46,532 nt of DNA from a virus: the IMG/VR virus record IMGVR_UViG_3300047548_001316, positions 1-46,532 of that record; one strand, written 5' to 3'. The number at the start of each line of letters is the position of its first letter. Position 1 is the stretch's first letter. The notes under the pieces are model-generated. The model searched no databases. It was not told where the DNA came from and worked only from the letters and a program-made list of their open reading frames with translations. The position numbers and the translations under genes were made by a program. Below, one piece after another: positions 1 through 46,532 of the stretch.

Positions 1-2
1 CG

Positions 3-251
3 TGCTTTTGGCTGCTGGTGGGCGCGGGCTGTGTGTGGCTCCGCGTGGCATCTCAGCGGGCGAAGGTGCAGGCGGGGCTGGGCGGCCTCGTCCAGGTATT
101 CAGTAATCTATTCACTCTTGGTGACAACATGACGTTGACGTGGACAGGTCACCCAAACTCGAACATTGACAAGGACGTTGGGCTACAGCGCAAGGCGGCG
201 GGTGTGCTGGGGGGGGGTGACGAACTCGTCCACGGGAGGCGGCGTGCTTGA
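3..251 (+). CDS. Tail-fibre protein, upstream fragment (open at the left edge, frame broken)
   Basis: The frame is open from the first bases of the window, so the true start lies outside it. It encodes a fibre-like stretch ending in Gln-Arg-Lys-Ala-Ala-Gly-Val-Leu at a run of nine G (209-217). After that run this frame gives an unrelated tail and stops at 251, while the frame one base on continues in the same style (Val-Thr-Asn-Ser-Ser-Thr-Gly-Gly-Gly). Phage fibres commonly read as an 'AAGV..VT..STGGG' passage, so I infer one gene split by a one-base indel in the G run. The GTG at 18 is only the first in-frame start-like codon. Base composition is clearly more GC-rich than the rest of the window. 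Confidence 0.55.
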   Translation, partial: CFWLLVGAGCVWLRVASQRAKVQAGLGGLVQVFSNLFTLGDNMTLTWTGHPNSNIDKDVGLQRKAAGVLGGGDELVHGRRRA

Positions 252-1056
252 ATTTTATCAAGTCTCCACTCCATCAGCCCCGTCTTCTAACAGTGCGCGA
301 ATTTACTCCAAGGATGTCAGCGGCACCGCCGAAATGTTCGTGATGGATGAGGCGGGCAACGAGACGCAAATCAGCCCTCACAACCACAATGCACCGCCCT
401 CACTGATTGACGACGCTTACGACGAGATCGGCTATTCTGCGAACTATTACACAGGCATTGTGACCTGGACAAACCGCGACCGCGAACTGGCTGGTAAGCA
501 AAATGCGCGACAATATGAAACGTTTGATGAGTATAACACGAGACTTGGATTAAGTAGTGAAAAATCTTTAGTGCAGTTGGATTGGGATGAGGTTCAATTA
601 GGACATGTTTCTAAAAGAGAAGAAGATAGATTATCGTGGTTACAACGTAAAACCGCATGGGAAGAAGATGATCGTAATAGTGGTAATGTTTTTGCTGAGC
701 CAGAACCAGAAGTATTAACCGCAAAACCAAAACCACAATGGCTTATTAAGCAATTAGCTCAAAGAGATGCGTTTCTCCTAAAAAGATCATCTCGTTTGGT
801 GTTATATCCCGAAGCAGAAATGTATCAAATCCATGATTGGATGTATGATAATGGATTAGACCCCGACAATGTTCCACAAATTATCAACAATGCATTTCCG
901 GCTGGAGTCGAGCGTAAAAAAGCATTGTCCCGCTGGAATAAAGCCGTTCGAGTTCCAAGAGATCACCATCTTGTTAATCTAATTGGGTCATTAATGACGC
1001 CTCCTCTAACACCAGAACAAATTGATGCTGCATGGGATTATATTTTAGTGCGTTGA
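166..1056 (+). CDS. Tail-fibre protein, downstream part of the frame-broken left-edge gene
   Basis: This frame carries the C-terminal ~280 residues of a fibre-type protein. The first credible residues follow the nine-G run at 209-217, and the TTG at 166 is a formal start only. Residues ~25-70 resemble the fibre passage seen in many environmental phages: Ser/Thr/Gly-rich, then Ser-Ala-Arg-Ile-Tyr-Ser-Lys-Asp, ending in Ile-Ser-Pro-His-Asn. Residues ~115-190 are charged and Trp-rich (Glu-Thr-Phe-Asp-Glu-Tyr-Asn and Trp-Leu-Gln-Arg-Lys), probably helical and likely near the fibre tip or a chaperone-binding end. GC content falls abruptly around 500-540 inside the gene, as if the two halves have different histories. 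The function as a receptor-binding or fibre component is inferred from family style and neighbours. Confidence 0.6.
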   Translation: MTRTLGYSARRRVCWGGVTNSSTGGGVLEFYQVSTPSAPSSNSARIYSKDVSGTAEMFVMDEAGNETQISPHNHNAPPSLIDDAYDEIGYSANYYTGIVTWTNRDRELAGKQNARQYETFDEYNTRLGLSSEKSLVQLDWDEVQLGHVSKREEDRLSWLQRKTAWEEDDRNSGNVFAEPEPEVLTAKPKPQWLIKQLAQRDAFLLKRSSRLVLYPEAEMYQIHDWMYDNGLDPDNVPQIINNAFPAGVERKKALSRWNKAVRVPRDHHLVNLIGSLMTPPLTPEQIDAAWDYILVR

Positions 1057-1071
1057 TATAAGACTATACCG

Positions 1072-1079
1072 TATAAATA
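1072..1079 (+). promoter_or_regulatory. Late-promoter-like box TATAAATA
   Basis: Exact match to the T4 late promoter core TATAAATA, ending 6 nt before the ATG at 1086. In T4 transcription starts about 6 nt after this core, which would put the 5' end at or next to the start codon. Confidence 0.6.
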
Positions 1080-1085
1080 AGTTAT

Positions 1086-2150
1086 ATGGCACTTGGTAAA
1101 GCTAATATCAGAATGAGTGAAATGACGGATACTCCGTCTCTTTCATCCTTAACAGGGTCCGAAGAAATTTGGATCAGTGATAGCGGCATATCAAAAAAAG
1201 CAACCGTTCAAAGTGTTGCCGATTTAGGTGGAGGTGGTTTATCGAATATAACAGAGACACTTCATACATCAGCACCAAATGACACAATAAATGCAGAGCA
1301 GTTAGAAGTTACTGGTGGATCAACAAACGTTGATTTAGTTTTAACACCGAAGGGAACAGGAGCGTTTATTGTTGGTCCTGAACCAGATGGGACATCGACA
1401 GGTGGAAATAAAAGAGGGCAATATGCTGTAGATTTACAGATTGTTAAAAGTAATGCTATTGAGGTAGCAGGAGGTAATTATTCTTTTGCGGCTGGTCGAT
1501 ATAACCGACCAACAGGGGAGAATGCTACAGCAATAGGTTTTGGTAACGTTGCATCGGGGGCAAGCAGTGTGGCTTTAGGGCCGACATCCAATGCATCTGG
1601 GTCAGGAGCAGCGGCATTAGTTGGTGGTATTGCGTCTGGGGAAAATTCTTTTGCTGTTGGTTCTAATTCTGGGGCTGGTGGTCGCAGCTCAATTGCTTTA
1701 GGTGAATATGGTGGTGCCCGGACAAACATGATAGTTCATTCTGGGTATGGGGTTAGATGGGGAAATCATCAAACTGTTTTCTGGTTAGCATCACAAGTTA
1801 CAACTAACAACACCCCAACGGCAATGACCGTTTTAGACGCTCTCGGGGAAAAACTAACCATTACATCAGGACGGGTATCCAGTTTTCACATACAGATTGT
1901 TGGAATAAAATCGGATGGTAGTACTGTTGCGAGATATTCACGTCAAGTGACTATTAAAAATGTTTCTGGAACAACATCTCTTGTTGGTGGTGTTACAATA
2001 CTTGGGTCTGATGAACCAAATGGTACATCTATCAGTATCACTGAGGATGACACTAACGATGCTCTTAAAATTGAGGTCACTGGTATAGCCTCAGAAACAT
2101 GGCGTTGGTACGCATCTTTATGGGGACCAGAACTTGCTTACGGAACTTAA
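1086..2150 (+). CDS. Tail fibre with YadA-head-like (Hep/Hag) repeats
   Basis: 354-residue fibre protein. The N-terminal ~50 residues resemble a fibre attachment segment (Ser-Leu-Thr-Gly-Ser-Glu-Glu). Residues ~132-212 hold degenerate left-handed beta-roll repeats of the YadA-head type, alternating Ala-Ser-Gly with Ser-Val-Ala-Leu-Gly, Ser-Phe-Ala-Val-Gly and Ser-Ile-Ala-Leu-Gly. In trimeric autotransporters these form a beta-roll; in phages they occur in trimeric fibres. The C-terminal ~130 residues look like a beta-sandwich found in phage fibres. A TATAAATA box sits 6 nt before the ATG and there is no Shine-Dalgarno motif. Role: host recognition, inferred. Confidence 0.75.
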   Translation: MALGKANIRMSEMTDTPSLSSLTGSEEIWISDSGISKKATVQSVADLGGGGLSNITETLHTSAPNDTINAEQLEVTGGSTNVDLVLTPKGTGAFIVGPEPDGTSTGGNKRGQYAVDLQIVKSNAIEVAGGNYSFAAGRYNRPTGENATAIGFGNVASGASSVALGPTSNASGSGAAALVGGIASGENSFAVGSNSGAGGRSSIALGEYGGARTNMIVHSGYGVRWGNHQTVFWLASQVTTNNTPTAMTVLDALGEKLTITSGRVSSFHIQIVGIKSDGSTVARYSRQVTIKNVSGTTSLVGGVTILGSDEPNGTSISITEDDTNDALKIEVTGIASETWRWYASLWGPELAYGT

Positions 2151-2159
2151 TTAATTTTT

Positions 2160-3326
2160 ATGGCTGACTCACATTTTTATCGCGAATCTCTTTTTACCGA
2201 AGTTGCATCGGTCCCAACCCCTTCATCAGGATTAGTTGCAGTCTATGCTAAGACTGATAGTAAGTTATATTATAAGGATGATGTTGGGACAGAAGTTGAA
2301 ATAGGTGGTAGTGGATCATCTATACCCGGGTCATCAAACTTATGGATTCCTGCTGCACAACTAGTTCCAAAAACAACTAACGGATGCGGAGTCAATTCAA
2401 GAGAAACAGATACATATGATCAAAATTATGATACATGTGTATTCGATTCTGTGAATGCTGAATATGGTGATTTCACTGTTGTAATGCCTGACAACTATAA
2501 TCTTGGAACTATCACTGCGAAGTTTCATTGGACTGCATTTACAGCCTCAACAGGAACAGTTGCATGGGGCATTAAAGGAGTATCATTGACAGACAATGAT
2601 TCCATTGATCTTGATGCAGGAACAGCACAAACAGTAACAGATACATATATTTTATCTGGAGATGAGCATGTCACAGACTATACATCTTCTGTAACAATTG
2701 CCGGAACACCTCTTGCAAATGAGCGAGTGCAATTTACAGTCTTTCGTGATCCAACTATTGATACATTAGCGGCTGATGCTGAATTAATCGGAATCGAAAT
2801 TGTGTATAATGGTGGTGGAAATGGTGGGTCAGGAATCGGTGGAACAGTGTTTAGAGCAGATGCTTCTGACTTTATTCCAACAACAACGAATGGATGTGGT
2901 GTTGATTCACAAGAGACAGCTACAAATGATATTAACAGAGATTTTCTAACATTTGCAGATACTGTTGATAGTAGTGCGATGTTTTGGTTTAATTGGCCTT
3001 CGGGATGGAATACTGCAAAAGTGTCATTCTTTTGGACAGCAACAACAGGAACCGGATCGGTTGTTTGGAGTGCAGCAATGCGAACATTTTCTGATGGTGA
3101 TTCTACTGATCTTGCTCTTGGAACGGCACAAACTGTTACTGATGCCGCAGGATCAGCGAATACAGTTAGACAATCAGGGGCAACGAGTGGAATTACACCC
3201 GCAGGAACAATTGGAGCAGGTAAACGAACAGTATTGAAAATATCTCGTTTGGCAAACAGCGATGGTGCTGATGATATGGCTGCAACCGCTTATTTGGAAG
3301 GTGTGATGATTGAGAAAGCATCATAA
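2160..3326 (+). CDS. Tail-fibre/virion protein with a tandem duplicated beta-domain
   Basis: 388 residues. The N-terminal ~48 residues form a small attachment-like segment (Leu-Tyr-Tyr-Lys-Asp-Asp-Val-Gly). Two homologous domains follow at residues ~61-217 and ~230-385. Each opens with Thr-Thr-Asn-Gly-Cys-Gly-Val-(N/D)-Ser, has a central Phe-x-Trp-Thr-Ala block, then Gly-Thr-Ala-Gln-Thr-Val-Thr-Asp, and ends with an Ala-rich strand. A Gly-rich linker (~218-228) separates them. This Asn-Gly-Cys type of beta-domain recurs in marine phage fibres; carbohydrate binding is plausible but not shown. It lies 9 nt after the previous gene in a co-directional fibre operon. Confidence 0.65.
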   Translation: MADSHFYRESLFTEVASVPTPSSGLVAVYAKTDSKLYYKDDVGTEVEIGGSGSSIPGSSNLWIPAAQLVPKTTNGCGVNSRETDTYDQNYDTCVFDSVNAEYGDFTVVMPDNYNLGTITAKFHWTAFTASTGTVAWGIKGVSLTDNDSIDLDAGTAQTVTDTYILSGDEHVTDYTSSVTIAGTPLANERVQFTVFRDPTIDTLAADAELIGIEIVYNGGGNGGSGIGGTVFRADASDFIPTTTNGCGVDSQETATNDINRDFLTFADTVDSSAMFWFNWPSGWNTAKVSFFWTATTGTGSVVWSAAMRTFSDGDSTDLALGTAQTVTDAAGSANTVRQSGATSGITPAGTIGAGKRTVLKISRLANSDGADDMAATAYLEGVMIEKAS

Positions 3327-3332
3327 TATTTT

Positions 3333-3947
3333 ATGGGTAGAAGAGTGAGACATTTCAATCCTGGACATGCGGGCGCGACTCTTGCACTTGATTCTCGGTT
3401 TATAACGGGCTTGAGTAACACTGATCCTGTAACAACATGGGAGGATAGGTCTAGTTCAAACAACGATGCCACCCAAGGGACTGCTAATGATAGACCACTT
3501 TTTCAGACTGCATACCAAGGGGGTTGTCCTGCATTACAATTCGATGGAGCAACGGATCATTTAGATTTTGCATCCAGTATAATAAGCGGAACTCCGGATG
3601 GTTCAGTTGTATTTTGTTTTAAACTTGACACGGACCCGCCCGCTAGTGCGACTAAAGCGGGGCCAGTTTTTGGTGATTTTGGAACAGCAGCAGCATTAAA
3701 TGTGTTTCCATGGACAGACGGAAACATTTATGATGATTTTGGCTCAACTGTCCGCTCTAATGCGGGGGACCCTTCATTATCTTTCACGACGACCCGTGTT
3801 GTCTATCAACATTCCGCAACAAATGATTGGGTTATTTTTTTATCGACGGAACGTTGTTTTATTCTAAAGTCTCCAATGTTGTTAGTTGGTCTGGGGCTCA
3901 AACTATCGGTCCCGCAGGAAATACATATTTCTTATATGGACATCTAA
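3333..3947 (+). CDS. LamG/concanavalin-like tail-fibre protein, N-terminal part (frame interrupted)
   Basis: Encodes the first ~169 residues of a lectin-like protein beginning Met-Gly-Arg-Arg-Val-Arg-His-Phe-Asn-Pro-Gly-His. It then contains the LamG-style core: Thr-Trp-Glu-Asp-Arg, Arg-Pro-Leu-Phe and Leu-Gln-Phe-Asp-Gly-Ala-x-Asp. Homology to the complete paralogue at 4498-5223 stops at a seven-T run (3835-3841); beyond it this frame encodes ~35 unrelated residues to a stop at 3947. The continuation lies one base back, in the frame ending at 4042. In this frame the sequence reads T-TTT-TTA, a known minus-one slippery heptamer, so a programmed shift cannot be excluded, but a one-base deletion or assembly error is simpler. 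Confidence 0.6.
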   Translation: MGRRVRHFNPGHAGATLALDSRFITGLSNTDPVTTWEDRSSSNNDATQGTANDRPLFQTAYQGGCPALQFDGATDHLDFASSIISGTPDGSVVFCFKLDTDPPASATKAGPVFGDFGTAAALNVFPWTDGNIYDDFGSTVRSNAGDPSLSFTTTRVVYQHSATNDWVIFLSTERCFILKSPMLLVGLGLKLSVPQEIHISYMDI

Positions 3948-4042
3948 TGAATGCAACATTTTTACCCAAAAAACTTACAAACTCTCAAAGAAAGAGACTA
4001 GAACATGCTACAGCATTTTCATTTAAAGTCCCCTGTAACTAA
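3827..4042 (+). CDS. LamG-like tail-fibre protein, C-terminal part (frame interrupted)
   Basis: This is the continuation of the gene starting at 3333, in the minus-one frame after the T run. It encodes Phe-Ile-Asp-Gly-Thr-Leu-Phe, a Gly-rich strand and the terminal Arg-Lys-Arg-Leu-Glu-His-Ala-Thr-Ala-Phe-Ser-Phe-Lys. That tail matches the end of the paralogue at 4498-5223 (Arg-Arg-Val-Glu-His-Ala-Ala-Ala-Phe-Ser-Phe-Lys). The TTG at 3827 is unlikely to be a true start. Joined, the two pieces would make a protein of ~236 residues, close to the 241 of the paralogue. Confidence 0.55.
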   Translation: MGYFFIDGTLFYSKVSNVVSWSGAQTIGPAGNTYFLYGHLMNATFLPKKLTNSQRKRLEHATAFSFKVPCN

Positions 4043-4048
4043 TAAATA
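4041..4048 (+). promoter_or_regulatory. Late-promoter-like box AATAAATA
   Basis: Box ends 5 nt before the ATG at 4054. One of the recurring NNTAAATA elements in front of structural genes. Confidence 0.5.
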
Positions 4049-4053
4049 CATTT

Positions 4054-4497
4054 ATGACGAAAAAATATTACAACACAACCACATTCAACAGAGTTGATAT
4101 CGAAGATTCAACAATGGAGCTTTGGATTTCGGTAAACAATCCAAAAGCTGAAATCTATCAACTTGTTCCTGAACAACCGCCACATGATCCGGAAACACAA
4201 AGAGTAGAATGGGGTTCTACAGGATGGGTAATTATTGATCTTACGGCAGAAGAAATTACGGCAAAAACACGCAAAGTCTGGCCGACAAAAGCTGAATTTT
4301 GGAATGAATTTACGAGTGCAGAACAAATTGCAATTATGGACTCTACTATTCCCGATATCAGACTTCTTGATCGGCAGCTTCTTGTTTGGCCTGGAGAGGT
4401 TTGGAGCGATGATGTTCGTGTACAAGCTGGTTTAGATGGGCTTGTTGGTGTTGGTATTCTAACACCAGAACGCAAAACTGAAATATTAAGTAAGTAA
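4054..4497 (+). CDS. Small tail-fibre-associated protein, possible fibre assembly chaperone
   Basis: 147 residues, not confidently recognised. The N-terminal ~60 residues look beta-rich (Thr-Thr-Thr-Phe-Asn-Arg-Val-Asp; Trp-Val-Ile-Ile-Asp-Leu-Thr). The C-terminal half is helical with Phe-Trp-Asn-Glu-Phe-Thr-Ser-Ala-Glu-Gln and Val-Gly-Ile-Leu-Thr-Pro-Glu-Arg. Short proteins with such a tail often follow fibre genes and act as fibre chaperones or small structural proteins. It lies between two paralogous LamG-type genes and its stop abuts the ATG of the next gene (4498), which argues for a joint role. It has its own upstream AATAAATA box. The chaperone role is inferred from size and position only. 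Confidence 0.45.
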   Translation: MTKKYYNTTTFNRVDIEDSTMELWISVNNPKAEIYQLVPEQPPHDPETQRVEWGSTGWVIIDLTAEEITAKTRKVWPTKAEFWNEFTSAEQIAIMDSTIPDIRLLDRQLLVWPGEVWSDDVRVQAGLDGLVGVGILTPERKTEILSK

Positions 4498-5223
4498 ATG
4501 CATAGACGAGCTCGTCATTTCAATCCTGGGCACGCTGGCGCTGTGTTAGCTCTGGACTCGCGGTTTATTACCGGACTGAGTGATGGCGATTCAGTGGCGA
4601 CTTGGGAGGATCGGACAAACAATAATTATGACGTTACGCAGTCAAGCAGTGGATCAAGACCCTTGTTCAAGGCAGCGCAATCTGGAGGCTCTAGCGTTGT
4701 TCGGTTTGACGGTTCAAATGATCGATTGTTGCGATCTGATACAGGATTTCCGACTGGCGATTTTACAACAATAGTCGTGGCAAAAGAAACCCGCACATTG
4801 TCAGGCGGTCAATACGGGGCTGTTTTTCATTACGGAGCAGCATCAATTGGAGCTTCGGTTTTTGTCCTGTTTGGAGATGATTCTAATATTGGAGATGATT
4901 CGTTTGGAGCGAGTCAATTCGGAGACGCTTTCGGAGTAGCAAACTCGACAGGAAGATATATAATTGGGCGGATAAGTCGCACATCAACATCATATGATGC
5001 AAGAGTCGATGGCGGTTCCTCTTCAAGCAAGACAATGACCACTAGCACATCATTAAGAGGTGCGGATGGATTTTCGATTGGAGCATATAATCCAGGGGTG
5101 GGTGGTGGAAACTTAAATGGGGATGTTGGGGTCATTGCTATATTTTCCTCTGCTCTTAGTTCACCACTGAGCCGACGCGTAGAACACGCGGCCGCGTTTA
5201 GCTTTAAGATCGCATGCCAATGA
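4498..5223 (+). CDS. LamG/concanavalin-like tail-fibre or receptor-binding protein
   Basis: 241 residues, intact paralogue of the frame-broken gene at 3333-4042. The N-terminus reads Arg-His-Phe-Asn-Pro-Gly-His-Ala-Gly-Ala. The middle has Trp-Glu-Asp-Arg, Arg-Pro-Leu-Phe and Val-Arg-Phe-Asp-Gly-Ser-Asn-Asp, typical of a concanavalin/LamG jelly-roll. The C-terminus is Arg-Arg-Val-Glu-His-Ala-Ala-Ala-Phe-Ser-Phe-Lys. Such domains in phage fibres usually bind surface glycans; that role is inferred. It starts immediately after the previous stop and overlaps the next gene by 10 nt. Codons here are noticeably more GC-rich than in its paralogue, suggesting separate acquisition rather than a recent local duplication. 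Confidence 0.6.
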   Translation: MHRRARHFNPGHAGAVLALDSRFITGLSDGDSVATWEDRTNNNYDVTQSSSGSRPLFKAAQSGGSSVVRFDGSNDRLLRSDTGFPTGDFTTIVVAKETRTLSGGQYGAVFHYGAASIGASVFVLFGDDSNIGDDSFGASQFGDAFGVANSTGRYIIGRISRTSTSYDARVDGGSSSSKTMTTSTSLRGADGFSIGAYNPGVGGGNLNGDVGVIAIFSSALSSPLSRRVEHAAAFSFKIACQ

Positions 5224-5675
5224 CCACGCTCTACCTCGACAACCAAACCCGCACCAAGACAGATGAAAGTAACAAAATGACATCAATATTCAAACAACCA
5301 GTATCTCTTTTGTTTATCAAAGCGAATACGTTTGAGCTGTTGAAAGATTTTGAATATCATGTTGGTCAATTTCCATCTGATGATATTATTGTTGTACCAA
5401 CAGGTTTTACTACAGATTTAGCATCAATTCCCCGGCTACTATGGTTTATATTTCCACCGACAGGTTCATATGGAAAAGCAGCAATTATACACGATTATCT
5501 TATTGTAGAAAATAAGCGAACACGTAAGGAGTGTGATGATATTTTCTTAGAAGCGATGAAGGTAGATGATGTTGGGTTTTTTACCAGAAACATCATCTAC
5601 CTTGGTGTGCGCTTTTACAACACTATTATTCTTCAACTGTCCAAAATGCTGCATCTCCTCGCCCATGCTTTTTGA
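5214..5675 (+). CDS. DUF1353 family protein
   Basis: The core matches DUF1353: Val-Pro-Thr-Gly-Phe-Thr-Thr-Asp-Leu-Ala-Ser-Ile-Pro-Arg, then Phe-Pro-Pro-Thr-Gly-Ser-Tyr-Gly-Lys-Ala-Ala, then Ile-His-Asp-Tyr and a Lys-Glu-Cys-Asp-Asp-Ile-Phe-Leu-Glu-Ala-Met helix. This family is common in phage structural or lysis regions; its biochemical role is not established. The first 21 residues from the ATG at 5214 are polar and non-conserved, so the ATG at 5277 is a credible alternative start (133 residues). The C-terminal ~28 residues are hydrophobic and could touch a membrane. The 3' end overlaps the convergent RadA-like gene by 50 nt. Confidence 0.75.
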   Translation: MPMTTLYLDNQTRTKTDESNKMTSIFKQPVSLLFIKANTFELLKDFEYHVGQFPSDDIIVVPTGFTTDLASIPRLLWFIFPPTGSYGKAAIIHDYLIVENKRTRKECDDIFLEAMKVDDVGFFTRNIIYLGVRFYNTIILQLSKMLHLLAHAF

Positions 5676-6525
5676 TCTTTCCAGAATCACTAAGACCTTT
5701 GATCAAAGTATAAGCTTTCGAAGAAGTGACATTCAATTCTCTGATTACTCTCTCTTTGGTGATGAACGGTGACTCGGTCATTTTGAGTATGTTATTGATT
5801 TGTTCGTCACTCATTGCAGACTTTGATTTCACATTTACGATTTCACGCGTAACATCAAACTCAAACCCACGGTGGCCGAACAAAAACGAAAACTGCTTCG
5901 TTGGACCATAACGATTCTTTGACGAACCAATCATCCGGTATTCCTCGAGATCTGGATCCAACTCAATTTGAAAGTTAGCACCAACAGCGTGTGTAATATA
6001 CGTTGAACCTTTGTATTGACCAGATTTTGTAAGGTGAAGAATCACCCCAATAGCACATTCAAATTGCTCACAATAATCAATGATTTTATCAACAATTTTC
6101 TTTTCCCTTTTCTCTTTTGGGAGATCTTCATCGAGTGTAATACATGGAAATGAGTCAATGATTACGATATCTGACTCCCGGCAGATGTCTTTGATCTTGT
6201 TGATGTCTGTTTCGTTAGAAAGCAGCACATCTTCAACACCAAGTCGACGACAGTTGAATGCTACCTGCCGAAGATCTTCTTCTCCAGTAAGATAAGCAAC
6301 TCGTTTTCCCTGAAGTGCAAGAGAGTTAAGGATCTGAAGAAGTGCACTAGATTTACCAGCACCTGCAACACCTGTAAGTGTGAAAGACAATCCAGGAAGA
6401 ATACCGCTCCCAAACAGCTCATCAATTTTTTCAATTCCCGTTTTCATCCTATTGAAAAACCGATCTGGGATTTCAATATCTGAAACTTTGGTAAGTTTTG
6501 TAATCGTATTTGATGTGGATCTCAT
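5626..6525 (-). CDS. RadA-like RecA-fold ATPase with a C-terminal winged-helix-like domain
   Basis: 299 residues. Walker A Gly-Val-Ala-Gly-Ala-Gly-Lys-Ser-Ser at 52-60 and Walker B Val-Ile-Ile-Asp-Ser at 121-125. A Lys-Asn-Arg-Tyr-Gly motif at 203-207 corresponds to the KNRFG motif of RadA/Sms, the bacterial branch-migration ATPase. The zinc finger and Lon-like domain of full-length RadA are missing. Residues ~240-299 instead look like a winged helix (Lys-Glu-Arg-Val-Ile-Arg-Glu-Leu-Asn-Val; Gly-Arg-Gly-Asp-Ala-Ala-Phe-Trp), a likely DNA-binding tail. Probable role: a DNA helicase or recombination ATPase in replication. No NNTAAATA late box; a TATAAT-like hexamer lies at 6554-6559 on the minus strand, which would fit early expression. 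The 3' end overlaps DUF1353. Confidence 0.75.
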   Translation of the reverse strand: MRSTSNTITKLTKVSDIEIPDRFFNRMKTGIEKIDELFGSGILPGLSFTLTGVAGAGKSSALLQILNSLALQGKRVAYLTGEEDLRQVAFNCRRLGVEDVLLSNETDINKIKDICRESDIVIIDSFPCITLDEDLPKEKREKKIVDKIIDYCEQFECAIGVILHLTKSGQYKGSTYITHAVGANFQIELDPDLEEYRMIGSSKNRYGPTKQFSFLFGHRGFEFDVTREIVNVKSKSAMSDEQINNILKMTESPFITKERVIRELNVTSSKAYTLIKGLSDSGKIKKHGRGDAAFWTVEE

Positions 6526-6588
6526 TATAATTGAAGTATTGTTTCTTTCTTCAATTATACGGTTTTTCCTTTGGAATTTTTGTACTTT

Positions 6589-6744
6589 TTAACTTTTCTC
6601 CTGTTTGTACTTTCCTATTAATTCCTCAAGAATTTTGAGACTTTGTTCGAGAGCGAGCTGACCAGGAATGGACAACCTTTCAAAGGTAAGAACTTCTGCA
6701 ATTAACTCAGCACTTGTCTTTACCTTTGAAAGGTTGTCATCCAT
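6589..6744 (-). CDS. Small unknown protein, 51 residues
   Basis: Reading on the minus strand from the ATG at 6744-6742 gives Met-Asp-Asp-Asn-Leu-Ser-Lys-Val-Lys and ends Tyr-Lys-Gln-Glu-Lys-Ser at the TAA at 6591-6589. The ATG overlaps the stop of the preceding gene by one base (TAATG), a common translational-coupling arrangement, which supports it as a real gene. The product is charged and mostly helical, with no recognised domain. The coding sequence contains a perfect 19-bp inverted repeat (6671-6689 with 6720-6738). Confidence 0.55.
   Translation of the reverse strand: MDDNLSKVKTSAELIAEVLTFERLSIPGQLALEQSLKILEELIGKYKQEKS
6671..6738. repeat. Perfect 19-bp inverted repeat, 30-nt loop, with nested palindromes
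   Basis: The arm 6671-6689 is the exact reverse complement of 6720-6738. Each arm contains a 13-bp palindrome of form ACCTTTSAAAGGT (6675-6687 and 6722-6734). The repeat lies wholly within the 51-residue gene and could form a stable mRNA hairpin or two protein-binding sites. Confidence 0.85.
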
Positions 6745-6944
6745 TAGTCAATATTATCTAATTGTGTTAATGTTTGATCAACCCCATTTTCGATAATAGA
6801 TTGAGCTTTATCTATCCAATGTAGAGTGGTCTCATATAATTCTGTATCATTTATATCTTCAATGATATTTTCTAACTCCTCAAAAGCAATATCAATACTT
6901 TCGACGCAAGAAGCAATATCTCTTTTAATATGTGATTTATTCAT
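6744..6944 (-). CDS. Small acidic helical protein of unknown function
   Basis: 66 residues, strongly acidic and predicted helical (Phe-Glu-Glu-Leu-Glu-Asn-Ile-Ile-Glu-Asp-Ile-Asn; Ile-Asp-Lys-Ala-Gln-Ser-Ile-Ile-Glu-Asn). No domain recognised. It lies 8 nt after the metallopeptidase-like gene and is coupled by TAATG to the following 51-residue gene, so the three are probably co-transcribed. Small phage proteins of this kind may modify host functions; nothing in the sequence proves it. Confidence 0.6.
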   Translation of the reverse strand: MNKSHIKRDIASCVESIDIAFEELENIIEDINDTELYETTLHWIDKAQSIIENGVDQTLTQLDNID

Positions 6945-6952
6945 TACATGGC

Positions 6953-7426
6953 TTATTTAAAGCCATGATCAACGTTTTTGGTACTGTTAATTAGCTTTTT
7001 TACTACAACAGCCTTTTTGTACATTTGTAGAGCAGCACTTGTAATATTATCACCAAAATATCTAGCATCTTTCTCAATCGGACAACGGTAGTAAGCCATT
7101 CCAGATGAGTCGTAATTTTCGTCAAACGATATTTTCATGATTTTGCACTGATACCAATGCCTGAACTCATGTAAAAACCGAGCAAAAAATGATGCTAAAG
7201 GATTTCTATAATCTCTTTCATACAGATAGATGGAATTTGTATCCCACTTGTAGCAATTGATCTTTTTTGATAGATGAAGTGCTATTGTAATAGTTTTTCT
7301 CTTTTTCGGTGTCTTATTAAGTTTGATGTTATAAATCATTGTCATAACATCAGAAAGTATGTCAAAATCTACAAAACTAAAATGTTTCCTTGCAAAATAC
7401 GTAGGTTTTACAATAATTTTGGTCAT
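6953..7426 (-). CDS. Predicted zinc metallopeptidase-like protein (HExxH)
   Basis: 157 residues with His-Glu-Phe-Arg-His at 86-90, the zincin HExxH pattern, on a hydrophobic helix (Phe-Phe-Ala-Arg-Phe-Leu before it). A second conserved-looking element, Cys-Pro-Ile-Glu-Lys-Asp-Ala-Arg at 115-122, could supply the third zinc ligand (Glu118), as in the HExxH...E arrangement of small phage and toxin-antitoxin-linked peptidases. No signal peptide, so it would act in the cytoplasm. Substrate unknown: host-protein cleavage or prohead processing are possibilities, and the accessory-gene context favours the former. The ATG overlaps the stop of the preceding gene by one base. Confidence 0.55.
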   Translation of the reverse strand: MTKIIVKPTYFARKHFSFVDFDILSDVMTMIYNIKLNKTPKKRKTITIALHLSKKINCYKWDTNSIYLYERDYRNPLASFFARFLHEFRHWYQCKIMKISFDENYDSSGMAYYRCPIEKDARYFGDNITSAALQMYKKAVVVKKLINSTKNVDHGFK

Positions 7427-7830
7427 TATACATGAGAGTAGTAATCATCCTCAGTTGGAAGGCAATTAATGAATAGATTGTCGTTTTCAATGAACTCTAC
7501 ACTCTCAAGAACCCTGGTGATTTCTGATGGGTTATTAAATGTATTGTCATATTCTCGTTTCCCGTATCCAATTACTTCATGGCATGCAGCATATACATTC
7601 CAATTTGGGTAGTGCCGGGTAATTCCACTCTCATAAATTTTATCACTCAACTCTTTTGCGTAAGACATACACAATTCTTTATAGAGCTTTGCTTTATATG
7701 GAGGTAGGTTTTTTAACCCAGCTTTTTTAATTTCACTAGCTGATTTAACACCATCACCCCAGTTAATTTCGGAAATATAATTCCAGAAATCACTGGCCAT
7801 CAGTTTTTTTAGTTGGTCAGACCCAATCAT
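7426..7830 (-). CDS. Conserved-looking phage protein of unknown function
   Basis: 134 residues, not recognised. Aromatic N-terminus (Asp-Phe-Trp-Asn-Tyr-Ile-Ser-Glu-Ile-Asn-Trp-Gly-Asp-Gly), a Lys-rich helix (Tyr-Lys-Ala-Lys-Leu-Tyr-Lys-Glu-Leu) and an acidic tail (Glu-Asp-Asp-Tyr-Tyr). No membrane segment or signal peptide. It overlaps both neighbours (4 nt with the nuclease gene, 1 nt with the metallopeptidase-like gene), so all three should be translated from one transcript. Confidence 0.6.
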   Translation of the reverse strand: MIGSDQLKKLMASDFWNYISEINWGDGVKSASEIKKAGLKNLPPYKAKLYKELCMSYAKELSDKIYESGITRHYPNWNVYAACHEVIGYGKREYDNTFNNPSEITRVLESVEFIENDNLFINCLPTEDDYYSHV

Positions 7831-8504
7831 TTTTGTTCTCTGTTATGTTTTAGAATAGACACTACCTCTAATTTCATGTAAGGCATATTGTAATTATATA
7901 TATTTTCCTCATTAATATAGAAAATCTGAATATTCTTGCATTTCTTAAAAGAAAGCTTTTCATACATGTAAGCATAAAGCGAAAGCTGCAAGCAATAGTC
8001 GTTATATTCACAATGCTGAAGATAATCAACAGGGTATAGAAGATATTCATTGTACTTGTTCCATGTTCTGAATTGCTTGTTTGTCTTAAAGTCTATTATA
8101 GAGAAGGTATCGTCAAAATCAACTACAAGATCAGACGTACCAGCAAGTTTATTCTTACAATCCCATAATATCTTTTCAGCTGTTATTTGCGTATAATCAT
8201 TTAAGATATTGATGTCGAATTGTTTATATAACCACCCATACTCACTATCTTTCAGATTATGTCTTACATAGTCCTCAAGAAGTTTGTGTATTTTTTTCCC
8301 TTTAGTAGTTGCTATATCAGCAATATCTTGCCAACCTTGGATTACCTGTGCAGGTGTCAAACCATCACGTTTTGCAACACGTTTAGCATGCCCTTCTTTA
8401 TCAAAAGGTTTTTTATACTTTGATAGTAGCTGTGAAACACTAATATATCGTTCACCTGTTGGTTCCCAAATATATTTGTGTTCTTTTTCCTCGAATCTAA
8501 TCAT
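7827..8504 (-). CDS. PD-(D/E)XK nuclease, RecB/Cas4-like
   Basis: 225 residues. N-terminal strand-turn Tyr-Ile-Ser-Val-Ser-Gln-Leu-Leu, then Gly-Lys-Lys-Ile-His at 69-73. The catalytic core is Gly-Thr-Ser-Asp (Asp125) followed by Asp-Phe-Lys-Thr-Asn-Lys at 138-143 (Asp138, Lys140), and a helix with Gln173 and Tyr177 (Q-x3-Y, as in RecB-type nucleases). Together these give the D-(D/E)-x-K-Q-Y layout. No cysteine cluster for the Cas4 iron-sulfur centre is visible. Likely role: processing of DNA ends in recombination-dependent replication or host-DNA degradation, possibly with the RadA-like ATPase in the same cluster. Confidence 0.75.
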   Translation of the reverse strand: MIRFEEKEHKYIWEPTGERYISVSQLLSKYKKPFDKEGHAKRVAKRDGLTPAQVIQGWQDIADIATTKGKKIHKLLEDYVRHNLKDSEYGWLYKQFDINILNDYTQITAEKILWDCKNKLAGTSDLVVDFDDTFSIIDFKTNKQFRTWNKYNEYLLYPVDYLQHCEYNDYCLQLSLYAYMYEKLSFKKCKNIQIFYINEENIYNYNMPYMKLEVVSILKHNREQK

Positions 8505-8722
8505 TAACAGTTACTATTGGTTCGCACATAATGATAATATGAACGGTGAGTTTCGTCTCCATACGAACTACCTAATCGTTTAGCTTCTTTATCAGCTTTC
8601 TCTTTATTATCAAAATGTAAAATCTCATATTCCCTAGACCCATACCAATCATCCCAGTCTGGGTGGGCTTCCACAACTTTTATTACAGTAAAGGGTATTT
8701 TTAAAGACTCATCATCAGCCAT
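8504..8722 (-). CDS. Small unknown protein
   Basis: 72 residues, first gene of the minus-strand accessory cluster. Contains a beta-alpha-beta-like pattern (Phe-Thr-Val-Ile-Lys-Val-Val then Glu-Tyr-Glu-Ile-Leu-His-Phe-Asp) and a charged helix (Glu-Lys-Ala-Asp-Lys-Glu-Ala-Lys-Arg-Leu). This resembles small phage proteins that present a DNA- or protein-binding sheet, but no family is recognised. Its stop overlaps the nuclease ATG (TAATG). No NNTAAATA box precedes it, in contrast to the adjacent virion gene group. Confidence 0.55.
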   Translation of the reverse strand: MADDESLKIPFTVIKVVEAHPDWDDWYGSREYEILHFDNKEKADKEAKRLGSSYGDETHRSYYHYVRTNSNC

Positions 8723-8746
8723 TCTATATTATTACAATTTTCCTAA

Positions 8747-9508
8747 TTAATAATAACCACCATAAATTGATGTATCATTAACTGTTTGATCGTAGACATT
8801 ATCTCTACTATCTTCATTAACATCATATGGGTAATTCTTATCAGGTGATGGGTCTTGCTGTGTAGAAGATACAACACCGGAGAATGTATTATCATATACA
8901 GGAGGGTTAGTACCACCTTCAGCTGATAAGCCAGGCTCGAATGAATATGCAAAACGCTTTCCTCTAATACGCCACACGTATGTTCCCATTGCGGGGTTAA
9001 TAGAGTTAAAATCCTGATCTACCCGTTCGGTTATCTCATATAAACGAGGACCTCGGGAACCTGGACGGCAATAACCAAAATCTGTTAACTCAATAACATC
9101 ACCAGATTTTGGTTCAATACGTTGACCGTTTGGAATATGGTAATTTAGGGTTGAAAATGTTGTTGTAAACGTTGATATGTCAATATATCCCGTGAATTCA
9201 TCATCAGATACAAAGCCAAAACGCTGAAGTGTTATAGCATTATCTGAAACCTCTGCATACATGCGCATCTCAACAGGGTCCCCGTATTTTTTATAGGGTT
9301 GTTCACCAAAAAATACGTCCCCAGATGTTAAATTAAATGTATTAACAAAATATCTAATGTTTATACCGAATTGATTAATGAGATCTTTATAAGCAGATTG
9401 GTATATAATTTGCTCAGCTTGAAAATTGTCTCTATTATATACAGAGCAATTTGGATCTGATATACCAACAAATACTTGACAATCTAATTGCTTACATTCA
9501 GAGCTCAT
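8747..9508 (-). CDS. Neck (head completion) protein, T4 gp14-like
   Basis: 253 residues. The layout resembles the T4 neck protein gp14: an N-terminal Gln/Tyr-rich helix with Gly-Ile-Asn-Ile-Arg-Tyr-Phe, then Asp-Val-Phe-Phe-Gly-Glu-Gln, Tyr-Gly-Asp-Pro-Val-Glu-Met-Arg-Met-Tyr, Leu-Gln-Arg-Phe-Gly-Phe, and a conserved-looking Gly-Asp-Val-Ile-Glu-Leu-Thr-Asp. The C-terminal ~50 residues are acidic, Asn/Asp/Tyr-rich and probably disordered. In T4, gp14 sits at the portal-tail interface. The start codon overlaps the preceding stop (ATGA), so it is co-expressed with the 111-residue gene. The assignment rests on pattern similarity only. Confidence 0.5.
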   Translation of the reverse strand: MSSECKQLDCQVFVGISDPNCSVYNRDNFQAEQIIYQSAYKDLINQFGINIRYFVNTFNLTSGDVFFGEQPYKKYGDPVEMRMYAEVSDNAITLQRFGFVSDDEFTGYIDISTFTTTFSTLNYHIPNGQRIEPKSGDVIELTDFGYCRPGSRGPRLYEITERVDQDFNSINPAMGTYVWRIRGKRFAYSFEPGLSAEGGTNPPVYDNTFSGVVSSTQQDPSPDKNYPYDVNEDSRDNVYDQTVNDTSIYGGYY

Positions 9509-9840
9509 CTTGTCAGAAAATATCTCCCATTTTCATTACGAATTTTAACAGGAGAATTTGAATTAATGCTTCTTTCCTCTCCAGGATTGATTACACCTAA
9601 CCCATATAGTTTAACAATATCATTTATTGTGTTTGTAATGTCTTTTTTCTGTAGATTCATTTTAATGAACTGCTCAACATCAGGATGTTCGCGTTGACCT
9701 ATTACTTTTCTATCTTTTTGGATAATATTTTGATGTTTATTACCCATTGACATTGTTAGAGACTTTCGAGGTGTTGGTTTTGTTATAGAACCACCATTCA
9801 TTGGATTCTGAGCCCTGTAAAATGTTTGGAAATTATCCAT
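9505..9840 (-). CDS. Small virion-region protein of unknown function
   Basis: 111 residues. N-terminus Asn/Gln/Met-rich, then Lys/Arg-rich, with a short helical centre (Asp-Val-Glu-Gln-Phe-Ile-Lys-Met-Asn-Leu) and a basic C-terminus. No recognised domain. It is preceded on the minus strand by a CTTAAATA box 6 nt upstream of its ATG and is translationally coupled to the gp14-like gene, so a structural or assembly role is likely. The region between it and the gene upstream contains a strong terminator. Confidence 0.5.
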   Translation of the reverse strand: MDNFQTFYRAQNPMNGGSITKPTPRKSLTMSMGNKHQNIIQKDRKVIGQREHPDVEQFIKMNLQKKDITNTINDIVKLYGLGVINPGEERSINSNSPVKIRNENGRYFLTR

Positions 9841-9846
9841 TGATAT

Positions 9847-9854
9847 TATTTAAG
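9847..9854 (-). promoter_or_regulatory. Late-promoter-like box CTTAAATA
   Basis: On the minus strand, ending 6 nt before the ATG at 9840. Confidence 0.5.
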
Positions 9855-9868
9855 CTTCCTATAGACAA

Positions 9869-9898
9869 AAAGAAAGGAGAGTTGCCTCTCCTTTCTTT
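9869..9898 (-). terminator. Intrinsic terminator with GCAA tetraloop
   Basis: Perfect 13-bp stem (9869-9881 with 9886-9898). On the minus strand the loop reads GCAA, a GNRA tetraloop, and the stem runs into a short T-rich stretch ending in TTTTTG. It lies 24 nt past the stop of the acidic protein gene and just upstream of the next box and gene. Confidence 0.8.
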
Positions 9899-9922
9899 GT
9901 TCTTAACTTTTGCTCTGTTTGT

Positions 9923-10774
9923 TTAGTTACCGAATAGATTTGCTCCTGGGTTATTAACCTTTGAAGCACTCACTTTGTTTGACTTCCCTGTAAGTTCACC
10001 AGGAACTTTAGCACCCTTCATTGGATGACCATGTTCTGATGGCTTACCATCTCCGACTGTATATTTACCGTCCGCAGACCCACCAGCGGTCTTACCAAGA
10101 TCCCCACCTACTTTGTTTTCACCTTTACCAGTAAAAGGTACTTTCCCTTTACCAGCATGTCCTTTTACTTCACCTTCTTCGTCTTCGTCGAAGGAGAAAT
10201 CATCACCTTCACCTTCTTCACCACCAAATTCATCGCCTTCACCACCAAGCTCGTCTTCTACTGGCTCTTCTGCAACAACAGCAGAAAGAAGATCACACAA
10301 TTGCTTAGCAACATCACGTGGCATTGTAATGGTTACTTCGTCACCAGCTCCTTCATCGTCACCCATGCCAAGATCAAGATCATCACCTTCACCACCAGCA
10401 TCAATACCGAGTTCAGAAAGTTCTTCAGATTCAGGACCCATTGAACCACCCATCATTTCGAGGTAAAGTTTGTCAAAAATAGATTTACTCATAACCTTAT
10501 TTATAGCTTCTTTATTAATTTTTTCTGTATCACCCCCAAGATTATCTTTGTTTGTGTTTTCTTTTTTGGAAATTTTACTTGCATCAATGTTAATTTCTTC
10601 GATATCATCAACGTCTTCAGGTCCACCCTGTTTTGCAAGAGGCATTGTTTTTTTGCCACCTTTACCTTCTTTTGGAAGATCTTGTTCTTTAGATTCCATG
10701 AAAGGCTTTGTTTTTACTTTACGTAAAATGTTACCATAAATATCACCAAGTTTAACTGAATCGTTTTTATTCAC
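9923..10774 (-). CDS. Acidic prohead-core/scaffold-like protein
   Basis: 283 residues, extremely acidic in the middle (residues ~115-205: runs of Gly-Asp-Asp, Glu-Gly-Asp and Phe-Asp-Glu-Asp-Glu-Glu) and Gly/Lys-rich at the C-terminus. A short hydrophobic helix Ser-Lys-Ser-Ile-Phe-Asp-Lys-Leu-Tyr-Leu-Glu lies near residue 95. Low-complexity acidic proteins in T4-type head regions are often prohead core or internal scaffold components, which fits its place next to the terminase and neck genes; this is inference. The start is GTG at 10774, supported by an ACTAAATA box 6 nt upstream on the same strand. It is followed by a strong terminator. Confidence 0.5.
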   Translation of the reverse strand: MNKNDSVKLGDIYGNILRKVKTKPFMESKEQDLPKEGKGGKKTMPLAKQGGPEDVDDIEEINIDASKISKKENTNKDNLGGDTEKINKEAINKVMSKSIFDKLYLEMMGGSMGPESEELSELGIDAGGEGDDLDLGMGDDEGAGDEVTITMPRDVAKQLCDLLSAVVAEEPVEDELGGEGDEFGGEEGEGDDFSFDEDEEGEVKGHAGKGKVPFTGKGENKVGGDLGKTAGGSADGKYTVGDGKPSEHGHPMKGAKVPGELTGKSNKVSASKVNNPGANLFGN

Positions 10775-10780
10775 AAAGGA

Positions 10781-10788
10781 TATTTAGT
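10781..10788 (-). promoter_or_regulatory. Late-promoter-like box ACTAAATA
   Basis: Minus strand, ending 6 nt before the GTG at 10774. The spacing matches other boxes and supports GTG as the true start. It lies in the 33-bp divergent gap before the terminase gene. Confidence 0.5.
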
Positions 10789-10807
10789 CCGTTGACTAAC
10801 TAAATTT

Positions 10808-13558
10808 ATGGCTGATCGTAAAAGAAAAGATAGTTATCTTGGAAATCCAAACCTTCCTACTGCTTTTGCACAACATGAATATGATGAATTTCGTGCAAAA
10901 GAGTTATTAAAATGTAAAGATAACATGCTGCATTTTGCAGAGAATTACTTTTACATTGTTCATCCAGATGAAGGCCGTATTAGAATACCTCTTCATAATT
11001 ACCAAAAGAGAGTTCTTAGGAAAATTATGGAAGATAGATTTTTTATACTACTATCTCCGAGACAGATCGGTAAAGCTCTTGCACTAGACACACCAATACC
11101 CACACCGACTGGTTGGACAACAATGGGGGAATTAAAAGATGGAGATGTTATTTTTGGCAGAGATGGTAGACATTGTAAGGTTGTAAAAGCTCATGACGTA
11201 ATGTATAGTAGGGTTTGTTATGAAGTAGAGTTTGATAATGGAGAGAAAATAATTGCTGATTCTGAACATAACTGGTTTACACAAACAAGAAATGATAGAG
11301 AAAATAAAAGACCTGGTGGTGTTCGAACCACAAAAGAAATATTTGAAACCCTAAATGCATATAAAAGTAAAGAACCAAATCATAGAATACCTTCATGTGT
11401 AATTGGATTGACATGCGATAGGGCAGACCTCCCTATTGATCCATATCTTCTTGGCCTGTGGTTGGGTGATGGTAATTGTTCTAGTGGTACTATTACTGTT
11501 GGTAAAAGAGACTATAAAGAAATAATTTCAAATCTTGAGAAGTATAATAACCAGTTTAATATTATTACCAAATATTACAGTAAAACGGGAAACGGTGTTG
11601 CTTCTGTAAAGCTTAATTCCAAAGACGGGGGATTATCTCTAACAATGACTCTTAAAAAAGAAGGACTATTAAACAATAAACACATTCCAAAAGAATATCT
11701 AAGAGCTTCAAGAGAGCAAAGAGTTGAGTTACTTAAGGGGCTAATTGACAGCGATGGATATGTTAGCCCAAAAGGTATAATTCAATTTTACAACACAAAT
11801 ATAAACCTTACAATTCAAGTTAAAGAATTAATTGAGTCATTGGGATATAAAACAACATATAAAACAATGATTCCAAAATTATATGGAAAAGAATGTAGTA
11901 TGTGTGGCATTGTCACATTTACTGCAAGAGAGATGTTAGCAACTTTATCATTTAAAACATCGAGAATAAAGGAAAATGTTGTTGAACAACCCTCCTCAGA
12001 ATTAAGAAATCATTGGCATTATATTAAGTGTGTGAGGTTAGTTGATAGTGTACCAGTTAGATGTATAACCGTAGACTCTTCGGATAATTTATTCTTATGT
12101 GGCAAAACTTTAATACCCACACACAACACCACATTATATACTATATGTGCACTACACCATGCTTGCTTTAATAGTGATAAACGAATTGTTATTATCGCTA
12201 ACAAAGAAGCAACAGCTATTGAAATTTTTAAACGTGTAAAACTTGCATATGAGGAACTCCCAAATTGGCTCAAGCCGGGTATTGACGGAGCATATGGAGC
12301 AACATCAATGAAATTAGCTAATGGATCTGAAGTAAGTATTTCAACAACAACTGGATCAGCAGCTCGAGGGATGTCCATATCACTTTTAATTTTGGATGAG
12401 TTAGCTTTCGTTGACCCACCATCTATCTTAGAAGATTTCTGGAGATCTGTATTCCCAACAATTTCTTCAGCTAAAAAATCAAAAATATTAGTTGCATCAA
12501 CACCAAATGGCACAGGTAACCTATTTCATAAGTTATGGGTAGGGGCAGTTAATAAAGAAAATGGATTCGGATATGATGAAGTTCTTTGGAATGAACCACC
12601 TGGTCGAGATGAAGAATTTAAACGTAAAACCATTCAAGCGGTTGGTTATGAAGGGTGGTTGCAAGAATATCAAGGGATTTTTCTCGATTTTGGTGATGGA
12701 GCTGTTGATCATGAATTGTTTGACAAGCTAAAAGAAGGTTGTAAAGACCCAAAGTATGTTCTTGAGGATGGTGCTTTAAGAATTTTTGAGCCTTTTAGAG
12801 AAGGTAGAATATATTGCGCTGGTATTGATACTGCAGAAGGTATTGGAAAAGATGCGTCTGTTATACAAATATTTGATATTACAGATCTTCAAGATATTAC
12901 GCAGTGTGCTGTATACCACAATAATAGAATTTCTGTCTACGAATATACAACAAAGGCGTTTGAAATATTAAACCAATGGGGGCGACCAATAGTCTTTATT
13001 GAGAGAAATGGTGTGGGAGCTCAAGTTGCTGATAGATTTAAATTGCAATTAGGATATGAAAATGTTGTCTCATGGGGTGGCCAGCTTGCTAAAAGAGCTC
13101 AGCAAATTGGCATGATTGCTCATTCTAATACAAAACCAAAAGCAGTCCAAAATATGAGATATTGGATGAACGAACTTAAATGTGTTAGATTGAATGATAT
13201 AGACACACTTAAAGAGCTTAAAGAATTTACACGCAAACCTAATGGAATGTGGAGTGCTAAAGATGGTTTCCATGATGATAGAGTAACATCAATGATGTGG
13301 TGCTTGATGGCTTTATATGATGAAATCTGTTCTCAATATTTTGATGTAGAAGAAAGGGATGATAATGGGAGACCTAAAAAAATATCAACCACTGATTGGG
13401 GACTAACTGATTATGTAAATCCACATTCAATATATACACCAGAAGCTCTTGAGTCCATAGATACATCTCTTGCCCCTGTTATATTTGGATTTGGTAATGA
13501 ATATGATATCGATGAAAATGAACTACATTCTCTTGGCTGGAGACCTCTTGGGTTCTAA
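10808..13558 (+). CDS. terL: Large terminase subunit (T4 gp17-like) interrupted by an intein
   Basis: 916 residues before splicing, 565 after removal of residues 90-440. The packaging ATPase core is split inside Walker A: Ser-Pro-Arg-Gln-Ile-Gly-Lys (83-89) rejoins Thr-Thr (441-442). Walker B is Leu-Ile-Leu-Asp-Glu (Asp530, Glu531), followed by the coupling motif Ala-Ser-Thr-Pro-Asn-Gly. The RNase-H-like nuclease has Asp674 (Gly-Ile-Asp-Thr-Ala-Glu), Glu732 (Ile-Glu-Arg-Asn-Gly) and Asp823/Asp824 (Phe-His-Asp-Asp-Arg). It cuts and pumps phage DNA into the prohead through the portal. The spliced length is near T4 gp17 (610). No convincing NNTAAATA box lies at the usual spacing; only ACTAAATT abuts the ATG. 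No fragment lacking the intein is present, so packaging should depend on splicing. Confidence 0.95.
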   Translation: MADRKRKDSYLGNPNLPTAFAQHEYDEFRAKELLKCKDNMLHFAENYFYIVHPDEGRIRIPLHNYQKRVLRKIMEDRFFILLSPRQIGKALALDTPIPTPTGWTTMGELKDGDVIFGRDGRHCKVVKAHDVMYSRVCYEVEFDNGEKIIADSEHNWFTQTRNDRENKRPGGVRTTKEIFETLNAYKSKEPNHRIPSCVIGLTCDRADLPIDPYLLGLWLGDGNCSSGTITVGKRDYKEIISNLEKYNNQFNIITKYYSKTGNGVASVKLNSKDGGLSLTMTLKKEGLLNNKHIPKEYLRASREQRVELLKGLIDSDGYVSPKGIIQFYNTNINLTIQVKELIESLGYKTTYKTMIPKLYGKECSMCGIVTFTAREMLATLSFKTSRIKENVVEQPSSELRNHWHYIKCVRLVDSVPVRCITVDSSDNLFLCGKTLIPTHNTTLYTICALHHACFNSDKRIVIIANKEATAIEIFKRVKLAYEELPNWLKPGIDGAYGATSMKLANGSEVSISTTTGSAARGMSISLLILDELAFVDPPSILEDFWRSVFPTISSAKKSKILVASTPNGTGNLFHKLWVGAVNKENGFGYDEVLWNEPPGRDEEFKRKTIQAVGYEGWLQEYQGIFLDFGDGAVDHELFDKLKEGCKDPKYVLEDGALRIFEPFREGRIYCAGIDTAEGIGKDASVIQIFDITDLQDITQCAVYHNNRISVYEYTTKAFEILNQWGRPIVFIERNGVGAQVADRFKLQLGYENVVSWGGQLAKRAQQIGMIAHSNTKPKAVQNMRYWMNELKCVRLNDIDTLKELKEFTRKPNGMWSAKDGFHDDRVTSMMWCLMALYDEICSQYFDVEERDDNGRPKKISTTDWGLTDYVNPHSIYTPEALESIDTSLAPVIFGFGNEYDIDENELHSLGWRPLGF
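11075..12127 (+). other. Intein with LAGLIDADG endonuclease, class 3 signature, in terL Walker A
   Basis: 351 residues (terL residues 90-440), starting Ala-Leu-Ala-Leu-Asp-Thr-Pro-Ile-Pro and ending Ile-Pro-Thr-His-Asn before Thr+1. Block B has Gly145...His154 (B:10) and Trp156 (B:12). Block F has Cys419 where classes 1 and 2 usually have Asp (F:4). Block G has Thr438 (G:5), His439 and Asn440. A non-nucleophilic Ala at position 1 plus this Trp-Cys-Thr triplet matches class 3 inteins, in which the F:4 Cys makes the first attack. The homing domain has two dodecapeptides: Leu-Leu-Gly-Leu-Trp-Leu-Gly-Asp-Gly at 214-222 and Leu-Lys-Gly-Leu-Ile-Asp-Ser-Asp-Gly near 309-317. Both keep the acidic residue, so it may be an active LAGLIDADG endonuclease targeting inteinless terL. 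Confidence 0.92.
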
Positions 13559-13559
13559 C

Positions 13560-13567
13560 ATTAAATA
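13560..13567 (+). promoter_or_regulatory. Late-promoter-like box ATTAAATA
   Basis: Overlaps the end of the terL intergenic gap and finishes 5 nt before the ATG at 13573. Confidence 0.5.
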
Positions 13568-13572
13568 CTAAT

Positions 13573-14145
13573 ATGTCTCAAGTACAGCAGTCAATTCTTA
13601 ATAAACAGCGTAAAGATAAATTCATTTTATCTGTTAATCTACCAAGTGCACTTAAAAAGATTGATACAAAGAATGTTAATAGTAACTTAAACATTATAAG
13701 TGATTCACTTCAGTTTTCTATCTGGGGGACAACAACTCCAGATATAGAAGTACCAGGAGTAGAAATAAGATACGCTGGATCAACGCTGTATAATTCGTCT
13801 CATGGTAAAAATTCCTACCCACCTGTTACTGTAAAGTTCACTATTGATAACAGATTTAATAACTATTGGGTTATATATCAATGGCTGAACCTAATGCATG
13901 ACCAAGTTCAGGGATTACCAGATGTTAGACAACTAATTCCAGAAGACTTATTTGATGAGTATCAAGCCGATCTAACAATTATTGCAAAAGATGAATTTGA
14001 TCAAAATGTAATTGAATTTACCTATACAAAAGCATTCCCAACAAGTCTTGGTGGTATTATTTGGGATTATAGAGATGGAAACGAAGCTGAATGTTCGTTT
14101 ACTTTTGTATATTCCCAGCTCCATATCAATAAAATAAGTATATAA
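13573..14145 (+). CDS. Tail-tube-fold structural protein (gp19/gp54-like)
   Basis: 190 residues. The pattern Leu-Gln-Phe-Ser-Ile-Trp-Gly, Val-Pro-Gly-Val-Glu-Ile-Arg-Tyr-Ala-Gly-Ser, Val-Thr-Val-Lys-Phe-Thr-Ile-Asp and Tyr-Gln-Trp-Leu-Asn, with a final Cys-Ser-Phe-Thr-Phe-Val-Tyr-Ser, resembles tail-tube-type beta-sandwich proteins. It lies between terminase and sheath. Candidates are a tube-terminator (T4 gp3/gp15 class), a tube initiator (gp54) or a second tube subunit; I cannot separate these. Another tube-like gene (18368) sits in the normal gp19 place after the sheath, so this one is probably a specialised end protein. Confidence 0.55.
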   Translation: MSQVQQSILNKQRKDKFILSVNLPSALKKIDTKNVNSNLNIISDSLQFSIWGTTTPDIEVPGVEIRYAGSTLYNSSHGKNSYPPVTVKFTIDNRFNNYWVIYQWLNLMHDQVQGLPDVRQLIPEDLFDEYQADLTIIAKDEFDQNVIEFTYTKAFPTSLGGIIWDYRDGNEAECSFTFVYSQLHINKISI

Positions 14146-14166
14146 GCAAAAATATACCTGGATTTC

Positions 14167-14174
14167 ATTAAATA
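14167..14174 (+). promoter_or_regulatory. Late-promoter-like box ATTAAATA
   Basis: Ends 6 nt before the ATG of the tail sheath gene at 14181. Confidence 0.55.
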
Positions 14175-14180
14175 TCTCAT

Positions 14181-16508
14181 ATGGCATTTACAAGAATTAC
14201 AAGAACAATTGAATCTCCAGGCGTAGAGATTCTTGAAACTGACCTTTCTCAAAGAATTTCACCACCAGCAGGTACAAAAATCTACACAATGGGTTATGCA
14301 GATGAAGGCCCAACAGATGAAGTTCTTCAAATCACATCAGTAGCAGATTTTGAATCGGTCTATGGAACACCAAAAAATGCTGCAGAAAGATACTTCTACC
14401 ACACAGTAAAAGGTGCTCTTAATTCACCAGCTACAATTTATTGCAACAGATTACCATATGGTTCAGGTGCTGGGGTTGGTTTTGGGTCACAATATACAGT
14501 GTTAGCGTTTCCGGCTTCTGCATTTAACACAGAAGGTTCATTCACAAATACATTTGATCTTAGTGGTGGTGTATATTTTGTTGGTAAACCAACTCAGTTT
14601 GCTCTAAATGAGGACCAATATCAATCACTTATAAATGGTTCTCTCTTTGAGTGGTCAGCAACCCCACGTGCAACATTTACAACCCTTCAAGATCTTTCTT
14701 CTGCTGGTTTGCTTATCGTTAACAAAGCACAGACTGTAATTGACCCACAATACAATGGTTACTACATTGCACTTGGTGATAACATTGACACAGACAATCT
14801 TGTCAATGATTATAATAAGATTACGTATGCTTATACAGTAACACAATCTGGTGTTGGTCAAAACTTTACGGTTATCCCTGAGAGTGTATTAACATTCTCT
14901 CTATCATCAAGTGCAAATTCAAACGTTAATTCAATCTCAAGAATCCTTGAGACACAAACAACGTCTTATATTATTGACTCACAGGAGTTCAGTGATCATC
15001 TTCTTGTTAATACATACAAACTTCGCAAGACGTTTGGTAATGATGATCCTCGCAAGCTTACATTTGTGATTGACTCAAAATATGCTGGTTCAATCGATTC
15101 TTACAGAACGGTTTCAACACAAAATGGTGCTGAAGAACCTGCATTCCTTGAAACAGAATCAAGTGATACAAATTATCAAGTGTTAGTCAACCCATACATC
15201 TCTAACCAAAATGGTGTATATGGTGGCCGTACATCACTTTCTAATCTTGAAGCACGTAAAAAGGTTCGTGTTATAACACAAACTCTTTCAACAAAGCTTT
15301 CATCTGATATTGGTTTAACAACACTTGGAAGTGGTACACTTTCAACAGCAGCAGGTATTGTAAACGCAGCTCGTGCCGCTCTTGGATATTGCGATGGTTT
15401 ATTCCCACTTGGTGTTTATTCTGACCAAAAGCTCACAGCAAAAGTTGTTGGTGATGTAGCAACAAAAGTCGATAAAGGTCTTGAAAAAGTTCGTAACCGC
15501 GATATTTTCGACCTCGATGTGTTTGTTGAAGGCGGTCTTGGCACAATTCATGCATATACCGAGATTGTTGGTTCAGGAATGTTTGTTGATACAAACTACC
15601 CAACAGGTCTTCAAACTAAAGTTGAAGCAATTAAAACATCAACACCATCTGATACGGATATTGTTACAGCATATGACAGTGTGTTGACAAAATATGCGTC
15701 ATTCTGTAACTCAACACAAGAAGGTGGTCGCGGTGACTGCTTCTTTGTTGCTGACCCACTTCGTTGGATTTTTGTTGAGGGTAAGAACCTCAAGACAATG
15801 CAAAAATCTGGAGCAGCATTCTCTACTTCAATCTATTACCCAATGAGACACCTCTATGAGCAATACAACACCAACTATGGTGCAGTGTATGCTAACTGGG
15901 TAAAGGTACGTGATGGGGTTATTAATGAAGATGTGTGGGTTCCAGCTTCTGGTTTTGTTGCTGGTAAGTACGCAGTAACAGATGCAATCGTTGGACCATG
16001 GGGAGCACCTGCTGGATTTAATCGTGGTATTCTTAACAATGTCACCGACATTGCTTTCTCACCAAATCAGAAACAACGTGATGACCTCTATAAGGCTTCA
16101 TTTAACCCAATTGTACAATTCCCAGGTCAGGGTATTGCAATCTTTGGTCAGAAGACACTTCAAAAGAAACCAAGTGCATTTGACAGGGTCAATGTTCGTA
16201 GATTGTTCTTATACGCTGAAAAAGCAGTATACAAGACAATGCAATACTTTGTCTTTGAAAACAACACAGACTTTACAAGACGACGTGTTGTTAACACTCT
16301 CAATCCTTTCTTTGAGAGAATTAAAGCAGCTGAAGGGGTGTATGATTATAAAGTAATCTGTAATAGTGATAATAATACAGCTGAGGTTATTGACAATAAC
16401 GAACTTGTGGTTACCATATTGTTGAAAGCTGTGCGTACTGGTGAATATATACTTGTTAACTTTGTTGCTACAAGAACAGACACCAATTTTGAAGAATTGA
16501 TTGGTTAA
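14181..16508 (+). CDS. gp18: Tail sheath protein (T4 gp18-like)
   Basis: 775 residues (T4 gp18 has 659). The N-terminus Ser-Pro-Gly-Val-Glu-Ile-Leu-Glu-Thr-Asp is the hallmark start of contractile sheath proteins, followed by Phe-Glu-Ser-Val-Tyr-Gly and Asn-Ala-Ala-Glu-Arg-Tyr-Phe-Tyr. The C-terminal domain has Gly-Pro-Trp-Gly-Ala-Pro-Ala-Gly-Phe-Asn-Arg-Gly, Gln-Gly-Ile-Ala-Ile-Phe-Gly-Gln-Lys-Thr and Val-Asn-Val-Arg-Arg-Leu-Phe, typical of the conserved sheath core that holds the inter-subunit handshake strands. The variable surface domain (residues ~90-330) accounts for the extra length. The sheath polymerises around the tube and contracts on infection. An ATTAAATA box precedes the gene and a perfect hairpin terminator follows it, fitting a very highly expressed unit. 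Confidence 0.93.
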   Translation: MAFTRITRTIESPGVEILETDLSQRISPPAGTKIYTMGYADEGPTDEVLQITSVADFESVYGTPKNAAERYFYHTVKGALNSPATIYCNRLPYGSGAGVGFGSQYTVLAFPASAFNTEGSFTNTFDLSGGVYFVGKPTQFALNEDQYQSLINGSLFEWSATPRATFTTLQDLSSAGLLIVNKAQTVIDPQYNGYYIALGDNIDTDNLVNDYNKITYAYTVTQSGVGQNFTVIPESVLTFSLSSSANSNVNSISRILETQTTSYIIDSQEFSDHLLVNTYKLRKTFGNDDPRKLTFVIDSKYAGSIDSYRTVSTQNGAEEPAFLETESSDTNYQVLVNPYISNQNGVYGGRTSLSNLEARKKVRVITQTLSTKLSSDIGLTTLGSGTLSTAAGIVNAARAALGYCDGLFPLGVYSDQKLTAKVVGDVATKVDKGLEKVRNRDIFDLDVFVEGGLGTIHAYTEIVGSGMFVDTNYPTGLQTKVEAIKTSTPSDTDIVTAYDSVLTKYASFCNSTQEGGRGDCFFVADPLRWIFVEGKNLKTMQKSGAAFSTSIYYPMRHLYEQYNTNYGAVYANWVKVRDGVINEDVWVPASGFVAGKYAVTDAIVGPWGAPAGFNRGILNNVTDIAFSPNQKQRDDLYKASFNPIVQFPGQGIAIFGQKTLQKKPSAFDRVNVRRLFLYAEKAVYKTMQYFVFENNTDFTRRRVVNTLNPFFERIKAAEGVYDYKVICNSDNNTAEVIDNNELVVTILLKAVRTGEYILVNFVATRTDTNFEELIG

Positions 16509-16510
16509 TT

Positions 16511-16540
16511 ATAAAGGGGTAGATATATCTACCCCTTTAT
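16511..16540 (+). terminator. Intrinsic terminator after the tail sheath gene
   Basis: A 30-bp perfect palindrome (16511-16540) that can fold to a hairpin with a C/G-rich centre and is followed by TTTTG. It begins 2 nt after the sheath stop. An A-tract on the other side makes it potentially bidirectional, but the neighbours are both on the plus strand. Confidence 0.85.
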
Positions 16541-16560
16541 TTTTGTTAATATGTAAATAT

Positions 16561-16568
16561 AATAAATA
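16561..16568 (+). promoter_or_regulatory. Late-promoter-like box AATAAATA
   Basis: Ends 10 nt before the homing-endonuclease ATG at 16579; the spacing is longer than at virion genes. Confidence 0.4.
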
Positions 16569-16578
16569 ACACATCACT

Positions 16579-18309
16579 ATGAAATCGTCTTATCAAGCTA
16601 TAATAGAAGAAATTTACAGAAGATACCCAAGAAGTGGTATTAAAGTTGGTTCTGGTATTAATTATAAAAAAATGGTATTAGATACCGATATTATCTCAAG
16701 AATCAATGATCTAACTTCTTTTTTACCACAAACTGCTTCCCTGATAGAAAGGGTATATTGTATTTCAAATAATATTACGGAAATACAATTATGTCCAATT
16801 CAAGGAACACCTCTTAAGTTTAATAAAGCTACTAGAAAATATTCTATGAAAATGGAATGTATTGGTAAGCTCAGAAAAAAGCCATCAACCTACAGGTATA
16901 AGGAAGTATATAGTGGTATTAAAGATGAACTAGATAAAAAATTCAGTAGTGGTGAATATCACTTTTTACCTAAAGAAGTTGTGATAAACTGTTTTGATAA
17001 GATTGGTAGAACAAACATAACACCTAATGAAATTAAACACAACTATGATCTCTTTTGTAGTATTTTAAAACATACAGAATTTCTACCATATAATCTGACC
17101 AATTGGTCAGAGAGGATATATTGTATTAAAAATAACATTAAAGATATTCAAATTGACAATACTAACGGACAACCTGTGCGTTTTGTAAATAGGAACATTG
17201 GGTATTCAAAACACAGCAATAGGCAATCTGCTGATGATAAAATTAGAAATAACATCATAGAATATATTGAGAACTGCGGCTTTAGATTTTTAAGTTTTGA
17301 TTATAGAGGAAACCAGATTTATAAAGCAAATATACAATGTAATACATGTAATACTATCAAAAAGACATTAACTATATGCGGTCATTGGAAGAGTGTCTAT
17401 TGTCAACAATGTAATGGAATTATTGGTCGATCAAAAGCAGAAGAAGAAATATGTAATTTTCTTGAAAGTAATGATATACAAATCACCAGGAACCACGTGG
17501 GGTTTTTAAATTTAAAAGAACTTGACATATATAGTGAACAACATAAGATAGGAATTGAATATTGCGGTATATTATGGCATTCTTTTGGAACAAAATACCC
17601 TAGAAATGATTATAGAGAAAAAGAGAAAAAGTATAATCATCACCTTAAGCACTCGATATGTAATAGTAAAAATATAAAACTATTGACAATTTTCGAAAAT
17701 GAATGGATACTTAAAAAAGATATAGTGAAATCTATTATATTATCAAAGTTTAATAAGTTTGAAAGAAAAATTAATGGTAGAGAGTGTATGTTTAGGATTA
17801 TAACAAAACAGGAAGCTGATAGATTCTTAAATGATACACACCTTCAGGGTTCATGTACTTCATCACTACATTGTGGGCTTTTTTTTAATGATGAGTTAGT
17901 AGCTTGTATGACGTTTGGTAGCAGAAAAATAACAAGGGGTTCTCCAAAATTTGAATTATTAAGATTTTCCACAAAACTTAATACTAAAATACATGGCGGT
18001 GCTTCGAAGTTGTTCAAAAATGCCTTAACTTATATACCAAATTGTATCATTACGACATACTCTGACAAAAGATATGGATCTAAAACATTTTATGAACAGC
18101 TTGGGTTTAAGTTAATAAGAGAATCACTACCAAATTATTTTTATACAAAAAATTGTATAACTTTGGAAAATAGAATGAAATATCAAAAGAAAAAGCTCAA
18201 AAATTTTGATTCATATGATGATAATAAAACAGAAACACAAATAATGTATGAAGAAGGTTATAGAAAGATATATGATTGTGGTAATTATGTGTTTGAGTAT
18301 CATAATTAG
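16579..18309 (+). CDS. Free-standing homing endonuclease (Vsr-like/EDxHD type) with an acetyltransferase-like C-terminus
   Basis: 576 residues. Two related N-terminal segments (residues ~40-85 and ~145-200, each with Glu-Arg-(V/I)-Tyr-Cys-Ile-x-Asn-Asn-Ile) look like repeated DNA-recognition modules. A four-Cys zinc ribbon follows (Cys254, Cys257, Cys275, Cys278). The nuclease core at ~286-370 has Lys-Ala-Glu-Glu-Glu-Ile, Glu-Leu-Asp-Ile-Tyr, Ile-Gly-Ile-Glu-Tyr-Cys-Gly-Ile-Leu-Trp-His-Ser and His-His-Leu-Lys-His, then Leu-Leu-Thr-Ile-Phe-Glu-Asn-Glu-Trp. This fits very-short-patch-repair-like homing enzymes. Residues ~385-520 resemble a GNAT fold (Ala-Cys-Met-Thr-Phe-Gly; Phe-Tyr-Glu-Gln-Leu-Gly-Phe), as in composite phage HEGs. 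It is inserted between sheath and tube genes, a likely homing site. Confidence 0.75.
   Translation: MKSSYQAIIEEIYRRYPRSGIKVGSGINYKKMVLDTDIISRINDLTSFLPQTASLIERVYCISNNITEIQLCPIQGTPLKFNKATRKYSMKMECIGKLRKKPSTYRYKEVYSGIKDELDKKFSSGEYHFLPKEVVINCFDKIGRTNITPNEIKHNYDLFCSILKHTEFLPYNLTNWSERIYCIKNNIKDIQIDNTNGQPVRFVNRNIGYSKHSNRQSADDKIRNNIIEYIENCGFRFLSFDYRGNQIYKANIQCNTCNTIKKTLTICGHWKSVYCQQCNGIIGRSKAEEEICNFLESNDIQITRNHVGFLNLKELDIYSEQHKIGIEYCGILWHSFGTKYPRNDYREKEKKYNHHLKHSICNSKNIKLLTIFENEWILKKDIVKSIILSKFNKFERKINGRECMFRIITKQEADRFLNDTHLQGSCTSSLHCGLFFNDELVACMTFGSRKITRGSPKFELLRFSTKLNTKIHGGASKLFKNALTYIPNCIITTYSDKRYGSKTFYEQLGFKLIRESLPNYFYTKNCITLENRMKYQKKKLKNFDSYDDNKTETQIMYEEGYRKIYDCGNYVFEYHN
17095..17110. repeat. 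16-bp perfect palindrome in the homing endonuclease gene
   Basis: CTGACCAATTGGTCAG reads the same on both strands. It falls inside the second N-terminal repeat segment of the homing endonuclease gene. A binding site is possible but nothing else supports one. Confidence 0.7.
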
Positions 18310-18329
18310 ATTAAACAATTGTGCCTAAA

Positions 18330-18337
18330 TATAAATA
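18330..18337 (+). promoter_or_regulatory. Late-promoter-like box TATAAATA, upstream of a second box
   Basis: Exact TATAAATA, 30 nt before the tube ATG at 18368. With the box at 18352-18359 it gives two potential start sites for the tail tube gene downstream of the homing endonuclease insertion. Confidence 0.5.
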
Positions 18338-18351
18338 ACAAGTGTAAGAGC

Positions 18352-18359
18352 ATTAAATA
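18352..18359 (+). promoter_or_regulatory. Late-promoter-like box ATTAAATA
   Basis: Ends 8 nt before the tail tube ATG at 18368. Confidence 0.5.
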
Positions 18360-18367
18360 TTACATAT

Positions 18368-18955
18368 ATGGCAATTAATCAAAATATTCAAAAATTCTAC
18401 CAAGTTGCCCAAGGGCAGGACTTCTCTAGAGATTTCCTTTTCAGGGTTATTCAACTTAACTTAGCAGGTATTGATTCTTTTACAGATGAAGAGCTTGTAT
18501 ATGTCAGAGCTGCTGAATTACCAGGTAGAAATATAGAAAACGTTCAAGCTCCTTATATGGGGTTACCATTTAACGTTCCTGGATCAGCTAAATATCCAGG
18601 ATCGGATGCATATACGCTTGAATTTTATCTACCAAAGAATGGGCGACTTCGTACTAAATTTGAAGTAGCATCAAGATTCTTATTTGATGATGTTACTTCA
18701 TCTGGTAACTATGGAACACCAAACAATAATTACCTTATTCAGTTAGCGCAACTTGACAAGAATCTCGAACCAATTCCAAATGGTATATATACCTTATATG
18801 GAGCATCAATTCGTAATATTAATCCAATTCAATATACAATTGCAGAAGGCCGTGGTGATGTAGTGAAAATTACATGTACTATTTCTTACCACTTCTATGA
18901 TGTTGAATCATTCTCAGTTCCTGGTATTGATCTTACACCAACTCTTAACCCTTAA
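18368..18955 (+). CDS. gp19: Tail tube protein (T4 gp19-like)
   Basis: 195 residues. N-terminal helix followed by Asp-Phe-Ser-Arg-Asp-Phe-Leu-Phe-Arg-Val, then Tyr-Val-Arg-Ala-Ala-Glu-Leu-Pro-Gly-Arg, Pro-Tyr-Met-Gly-Leu-Pro-Phe-Asn-Val-Pro-Gly and Tyr-Thr-Leu-Glu-Phe-Tyr. This matches tail-tube family proteins, whose conserved loops contact the sheath and neighbouring subunits. Length is close to T4 gp19 (163). In T4 the tube gene follows the sheath directly; here a homing endonuclease gene separates the two. It is preceded by two late-type boxes, so it should be expressed separately from the sheath transcript, which ends at a terminator. Confidence 0.85.
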   Translation: MAINQNIQKFYQVAQGQDFSRDFLFRVIQLNLAGIDSFTDEELVYVRAAELPGRNIENVQAPYMGLPFNVPGSAKYPGSDAYTLEFYLPKNGRLRTKFEVASRFLFDDVTSSGNYGTPNNNYLIQLAQLDKNLEPIPNGIYTLYGASIRNINPIQYTIAEGRGDVVKITCTISYHFYDVESFSVPGIDLTPTLNP

Positions 18956-18962
18956 TATATAA

Positions 18963-18997
18963 ATGACCAAAAAAGACCAACAATTAATCTGGGAAGC
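18963..18997 (+). repeat. 35-bp direct repeat, copy 1, encoding a shared protein N-terminus
   Basis: Identical to 19184-19218. Covers the ATG and the first codons of the first of two small genes; both encode Met-Thr-Lys-Lys-Asp-Gln-Gln-Leu-Ile-Trp-Glu-Ala-Phe. Confidence 0.95.
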
Positions 18998-19187
18998 CTT
19001 TGGCGGTGTACAACTACCTCAAGCAGATAGTTTTGAAGCTTCATTCGACCAAACTATTGATAAGTTTTTTGAAAAATTCTGGGAGAAATTACCACCAGGA
19101 TTGCAAAACCCAGCTTCAAAACAATCTATGCAGCGGGGGTTTAAAGCTGGGTTTGAAATAGGTAGAACATTATCTGAAAAATTATGA
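18963..19187 (+). CDS. Small protein sharing its N-terminal 13 residues with the next gene
   Basis: 74 residues, helical and amphipathic (Phe-Asp-Gln-Thr-Ile-Asp-Lys-Phe-Phe-Glu-Lys-Phe-Trp). It opens with Met-Thr-Lys-Lys-Asp-Gln-Gln-Leu-Ile-Trp-Glu-Ala-Phe, identical to the start of the gene at 19184, and after that the two diverge. It lies 7 nt after the tube gene and its stop overlaps the next ATG (ATGA). A common N-terminal peptide on otherwise different small phage proteins could be a targeting or docking signal; T4 uses a short N-terminal peptide to send internal proteins into the prohead. That analogy is inference. Confidence 0.65.
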   Translation: MTKKDQQLIWEAFGGVQLPQADSFEASFDQTIDKFFEKFWEKLPPGLQNPASKQSMQRGFKAGFEIGRTLSEKL

Positions 19188-19218
19188 CCAAAAAAGACCA
19201 ACAATTAATCTGGGAAGC
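19184..19218 (+). repeat. 35-bp direct repeat, copy 2
   Basis: Identical to 18963-18997 over 35 bases beginning at the ATG; sequences upstream of the two ATGs are not conserved. Confidence 0.95.
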
Positions 19219-19423
19219 TTTCGAAACTAGACAAGCCCCACAAGAAGGCCAACATGGTGGTCCAGGTCCTGATATATCTGGAGAAGACTTCGATCAATCA
19301 TTTGATGATGAAGAACAAGCAGATGATACAGCAGAAGATCTATTAATTGCTATTACCCAATCACCAGAATTTGATGCATTTCCAGAAGACATCAAAGCTA
19401 GAGCTTATTCATTGCTTCGATAA
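19184..19423 (+). CDS. Small acidic protein sharing its N-terminal peptide with its neighbour
   Basis: 79 residues. Same 13-residue N-terminus as the gene at 18963, then a Gly/Pro-rich linker (Gly-Gln-His-Gly-Gly-Pro-Gly-Pro), an acidic run (Gln-Ser-Phe-Asp-Asp-Glu-Glu) and a C-terminal helix (Asp-Leu-Leu-Ile-Ala-Ile). The linker-plus-helix layout suggests a flexible binder. ATGA overlap with the upstream gene suggests coupled translation. No family recognised. Confidence 0.65.
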   Translation: MTKKDQQLIWEAFETRQAPQEGQHGGPGPDISGEDFDQSFDDEEQADDTAEDLLIAITQSPEFDAFPEDIKARAYSLLR

Positions 19424-19444
19424 GATTCAATAGAATAAAGTAGA

Positions 19445-19452
19445 CATAAATA
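19445..19452 (+). promoter_or_regulatory. Late-promoter-like box CATAAATA
   Basis: Ends 7 nt before the ATG at 19460. The spacer contains AGGA, the only Shine-Dalgarno-like spacer among the boxed genes. Confidence 0.5.
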
Positions 19453-19459
19453 GTTAGGA

Positions 19460-20170
19460 ATGCCACTTCCTAATTACGCTTTTCTTGATGCAATTTCTCG
19501 TTGGAGAAATGATATCCCTCTTAAAAATCTATGGGTTGTTAATCTTAATGTACCGAGATTACAGCAAGTCCAGGCTAATGTAAAAGCTATTATGATAGCT
19601 TGTGAAAATCAACTCAGTGGAGATGCATGGCCTATTATAGACTTTACAAGTGAAATAAGACCTGATCTTGGTTATATGTTTTGTCGTGGGTTAAACCTAA
19701 TCAGTGATGGTGTTGAAGTATCAGCAGTTGAAGTGGATAACAGAGGGGGTATACGCCCTGGTTTTGTTAATGGTAGTAGAGTTGCATATAATGGATTTAC
19801 CCTTGATCTCATTGAGACTAACTTAGATATTATTGACTTTCTTCTTAGACCGTGGGTAATAGCAATGTCACATTATGGTCTCATTAAAGATGAATTTGAT
19901 CTCTGCTGTGATCTCGAAGTTCAATTATACACAAGAATTGATAGATTGAAAGATAATCTTCTTCCAGATGAATTTGGTACACAATGGCAATTAAGAAAAA
20001 TATTCACATTCTTTGATTGCTATCCAACTAATATTGAACCAGATAAATTAAGTTACGATGGAATGTCTGATATATCAAGTGTTTCAAAGAGTACCACCTG
20101 GTATTTTAGAGATTATTTTATTTCATCTCCAGAGTATTCTGGAAGTACAAGTAATGTAGTATTAGTGTAA
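19460..20170 (+). CDS. Tube-fold baseplate protein, possibly a tube initiator (gp54-like)
   Basis: 236 residues. Third tube-like protein of the window: Leu-Lys-Asn-Leu-Trp-Val-Val-Asn-Leu near the start, Leu-Leu-Arg-Pro-Trp-Val-Ile-Ala-Met-Ser-His-Tyr-Gly-Leu in the middle, then Phe-Phe-Asp-Cys-Tyr-Pro-Thr-Asn-Ile and Trp-Tyr-Phe-Arg-Asp-Tyr-Phe. The Arg-Pro-Trp and Cys-Tyr-Pro elements are typical of the T4 gp19/gp54 type. It is larger than gp19 and sits before hub-assembly-like and tape-measure genes, which suits a baseplate tube initiator. The stop overlaps the next gene's start by 1 nt. Confidence 0.5.
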   Translation: MPLPNYAFLDAISRWRNDIPLKNLWVVNLNVPRLQQVQANVKAIMIACENQLSGDAWPIIDFTSEIRPDLGYMFCRGLNLISDGVEVSAVEVDNRGGIRPGFVNGSRVAYNGFTLDLIETNLDIIDFLLRPWVIAMSHYGLIKDEFDLCCDLEVQLYTRIDRLKDNLLPDEFGTQWQLRKIFTFFDCYPTNIEPDKLSYDGMSDISSVSKSTTWYFRDYFISSPEYSGSTSNVVLV

Positions 20171-20907
20171 TGAAGTTCTCTGTCAAAGTAGACGCATTTG
20201 ATAAATCTATACGGCTTCCTCAGCTTACAAACAAACAATACATAGATATTGTCAAGTTTTGTGAAAATAAGGATGTTGAAGGATTTTGTAGTTACTTTGA
20301 TGATTGGCTTGACATTAGCAATTTAAATTGTATAGAGAAATTCTATGTTTTAATTGCAATGCGAATTATTTTCATTGACCAATCAATTCAATGTGTAAAC
20401 GGTTTGGACCAAGTATTGCAATACGATTTGAATAACATTCTTCTCACTCTTGATAACGTTGATAATACATATCCGGATAGACTATTTTATGATAGTGGTG
20501 ATTCCGTTGAGTTGGATTTACCTCTTTCTCTAAATCCCCCAGATATTATATCATCGTGTGTTAGATCTAATACATTAGGTTATATACCCGTCCAATCAAT
20601 ACAATCTTATCTTGATAGGGTAGATGGAAAATATAAATCCGTGCTGTTTCTGGCAGGTTATGAAGATTTTATTAAAGAACCTATTCAATTATCTATTCAA
20701 ACTGGTATTCTTGCAGTGTTACTTATGGAGATATATAAGACACCTCTAGATCAATTTTACCAAACACAATACCATTTTCTAAATAAAGTCTCAAATTCAT
20801 ATGATCACTATCTTTCCCTCACACCTGGAGAAACGAATCTGTTAATTAAAATATATCAAGAAGAGATAGAGAGACAAAATAAAGAGTTGAATAAAACAAC
20901 AATTTGA
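20170..20907 (+). CDS. Baseplate/tail assembly protein of unknown family
   Basis: 245 residues, helical, with many Asp and Asn and no catalytic motif. N-terminal segment Arg-Leu-Pro-Gln-Leu-Thr-Asn-Lys-Gln-Tyr-Ile-Asp is reminiscent of small T4 baseplate-hub assembly proteins (gp26/gp51 class). Its position just before the gp26-like gene at 20921 and the tape-measure gene is the main argument: in many phages tail assembly chaperones lie between tube and tape measure. Overlaps the preceding gene by 1 nt (TAATG). Confidence 0.4.
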   Translation: MKFSVKVDAFDKSIRLPQLTNKQYIDIVKFCENKDVEGFCSYFDDWLDISNLNCIEKFYVLIAMRIIFIDQSIQCVNGLDQVLQYDLNNILLTLDNVDNTYPDRLFYDSGDSVELDLPLSLNPPDIISSCVRSNTLGYIPVQSIQSYLDRVDGKYKSVLFLAGYEDFIKEPIQLSIQTGILAVLLMEIYKTPLDQFYQTQYHFLNKVSNSYDHYLSLTPGETNLLIKIYQEEIERQNKELNKTTI

Positions 20908-20920
20908 TTAAACATATATA

Positions 20921-21619
20921 ATGAATCCTATTGACACACTTAAAGCAGCAATTAACAATAAAACCGTTAAAGTCTGGGTACCATCAAAGCAAAAAGAATT
21001 AGAATTTAAACCGCTTACTGTTGGGCAACAAAAGGATATTATGTCTGTTGGGTTTGATGGTGTTACTGCACCTCTAACTGTAACAAGATTACTTAATAAT
21101 ATCGTGCAAGACAACTGCATTGAGAAAACGGAGTTTAGTGTATATGATAAATACCATGTTATTGTTGGACTCCGAATTGATTCAATTGGGTCAAAAGTAA
21201 AAGGCTTTAACCAGACCCTAACAGTACCAAAGACGGCGAAGCTAAAGGAAACTGCGGTGATAACAAGTGATGACATTACAATTGAATGTAGAATACCATC
21301 GATTGATGAGGAAAACAAACTAGTTACAAAGCTTATTACTGAAATTAAAAACAAAAATATTACAGATCGTTCTGCTCTTGTTTCAATGTTATATGTCGGG
21401 GAGATTATTAAGTTTATTAATAGTGTTTCTATCGATGATATTGTTATAGAATTTAGTGACATTCAATATGAACAAAAGAAAGAAGTTGTTAATACTCTTC
21501 CTGTTAAGATAAATGCTAAGATCATTGAATATATACAGTCAGTTCGTGAAGCTGAAACAGCTTGCTTAGTGCTTGGTGACACTCAATTAACTATTGAGCA
21601 ATTACTTGTTAATGTGTAA
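20921..21619 (+). CDS. Baseplate hub assembly protein, T4 gp26-like
   Basis: 232 residues. The N-terminus Pro-Ser-Lys-Gln-Lys-Glu-Leu-Glu-Phe-Lys-Pro-Leu-Thr-Val-Gly-Gln-Gln-Lys-Asp-Ile resembles the T4_baseplate family, where the phage-specified strand is followed by 'KPxTxGQxK'. After it come Leu-Asn-Asn-Ile-Val-Gln and a Cys-Ile-Glu-Lys segment. Members help assemble the baseplate hub. Lies 13 nt downstream of the 245-residue gene and before the tape-measure candidate. Confidence 0.5.
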   Translation: MNPIDTLKAAINNKTVKVWVPSKQKELEFKPLTVGQQKDIMSVGFDGVTAPLTVTRLLNNIVQDNCIEKTEFSVYDKYHVIVGLRIDSIGSKVKGFNQTLTVPKTAKLKETAVITSDDITIECRIPSIDEENKLVTKLITEIKNKNITDRSALVSMLYVGEIIKFINSVSIDDIVIEFSDIQYEQKKEVVNTLPVKINAKIIEYIQSVREAETACLVLGDTQLTIEQLLVNV

Positions 21620-21624
21620 TCCAT

Positions 21625-21632
21625 CTTAAATA
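21625..21632 (+). promoter_or_regulatory. Late-promoter-like box CTTAAATA
   Basis: Ends 6 nt before the ATG at 21639. An out-of-frame ATG at 21635 opens only a six-codon frame, so 21639 is the start used here. Confidence 0.5.
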
Positions 21633-21638
21633 TTATGG

Positions 21639-23489
21639 ATGGATCAACTGTCTAAATTACTTGAGCTGCTTAGTGGAAAGGAAACACAAAAAGGTGTACC
21701 TTCTCAAACTGAAACATCTGAAGAAACAAAGGAAAAAAATGTAGTTTCTTCGATCCTAACAAGTGATGAACGTAGTAAGTGGGTTGAAATAACAACAATA
21801 TTAGGAAATACCGTACAAATAGGAAAATTTGTACCGGACTCCAAACACAGAAGCATTGCAAAAATATTTGCAGATGAAATAGCTCAAGCATTTCAGGCTG
21901 GTAAATACAAGCCATACCAAATGGATGTATTGAGCACACCAAGCGTATCTGCTTCTCCTGAACTAACAAAAACTACAGACCAAAATAACCAAACCCTCCA
22001 AGATCCAAAAAAGTCAGGAATATTATCTTCCGTTGTTGGTATAATGGACAATTTCAGTGGTCTTATTGGTGGTGTTCTTCCAACAATAATTGGAGCTATT
22101 TCTATTATCGGTGGATCTGTTATATTAACTGCTTTAATTTATAAGCTTCCAGATATTATAAAATCACTGGAAAGTTTTCTTCCATATTTTTCACAATTCT
22201 TACTCTCAACATGGCCTTTAATTAAAGAGGTGCTTCCAAAGTTTCAAGAATTTCTAATTGCAATAACACCAAGTGTTAAATTGATATTGTCAGAATTACT
22301 TCCACATCTTACCCGAGTATTTGAGACAATATATACAAATATAACCAATGTTTTCGGCAAGGTTGTTGAGATGGCCGGTGGTGCTATAGATACAATAATA
22401 CCACAACTATCAAAACTTGTTACCAATATAACAAACACAATTGGAAGTATAGCCGGCCAGGTTATTACTGTTGTTGGTGGTATTCTTGATAATGTAATTG
22501 AAAGATCCGCCGCGTCGTTTAATAGGGTTATTGAATTTATTGATAAAAATTTACAACCAGCTTTGAATACCCTTAATTCTATTCTTACCAATGTATGGGG
22601 TAGTATTGTTGCAATTGCAGATAAATTTCAAAACACAATCTTGGGATCTTTAATTGGTATTAAAAACATACTATCAGAAATTAAGGATGGATTTAGTAAT
22701 GTTGCTGATTTTATCAAAACACTTATAAATACACCAGCAGATACACTTAAAAATATTGGAAATAGTCTTTGGGATTTGTCAAAAGGTTTAGCTGCAATAG
22801 CGAGTGTTTCATTAGGTGCTACAGCTGCGGGTGTTGGTAATAGAATAATGGAATTTATTGGAGGTGGTGGTGTTATTGAACAGTTGATTAGAATTTCTGA
22901 TAGGTCAGAAAATATACACAGCGCTGGTATTGGTATAAAATCACTAGTAACCAGTCTAACAGTATTGTTGTCTATTAACTTATCAAATGCAAATCAATTA
23001 ACTAGTTTCTTAACAAACATCGATAATATGAATCCAACACATCTTGTTGATGTTGGTAATGCTTTCGGTGTATTTCAACAAAAACTTGGATATCTTGCTA
23101 GCTATTCAACTGATTTAGAAATTGCTGCAACAAGTATTAAGGATATTGTTAAGAGTGCTGATGGTTTACTTATAATTGATGATACAATTGGTAGATTATT
23201 TCAAAATATCTCAAAACTAGATACATCAAAACTAAGTAGTATAACAATAAAAGCTGATATAGTACAAATTAATAAGACGAATGAAATATTATCATCACAA
23301 CTTGTTATACAGAAAAAAATACTACAAGAGATAATAAACAATGGGAAAGCTATAGGTAATATTAATACAAATAGCAGTAAAAATACCACTCTTTTACAAC
23401 CGGGTGGTTCCGAATCTATACCAACAACAACCTCACAGACACCAAGGCAATTATTTAATAACTCAGCGTACTCCTTTGGTATTAAATAA
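21639..23489 (+). CDS. Tape measure protein candidate
   Basis: 616 residues. Polar N-terminus (~110 residues, Glu/Lys/Thr-rich), then from ~125 to ~450 an almost uninterrupted hydrophobic and amphipathic helical region (Gly-Gly-Val-Leu-Pro-Thr-Ile-Ile-Gly-Ala-Ile-Ser-Ile-Ile-Gly-Gly, repeated Ile-Ile-Pro-Gln-Leu, Ala-Gly-Gln-Val-Ile-Thr-Val-Val-Gly-Gly). Ser/Thr-rich tail. Such long, hydrophobic, helical proteins between tube and baseplate genes are normally tape measures, which set tail length inside the tube and can be ejected. It is short for one, so an alternative is a gp29-type hub protein. Confidence 0.55.
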   Translation: MDQLSKLLELLSGKETQKGVPSQTETSEETKEKNVVSSILTSDERSKWVEITTILGNTVQIGKFVPDSKHRSIAKIFADEIAQAFQAGKYKPYQMDVLSTPSVSASPELTKTTDQNNQTLQDPKKSGILSSVVGIMDNFSGLIGGVLPTIIGAISIIGGSVILTALIYKLPDIIKSLESFLPYFSQFLLSTWPLIKEVLPKFQEFLIAITPSVKLILSELLPHLTRVFETIYTNITNVFGKVVEMAGGAIDTIIPQLSKLVTNITNTIGSIAGQVITVVGGILDNVIERSAASFNRVIEFIDKNLQPALNTLNSILTNVWGSIVAIADKFQNTILGSLIGIKNILSEIKDGFSNVADFIKTLINTPADTLKNIGNSLWDLSKGLAAIASVSLGATAAGVGNRIMEFIGGGGVIEQLIRISDRSENIHSAGIGIKSLVTSLTVLLSINLSNANQLTSFLTNIDNMNPTHLVDVGNAFGVFQQKLGYLASYSTDLEIAATSIKDIVKSADGLLIIDDTIGRLFQNISKLDTSKLSSITIKADIVQINKTNEILSSQLVIQKKILQEIINNGKAIGNINTNSSKNTTLLQPGGSESIPTTTSQTPRQLFNNSAYSFGIK

Positions 23490-23493
23490 TTAG

Positions 23494-24771
23494 ATGGGTC
23501 AAATATTTCAATTACAGTCACGTAGTGGTAATGACGGTGTGAACCGTTTTGATGATGTTCAGCCTGTCATTGCAAGACCCGTAAACTCAACGGGTATTAT
23601 TGACGTCATACAAGATTTTACCTGGTCTGGAACACCACTTACAAGATATCAAATAGAGAAGACCCCATATATTTTACTTCATGAATTTGATATGACTACG
23701 AATGCTGCTGTTGCAACATTCTTGTATTACAAGAATTTTACAAGCCAGGGCCTATCAGTAGCTAGAAACTCTTTATCGGAATTAGTGCAGATATCTAGTG
23801 AAAATGCATTTGCTCAGTCAGTAAAAAGCATTGTTGATAGTGGTACAGAATCATTTAACAATATTTCCAATACAATTAGTAACTTTGTTACAGCTTCTCT
23901 TAGAAATATTAATGGGGATTTTACTAATGTTAATCTCACAGACAAATATCTACAACCGTATAATCTACTATATCAAAGATCTCGAACTGGGTTTAGATAT
24001 GTGTTTCCTTATACTTCACCGCGGCGCTCTGTATCAACAGATTTTAGTACAGCCCCATCAGGATTACTTGAAAAAAGCCCAATAAGTGCTGTACTAGAAA
24101 CAGCAAAATCAAGTATTGAGCAATTTGCGTCACTCTTTACAATGACGTCTCCAGGGGCATTTATTGAACAACCAAAGTATTATAATTTTGGTAATGATAC
24201 AGAAATGTATCAGATTAAATTTCCTCTGATCAATACAAGAGATCAATTTACCTATCAGAGAAATTTTGAACTGATATATCTACTTTTTTATCAGAACCGG
24301 GCGTTTAGAAGATCCGTCTCACGTGTTGTGCCCCCAAAGATCTATAGTGCAAGAATTCCAGGTATAACAGAATTACCATTTTGCTACATGGCTGATATTA
24401 CTGTTGAATTTCTTGGTAATAGAAGAAACGTTACTCTTGAAAATCCTGGTCCCGAAGGTGGTACATTTAACTGCATAATCCCAGATGCTTATGAAGTTGG
24501 TATAACTATCAAATCCTTATTAGAACCAACAGCTAATATGATGCTATCAAATGAGCTTCAATCAGCTAATTTTAGAGCAGATCCAAAACAAATATTACAA
24601 AGTATTAGAAATAGTGTAGGTATAGAAAGCTCAACAATTACTCAGTTCTTACAACCAATATTACCACCAATTGTAAGGACACCAATTGCATTTACTGAAC
24701 AACTACTTGTTAACCCAACAATATCAACAAATGGATTACAAAATCTCAATAGATTGCGAGGTAGAATATGA
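23494..24771 (+). CDS. Baseplate tube-cap protein, T4 gp48-like
   Basis: 425 residues. The C-terminal half contains Ser-Ala-Arg-Ile-Pro-Gly-Ile-Thr-Glu-Leu-Pro and Ile-Pro-Asp-Ala-Tyr-Glu-Val-Gly-Ile-Thr-Ile-Lys-Ser-Leu, which resembles the Pro-rich end of T4 gp48 (the baseplate tube cap). An Arg-Ser-Arg-Thr-Gly-Phe-Arg-Tyr motif and a helical N-terminal half precede it. Placement between the tape-measure candidate and the wedge and hub genes fits. Its stop overlaps the start of the next gene by 4 nt. Confidence 0.5.
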   Translation: MGQIFQLQSRSGNDGVNRFDDVQPVIARPVNSTGIIDVIQDFTWSGTPLTRYQIEKTPYILLHEFDMTTNAAVATFLYYKNFTSQGLSVARNSLSELVQISSENAFAQSVKSIVDSGTESFNNISNTISNFVTASLRNINGDFTNVNLTDKYLQPYNLLYQRSRTGFRYVFPYTSPRRSVSTDFSTAPSGLLEKSPISAVLETAKSSIEQFASLFTMTSPGAFIEQPKYYNFGNDTEMYQIKFPLINTRDQFTYQRNFELIYLLFYQNRAFRRSVSRVVPPKIYSARIPGITELPFCYMADITVEFLGNRRNVTLENPGPEGGTFNCIIPDAYEVGITIKSLLEPTANMMLSNELQSANFRADPKQILQSIRNSVGIESSTITQFLQPILPPIVRTPIAFTEQLLVNPTISTNGLQNLNRLRGRI

Positions 24772-25169
24772 TACAAAAAACGTGTCTTGAAATTCCAGAA
24801 CTAGTAAACTCTTCAACAACACCTGTTGCGCCGGGGTTTTATGAACATATCTTTAAAGTCTATACCACTCAAAATGGAGATAAACAGTTTTATTTCTACA
24901 ACATAACAAATAAAATACAACTGCCAGAATTAGACCCAGACTTCTTTACAGAATATACACCAAGTGGTAAAATGCCGTTTACATCATTTGCAAATCTAAT
25001 ATATAATACTGATAGGAGTGTAAATAATAAGTTCATTTTATGGTGGTTAATAAAACTATTCAACCCAGATAAAGCTAACAGATTCTTTGTTGATCCTAAT
25101 GACACATATATTGTACTAAAACCAGAATATGTTGATGAAGTAATAAACACTATTACAAGAGATGGCTGA
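24768..25169 (+). CDS. Baseplate wedge protein, possibly gp53-like
   Basis: 133 residues. Layout resembles gp53-type baseplate wedge proteins: Tyr-Thr-Pro-Ser-Gly-Lys-Met-Pro, Ala-Asn-Leu-Ile-Tyr-Asn, Phe-Ile-Leu-Trp-Trp-Leu-Ile-Lys-Leu-Phe-Asn-Pro and a C-terminal Glu-Tyr-Val-Asp-Glu-Val. A gp53 subunit helps form the wedge core with gp6 and gp25, both present on the other strand at 31944-34273. ATG overlaps the preceding gene by 4 nt; the next gene overlaps it by 8 nt. A GAGGT lies 10 nt upstream within coding sequence, one of few Shine-Dalgarno-like matches. Weak assignment. Confidence 0.4.
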   Translation: MIQKTCLEIPELVNSSTTPVAPGFYEHIFKVYTTQNGDKQFYFYNITNKIQLPELDPDFFTEYTPSGKMPFTSFANLIYNTDRSVNNKFILWWLIKLFNPDKANRFFVDPNDTYIVLKPEYVDEVINTITRDG

Positions 25170-26589
25170 AGTAATCAAATTAAACAACCAAGATTATATC
25201 TTTGAAGGCTTTGTGTTCACCGGTGATCAGAATACCGGTGAATTTCAGAAGGAGATAACACCGCTTTCGTATCAAAATATAGGAAGTATTGAAATTAACG
25301 ATACACTTTTTAACTTTGACTATAGTGGGAACATCATATTCAAAAACCAGTACAACATATTAGAGAACTTAGTAAACTTTAAAGCAAATAACAGAGCTGG
25401 GATGTTTATTAGATTATCTCCAAGTGAGGTATCATCAATATCAACACAAACACCAACTGGCATAAAAGCATTAGATATCTCTTTTTGGAGCATATTCAAT
25501 AACACCACTTCAATTAATTCAGAGAAATCTAATAGTACAGTTAATCTTATTGATTTCATATCTCCGACAGATGCTAGTTTGAGAGAAACAAAAGCATCAG
25601 CACTTAATAATGGTGATATACCTTCTCCTTTTCAAATTAAAGGAGATATAAATCTTGGTGAATATATAAAAGAAATATTAACCATCATAAGTGGTAAACC
25701 TGCTAACTTAAAGCTATACAAAGACGGGGAACTAACTGATGATATCAATGGAGACCAAACACTTGTATATCAAGTTCCTCTCCACTATAATCTAAACGAC
25801 TTACTTACATTACTACTGAAGCTTTATATTGTTCAGTATAATGGAATATATACACAATGTGTATTACTTCATGATCAGAAGTCTGATACATACATCTTAG
25901 TTCCTTTTACAGCAATGCTGGAGAATATACCACCTCGAGAGAACAACGAGACGTTTATTATTGGGTCACAAGGAAATGATCAACCATCATCAAGCCCCAC
26001 GGTTGTAGCAGCAAAAAGAAACCAACAAAATGTTATTAGTGGCTACTCTTTTTCTGATGTGGTTTTCAATGTTTCAAATTCTCATTTTACTGATATTTGC
26101 ATTGTCTCTGATGAGTTGACTTCAAATGTTAATTCCATTGTATATCTGAAGATCAAAGACGTGATATCAAAGATAAATCAAAATATCATAGGTTCTCTAA
26201 CAGAGAAAGGATATTCAAATCCCTCAATTAATATCGACCTTGATGATACAAAATCTGGAACAGAAGCAAAGAACTTTAAAGTAGTGTCATTTCCTTATCA
26301 AAACATAAACCACACAGCAACAGCTGAAGCCATTTTAGTTGGTGATATAATATTCAATAACATGGAACTTATGTTTACCACCAATGGGGCTCCTTATAGA
26401 AGATCCGGTGTGTTTATAAACATTGAAAGAGACCAACTCAGGGATTCTGATGTATCACAACAATATAAGAATATTGATAGTAAGGTACTAGGTCAATGGT
26501 TGGTTGTGGAGGTAGTACACAAATTTATTGAAGATAAATACATTAACGTCATAAAATGCGTCAAACCATTTAGAGGATCTATTAACTAG
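25162..26589 (+). CDS. Baseplate hub protein, T4 gp27-like
   Basis: 475 residues, beta-rich. N-terminal Ile-Phe-Glu-Gly-Phe-Val-Phe-Thr-Gly, a middle Val-Pro-Leu-His-Tyr-Asn-Leu-Asn-Asp-Leu-Leu, and a C-terminus with Gly-Val-Phe-Ile-Asn-Ile-Glu-Arg then Val-Leu-Gly-Gln-Trp-Leu-Val-Val-Glu-Val-Val-His-Lys-Phe. That last pattern is characteristic of gp27/gpD-type hub proteins, which form the trimeric core that receives the tail spike. The convergent minus-strand gene overlaps its 3' end by 8 nt. Confidence 0.6.
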   Translation: MAEVIKLNNQDYIFEGFVFTGDQNTGEFQKEITPLSYQNIGSIEINDTLFNFDYSGNIIFKNQYNILENLVNFKANNRAGMFIRLSPSEVSSISTQTPTGIKALDISFWSIFNNTTSINSEKSNSTVNLIDFISPTDASLRETKASALNNGDIPSPFQIKGDINLGEYIKEILTIISGKPANLKLYKDGELTDDINGDQTLVYQVPLHYNLNDLLTLLLKLYIVQYNGIYTQCVLLHDQKSDTYILVPFTAMLENIPPRENNETFIIGSQGNDQPSSSPTVVAAKRNQQNVISGYSFSDVVFNVSNSHFTDICIVSDELTSNVNSIVYLKIKDVISKINQNIIGSLTEKGYSNPSINIDLDDTKSGTEAKNFKVVSFPYQNINHTATAEAILVGDIIFNNMELMFTTNGAPYRRSGVFINIERDQLRDSDVSQQYKNIDSKVLGQWLVVEVVHKFIEDKYINVIKCVKPFRGSIN

Positions 26590-27112
26590 ATAACACCATA
26601 GTATTTGTAAATCGAGATTTCATTTGATCTACAATAAGTATAGTTGAAGACGTATTATCTGGAATTAACTGAGATTCAACAATACGTAACTCATCAATTT
26701 CATCATAAAATGAGTTTTGAGCTATTCGTAAAGGAACATTAAACACCACATATTTCATGTTATTATAGTAACATACACACTGACATGTTAATCGTGTGTA
26801 ATATGTAGATTGTGATGGTGTAAAATGGTGTGTATAAGGAATACAAATAGACCCAACCTTGTTATACAGTAATTCTGTTATGATTGACTGTGTTTTATAG
26901 TTATATACAACAGGTCTCGTAAAGGTCTCTATTTCACTTCCATCTCCAAAGGAAAACTTTATAATATTAACACGGTATATAGATTCATCTACACCTGTAA
27001 GGTCAAAAACCACGTCTGTATTACCTTTAAGTGTAGTTTCACTACTATTAATAGTTTGAGATTGCTGACCACCTGGAGATGCAGTAGAAAGATATATTAC
27101 CGTTGTATTCAT
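26582..27112 (-). CDS. Small PKD/Ig-like structural protein
   Basis: 176 residues, beta-rich. Residues ~30-70 contain Asn-Ile-Ile-Lys-Phe-Ser-Phe-Gly-Asp-Gly-Ser-Glu, the phe-x-phe-Gly-Asp-Gly core typical of PKD-type Ig domains, followed by further strands. Last gene of the minus-strand baseplate operon, immediately after the 942-residue protein (they share one base). Suggests an accessory decoration or connector. No signal peptide. Confidence 0.5.
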   Translation of the reverse strand: MNTTVIYLSTASPGGQQSQTINSSETTLKGNTDVVFDLTGVDESIYRVNIIKFSFGDGSEIETFTRPVVYNYKTQSIITELLYNKVGSICIPYTHHFTPSQSTYYTRLTCQCVCYYNNMKYVVFNVPLRIAQNSFYDEIDELRIVESQLIPDNTSSTILIVDQMKSRFTNTMVLSS

Positions 27113-29937
27113 TATAATTTAAACGCTCCTCCTGTAATTGTAATACCAGGACCAAGTATATCTGAAGGTACACTTGTTAAAGTAGTTGTATTTGTCTGTA
27201 TTATGGTTGAATCGACAGGTTGATATACATATTGAGACACCATTTTAAATGGTTTATTAATCCCCTCAATCTTATAATCAAATACATATGGAATATTATT
27301 TTGATTATAAGACAAGAATACTAAACCAAACACCATATTACGTGAATTATATGTTAATCGTGGTGTAATTACCTTAACAAACTGATCTGATGATTGTGTT
27401 TGTGTGAGAGTAAAATTTGCACTAATGTCATTAAAAGTTGTTGTGTTATTAGGAAATTCTAATGTTTCCACATTTGTAGTAATGTTATAACTATAAAGAG
27501 AAGGAACAACATACTGTAAATCTCCGGTATTTTGAAGCTCTAGTAAGCAATAATATATTTTCCCATCAATGTAGAATGGATTAGTAATTGTTGTATCTGC
27601 TCCTGAAATAGTATGATATGTATTTGATGTAGTTGGTCGTGTGAAACCTGTTGAATCATACACGATCTTATCGATTATGAAGTAGTTATTTGTCTTAATT
27701 TGAATACAATCCCCAAATATATTAAAATCTAAGATATTACCACCAAAAACATCATCTTGTATGGTTTGACTATATTTTCTAAATGTGTTGTATAATCCTC
27801 GCTCTGAAGACAATGGATATACATAACCTGTTATGTAATCACCAACAAATAACTTGCCAGCTAGTTGATCCTTTATTGATTGTAAAGAATGTTGGCTGTT
27901 TCCATATGAAGAACCTAAAGGAGATAATGTGGTTACAGAGTTTTCATTAATATCACTAATAAAATATGTATTATCACTATAATCATAACCACCTCGTAAT
28001 GTATTGTCTTGTGTAAATGAACCACCATCATAATACACACCACCTGAGAGTATGTAATTAGGGGATGATAAGAATGTTGCTTGTCTTCCAGCTGTACCAG
28101 TTAGTGCCCTGGTGTATGAAGAGTCTAAACCGCCTTCAGCTAAAGTTTTATAGTAGTAACCTGGTGTTTGAGCAATTGGTAGTAGTATAGAATCTGATGA
28201 TATATCATCAGGAATAGCAGAACCATCACTGAATGTAAATATACCCCCATCTTTTTCATAGAAAGTATAAGAAACTACCGATCCTGCTGATGTAAATTCT
28301 TGATATGGTGTAAATTGACGTAAAGTTAGATAGTAATCAAAAGCATAACTTGAGAAATAGCCTGTAAATGTAGTATATTCAGTTGGTATATCATACCCGC
28401 TGAACTGATCAAAGAAACCCCCTCCATTAAGTAATAACTCTTTAACATATCCACTGTCATTTACATCAAATGTTCTAAAATAATCTTCTAATTTTGATTT
28501 AAACAATCCATATTGGTTTCCATATATGTCTTGTCTCCATTCTCTCACATAACCTTCATTGTATAATTCAACGAGATCAATAGAAAATCTATCTTTTGGC
28601 GGTGTTAATACATCTTGCTGTCTTGAATAGTATCCAAAATATGGTTGGTCCTGTGTTTCTATATTAGAATCACCAACCATATATGTCTTTGAAATATTAT
28701 CTACTTCATTGTTATAGGTAATTTTATAAACTATAGGTGTTTCACCACTATAATAAACATTGCCATACTTATCTGGATCTGGAAAAATGTATGTTGTACT
28801 AGGTTCTATACTATTGAAATCAATATCTACCTGTTTTGACTTTGTATTAAATCTTAATAACCCTGTTTTATCAGGTAAAAAGTATAAACCAAACTCTCTA
28901 AGAGACGTTAGCTGATCTGATGGTATAGTTTGTGTTGATGCATTGCGAATGTTAAGCAGATTCCCTGATGGGTAATCTGCTTTAAATAATACACCAGAAA
29001 GTGTCTCACCAATACTGTTAGAGGAGAGGTAGTAATAGTCAACACCAATGTATTTCTGTATTAATAACTTTTGGAGATTTAATTTATCTTCAAGTGTTAT
29101 ACCACCAGCACATTGCTTATTAAGTTGTTGTGTAAATTCATCATTTGGATTGCAAGATATTAATGACGTTACATCAACATTTACTGTAAAGTTAGTGCCG
29201 AGCTCTGTTAAGAATACATTTCTAAAAATATTTTCCCTTAACTTCTCATCAAAATTAATGAAAAGATCTCCATCAATTACATTTGAGTTTGAAGAATAAA
29301 ATAATTCTCTTGAAGGTGGCTCATTATCTGGTTCTGGTAAAATATTGAAGTATTTTGAATATGTATCAATAAACTCAACGATCTCTATACCAAGATTTTC
29401 TGTAATAGAAGATAATGTTAGATTATATGTTGTATCATTTAGAATTGTTTGTGATAATGTTTCAAATACTGCTTTCTCTAAAGAACTGTTCGTACCTTTA
29501 ATTGAATTGCTATCAATAGTAAACTTAACCTCTTCTCTGTGGTCCTTTATGTGTAAAATTATCTCTTTTAACTTACGAGAATAAAAAGGTATAACAATTT
29601 GTAAATCTTCTTTTGAAGAGAAATCAATATTACTAAGGAATCTCTTTTCTTCATTAGTGGTATAGTTAAGACTAATATCTCTAAGAAGATTTACATATTG
29701 ATTTGATATTAATTGTCGTGTAGCTTCTGGTGTCTCACCTTTAATTACATACCATTCTTGAAGGTATGATAGGTAACCATCATTATAATCTATAGCAGTA
29801 TTAACACCCCTGACATTTTTAAGGAAGTCATAGTATGTAAAGGGCTGTGACTTATCTAATTGCAGTTCATCTGGGACTCGAGAATTTGTAATAGAATTCT
29901 CTACACTTCCGGAACCAAATGACACAACATTATACAT
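27112..29937 (-). CDS. Very large baseplate/tail structural protein
   Basis: ~941 residues from the ATG at 29937 (a TTG at 29940 would add one). N-terminal ~240 residues are helical (Phe-Leu-Lys-Asn-Val-Arg-Gly-Val-Asn; Asp-Leu-Gln-Ile-Val-Ile-Pro-Phe-Tyr-Ser-Arg-Lys-Leu-Lys); the rest is long beta-strand repeats rich in Tyr, Ser, Thr and Asp (Gly-Leu-Tyr-Phe-Leu-Pro-Asp-Lys-Thr-Gly). By position, after gp6-like and the PKD protein, it is a candidate for the T4 gp7-type wedge subunit, but no convincing homology is visible. An ATTAAATA box lies 7 nt upstream of the ATG. Confidence 0.5.
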   Translation of the reverse strand: MYNVVSFGSGSVENSITNSRVPDELQLDKSQPFTYYDFLKNVRGVNTAIDYNDGYLSYLQEWYVIKGETPEATRQLISNQYVNLLRDISLNYTTNEEKRFLSNIDFSSKEDLQIVIPFYSRKLKEIILHIKDHREEVKFTIDSNSIKGTNSSLEKAVFETLSQTILNDTTYNLTLSSITENLGIEIVEFIDTYSKYFNILPEPDNEPPSRELFYSSNSNVIDGDLFINFDEKLRENIFRNVFLTELGTNFTVNVDVTSLISCNPNDEFTQQLNKQCAGGITLEDKLNLQKLLIQKYIGVDYYYLSSNSIGETLSGVLFKADYPSGNLLNIRNASTQTIPSDQLTSLREFGLYFLPDKTGLLRFNTKSKQVDIDFNSIEPSTTYIFPDPDKYGNVYYSGETPIVYKITYNNEVDNISKTYMVGDSNIETQDQPYFGYYSRQQDVLTPPKDRFSIDLVELYNEGYVREWRQDIYGNQYGLFKSKLEDYFRTFDVNDSGYVKELLLNGGGFFDQFSGYDIPTEYTTFTGYFSSYAFDYYLTLRQFTPYQEFTSAGSVVSYTFYEKDGGIFTFSDGSAIPDDISSDSILLPIAQTPGYYYKTLAEGGLDSSYTRALTGTAGRQATFLSSPNYILSGGVYYDGGSFTQDNTLRGGYDYSDNTYFISDINENSVTTLSPLGSSYGNSQHSLQSIKDQLAGKLFVGDYITGYVYPLSSERGLYNTFRKYSQTIQDDVFGGNILDFNIFGDCIQIKTNNYFIIDKIVYDSTGFTRPTTSNTYHTISGADTTITNPFYIDGKIYYCLLELQNTGDLQYVVPSLYSYNITTNVETLEFPNNTTTFNDISANFTLTQTQSSDQFVKVITPRLTYNSRNMVFGLVFLSYNQNNIPYVFDYKIEGINKPFKMVSQYVYQPVDSTIIQTNTTTLTSVPSDILGPGITITGGAFKL

Positions 29938-29944
29938 CAATCTC

Positions 29945-29952
29945 TATTTAAT
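29945..29952 (-). promoter_or_regulatory. Late-promoter-like box ATTAAATA
   Basis: Minus strand, ending 7 nt before the ATG at 29937. Favours ATG 29937 over TTG 29940. Confidence 0.5.
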
Positions 29953-31951
29953 AAGCAGAAATTATGTTAGTATTTGTTAAGAACTGATAAATGAGCATAT
30001 TATCAATAACACCCCCATTAATTGACCAATTATTATGTGTTATACTATCACTCTGAAGGAAATTCTCATAATCAAATATACTATCAATGTAATCAGCAGG
30101 TTGTGTTGATACATAAGTATAAAATGTGTAGTATTTACCAATATCTATCCCTGATACTTGAGTACCAAGAACAAGATTCCAACCCCAATCAGGTGAATAA
30201 GATGAAAGTGGGTATTCTATATTTGCAGATAGTAAAAATGTATTGCATAATATTAGATCTCCAGAGAATCTTTCTTGTGCAACAATAAAGTTATCTCCAC
30301 CGGTAAGAACAGCTGTAGTTATATCTAATTCAGTACCCAAATTGTTTCCATATACTTCAATATCGTAATTTCCTCGCTTATCAAAGTTTTCATTGAATTT
30401 ATTTGTTGATCCAACTAGTCTCTCATATTTTATAGAAAATATGTCAACGAGTCTTTTAATAGCTGCTGGGTAGTTAATGTTAGCTCTAGTGTCTTGTATG
30501 TCATACCCCATTGCATTGCAAATAGAATAGAACTTATCTATATTGCATAAGTCTATAGCATGATTATTATCTACATAATTAGCAATTCTTTCATATGGTA
30601 CTTTTCCAACATCTGCAGGGTTACTCGACACACCACCAAAAATTGATCCAATAAAATCATCAAATAAAACATTTGAATCTATCAAAACTTCTTGGAAACA
30701 CAAATCTTTCATTGTTTGTGTCCAATCAAAATCTTCATTTTTCTTACTTATAGAGTAAGTACCCGTTGATGGGTGTATTGTAAATGTATTTGACACACCA
30801 GACATCAATATACTATTAACTGTACCAAAGGCAGATATACGTGCGCTTTGTGTTTCCCGAAGAGGTATAATAGACCCCTTAAAGTATCCACCTGTTGATA
30901 GGGAATTTAATATGGTAAAGTTATTGTCAATAATTGAGGGTATTTGATTACCATTACTATCTACTATAATACAAGAAAATGTTGATGATAGGGTATATAT
31001 CTGTGGGTACTTTATTGAATACCAAGAACTATCTTTAATCTTAACAACAAAGTAAATCTTCTCATTTACAAACGTTGTTGTATCTATATCATAAGTAGTT
31101 GATACTGAGCCCTCACCATCAATACCTGTTGATGTTACTGAGAATTGTGTTAAATCACTGTTCTCAACATTTGCTACGGAAATTATACATGTGCTTGTGT
31201 TTATTTTATCTATACCAAAATGGCAATATAGGTTGATTGGTGAGTTTGGTATATCGTCTTTAAAATATACATAGTCAAACCCAGATGTACCACAAACTAT
31301 TGAACCTATAATTGATGATGGGCATGTATATATTGTGTTATTTGAAACAATGCAATATAATGTCGTGTTGTTTCTTGTTTTAATTGATTCAACCTCTACA
31401 AACTCTTCTGTCCCATTAGTAGATACATATGAATAAAACGATGAGTAGGGTAAAAGATGACCATACTTATTAGTATCAAGAGACTGTTCAAAGAACGACA
31501 GTGATCCACCAGATGAACCAACATTGATAGTAATATCACCTGGATATCTAATTGAATTTGTACGTACTATAGGTATAGACTGATTTAAAACGCCACTTAC
31601 TAATGTAATATCTGCATCGATATCAAAATATACTCTATCTGATATGTAATCAGTTATTGTAACATCTGTTGAATATGTTGACATATAGCTGTTTCCAGAT
31701 AAGTCAAATACCCAACAATTTACTGTGTAAATACCCGGTTCAGTATATACATGCTGACCAGTTAATGCCTTTTCAAATGTATTATCACCATAAGACCACA
31801 ACACCTGGTCATTAGAATATTGTGATGATAGTGAAGTTAAGTTGGGTACAAATGTTAGAGGGGTGTTTTCTAACGTATAACTCTCAAAGCTTTGCTGGCC
31901 AGTGTAGTTATATACATTAAAGTATACATATTCTGTATTAATATTATTCAT
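29948..31951 (-). CDS. PKD-domain-containing tail/baseplate protein
   Basis: 667 residues. N-terminal PKD-type domain: Val-Leu-Trp-Ser-Tyr-Gly-Asp-Asn-Thr-Phe then His-Val-Tyr-Thr-Glu-Pro-Gly-Ile-Tyr-Thr-Val, the usual strand pair of this fold. It is followed by long Thr/Ser/Asn-rich beta regions and a helical stretch (Phe-Gln-Glu-Val-Leu-Ile-Asp; Ala-Ile-Lys-Arg-Leu-Val-Asp-Ile-Phe). PKD domains on phage proteins often decorate fibres or baseplates. The gene lies downstream of gp6-like (overlap 8 nt). Exact baseplate role unknown. Confidence 0.6.
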   Translation of the reverse strand: MNNINTEYVYFNVYNYTGQQSFESYTLENTPLTFVPNLTSLSSQYSNDQVLWSYGDNTFEKALTGQHVYTEPGIYTVNCWVFDLSGNSYMSTYSTDVTITDYISDRVYFDIDADITLVSGVLNQSIPIVRTNSIRYPGDITINVGSSGGSLSFFEQSLDTNKYGHLLPYSSFYSYVSTNGTEEFVEVESIKTRNNTTLYCIVSNNTIYTCPSSIIGSIVCGTSGFDYVYFKDDIPNSPINLYCHFGIDKINTSTCIISVANVENSDLTQFSVTSTGIDGEGSVSTTYDIDTTTFVNEKIYFVVKIKDSSWYSIKYPQIYTLSSTFSCIIVDSNGNQIPSIIDNNFTILNSLSTGGYFKGSIIPLRETQSARISAFGTVNSILMSGVSNTFTIHPSTGTYSISKKNEDFDWTQTMKDLCFQEVLIDSNVLFDDFIGSIFGGVSSNPADVGKVPYERIANYVDNNHAIDLCNIDKFYSICNAMGYDIQDTRANINYPAAIKRLVDIFSIKYERLVGSTNKFNENFDKRGNYDIEVYGNNLGTELDITTAVLTGGDNFIVAQERFSGDLILCNTFLLSANIEYPLSSYSPDWGWNLVLGTQVSGIDIGKYYTFYTYVSTQPADYIDSIFDYENFLQSDSITHNNWSINGGVIDNMLIYQFLTNTNIISAY

Positions 31952-33755
31952 CCTCTATGATTATTCTATTTACCAGCTCGTTGTTAAATAGAAATGGATA
32001 TTGAAAGAACTTTAGTTTAACATTCTGCTGAGTTGAGTTAATATCATCTGCAGGATATATTGGATTCCAATATAGCATATTAATACCTTGAATGGTTCTT
32101 GTATTATTTTCTGATACTCTACGAGTTTCAAGACCAGATACACCAGGTATTGCTAATATACTATCAGATATCTGTTGTAAGTTTACTACTTGCCCGAGAC
32201 TACATGTATTAACACTGAAATAATCTTGAATTATTTGAAAACAATCAGCTTTTATTTTTTCTTTAGACTGTTGAACATCTCTGTTTTGCTTTACAACAAT
32301 AAATGTCTCAGTACAAATTTCTGGTAATAAATCTTCACCATTAAAAGCAAGACCCGGAGAAAATGCATAATATACAGGATCTAAAGGTACAAAATTTTGT
32401 GTACATACTTTAAGTTTTTCAACCTCATCAATTATCAACTGCTTTTGCGGTAGAGATACAAAAAGTTGGTAATTATCTGATCTAACAGCGCCAATACTAG
32501 GCACCATTACCCCATATACATTGTTAAAGTTAGTAGTTGTCTGAAAATTTAATTGGTTTATTAAGACACGGCAATCATCATTAGGTTTTGCTAGTCCAAG
32601 ATCATAGAAATATGAGATGTAATCATGGATAAACTTATCATTGTTAGCTACACTAACAGATGCTATTATGTTGTTGTAATTTTTTGATATGAAAGCTTCA
32701 TAATCACCAGTTGTTACTAATCTGTTTTGTTGAGAGAATAATAATGGGACGTTTTGTCTCATCTCTTGTACGGACTCTTCTTGAGTCACAGGGGTTGATT
32801 GATTTTCATTATCAAGTGTTAAATTTGTATATTGTGAATTTGATAATAAGTTTGTATCAATTAACGTATCACTTATAATTTGTTGTATTCTAGAAGAGTT
32901 AAATGGATAGAATTTACCGATTGGTAGTTTATTAGCACCAATCTCACCTTTACTACCAATACTTACAAGGAAATAAATTGATACCTCATCTTCTGCATTT
33001 AATTTTTTACCATTAATATTATTACCAAATTTTAATTCAAATCTGCCATTCTCATTTAGTCTCTTTTCATATACCTTATCTTTTGATGAATGAAAGAACA
33101 ATGATCTTGTTTCTTCCCACTTAGACCACACACCCGACTCTTTGTCTTTTACAAAAACTCTAATAGTGTTATCAGAAATGAATTTATCCGTTGGTTGATC
33201 GACGAAATTATCATAAGCAATGAAAACTATTTCATAATCCTCGCCAAGAGCTGTATATATTGGATATTCAAATAGGGTACCTTGGTGAAGAAATGGTTTT
33301 GATATAGATACTTCTTCTTCTCCATCAATTGTCTTTTCAAATGTCATTGTGTCAAGAAGAGTATACTGAATACCATCAACATTTGTAAAAGAAAAAGGCT
33401 TTATAGTGTAAAAACCGGTAGGTATATTAGCATTAGCTGTTAGTTTGAAGTCTACTACTGATGTTTGTCGCCCGGTTGGTTTATATCCCAAGCTGGATAC
33501 CAGCTTGTTCATATTCTCCCACAATGTTGTTTGGGTAAACATTGTTTCAGAAGATGTTTGGTTGAGATAAAACAGCAAAATATGATACATTGATGCAACA
33601 ACATCAAGGACACTGTTAAAATTGTTACCCTCAAAAGATTGGTCACCAAAAATTCCAGAGGTTTTGAGTTTATCGACAAAGAGCTGCTTTAGAGATAATG
33701 CATCGAACGTTGCATATGCATTTTTTGGTAAACTATAATCTGTAAAATTGCTCAT
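31944..33755 (-). CDS. gp6: Baseplate wedge protein, T4 gp6-like (baseplate J type)
   Basis: 603 residues. The N-terminal helix Phe-Asn-Ser-Val-Leu-Asp-Val-Val-Ala-Ser-Met-Tyr and Leu-Val-Ser-Ser-Leu-Gly-Tyr-Lys-Pro-Thr-Gly, then Phe-Gly-Asn-Asn-Ile-Asn-Gly-Lys and Leu-Val-Thr-Thr-Gly-Asp-Tyr-Glu-Ala, are hallmarks of baseplate J/gp6 wedge proteins. The C-terminal part contains the gp6-type Ile-Ala-Ser-Val-Ser-Val and Ile-Pro-Gly-Val-Ser-Gly strands. gp6 dimers form the inner baseplate ring that clamps gp25. The ATG overlaps the gp25-like stop by 4 nt, matching the usual gp25-gp6 adjacency. Confidence 0.85.
   Translation of the reverse strand: MSNFTDYSLPKNAYATFDALSLKQLFVDKLKTSGIFGDQSFEGNNFNSVLDVVASMYHILLFYLNQTSSETMFTQTTLWENMNKLVSSLGYKPTGRQTSVVDFKLTANANIPTGFYTIKPFSFTNVDGIQYTLLDTMTFEKTIDGEEEVSISKPFLHQGTLFEYPIYTALGEDYEIVFIAYDNFVDQPTDKFISDNTIRVFVKDKESGVWSKWEETRSLFFHSSKDKVYEKRLNENGRFELKFGNNINGKKLNAEDEVSIYFLVSIGSKGEIGANKLPIGKFYPFNSSRIQQIISDTLIDTNLLSNSQYTNLTLDNENQSTPVTQEESVQEMRQNVPLLFSQQNRLVTTGDYEAFISKNYNNIIASVSVANNDKFIHDYISYFYDLGLAKPNDDCRVLINQLNFQTTTNFNNVYGVMVPSIGAVRSDNYQLFVSLPQKQLIIDEVEKLKVCTQNFVPLDPVYYAFSPGLAFNGEDLLPEICTETFIVVKQNRDVQQSKEKIKADCFQIIQDYFSVNTCSLGQVVNLQQISDSILAIPGVSGLETRRVSENNTRTIQGINMLYWNPIYPADDINSTQQNVKLKFFQYPFLFNNELVNRIIIEDE
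33490..33506. repeat. Short inverted repeat (7-bp arms, 3-nt loop)
   Basis: AAGCTGG at 33490-33496 pairs with CCAGCTT at 33500-33506 around ATA, inside the gp6-like gene. Small; listed for completeness. Confidence 0.6.
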
Positions 33756-34273
33756 AAGTAAGAAGGTGTACGAGTTTGTACATCAGTATTTGTATTTATT
33801 ATGAAATACCCATCACTGTTTAAAACACCTTCAAGCTTAATCGGTTCTTTATTGTTTTTTAGTATTGGAGTGTAAAATATTTCAATAACATATAAATTAT
33901 CTTCAGGTATTGGTACAACACTTATATCATTAATGGTAATACGTGGTTCAAACAACCCAATTTGTGATTTTATGTCGTACGATATAACAGAAGCTATCCT
34001 GCTATTAACAGGTTCAAACAGATATTTACGTAAATCTATACCAAAAAATGGGTTTAATAGTTTTTGACCCGGTATAGTAGTAAGAAAGTTTTTGACAGAG
34101 TTAGTCAAAACATTAATATCATAAATGGATTCTAAATCTTCTTGCTCATTTGTTTTGAGTATCTGACTATTTCTCGTAAAGTTTGATACAATATCAAGCT
34201 GAATATCTTTATATTGATATTCATCCTGTGTTTGGTTTGGATCTTTACCAAGAAAATCTAAGCGTATGGCCAT
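33752..34273 (-). CDS. gp25: Baseplate wedge protein, T4 gp25-like
   Basis: 173 residues (T4 gp25 has 132). N-terminal extension with Gln-Tyr-Lys-Asp-Ile-Gln-Leu-Asp; core lysozyme-like gp25 fold with Ser-Val-Lys-Asn-Phe-Leu-Thr-Thr, Pro-Gly-Gln-Lys-Leu-Leu-Asn-Pro and the conserved Phe-Glu-Pro-Arg-Ile (Glu109-Pro110-Arg111), the EPR core motif of contractile injection systems that connects sheath and wedge. First gene of the minus-strand baseplate operon, with a GATAAATA box 7 nt upstream. Confidence 0.88.
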   Translation of the reverse strand: MAIRLDFLGKDPNQTQDEYQYKDIQLDIVSNFTRNSQILKTNEQEDLESIYDINVLTNSVKNFLTTIPGQKLLNPFFGIDLRKYLFEPVNSRIASVISYDIKSQIGLFEPRITINDISVVPIPEDNLYVIEIFYTPILKNNKEPIKLEGVLNSDGYFIINTNTDVQTRTPSYL

Positions 34274-34280
34274 CTTTATA

Positions 34281-34288
34281 TATTTATC
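34281..34288 (-). promoter_or_regulatory. Late-promoter-like box GATAAATA
   Basis: Minus strand, ending 7 nt before the gp25-like ATG at 34273. It shares a 49-bp divergent gap with the plus-strand ACTAAATA box at 34309-34316. Confidence 0.55.
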
Positions 34289-34308
34289 ATTGAAAGGTCT
34301 TCATCGAA

Positions 34309-34316
34309 ACTAAATA
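34309..34316 (+). promoter_or_regulatory. Late-promoter-like box ACTAAATA
   Basis: Ends 6 nt before the ATG at 34323, in the divergent gap shared with gp25. Confidence 0.5.
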
Positions 34317-34322
34317 GTTATT

Positions 34323-34904
34323 ATGGACAAAACCAAAAGTAAATTTCTATCCCTTTACGAGAATGTTTATCAACGCTACCAAAACTCTGGCGTTGTAATT
34401 GGGGATGTTATTAAGTTTAAATCTGATTTTAAGAAATCAGAGGAGTATAAAAAGCTAAACCCGGGTGTTCAAGCTAAAATTGACGAACTATTAAAGACAG
34501 ACCAGCACATTCGTGTTGTATCAACAAAGCCAAAGATTCCGGGGTCAAATGCAACACAACCAACTGTTGGTTATGCTGATATTGCAATTGACACAGGTGG
34601 CGGTCGTTATACAGAATTTATTACGATTCCTATTGATATTGTTGAAGTGCAAGATTTCTACCCAAATCTTCCACCAATTCCTGATTCTTGGAAACATCAG
34701 TCAAAGGTTAATATCAAACCAGAACCCGTTGAAGATTTTAAAGACCATATAACAAGACAAACAGACAGGGGAACTGGTAGGGAAGTGTCAACAGACACTT
34801 CCCTACCAGATTCTAATACAAGTATACCAGCTAAGGTAAACTCAACAATGTCTACTCCCGAAGTATCACCTTCTTACACAAGCCAATATATGTCAGGCCT
34901 GTAA
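34323..34904 (+). CDS. Probable virion-associated protein of unknown function
   Basis: 193 residues. Helical charged N-terminus (Phe-Leu-Ser-Leu-Tyr-Glu-Asn-Val-Tyr-Gln-Arg-Tyr), a central strand-rich core Gly-Tyr-Ala-Asp-Ile-Ala-Ile-Asp-Thr-Gly-Gly-Gly-Arg-Tyr, then Pro-rich and Ser/Thr-rich low-complexity tail. No known family. It has a late-type box, so probably a virion or assembly factor. A perfect 16-bp hairpin (34774-34809) falls inside its low-complexity tail. Its 3' end overlaps the convergent clamp loader gene by 12 nt. Confidence 0.5.
   Translation: MDKTKSKFLSLYENVYQRYQNSGVVIGDVIKFKSDFKKSEEYKKLNPGVQAKIDELLKTDQHIRVVSTKPKIPGSNATQPTVGYADIAIDTGGGRYTEFITIPIDIVEVQDFYPNLPPIPDSWKHQSKVNIKPEPVEDFKDHITRQTDRGTGREVSTDTSLPDSNTSIPAKVNSTMSTPEVSPSYTSQYMSGL
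34774..34809. repeat. Perfect 16-bp hairpin within a coding sequence
   Basis: Arm 34774-34789 pairs exactly with 34794-34809 around the loop AACA. It lies about 95 nt before the stop of the 193-residue gene. No T-run follows, so it is not a standard terminator. Confidence 0.9.
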
Positions 34905-35858
34905 AATCTGCTCAAGTTGTATTAAGCAATGGAACATACTAATTTCTTGATCTAATACAAACGAACTTCGATATAAAAATTCAGCGATGGTTGCGATCAT
35001 CGCCTTTTTCTTGGTATCTGATGTCAAATACAATACATTTGTCTTATCATTAACATCACAATCATACAAATAATTAAGATATTGTTTCAGAAACTGCTGA
35101 TGATCACCTTGAAACGCCTGTTCATTCTCAATCAGGTATTTTCTACAATCTAAAACCTTTTGAGATTTAAGTAGTTCAGTAACCTTATTGAATAATTCTT
35201 GATCAACCTGATTTGATTGAATAGTCAATACATTATCAATAGTGTTTCTCTGTATTTCGTTAATACACTTTCTGACATCCGGGAAGTATTGCTTTATGAG
35301 CTCCAACAATGGCTTTTTCTGTTCTTCTGGAACAGAAATACCTTCGCTTTTGATAATACTCAGGCATCTTTTAATAACATGCTGAATATCCAATTTCAGA
35401 TTCAAAAATTGACATCTTGACTGGATCGGCTGAATTATTTTGTGTTTATAATTACATGTTAAAATAAATCTTGTGTATTCTGCAAATTGCTCCATGGTAG
35501 CTCTCAAAGCAGCTAAAGCATTTGCACTCAAAAAGTCTGCTTCGTCGAGAATAATAACTTTAACCTTACCATCAAACGATTTTACCTGAGCAAAATTACA
35601 TACCTTGTTTCTAATAGTTTCAATACCGTTTTCATCACTTGCGTTAATGTAGAGATATTGACAACCAAGAATATCATTTACTATTACCTTAGCAGCAGAA
35701 GATTTCCCAACACCCGCGGGTCCTGCAAGAAGAAGATTTGGTATTTCTCCTTTCTTTTTAAACTGCTGAAATAGTTTTCTTGTTTTGTCATCACAAATTA
35801 AATCATCTAGAGTTTTCGGTCTATATTTCTCTGTAAGAATACCATCAAGATTAAGCAT
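34893..35858 (-). CDS. gp44: Sliding-clamp loader ATPase subunit, T4 gp44-like
   Basis: 321 residues. AAA+ clamp loader: Lys-Tyr-Arg-Pro-Lys-Thr near the N-terminus, Walker A Gly-Pro-Ala-Gly-Val-Gly-Lys-Ser-Ser at 46-54, Walker B Val-Ile-Ile-Leu-Asp-Glu-Ala-Asp at 101-108, sensor 1 Ile-Leu-Thr-Cys-Asn at 132-136 and the Ser-Arg-Cys arginine-finger motif at 147-149. It loads the sliding clamp (not in this window) onto primer ends. Close in length to T4 gp44 (319). No late box; TATAAT on the minus strand almost touches the ATG. The 3' end overlaps the 193-residue gene; upstream is the dut gene on the same strand. Confidence 0.9.
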   Translation of the reverse strand: MLNLDGILTEKYRPKTLDDLICDDKTRKLFQQFKKKGEIPNLLLAGPAGVGKSSAAKVIVNDILGCQYLYINASDENGIETIRNKVCNFAQVKSFDGKVKVIILDEADFLSANALAALRATMEQFAEYTRFILTCNYKHKIIQPIQSRCQFLNLKLDIQHVIKRCLSIIKSEGISVPEEQKKPLLELIKQYFPDVRKCINEIQRNTIDNVLTIQSNQVDQELFNKVTELLKSQKVLDCRKYLIENEQAFQGDHQQFLKQYLNYLYDCDVNDKTNVLYLTSDTKKKAMIATIAEFLYRSSFVLDQEISMFHCLIQLEQILQA

Positions 35859-35871
35859 ATTATAATTTTAA

Positions 35872-36522
35872 TTATTTTCCTGAAGATCCAAAACCACCTT
35901 CACCTCTCGATGATGTAGTTGATTCATCAACAAACTGAACGGTGGTCCCATATACTTTTTCAATTTTAAATTGGCATATTCTATCGCCTTTTTTAACACT
36001 ATAGGGGATATTGGTGAAATTGTATAGTTTGATTGCACAGTTCCCTTTATACTCATTATCAAATTCACCAGCATGGGGATATATACCATGTTTAAACCCG
36101 AGACCTGATCGAGGTTTCAACGCAAAACCAAAACCGGGTGTTATATAACCCACTTTTAGTCCAACTTCAACAACAGCTGACCCAATAGTTACATATGATA
36201 CAGTACCATTTTTTGACAAACCCATACATGGTGGAATTATTACATCTTCTACTGCGTAGAAATCCCAGCAATTATCACTTCCGTATGCTTTTGTTGGTAG
36301 TTTAGCATCTGGGTGTGTTTTAATGAAGCTCACTTCACAATCCAATGGTACAATATTGGAAAACAACTTACCTGCTGAAAGGTTATTATCTTCTAAAATA
36401 CCATACACAACTAGATCATCTCCACACGCAACTATATCAGTTACATTTTCAGATGTATTTTTTTGTTGCACTTTTGGGGTTCTAACGGGGTTTTTCTTAA
36501 TTACTTTTTTCTTTAAAGCCAT
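35872..36522 (-). CDS. dut: dUTPase (trimeric dUTP diphosphatase)
   Basis: 216 residues. All five motifs of trimeric dUTPases: I Asp-Asn-Cys-Trp-Asp-Phe-Tyr-Ala (83-90), II Pro-Arg-Ser-Gly-Leu-Gly (137-142), III Gly-Glu-Phe-Asp-Asn-Glu-Tyr-Lys-Gly-Asn (152-161), IV Lys-Lys-Gly-Asp-Arg-Ile-Cys-Gln-Phe (177-185), V Ser-Arg-Gly-Glu-Gly-Gly-Phe-Gly-Ser-Ser-Gly (205-215). It converts dUTP to dUMP and pyrophosphate and keeps uracil out of phage DNA. The usual enzyme has ~150 residues; here a ~65-residue Lys-rich N-terminal extension is added. Same strand and adjacent to the clamp loader gene (13 nt apart), no late box. Confidence 0.92.
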   Translation of the reverse strand: MALKKKVIKKNPVRTPKVQQKNTSENVTDIVACGDDLVVYGILEDNNLSAGKLFSNIVPLDCEVSFIKTHPDAKLPTKAYGSDNCWDFYAVEDVIIPPCMGLSKNGTVSYVTIGSAVVEVGLKVGYITPGFGFALKPRSGLGFKHGIYPHAGEFDNEYKGNCAIKLYNFTNIPYSVKKGDRICQFKIEKVYGTTVQFVDESTTSSRGEGGFGSSGK

Positions 36523-36574
36523 AATTCATTTTAAATATGAATTGATAAAAATCAAGATCAGATTAAAATAAAAT

Positions 36575-37030
36575 ATGTTAGAATACGACGACATAGCTAC
36601 AGATATTGTAAATCAGTTAAGAGATTCTCAAAGAACACCACAGCAACCACAAACTAATTTAACACCAGAAGAACTCGAACAATTTCTTCTAACAAATGCT
36701 GCAACTTTAATTAGAGATTCAGTCCAGACTGTTGGGGAGCTAAGAACCAGTATTGGTCCTGGGTCAGATCCAAAAGAATTAACAGGGTTTGCTGAAATAG
36801 TAAAGGCAACATCACAAGCATTAGAAGCTCTTAATAGGGTTTATACATCTCGAGAGAAAAGTAGAAGTGCTAAAGAGATCAAGCAGATGGATATCGAATC
36901 TAAACAAAAAATTGTTGATGATATTAATCAGACAAAACTTCTCATGAATAGAGAAGACTTACTTAAGCAACTTATCGAAAATACACTCACAGATGGTGAG
37001 AAAATAATTGATGTTACACCTGTTGATTAA
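36575..37030 (+). CDS. Possible small terminase subunit (T4 gp16-like)
   Basis: 151 residues, mostly helical and charged. Central helix Glu-Ile-Val-Lys-Ala-Thr-Ser-Gln-Ala-Leu-Glu-Ala-Leu-Asn followed by a basic, Lys-rich coiled-coil-like region (Ser-Arg-Ser-Ala-Lys-Glu-Ile-Lys-Gln-Met). This is the general layout of T4 gp16-type small terminases, which form DNA-binding rings for packaging initiation. No clear HTH is visible. It is far from terL here, which is unusual for terminase pairs, so the call is tentative. Convergent 4-nt overlap with the next gene. Confidence 0.35.
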   Translation: MLEYDDIATDIVNQLRDSQRTPQQPQTNLTPEELEQFLLTNAATLIRDSVQTVGELRTSIGPGSDPKELTGFAEIVKATSQALEALNRVYTSREKSRSAKEIKQMDIESKQKIVDDINQTKLLMNREDLLKQLIENTLTDGEKIIDVTPVD

Positions 37031-38889
37031 TTATCTAGAATCCCATCAGGTAAATCTGCTTGCTCTGGCACAGGGGGTAATAGAGGGTTAACACCAAGCC
37101 CACCTGGTTGTTGTGGTAAATTAAGTGGGTCACTTGGTCTATTAATATTAAAATCTGTATTACCTGGTACACCTGTATTAGTAGAAGGTACTTGAGGTGT
37201 AATAGGCTCAACAACTTCTGCTACTGAGCCACCTCCTGCAGATTTAATACCAACAACTCTCTTTCCGTCTAAAAACGGAAGGTATATTGGTGTAAATATA
37301 TCAATTCTATTGCCGCTCAAACCACGAGCTGTTGTATCAACCCATATAAGATCAACGGTTGTGTTTATACCATTACTATCTATTAAAACAGTAAAGGAAC
37401 TACCTTTTGTGATACCAATACTATTCAAAAATGATGCAAATTCAGGTGAAACTGCACAATGAGAAGTTTTGAATCCAATTGGCCCAGATGCTGTTCGTAT
37501 GAAATTCATATATTCAGCACTTCCTGATGCAGTACCTATTTTAATACCACCAGCATCAACAGTTTGTTTATATCTGTCTGGGGTCTCAATAAGTCTATTA
37601 TCTTCACCCATTGTAGTTGCTCCCATCCAAGTATACTTATCAACTAATGATGAATATGCTCTATCCCACGATGTTTCCCCATTTGGTGAACCAACATACT
37701 CATCATCAATCGAAGATCCAAACTCTTTAAGATATCCATAAAGTGTTATCTTTACTTCAACATCATTAAGAGCAACAAACCCATCTTCAGTATGGGTGAT
37801 ATTAGTAGTATTACCAAGAGGTGTAACTACTGGTACTTCCCCGGTCGGTATATTATGATTAAGTACCTTTGTTTCTTCTGCTCCTAGAGATTTATTTGTT
37901 CTTTCTGGTATTGCTAACTTATATGGGTTATAATATAGGCTTTCATTGTCTATATTCTGTTCTGGGTTATATGGATTGTAATATCTGAAAAAATTGTTTA
38001 TTCTACCACAATCTCCCAATGCATTTGTCGTAGTAGATTGAATCCCAAGCTTGGCTTTTTGAAAAGCACTATAGGTTGTGTAGTCTGGTCGCGTTGAACC
38101 AGTTGCTACAGCTTGTGACTGACCAAGAGTGTATGCAGATTGCCCATTTTTAAATGCTTTTTCTTGATCTGTTAATTCTTTATCAGTGTAAAACAATGAT
38201 AAGATGTTTTTACCAAGAGATATTAATGATTGGTTAAATGCTAGTACATTTGTTTGAATTGATGGTAGTAATTTTGAATATGTCTCACGGGATAATACAC
38301 CTGGGGGACCAACATCTAATGAAATGTCTCCCGGTGGTAAAGAATAAAGCGATGGAATTTGTTCTGGATTACCGAGCATACCCATGCCACCATTATAACC
38401 GAAATAATTACATGGAGCATATAGACAATCCTTCAGGGAATCTATTAATTGATTGATAAAATTTTGATCGTATGTGTAAATATCAGAATTTGTAACACCG
38501 TCTCGTGATACATTGTTAATTTTCCGGCCTTGTCTTGCAAAATCAAAGTGTCTTCTAATATATTCATTAACTTGACCACTAAAAGGACCGTTATTAATTC
38601 TATCTACATAGAATATTATTGTTTTTGTGTCAATTCTTGGACCATTAATGATTAATATACGCGCAAACTGTAATGCAGATGGTAAATCAGTGATGTTATT
38701 GTAAAGAATTGCTAAGCTGAGATCAAGATTCATAGTATCTTTTCTCTCAACAATAGTATAATCGGTAGTTGTAAGTAAATCATTAGGAATATCCTTTGCT
38801 AACTCACAAACAGGATATTCTCTCACTTGTTCCACAGAATAATACTTTGTTATAAGCTTTTCTGGTGTGCTGTGATTGTATATAATCAT
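37027..38889 (-). CDS. Large structural protein with a 3D/RlpA-like (double-psi barrel) motif
   Basis: 620 residues. Helical N-terminal third (Leu-Pro-Ser-Ala-Leu-Gln-Phe-Ala-Arg-Ile; Phe-Ile-Asn-Gln-Leu-Ile-Asp-Ser-Leu), a Pro/Gly-rich middle, and a C-terminal domain at ~480-545 with His-Cys-Ala-Val-Ser-Pro-Glu-Phe and Val-Asp-Thr-Thr-Ala-Arg-Gly-Leu-Ser-Gly-Asn-Arg-Ile-Asp. The last stretch resembles the Asp-Thr-Gly...Gly-Asn-Arg-Ile-Asp signature of 3D domains, which act on peptidoglycan. A Pro-rich tail follows. A cell-wall-acting baseplate or tail protein is plausible. A GATAAATA box lies 7 nt upstream of the ATG. Confidence 0.5.
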   Translation of the reverse strand: MIIYNHSTPEKLITKYYSVEQVREYPVCELAKDIPNDLLTTTDYTIVERKDTMNLDLSLAILYNNITDLPSALQFARILIINGPRIDTKTIIFYVDRINNGPFSGQVNEYIRRHFDFARQGRKINNVSRDGVTNSDIYTYDQNFINQLIDSLKDCLYAPCNYFGYNGGMGMLGNPEQIPSLYSLPPGDISLDVGPPGVLSRETYSKLLPSIQTNVLAFNQSLISLGKNILSLFYTDKELTDQEKAFKNGQSAYTLGQSQAVATGSTRPDYTTYSAFQKAKLGIQSTTTNALGDCGRINNFFRYYNPYNPEQNIDNESLYYNPYKLAIPERTNKSLGAEETKVLNHNIPTGEVPVVTPLGNTTNITHTEDGFVALNDVEVKITLYGYLKEFGSSIDDEYVGSPNGETSWDRAYSSLVDKYTWMGATTMGEDNRLIETPDRYKQTVDAGGIKIGTASGSAEYMNFIRTASGPIGFKTSHCAVSPEFASFLNSIGITKGSSFTVLIDSNGINTTVDLIWVDTTARGLSGNRIDIFTPIYLPFLDGKRVVGIKSAGGGSVAEVVEPITPQVPSTNTGVPGNTDFNINRPSDPLNLPQQPGGLGVNPLLPPVPEQADLPDGILDN

Positions 38890-38896
38890 CTAACAT

Positions 38897-38904
38897 TATT
38901 TATC
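38897..38904 (-). promoter_or_regulatory. Late-promoter-like box GATAAATA
   Basis: Minus strand, ending 7 nt before the ATG at 38889. It shares a 31-bp divergent gap with the plus box at 38908-38915. Confidence 0.55.
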
Positions 38905-38907
38905 ATC

Positions 38908-38915
38908 ATTAAATA
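38908..38915 (+). promoter_or_regulatory. Late-promoter-like box ATTAAATA
   Basis: Ends 5 nt before the GTG at 38921; the spacing supports GTG as the start. Confidence 0.55.
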
Positions 38916-38920
38916 ATCAC

Positions 38921-41900
38921 GTGAGTCTCCAGAAAAAAACATTTTCAAATATAAAACCACAAGTTGCAGAGAGTTATGACGACTTTTTTCAATTCAAACA
39001 GACTACATATCCATTTAGTGAAGGTCTTACACTTAATAATATTGCTGGATTATCAGCAATAAACGATTCTACAATTAACAACTACTCTGGTCTCGTTCTA
39101 ACAGATAGATTAAAAGATTCTGATATATACAATTTTAATACAAAACAAATAGATATTTCAAATATTGTTGGCACTATTCAGTTCTCAAGTGGTTTATTAT
39201 ATTTTGATGATGTGTCATCTCTTGGGCAGTTACCCATAAATGTATATAACGAAGTATTTACCCCAGGCTACAACTCAGTATCAGTTCAACTGTCAGGTAA
39301 CATAATAAAGCCAAATAATTCTTACTTCGAAATTGTTATTGTTGATTCATTATATTGCAAAATAAGACATTGCGTTGAAGATTCTATTTTTTATCTCGTC
39401 TACCAACCTGGTGTTTTTAATAATAACGACTTCTTCTTTACTAAAACACCACAGACGTTTTGTATTGCACCATCCGGGGTAGATAATTCATCTTTCTACT
39501 GCTTATATGACAATGATGATGGTTTTGCGTCATTATACAAACCGGTTTCAACTATTTCAGGTGTTGATGTTTATGGAGTATCAACAGATTCATCAAAACT
39601 AACATTAGTTTCTGTTGCAACAGGGGGTTATGTTAATAGTACTAGCAATCTTGTTAAGGTAAACGTTATAGAAAAAGTCGACCCAAAAATTAATACATCA
39701 TGGATTTCATATTCTATTGATGGTATTGAAAATGGATTAATAAATGGTAACAAATCTTTGTATAACATCAAAGATAACCACTTACTAACATTTGAATACT
39801 CAAAATCACCGGAAACTATCCAATTTAGAGACCTAAAACTCAAAAATATACTCACAGATACCAATACATCAAATAGAGGGTGTATTTTTGATTCATTTGA
39901 TAATGATATACCCTCTGTAAATCATAGAGAATATACAACAATCACAACTGGTAATAATGACGAAAAGGGGTATCCATATATTACATTGCATTATCAAACG
40001 TTTACAAAAGATATTTTTGTAAAAGCAGGCTCAACAACACTTTTCCAGACTGGTTCATCACTCTATCCATATGAAAAACTAAACATTAATGACTCTGCGT
40101 TTGTTATAAATGGAAGCCTTGGAGGGTTAACACCAGATGTCAGTGACAGAATAACATTACGTTCAACTACACAAAAAAATATTAATGGTGGTTCATATCT
40201 CACAACATGGTTATCAGCTGGTGATATAAACTCACGAGGTATTTGGGTTGATAGATATTACATTCCGGATTTAGTAACAAAACAACAAGCATTTTCATCA
40301 ATACCTGCGTATAATCCTACATTTGCAAATAGTATTGAGCAAATGATATATAATAATGCTAACTATACAGAAAACGTCTCAAAGAATCCAGTATTTGACA
40401 AGATGTCTGATCTTGTTTTCGTTCCAAACGAGTGGTATGAATATACCCGGGTTGGTGTGAAAGATATTGAAACTAATATAATCAATATTGGTTTACCTTC
40501 TATTAAAGATTTTGAATATTCATACACCTATAATGGCAAAACACAATATGATACACCACAGCAAACATTTAGTTTAAATGGGTCTCAGTTTACTTCCATA
40601 CCATCAATGTCTATCAATGAAAACAACTCATTTACATTGAAATTTGACTATGACATTGATTGGAAAAATAATGATTTTTACCAATTACTAGGTAATAGCT
40701 ATCAAACTGGGTTTGGTATATTTAAAAACAACAAGATTACACCGTTTGTTTATATGATTGATGGTGTAAATCTTCGTGTATATAACACGGATCTTAAATT
40801 CTTGTTTGAAGTTGTATTAAAATCTAACGTTCATGCTGTATTACCAACAAAATACCTTGGAGATATAATTGTTATTGATGATGGAGGCTCAGTCTATAAG
40901 ATATCTACAGCAGGGGTACTAAAGCAATATATAATTTCTGGTATTCCTGGTGGTTCTATTAGTTGGACACAAGATAATACATATATGTACTTCTTATATC
41001 CAGATGGTTCATGTGTTAAACTAGATGTAAAAACGTTAGAATCATCACAACATATTGTAACACCATTTAACTCATCTGAAACAGTAAGAGCTATTACAAT
41101 ATTTGATGATGTTGTGTATGGTATCAGTGGAGAATGTGTTAGATACGATACAACCTTTGGATTTATATCAGGAGGAGCTGATATAATTCGTTATAATTTC
41201 AAGGATAAGACCAAAGAATCATTTGCATCTTGTCGAGCATATGGAACAAACTCAAATATTATATGTACAGTTAGTGATGAATATGTATACGTTGCAAACT
41301 GTAATGCAATTACAAAATTAACAAAAAACAGACAGTATGTCACATCAACGAGCCTGGTATCTCTTTCTTCTAACCCTGTTAAGATAGATACCATTAGGGA
41401 ATTTGATGAGAATGGTAATTACACTACAAATATTGTATATGTCTCAAAATCCACAGTGGATGGTTCTGTAATTATTACGAGATATGATGGTGATCTAAAT
41501 GAAAATTTAAATAAAATAGCTGATATCTCTAGTAATGACTATAGAGAGTATGTTTTGACGAATTATAACATGTTCGACACAGAGAGATCTAATGATACTG
41601 TTAGGATCTCTATTGCTCTAGTTAATCTCTATGATCGAAAAGATATAGACAATCAATACATTGATATACCTATTGATAAACTATCAAATATTGGTTCATT
41701 AGTATTAAGATGTGATACTAACCAAGGAAACTTTACAATATTCAATAATTATCAAAAATTAGGTAATATCAGCTTTAACCCAGCAAAATATAGGCTCGAC
41801 GACTTATTTTATGATGATATTTTTATAGGGACAGCTGGATCCACAAATAATACACCATTAATGAACGTAATATATAAGCCAAATTATTATACTGTTCATG

Positions 41901-42232
41901 ATGGTAATGTTTCTAACTTCAAAATCTATAACACACCACTGGAAGATTATGAGATTCACTCTCTACTATTGGAATCACAAAGAATACAGGATGTTACACT
42001 GACACTCCCATGTGGTCAAAGAAATAACATCGAAGAAATACGCAGAATGTTCTTTTTCCAACCACCGAACAGTAAATCAACAGATGTTGACATTGTAATT
42101 AAGAATTCCACAATAACAAACACATCTATCCAACAAAGTATTAAGGATAGAATCTTGTTTGATATAAAGAAATACCTACCAGGTAATGTAAATATTAACA
42201 ACATCACGTTTGAACAATATAGAGATGACTAA
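38921..42232 (+). CDS. Giant tail-fibre/baseplate protein with propeller-like and LamG-like parts
   Basis: 1103 residues, start GTG supported by an upstream ATTAAATA box. N-terminal ~400 residues are beta-strand-rich with Ser/Asn/Thr. Around residues 240-560 there are LamG-like features (Trp-Ile-Ser-Tyr-Ser-Ile-Asp-Gly; Phe-Thr-Leu-Lys-Phe-Asp-Tyr-Asp). Residues ~600-860 contain repeated Asp-Asp-Gly-Gly-Ser-Val-Tyr, Tyr-Met-Tyr-Phe-Leu-Tyr and Val-Tyr-Gly-Ile-Ser-Gly strands, suggesting a beta-propeller. The C-terminal ~60 residues look like an attachment region. A proximal fibre or large receptor-binding subunit is inferred. Its stop overlaps the next ATG. Confidence 0.55.
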   Translation: MSLQKKTFSNIKPQVAESYDDFFQFKQTTYPFSEGLTLNNIAGLSAINDSTINNYSGLVLTDRLKDSDIYNFNTKQIDISNIVGTIQFSSGLLYFDDVSSLGQLPINVYNEVFTPGYNSVSVQLSGNIIKPNNSYFEIVIVDSLYCKIRHCVEDSIFYLVYQPGVFNNNDFFFTKTPQTFCIAPSGVDNSSFYCLYDNDDGFASLYKPVSTISGVDVYGVSTDSSKLTLVSVATGGYVNSTSNLVKVNVIEKVDPKINTSWISYSIDGIENGLINGNKSLYNIKDNHLLTFEYSKSPETIQFRDLKLKNILTDTNTSNRGCIFDSFDNDIPSVNHREYTTITTGNNDEKGYPYITLHYQTFTKDIFVKAGSTTLFQTGSSLYPYEKLNINDSAFVINGSLGGLTPDVSDRITLRSTTQKNINGGSYLTTWLSAGDINSRGIWVDRYYIPDLVTKQQAFSSIPAYNPTFANSIEQMIYNNANYTENVSKNPVFDKMSDLVFVPNEWYEYTRVGVKDIETNIINIGLPSIKDFEYSYTYNGKTQYDTPQQTFSLNGSQFTSIPSMSINENNSFTLKFDYDIDWKNNDFYQLLGNSYQTGFGIFKNNKITPFVYMIDGVNLRVYNTDLKFLFEVVLKSNVHAVLPTKYLGDIIVIDDGGSVYKISTAGVLKQYIISGIPGGSISWTQDNTYMYFLYPDGSCVKLDVKTLESSQHIVTPFNSSETVRAITIFDDVVYGISGECVRYDTTFGFISGGADIIRYNFKDKTKESFASCRAYGTNSNIICTVSDEYVYVANCNAITKLTKNRQYVTSTSLVSLSSNPVKIDTIREFDENGNYTTNIVYVSKSTVDGSVIITRYDGDLNENLNKIADISSNDYREYVLTNYNMFDTERSNDTVRISIALVNLYDRKDIDNQYIDIPIDKLSNIGSLVLRCDTNQGNFTIFNNYQKLGNISFNPAKYRLDDLFYDDIFIGTAGSTNNTPLMNVIYKPNYYTVHDGNVSNFKIYNTPLEDYEIHSLLLESQRIQDVTLTLPCGQRNNIEEIRRMFFFQPPNSKSTDVDIVIKNSTITNTSIQQSIKDRILFDIKKYLPGNVNINNITFEQYRDD

Positions 42233-44138
42233 AATTAAATTTGGATATACAAATGGCGACAGTTTTACATTATCAGGTGTTGATTACATGGGTAAATATG
42301 TAGTATTTGAGAATAGTGGTATATTTACTGCTTACACCGATGAAACACAGCAGTATAAACTCGTTGAAAAGTCTACATTCAAAACCGATGTAATCAATTC
42401 TTCTCTATTCTTTGATAGAACTGGTAGAGATGTGCAAGAAATGCCTAATTTAATTAATGGCATTTTAATACAGCCTAATGAATATGTAACCTCTCAAGCA
42501 ATTAACTCAAGTCTCCGGAAGTTATATGAAAATACAACATATATCTACTCAAAATTAATAGCTCCTAAAGGGTTTATTCCAGAAAATGTACTATTTTATT
42601 CAGGTCTCACTAATGGTCTTAGCTCAACACTAACATGGATACCTCCTACATTTACGGAGACGTATAATTTTGATACATATTCAATTGAGAGACCTGATGG
42701 ACAAGTAGATCTAGTATTTAAAACTAGTGAAAAATACGGTGTACTAGATACAATTCTATCTATAGAGAGTATAATATCACCGGATGAAGAGACATTTACA
42801 ATTGTGGGGTGTACTTCAACGAACTTTGTATCATTAACAGGTAATTATACACAGAGATCGTTCGATTTAGCAGTAAATACAGTGTATGTTGATGATTTTA
42901 ATAATGATTTCACATATAATAACATAACCGACACTTGTCGGGTTGGTAAATATATGTACGTATGTGATGGTGGTAATGATCTTATCCATAAGTACGATAT
43001 TTCTAGACTATTAGTATCACAATCAAACACCAATCAACGTATTTTGATAGAGTCTCTTGGAGGAAGAGGTACCGGTCGTGATAAAACACGCTTTAATTTC
43101 CCAAAATTATTAGCCCCAACAACAGACTCTATATATGTTTGGGATTCAGGTAATGCATTTTTCAAGCAATATGATTTAAACTTCAATCACAAAACTACAT
43201 TCAGAAGAGTAAATTCATTTAAGGAGCAAGTATTGTGTATAGGATACAATACTTTTAATGAATACTTCTATTGCATAACAACAAGAGATGAAGAATACTA
43301 CATGTATATCATGGATAGTAATGATAGACATAGAGTATTGTCAAAGCTTACGTTAGATATTATGTGGGAAGAAGATAAAGTATTCAAAAAGATGCTATTT
43401 TCTGAAAATGACTCAAATATTTTTTATATTGTTACAAACAAACACGTATATAAAAAGACAACCAATGATCCAACAAAGACAATTGGTAGGTTCTCTTATG
43501 ATAAACTCTTCTTAATAAAGAGACCTGTGTGGAATTATTGCCGGGTACGCTTTGGACAAGCAAATTTTACATGGAACTATGGTGGTGACGAATCAAATCA
43601 AATGGATTTCAATAGTATGTCGTTAAACTCTTCTGTTAAAGATGGGGATATGATTTTTATTGCAAAACGCGGTAGATTTTATGGGTGTCTCGAACCAAAT
43701 GAACATGATAGAGTGATATTATGTGAAAATTATGACAATTATGGTATAGAATCTGTTGAGCTAAACTCATTTGACTATGTACAAGCAACTAATCTTAACA
43801 AAGAAATCTATAAAGTGTTGAGAGATCTATTCGTACTATATCAAAATCTTAGAGGTAGATTCAATAACGACTTTGATATTGTTGATAGCTTAGCTGAAAC
43901 TGAAGATGCTGGTGTGTTAAGAATAAAAGGTTATACGTATATCGAGGAAGAATTTAGTGAAATTAACTTCAATAACGTCTATATTCATGAAAATGAACCA
44001 ATTACACCGCTTTCTCTCAATAGATGCTTCAATATTATCTATAAACTTCAGGAAGAATTACTTAATTACACAAAACCTGATTCAAATAAGTTAATACCTA
44101 CAACAGTTCTCAATAATAGCTTGTTAATGAGGTTATAA
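42225..44138 (+). CDS. Large fibre-associated protein with NHL/propeller-like repeats
   Basis: 637 residues from the ATG at 42225; an upstream in-frame TTG at 42210 exists but is less likely. The ATG overlaps the upstream stop by 8 nt. Residues ~210-430 contain repeated strand units with Tyr-Val-Cys-Asp-Gly-Gly-Asn-Asp, Ile-Tyr-Val-Trp-Asp-Ser-Gly-Asn and Phe-Tyr-Cys-Ile-Thr-Thr-Arg, suggesting NHL-type propeller blades. The C-terminal ~120 residues are helical (Glu-Ile-Tyr-Lys-Val-Leu-Arg-Asp-Leu; Leu-Gln-Glu-Glu-Leu-Leu-Asn). Paired with the 1103-residue protein, likely forming one fibre complex. Confidence 0.5.
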   Translation: MTKIKFGYTNGDSFTLSGVDYMGKYVVFENSGIFTAYTDETQQYKLVEKSTFKTDVINSSLFFDRTGRDVQEMPNLINGILIQPNEYVTSQAINSSLRKLYENTTYIYSKLIAPKGFIPENVLFYSGLTNGLSSTLTWIPPTFTETYNFDTYSIERPDGQVDLVFKTSEKYGVLDTILSIESIISPDEETFTIVGCTSTNFVSLTGNYTQRSFDLAVNTVYVDDFNNDFTYNNITDTCRVGKYMYVCDGGNDLIHKYDISRLLVSQSNTNQRILIESLGGRGTGRDKTRFNFPKLLAPTTDSIYVWDSGNAFFKQYDLNFNHKTTFRRVNSFKEQVLCIGYNTFNEYFYCITTRDEEYYMYIMDSNDRHRVLSKLTLDIMWEEDKVFKKMLFSENDSNIFYIVTNKHVYKKTTNDPTKTIGRFSYDKLFLIKRPVWNYCRVRFGQANFTWNYGGDESNQMDFNSMSLNSSVKDGDMIFIAKRGRFYGCLEPNEHDRVILCENYDNYGIESVELNSFDYVQATNLNKEIYKVLRDLFVLYQNLRGRFNNDFDIVDSLAETEDAGVLRIKGYTYIEEEFSEINFNNVYIHENEPITPLSLNRCFNIIYKLQEELLNYTKPDSNKLIPTTVLNNSLLMRL

Positions 44139-44140
44139 CC

Positions 44141-44148
44141 ATTAAATA
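44141..44148 (+). promoter_or_regulatory. Late-promoter-like box ATTAAATA
   Basis: Starts just after the preceding stop and ends 13 nt before the ATG at 44162, a longer spacing than at most boxed genes. Confidence 0.45.
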
Positions 44149-44161
44149 TTGATTAATTGCA

Positions 44162-44839
44162 ATGACGAAAGCCCTTACAGACGAGTTTATTAGTGAAACA
44201 TACCAAGGAGTCATACACTCCCAAGGAACTGAATTATCTGGCACTGGTGGAGATGGAGAGGTTACGATGTTATATGATGGAGCAGGGAATGAAACATCTA
44301 TAGCAGTTGGTAGAAAAGGCAGCGGAGTTGCAATTTATTGTAATCTTTCAGCGTGTGGATCAATTTTTATTAACGGAACTGATCTTCTTGACATCATAGA
44401 TAATAGAAATTTTTGGTCATATGTGCCGGAATCACAAGCAATTGAGAATAAAACCTTAACATTTGCAGGAAGCACAGTAAACACTGTAATAATTAACTCT
44501 ACATTAAGTGCGATGGGAGATGTTATTGCATATTACTCTTCAGATGTTAATCTCAAGACAGACTTTAGTGCTGTTGATATTAATATAGATGATATAACAC
44601 CATACAAATTTAAATGGACCGAAGCGATTGGTGATGCTCGAGCAAATACGTGGGATTATGGAGTAAAAGCTCAGGAAGTACAAGAAGTAGCACCAATTCT
44701 TGTTAAAGAAAACAATAAAGGTTATCTATCTGTTGATTACATAAAGTTTATCCCGATATTGATTAACGAGGTCAAATCACTTAAGGATGAAGTAACGAGA
44801 CTTAGAGATTTAGTTACAAGCTTAGAATATATTTTATAA
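44162..44839 (+). CDS. Tail fibre with C-terminal peptidase S74 (intramolecular chaperone) domain
   Basis: 225 residues. N-terminal ~110 residues fibre-like. From ~125 the S74 autoprocessing chaperone: Ser-Ser-Asp-Val-Asn-Leu-Lys (Ser127, Asp128, Lys132 of the Ser-Lys dyad), Pro-Tyr-Lys-Phe-Lys-Trp, Tyr-Gly-Val-Lys-Ala-Gln-Glu-Val, Leu-Ser-Val-Asp-Tyr and a final coiled-coil helix (Leu-Lys-Asp-Glu-Val-Thr-Arg-Leu). Such domains trimerise the fibre and are cleaved off after folding. The Ser-Asp...Leu-Lys residues look intact. Stop lies 2 nt before the next gene. Confidence 0.82.
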   Translation: MTKALTDEFISETYQGVIHSQGTELSGTGGDGEVTMLYDGAGNETSIAVGRKGSGVAIYCNLSACGSIFINGTDLLDIIDNRNFWSYVPESQAIENKTLTFAGSTVNTVIINSTLSAMGDVIAYYSSDVNLKTDFSAVDINIDDITPYKFKWTEAIGDARANTWDYGVKAQEVQEVAPILVKENNKGYLSVDYIKFIPILINEVKSLKDEVTRLRDLVTSLEYIL

Positions 44840-44841
44840 TT

Positions 44842-45804
44842 ATGCCAAATGTTGATCTAATCAAACTCAAAATCCGAAGAGGTACGAACACTGAAAGACA
44901 AACAGTAGTGTTTGATCAGGGTGAACTTGCTTATACCACTGATACTAAACGTGTTTTTGTTGGTGATTCAGCAACTCTTGGTGGTGCTGTTGTGGGTAAT
45001 AAGAATTTTCCACCAACTACATTAAAAACATCTATTACAGGTGCTGAAATTGGTGATACCGTCCTGGAAAATTCTATTTATTACCAACTTACAGCTTCAA
45101 ATGCTGCTCTCTCTGCGTCTTGGGCGCAGATATCACCAAAAACTGATAACACCTCAATAAGATACAACACATCTAATCAGCTATCCGTGTTGGTTAATGG
45201 TATATCATCAGGAATGTCAGCAGCAATTGCTGATCATAATACTATAATTCAATCAGGTGGTAAGCTTTCTACCGGTACTCTTTATCTTACTGCTGCAGCA
45301 CCATCAACAGTAACATATGGGTTATGTGTTTCACCAGCAGGCTTACAAATTAATGAAGACCCTCTTTACTTTGAATATAATGGACAACGACTAACATTAC
45401 AAGATCTTGTCATACCAAATACAAAAATAACTCTCAGCGCTGATCCTCAATATTTTGATACATCAGCAGGGATGCTAAGACTTACGAGCTTCTCATTGCC
45501 AGATGACATAATTACATTTGATCCATCTTTCTTTAGTGTTAATGTATCGTTTAGTGGTGGTTATACAACATTTTCAGATAATCTCAGTGTATATAGAGGT
45601 AATAACTCTCTAAGTGCTGCATATGTAGGTAATCTTGATGGTAATGGTTATCCACAGACGACACGAACAGTGTTAACAGCGTTTAACACATCAACTTCAC
45701 AGCATATGATGCTCTCTTCAGCTGGGTTCTTAACACTATCTCGTAATATTACAGGTAATGGTTTAGTTGATAAGAGAATTGCAATTCCAATATTTACTTA
45801 CTAA
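44842..45804 (+). CDS. Tail fibre protein with an Mtd-like N-terminal domain
   Basis: 320 residues. The N-terminus Leu-Lys-Ile-Arg-Arg-Gly-Thr-Asn, Glu-Leu-Ala-Tyr-Thr-Thr-Asp-Thr-Lys-Arg-Val-Phe-Val-Gly-Asp is the phage fibre attachment pattern (major tropism determinant N-terminal type). The rest is a Ser/Thr-rich beta region with Pro-Gln-Tyr-Phe-Asp-Thr-Ser-Ala-Gly-Met-Leu-Arg. It ends with Arg-Ile-Ala-Ile-Pro-Ile-Phe-Thr-Tyr and overlaps the next ATG by one base (TAATG). Confidence 0.75.
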   Translation: MPNVDLIKLKIRRGTNTERQTVVFDQGELAYTTDTKRVFVGDSATLGGAVVGNKNFPPTTLKTSITGAEIGDTVLENSIYYQLTASNAALSASWAQISPKTDNTSIRYNTSNQLSVLVNGISSGMSAAIADHNTIIQSGGKLSTGTLYLTAAAPSTVTYGLCVSPAGLQINEDPLYFEYNGQRLTLQDLVIPNTKITLSADPQYFDTSAGMLRLTSFSLPDDIITFDPSFFSVNVSFSGGYTTFSDNLSVYRGNNSLSAAYVGNLDGNGYPQTTRTVLTAFNTSTSQHMMLSSAGFLTLSRNITGNGLVDKRIAIPIFTY

Positions 45805-46532
45805 TGATATACGAGTATTCATCTTGTTCACACCCACCTTGTTCTACAGAAGTTGATAAAATTTTAGATGTAATCAACTCAGAAGCAATAACACTTAGTG
45901 GTCATTATGGGTTTGAAAATATAGAAGATCTCGCTGGGCAATATGAGTATGAACTGCCAAATAACAACTTCGTAAGACCTATTAGTCTTGGTAATGAATT
46001 GTGTTATATACGCAAGTCTTGTCGTGGAGAAGTTATTGTTCACTCAAACTTTATTCATGATCAACTAGAAGTTGATGGAGACAACACTGCTGTTATAACA
46101 AAAGATGATCCAAATGATAGATATACTGTCGCTACATATGGTACACCTGACTTATATTTGTGTAAGTTTGAAGTTAAACCAGGTGTAACTGTAAAAGTTA
46201 ATGGTAGACTAGTAATATATGCTCGAGAAGTAATTATTAATGGTACTCTTGATGGAGTAGGTGGTGCTCTCAATGGTGGCCGTGGTGGAAACGGGGGCCA
46301 AGGTGGATCTGTTAACCAGGCTAACAATAATATATTTGGATTAAGAAAAGCAGAGGACGGAACAGCGGGTAGAAACAACGGAGGAGCTGCTGGAGCTAAA
46401 GGTGCAAATTCAGCTCCTGGTTCGTGTGTTACTTATACAACTTCAAATAATGGGGCTAATGGTACAACGGGAGGTAATGGCACAGCTGCTGCCACCCATT
46501 CTGTTGTTGGTGGCGGCGGAGGAGGTGGAGGT
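45804..46532 (+). CDS. Glycine-rich tail-fibre adhesin, partial (cut by the window edge)
   Basis: Reading from the ATG at 45804 gives 243 codons to the edge without a stop. N-terminus Cys-rich (Ser-Ser-Cys-Ser-His-Pro-Pro-Cys), then Ala-Gly-Gln-Tyr-Glu-Tyr-Glu-Leu and Cys-Tyr-Ile-Arg-Lys-Ser-Cys. A Val-Asn-Gly-Arg-Leu-Val-Ile-Tyr-Ala-Arg-Glu strand region precedes glycine-rich segments with Asn and Ala, ending in eight Gly. Glycine-rich motifs of this kind form polyglycine II layers in adhesins such as S16 gp38 and are linked to host range. The ATG overlaps the preceding stop. Confidence 0.7.
   Translation, partial: MIYEYSSCSHPPCSTEVDKILDVINSEAITLSGHYGFENIEDLAGQYEYELPNNNFVRPISLGNELCYIRKSCRGEVIVHSNFIHDQLEVDGDNTAVITKDDPNDRYTVATYGTPDLYLCKFEVKPGVTVKVNGRLVIYAREVIINGTLDGVGGALNGGRGGNGGQGGSVNQANNNIFGLRKAEDGTAGRNNGGAAGAKGANSAPGSCVTYTTSNNGANGTTGGNGTAAATHSVVGGGGGGGG

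Follow-up and report, generated by a model that had tools for sequence, protein, structure and literature searches.

A predicted class 3 intein with a LAGLIDADG endonuclease domain splits Walker A in a T4-like phage terminase

It is necessary to ask what occupies the ATP-binding loop of this phage terminase gene, by what chemistry it might be removed from the protein, and whether it moves between genomes. The gene lies in a viral stretch of 46,532 nucleotides (IMG/VR record IMGVR_UViG_3300047548_001316, positions 1 to 46,532; hereafter, the window). An open reading frame of 916 aa at 10808-13558 on the plus strand encodes a T4-like terminase large subunit (TerL), as judged by matches to Pfam Terminase_6N and Terminase_6C and to the PHROG terminase families; genes for the tail tube and the tail sheath come after it in the window (PHROG). 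The Walker A motif, SPRQIGK/TT, is split between Lys and Thr by 351 residues (TerL residues 90-440), which start Ala-Leu-Ala-Leu (ALALDTPIPTPTGW) and end IPTHN (Pro-Thr-His-Asn); SPRQIGK stands immediately before them and TTLYT, providing Thr+1, immediately after. We favour, with a probability of about 0.93, the reading that a mobile class 3 intein, equipped with a homing endonuclease of the LAGLIDADG family, has entered the TerL of a T4-like phage at the bond that joins Lys and Thr in Walker A. The layout of the intein, its ends, the conservation of its catalytic residues, its predicted fold and its sporadic occurrence at a single site are documented here; by analogy with known inteins, the element would leave by class 3 chemistry, the terminase would need it to do so, and it would spread by homing.

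The boundaries can be established from an empty allele. A contig found by scanning with the terminase part alone carries an uninterrupted terL (L042), to which the joined flanks of the window align over 565/565 extein residues, with 87.1% identity, no gap and 0 nt extra at the K/T junction. Because this allele is collinear with the joined exteins, both ends of the intein are fixed independently of any reading of motifs, and the limits proposed in the first-pass annotation (11075-12127), together with its placing of the split between the Lys and Thr of Walker A, prove to be exact. The dN/dS of the exteins between the window and L042 is 0.057; purifying selection thus acts on the spliced terminase, which would have to be made from the interrupted gene. 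Since an interrupted P-loop cannot form an ATP site, splicing should be needed for packaging, and an equal argument has been made for the TerL inteins of mycobacteriophages (PMC5050341). The features of the gene are collected in Table 1.

Table 1. Features of the interrupted terL gene, in window coordinates; residue numbers are those of the intein.
Feature	Coordinates	Strand	Basis
TerL N-extein, 89 aa, ending ...SPRQIGK (Walker A up to Lys)	10808..11074	+	Pfam Terminase_6N, PHROG terminase
Predicted class 3 intein of 351 aa, homing endonuclease included	11075..12127	+	phmmer to 6rix/6riy/6bs8 and PI-SceI; empty allele L042; model
Cys48, counterpart of redox-trap Cys48 in MsmDnaB1	11216..11218	+	alignment; PMC6195587
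Block B core: Asp62, His65 (B:10), Trp67 (B:12)	11258..11275	+	alignment
LAGLIDADG homing endonuclease domain, residues about 112-300	11408..11974	+	Pfam LAGLIDADG_3 and Hom_end; PI-SceI
First LAGLIDADG motif LLGLWLGDG, predicted catalytic Asp132	11447..11473	+	aligned to PI-SceI residue 218
Second LAGLIDADG motif LLKGLIDSDG, predicted catalytic Asp227	11729..11758	+	aligned to PI-SceI residue 326
Cys330 (F:4), predicted initiating nucleophile	12062..12064	+	alignment, 182/182
Thr349 (G:5), His350 (G:6), Asn351 (G:7)	12119..12127	+	alignment
TerL C-extein, 476 aa and stop, first residue Thr+1; retains intact Walker B, C-motif and nuclease motifs	12128..13558	+	

Class 3 inteins are defined in sequence by a first residue other than Ser, Thr or Cys, together with Trp at B:12, Cys at F:4 and Thr at G:5 (PMC3196547). 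With its boundary set by the empty allele, the window intein has Ala at position 1. Its top matches in the PDB are solved class 3 inteins, MchDnaB1 (6rix, E 1.7e-29; 6riy) and MsmDnaB1 (6bs8, 6own), followed by the class 1 intein gp41-1 (E 4e-4 and 0.011); among the phmmer matches, those to MchDnaB1 and to PI-SceI (E 1.6e-6) are far above chance. The published catalytic positions of MchDnaB1 (PMC7664689) and MsmDnaB1 (PMC6195587) were used as the alignment reference. Trp67, His65 and Asp62 of the window intein fall on the Trp67, His65 and Asp62 of both, Cys330 falls on Cys124 of MchDnaB1 and Cys118 of MsmDnaB1, Thr349 on Thr143 and Thr137, respectively, and Asn351 on the terminal Asn. In TerL numbering, Trp67, Cys330, Thr349, His350 and Asn351 are Trp156, Cys419, Thr438, His439 and Asn440, so that the alignment places Cys419 at F:4 and Trp156 at B:12, as the first-pass annotation had proposed; the Ala1, Trp, Cys and Thr that it claimed are all borne out by this alignment, by the structural model and by 182 related sequences. 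The other features of a HINT domain (blocks A, B, F and G, the B:10 His, the terminal His-Asn and Thr+1) are all present, although Pfam Intein_splicing matches at 20 bits, short of its cut-off of 35.8. On a tree built without a class 1 outgroup, the intein falls inside a supported group of relatives that have the Trp-Cys-Thr (WCT) triplet. By every sequence-defining feature in the literature, assignment to class 3 is supported.

Two details of the earlier description need adjustment. It had placed the penultimate His, the Asn and Thr+1 in the defining set along with Ala1, Trp, Cys and Thr; the latter four do define class 3, but the former belong to inteins of all classes, in which a penultimate His, Asn and Ser/Thr/Cys+1 are general features (PMC5222942). 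It had also treated the replacement of the block-B Thr by Asp as a departure from the norm. The Asp is indeed there, but it is the class 3 norm: the block-B Thr is usually absent from class 3 inteins, Asp occupies its place in MsmDnaB1 (PMC6195587), and the same residue occurs in 165/182 of the sequences compared here.

Those 182 sequences comprise the window intein together with relatives of viral-contig, phage and bacterial-genome origin, picked by similarity to the window. Trp67, Cys330, His65 and Asn351 are kept in 182/182, Thr349 in 181/182 and Ala1 in 156/182; these counts are in part circular, as one of the two patterns used in the viral scan itself holds the block-F Cys. Bacterial genomes were scanned with endonuclease patterns alone, and the scan based on the terminase made no use of the intein; neither scan is biased toward that Cys. 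The sole sequence with Ser rather than Thr at G:5 is L162, and the penultimate His is exchanged in two close relatives, for Lys in L008 and for Ser in L032, a mini-intein without endonuclease.

From the chemistry of its homologues, splicing can be pictured as follows. In the precursor, Cys330, aided by His65 and Thr349, would attack the Lys-1/Ala1 peptide bond to give a block-F branched thioester, from which the N-extein would be handed to Thr+1 by transesterification; Asn351 would then cyclise and an acyl shift would rebuild the SPRQIGKTT loop, so that the ATPase activity of TerL would appear only after splicing. Alternatively, Thr+1 might attack the N-terminal junction directly, in a class 2-like or class 1-like fashion, with Cys330 not the initiator. 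Ala at position 1 is allowed in class 2 as well (PMC5222942), but the complete WCT set and the close homology to class 3 inteins whose nucleophile is the F:4 Cys (PMC5222942, PMC7664689) make direct attack very improbable, and as of 2011 KlbA was the sole known source of class 2 (PMC3196547).

The predicted structure agrees with a class 3 domain and bears on the endonuclease. An AlphaFold2 model of the intein, built on an 18-row alignment, has a mean pLDDT of 89.7 and a pTM of 0.88. In VIA-align 2 comparisons, its splicing domain superimposes on MchDnaB1 (6riy) with Z 22.0 and rmsd 1.2 Å over 130 residues and on MsmDnaB1 (6bs8) with Z 21.6 and 1.2 Å over 127 residues, while the whole model matches PI-SceI (1jva) with Z 29.0 and 3.2 Å over 335 residues. 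The predicted fold is therefore that of a class 3 HINT domain bearing a PI-SceI-like endonuclease. PI-SceI, the yeast VMA intein endonuclease, shares the domain layout and the catalytic aspartates; it is a class 1 intein with Cys1, is longer and has an extra DNA-binding region. Pfam LAGLIDADG_3 scores above its cut-off within the window intein, and in the register taken from the HMMER alignment to PI-SceI both motifs have the acidic residue claimed for them, Asp132 and Asp227, which recur in 177/182 and 173/182 rows (two rows being gapped at each position).

Whether this endonuclease is active is a separate matter, and the same class 3 intein could be kept by vertical descent only, its endonuclease inactive. 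Endonuclease-free mini-inteins at the same K/T site in two relatives (L032 and L034) would be consistent with such decay, as would the lower conservation of the endonuclease region than of the splicing part (43-54% compared with 63-70%). Against this, both catalytic Asp residues and the PI-SceI-like predicted fold are retained, and in the close pair L004/L005 purifying selection acts on the endonuclease, with a dN/dS of 0.053 beside 0.067 for the splicing part. The relative nearest to the window intein is a mini-intein with 63% amino-acid identity over shared columns, and the nearest with an endonuclease has 59%; these are too distant for a dN/dS of the endonuclease in the window copy, whose predicted nuclease activity thus rests on the retained motifs.

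Distribution also speaks against descent by inheritance alone. Among the 77 terminase relatives with both sides of the site readable, the site is empty in 74 and holds an intein in three, always at the identical bond. The intein is missing from the 87% identical sister gene L042 and is scattered over a tree of 56 terminases (the intein-bearing ones included), on which its presence changes 12 times, compared with a shuffled mean of 13.3, at least eight changes being forced by supported branches. Intein identity exceeds terminase identity in 49/55 pairs, and the divergences of the two across the 55 pairs (Spearman 0.22, p 0.11) fit independent histories, although weakly. An inactive, purely inherited element is accordingly possible but rather unlikely, and the intein looks like a mobile element gained and lost among related phages. 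As a mobile intein, it would move in mixed infections, where the endonuclease would cut intein-free terL at the K/T site and the intein would be copied in. L042 may not be a substrate, because the DNA at its site differs from that of the window (70% identity over 40 nt); beside the site, no clear rise in DNA identity between the two that would indicate co-conversion was found. Composition is uninformative as a sign of recent arrival (G+C 33.6% in the intein, 32.6 and 36.1% in the exteins, 34.6% in the window), and the intein occurs only once in the window's record. The pair of empty and filled genes, along with the endonuclease-free inteins at the same bond, makes gain, loss and homing directly testable.

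Elsewhere in the window, a free-standing homing endonuclease of 576 aa (phrog_3339; 16579-18309, 28.1% G+C) follows the tail sheath gene and is a putative second mobile element. The gene is missing at that position in L042, where the window alignment leaps from 16509 to 18367; a search of the 74-kb contig of L042, made without a positive control, found no match to this endonuclease or to the intein elsewhere.

The literature already has class 3 inteins that lie in the P-loop of a terminase, and the window adds one more member. Those in the TerL of mycobacteriophages, including the TerL1-a site, have been described (PMC5050341); splicing was shown for five mycobacteriophage terminase inteins, and cutting of intein-free partner alleles for two (PMC5050341). 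The TerL1-a inteins (Kelley et al. 2016, PMC5050341) likewise lie between the Walker A Lys and Thr, whereas their hosts are TerL1-type terminases of mycobacteriophages; the mycobacteriophage TerL inteins compared are about 30-36% identical. MchDnaB1 and MsmDnaB1 (6rix/6riy, 6bs8/6own) share Ala1, Cys48, the DxxH motif, Trp67, the F:4 Cys, the G:5 Thr and the His-Asn end, within 1.2 Å over 127-130 residues, but reside in bacterial DnaB, lack an endonuclease and are 48-50% identical over aligned splicing residues. The Klebsiella phages RaK2 and K64-1 have terminases with hedgehog/Hint and LAGLIDADG domains (PMC5259590) and, like Synechococcus phage B23 (MN695335), combine a T4-like terminase with a LAGLIDADG endonuclease. 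The RaK2 and B23 inteins occupy the same GK/T site and are 33.5% and 39.3% identical to that of the window, although in the RaK2 intein neither Cys48 nor the block-B Asp is present. Of 50,697 phage records, 725 show some similarity to the query, always at less than 60% identity. The window intein extends class 3 inteins to a terminase group with roughly 50% sequence identity among its members.

One further residue merits comment. In MsmDnaB1, a disulfide between Cys48 and Cys118 reversibly inhibits splicing, and Cys48 was described as non-conserved (PMC6195587). Its near-universal occurrence among the relatives examined here, namely in the window intein and 170/182 of a sample picked by similarity to the window, qualifies that description (PMC6195587). 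Retention of Cys48 and the MsmDnaB1 precedent (PMC6195587) might suggest that the intein acts on packaging as a redox switch, in which oxidation would form a Cys48-Cys330 disulfide and hold the terminase unspliced. Every tested substitution of Cys48 stops splicing of MsmDnaB1 (PMC6195587), however, so that conservation may be structural rather than a sign of sensing, and Thr, Val, Met or Ser is found at position 48 in a few natural class 3 inteins; we consider such a switch improbable. The L163 intein is a natural case without Cys48. We found no redox data in the literature for any phage terminase intein. More doubtful still is the general proposal that in T4-like phages the class 3 inteins of TerL retain a Cys48-Cys F:4 redox trap, through which oxidation in the infected cell would delay terminase maturation and packaging; were it true, the intein would have a regulatory role in addition to its mobility. 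An association of Cys48 with Asp62, strong in raw counts (161 sequences with both, eight with neither, nine and four mixed), comes down on the tree to about three independent cases, with which a sign test cannot reach 0.05, and is not claimed.

Some relatives have a second interruption. In L003, L005 and L021, the class 3 intein is present and terL is also broken near Walker B; L002 likewise combines the Walker A intein with a fracture near Walker B. The fractured genes of L003 and L021 span 3734-7947 and 2395-6323, respectively. In both, the 5' piece ends with a short N-intein-like tail and is followed by a separate ORF, which in L003 is a GIY-YIG homing endonuclease; the 3' piece opens with roughly 115 residues, and those of L003 match the consensus Cat intein (6dsl, E 1.9e-8). 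The arrangement is similar to that of split inteins of the AceL-TerL type (PMC11766414), and a doubly interrupted terminase would have to be spliced twice, once in cis and once in trans. A self-splicing intron was considered for the second interruption in L003, L005 and L021 and rejected, there being no Rfam match and the flanking coding pieces reading as split-intein halves. L076 (317-3697) is fractured at the same Walker B position yet has no class 3 intein; its second ORF, of 912 aa, combines the remainder of TerL with a C-intein-like part and a possible endonuclease. The Walker A of L076 reads PRQASKTT, and the same replacement of the Gly before Lys by Ser (RQASK) is seen in some T4-like terminases, both with and without the intein (L031, L013, L030 and L076).
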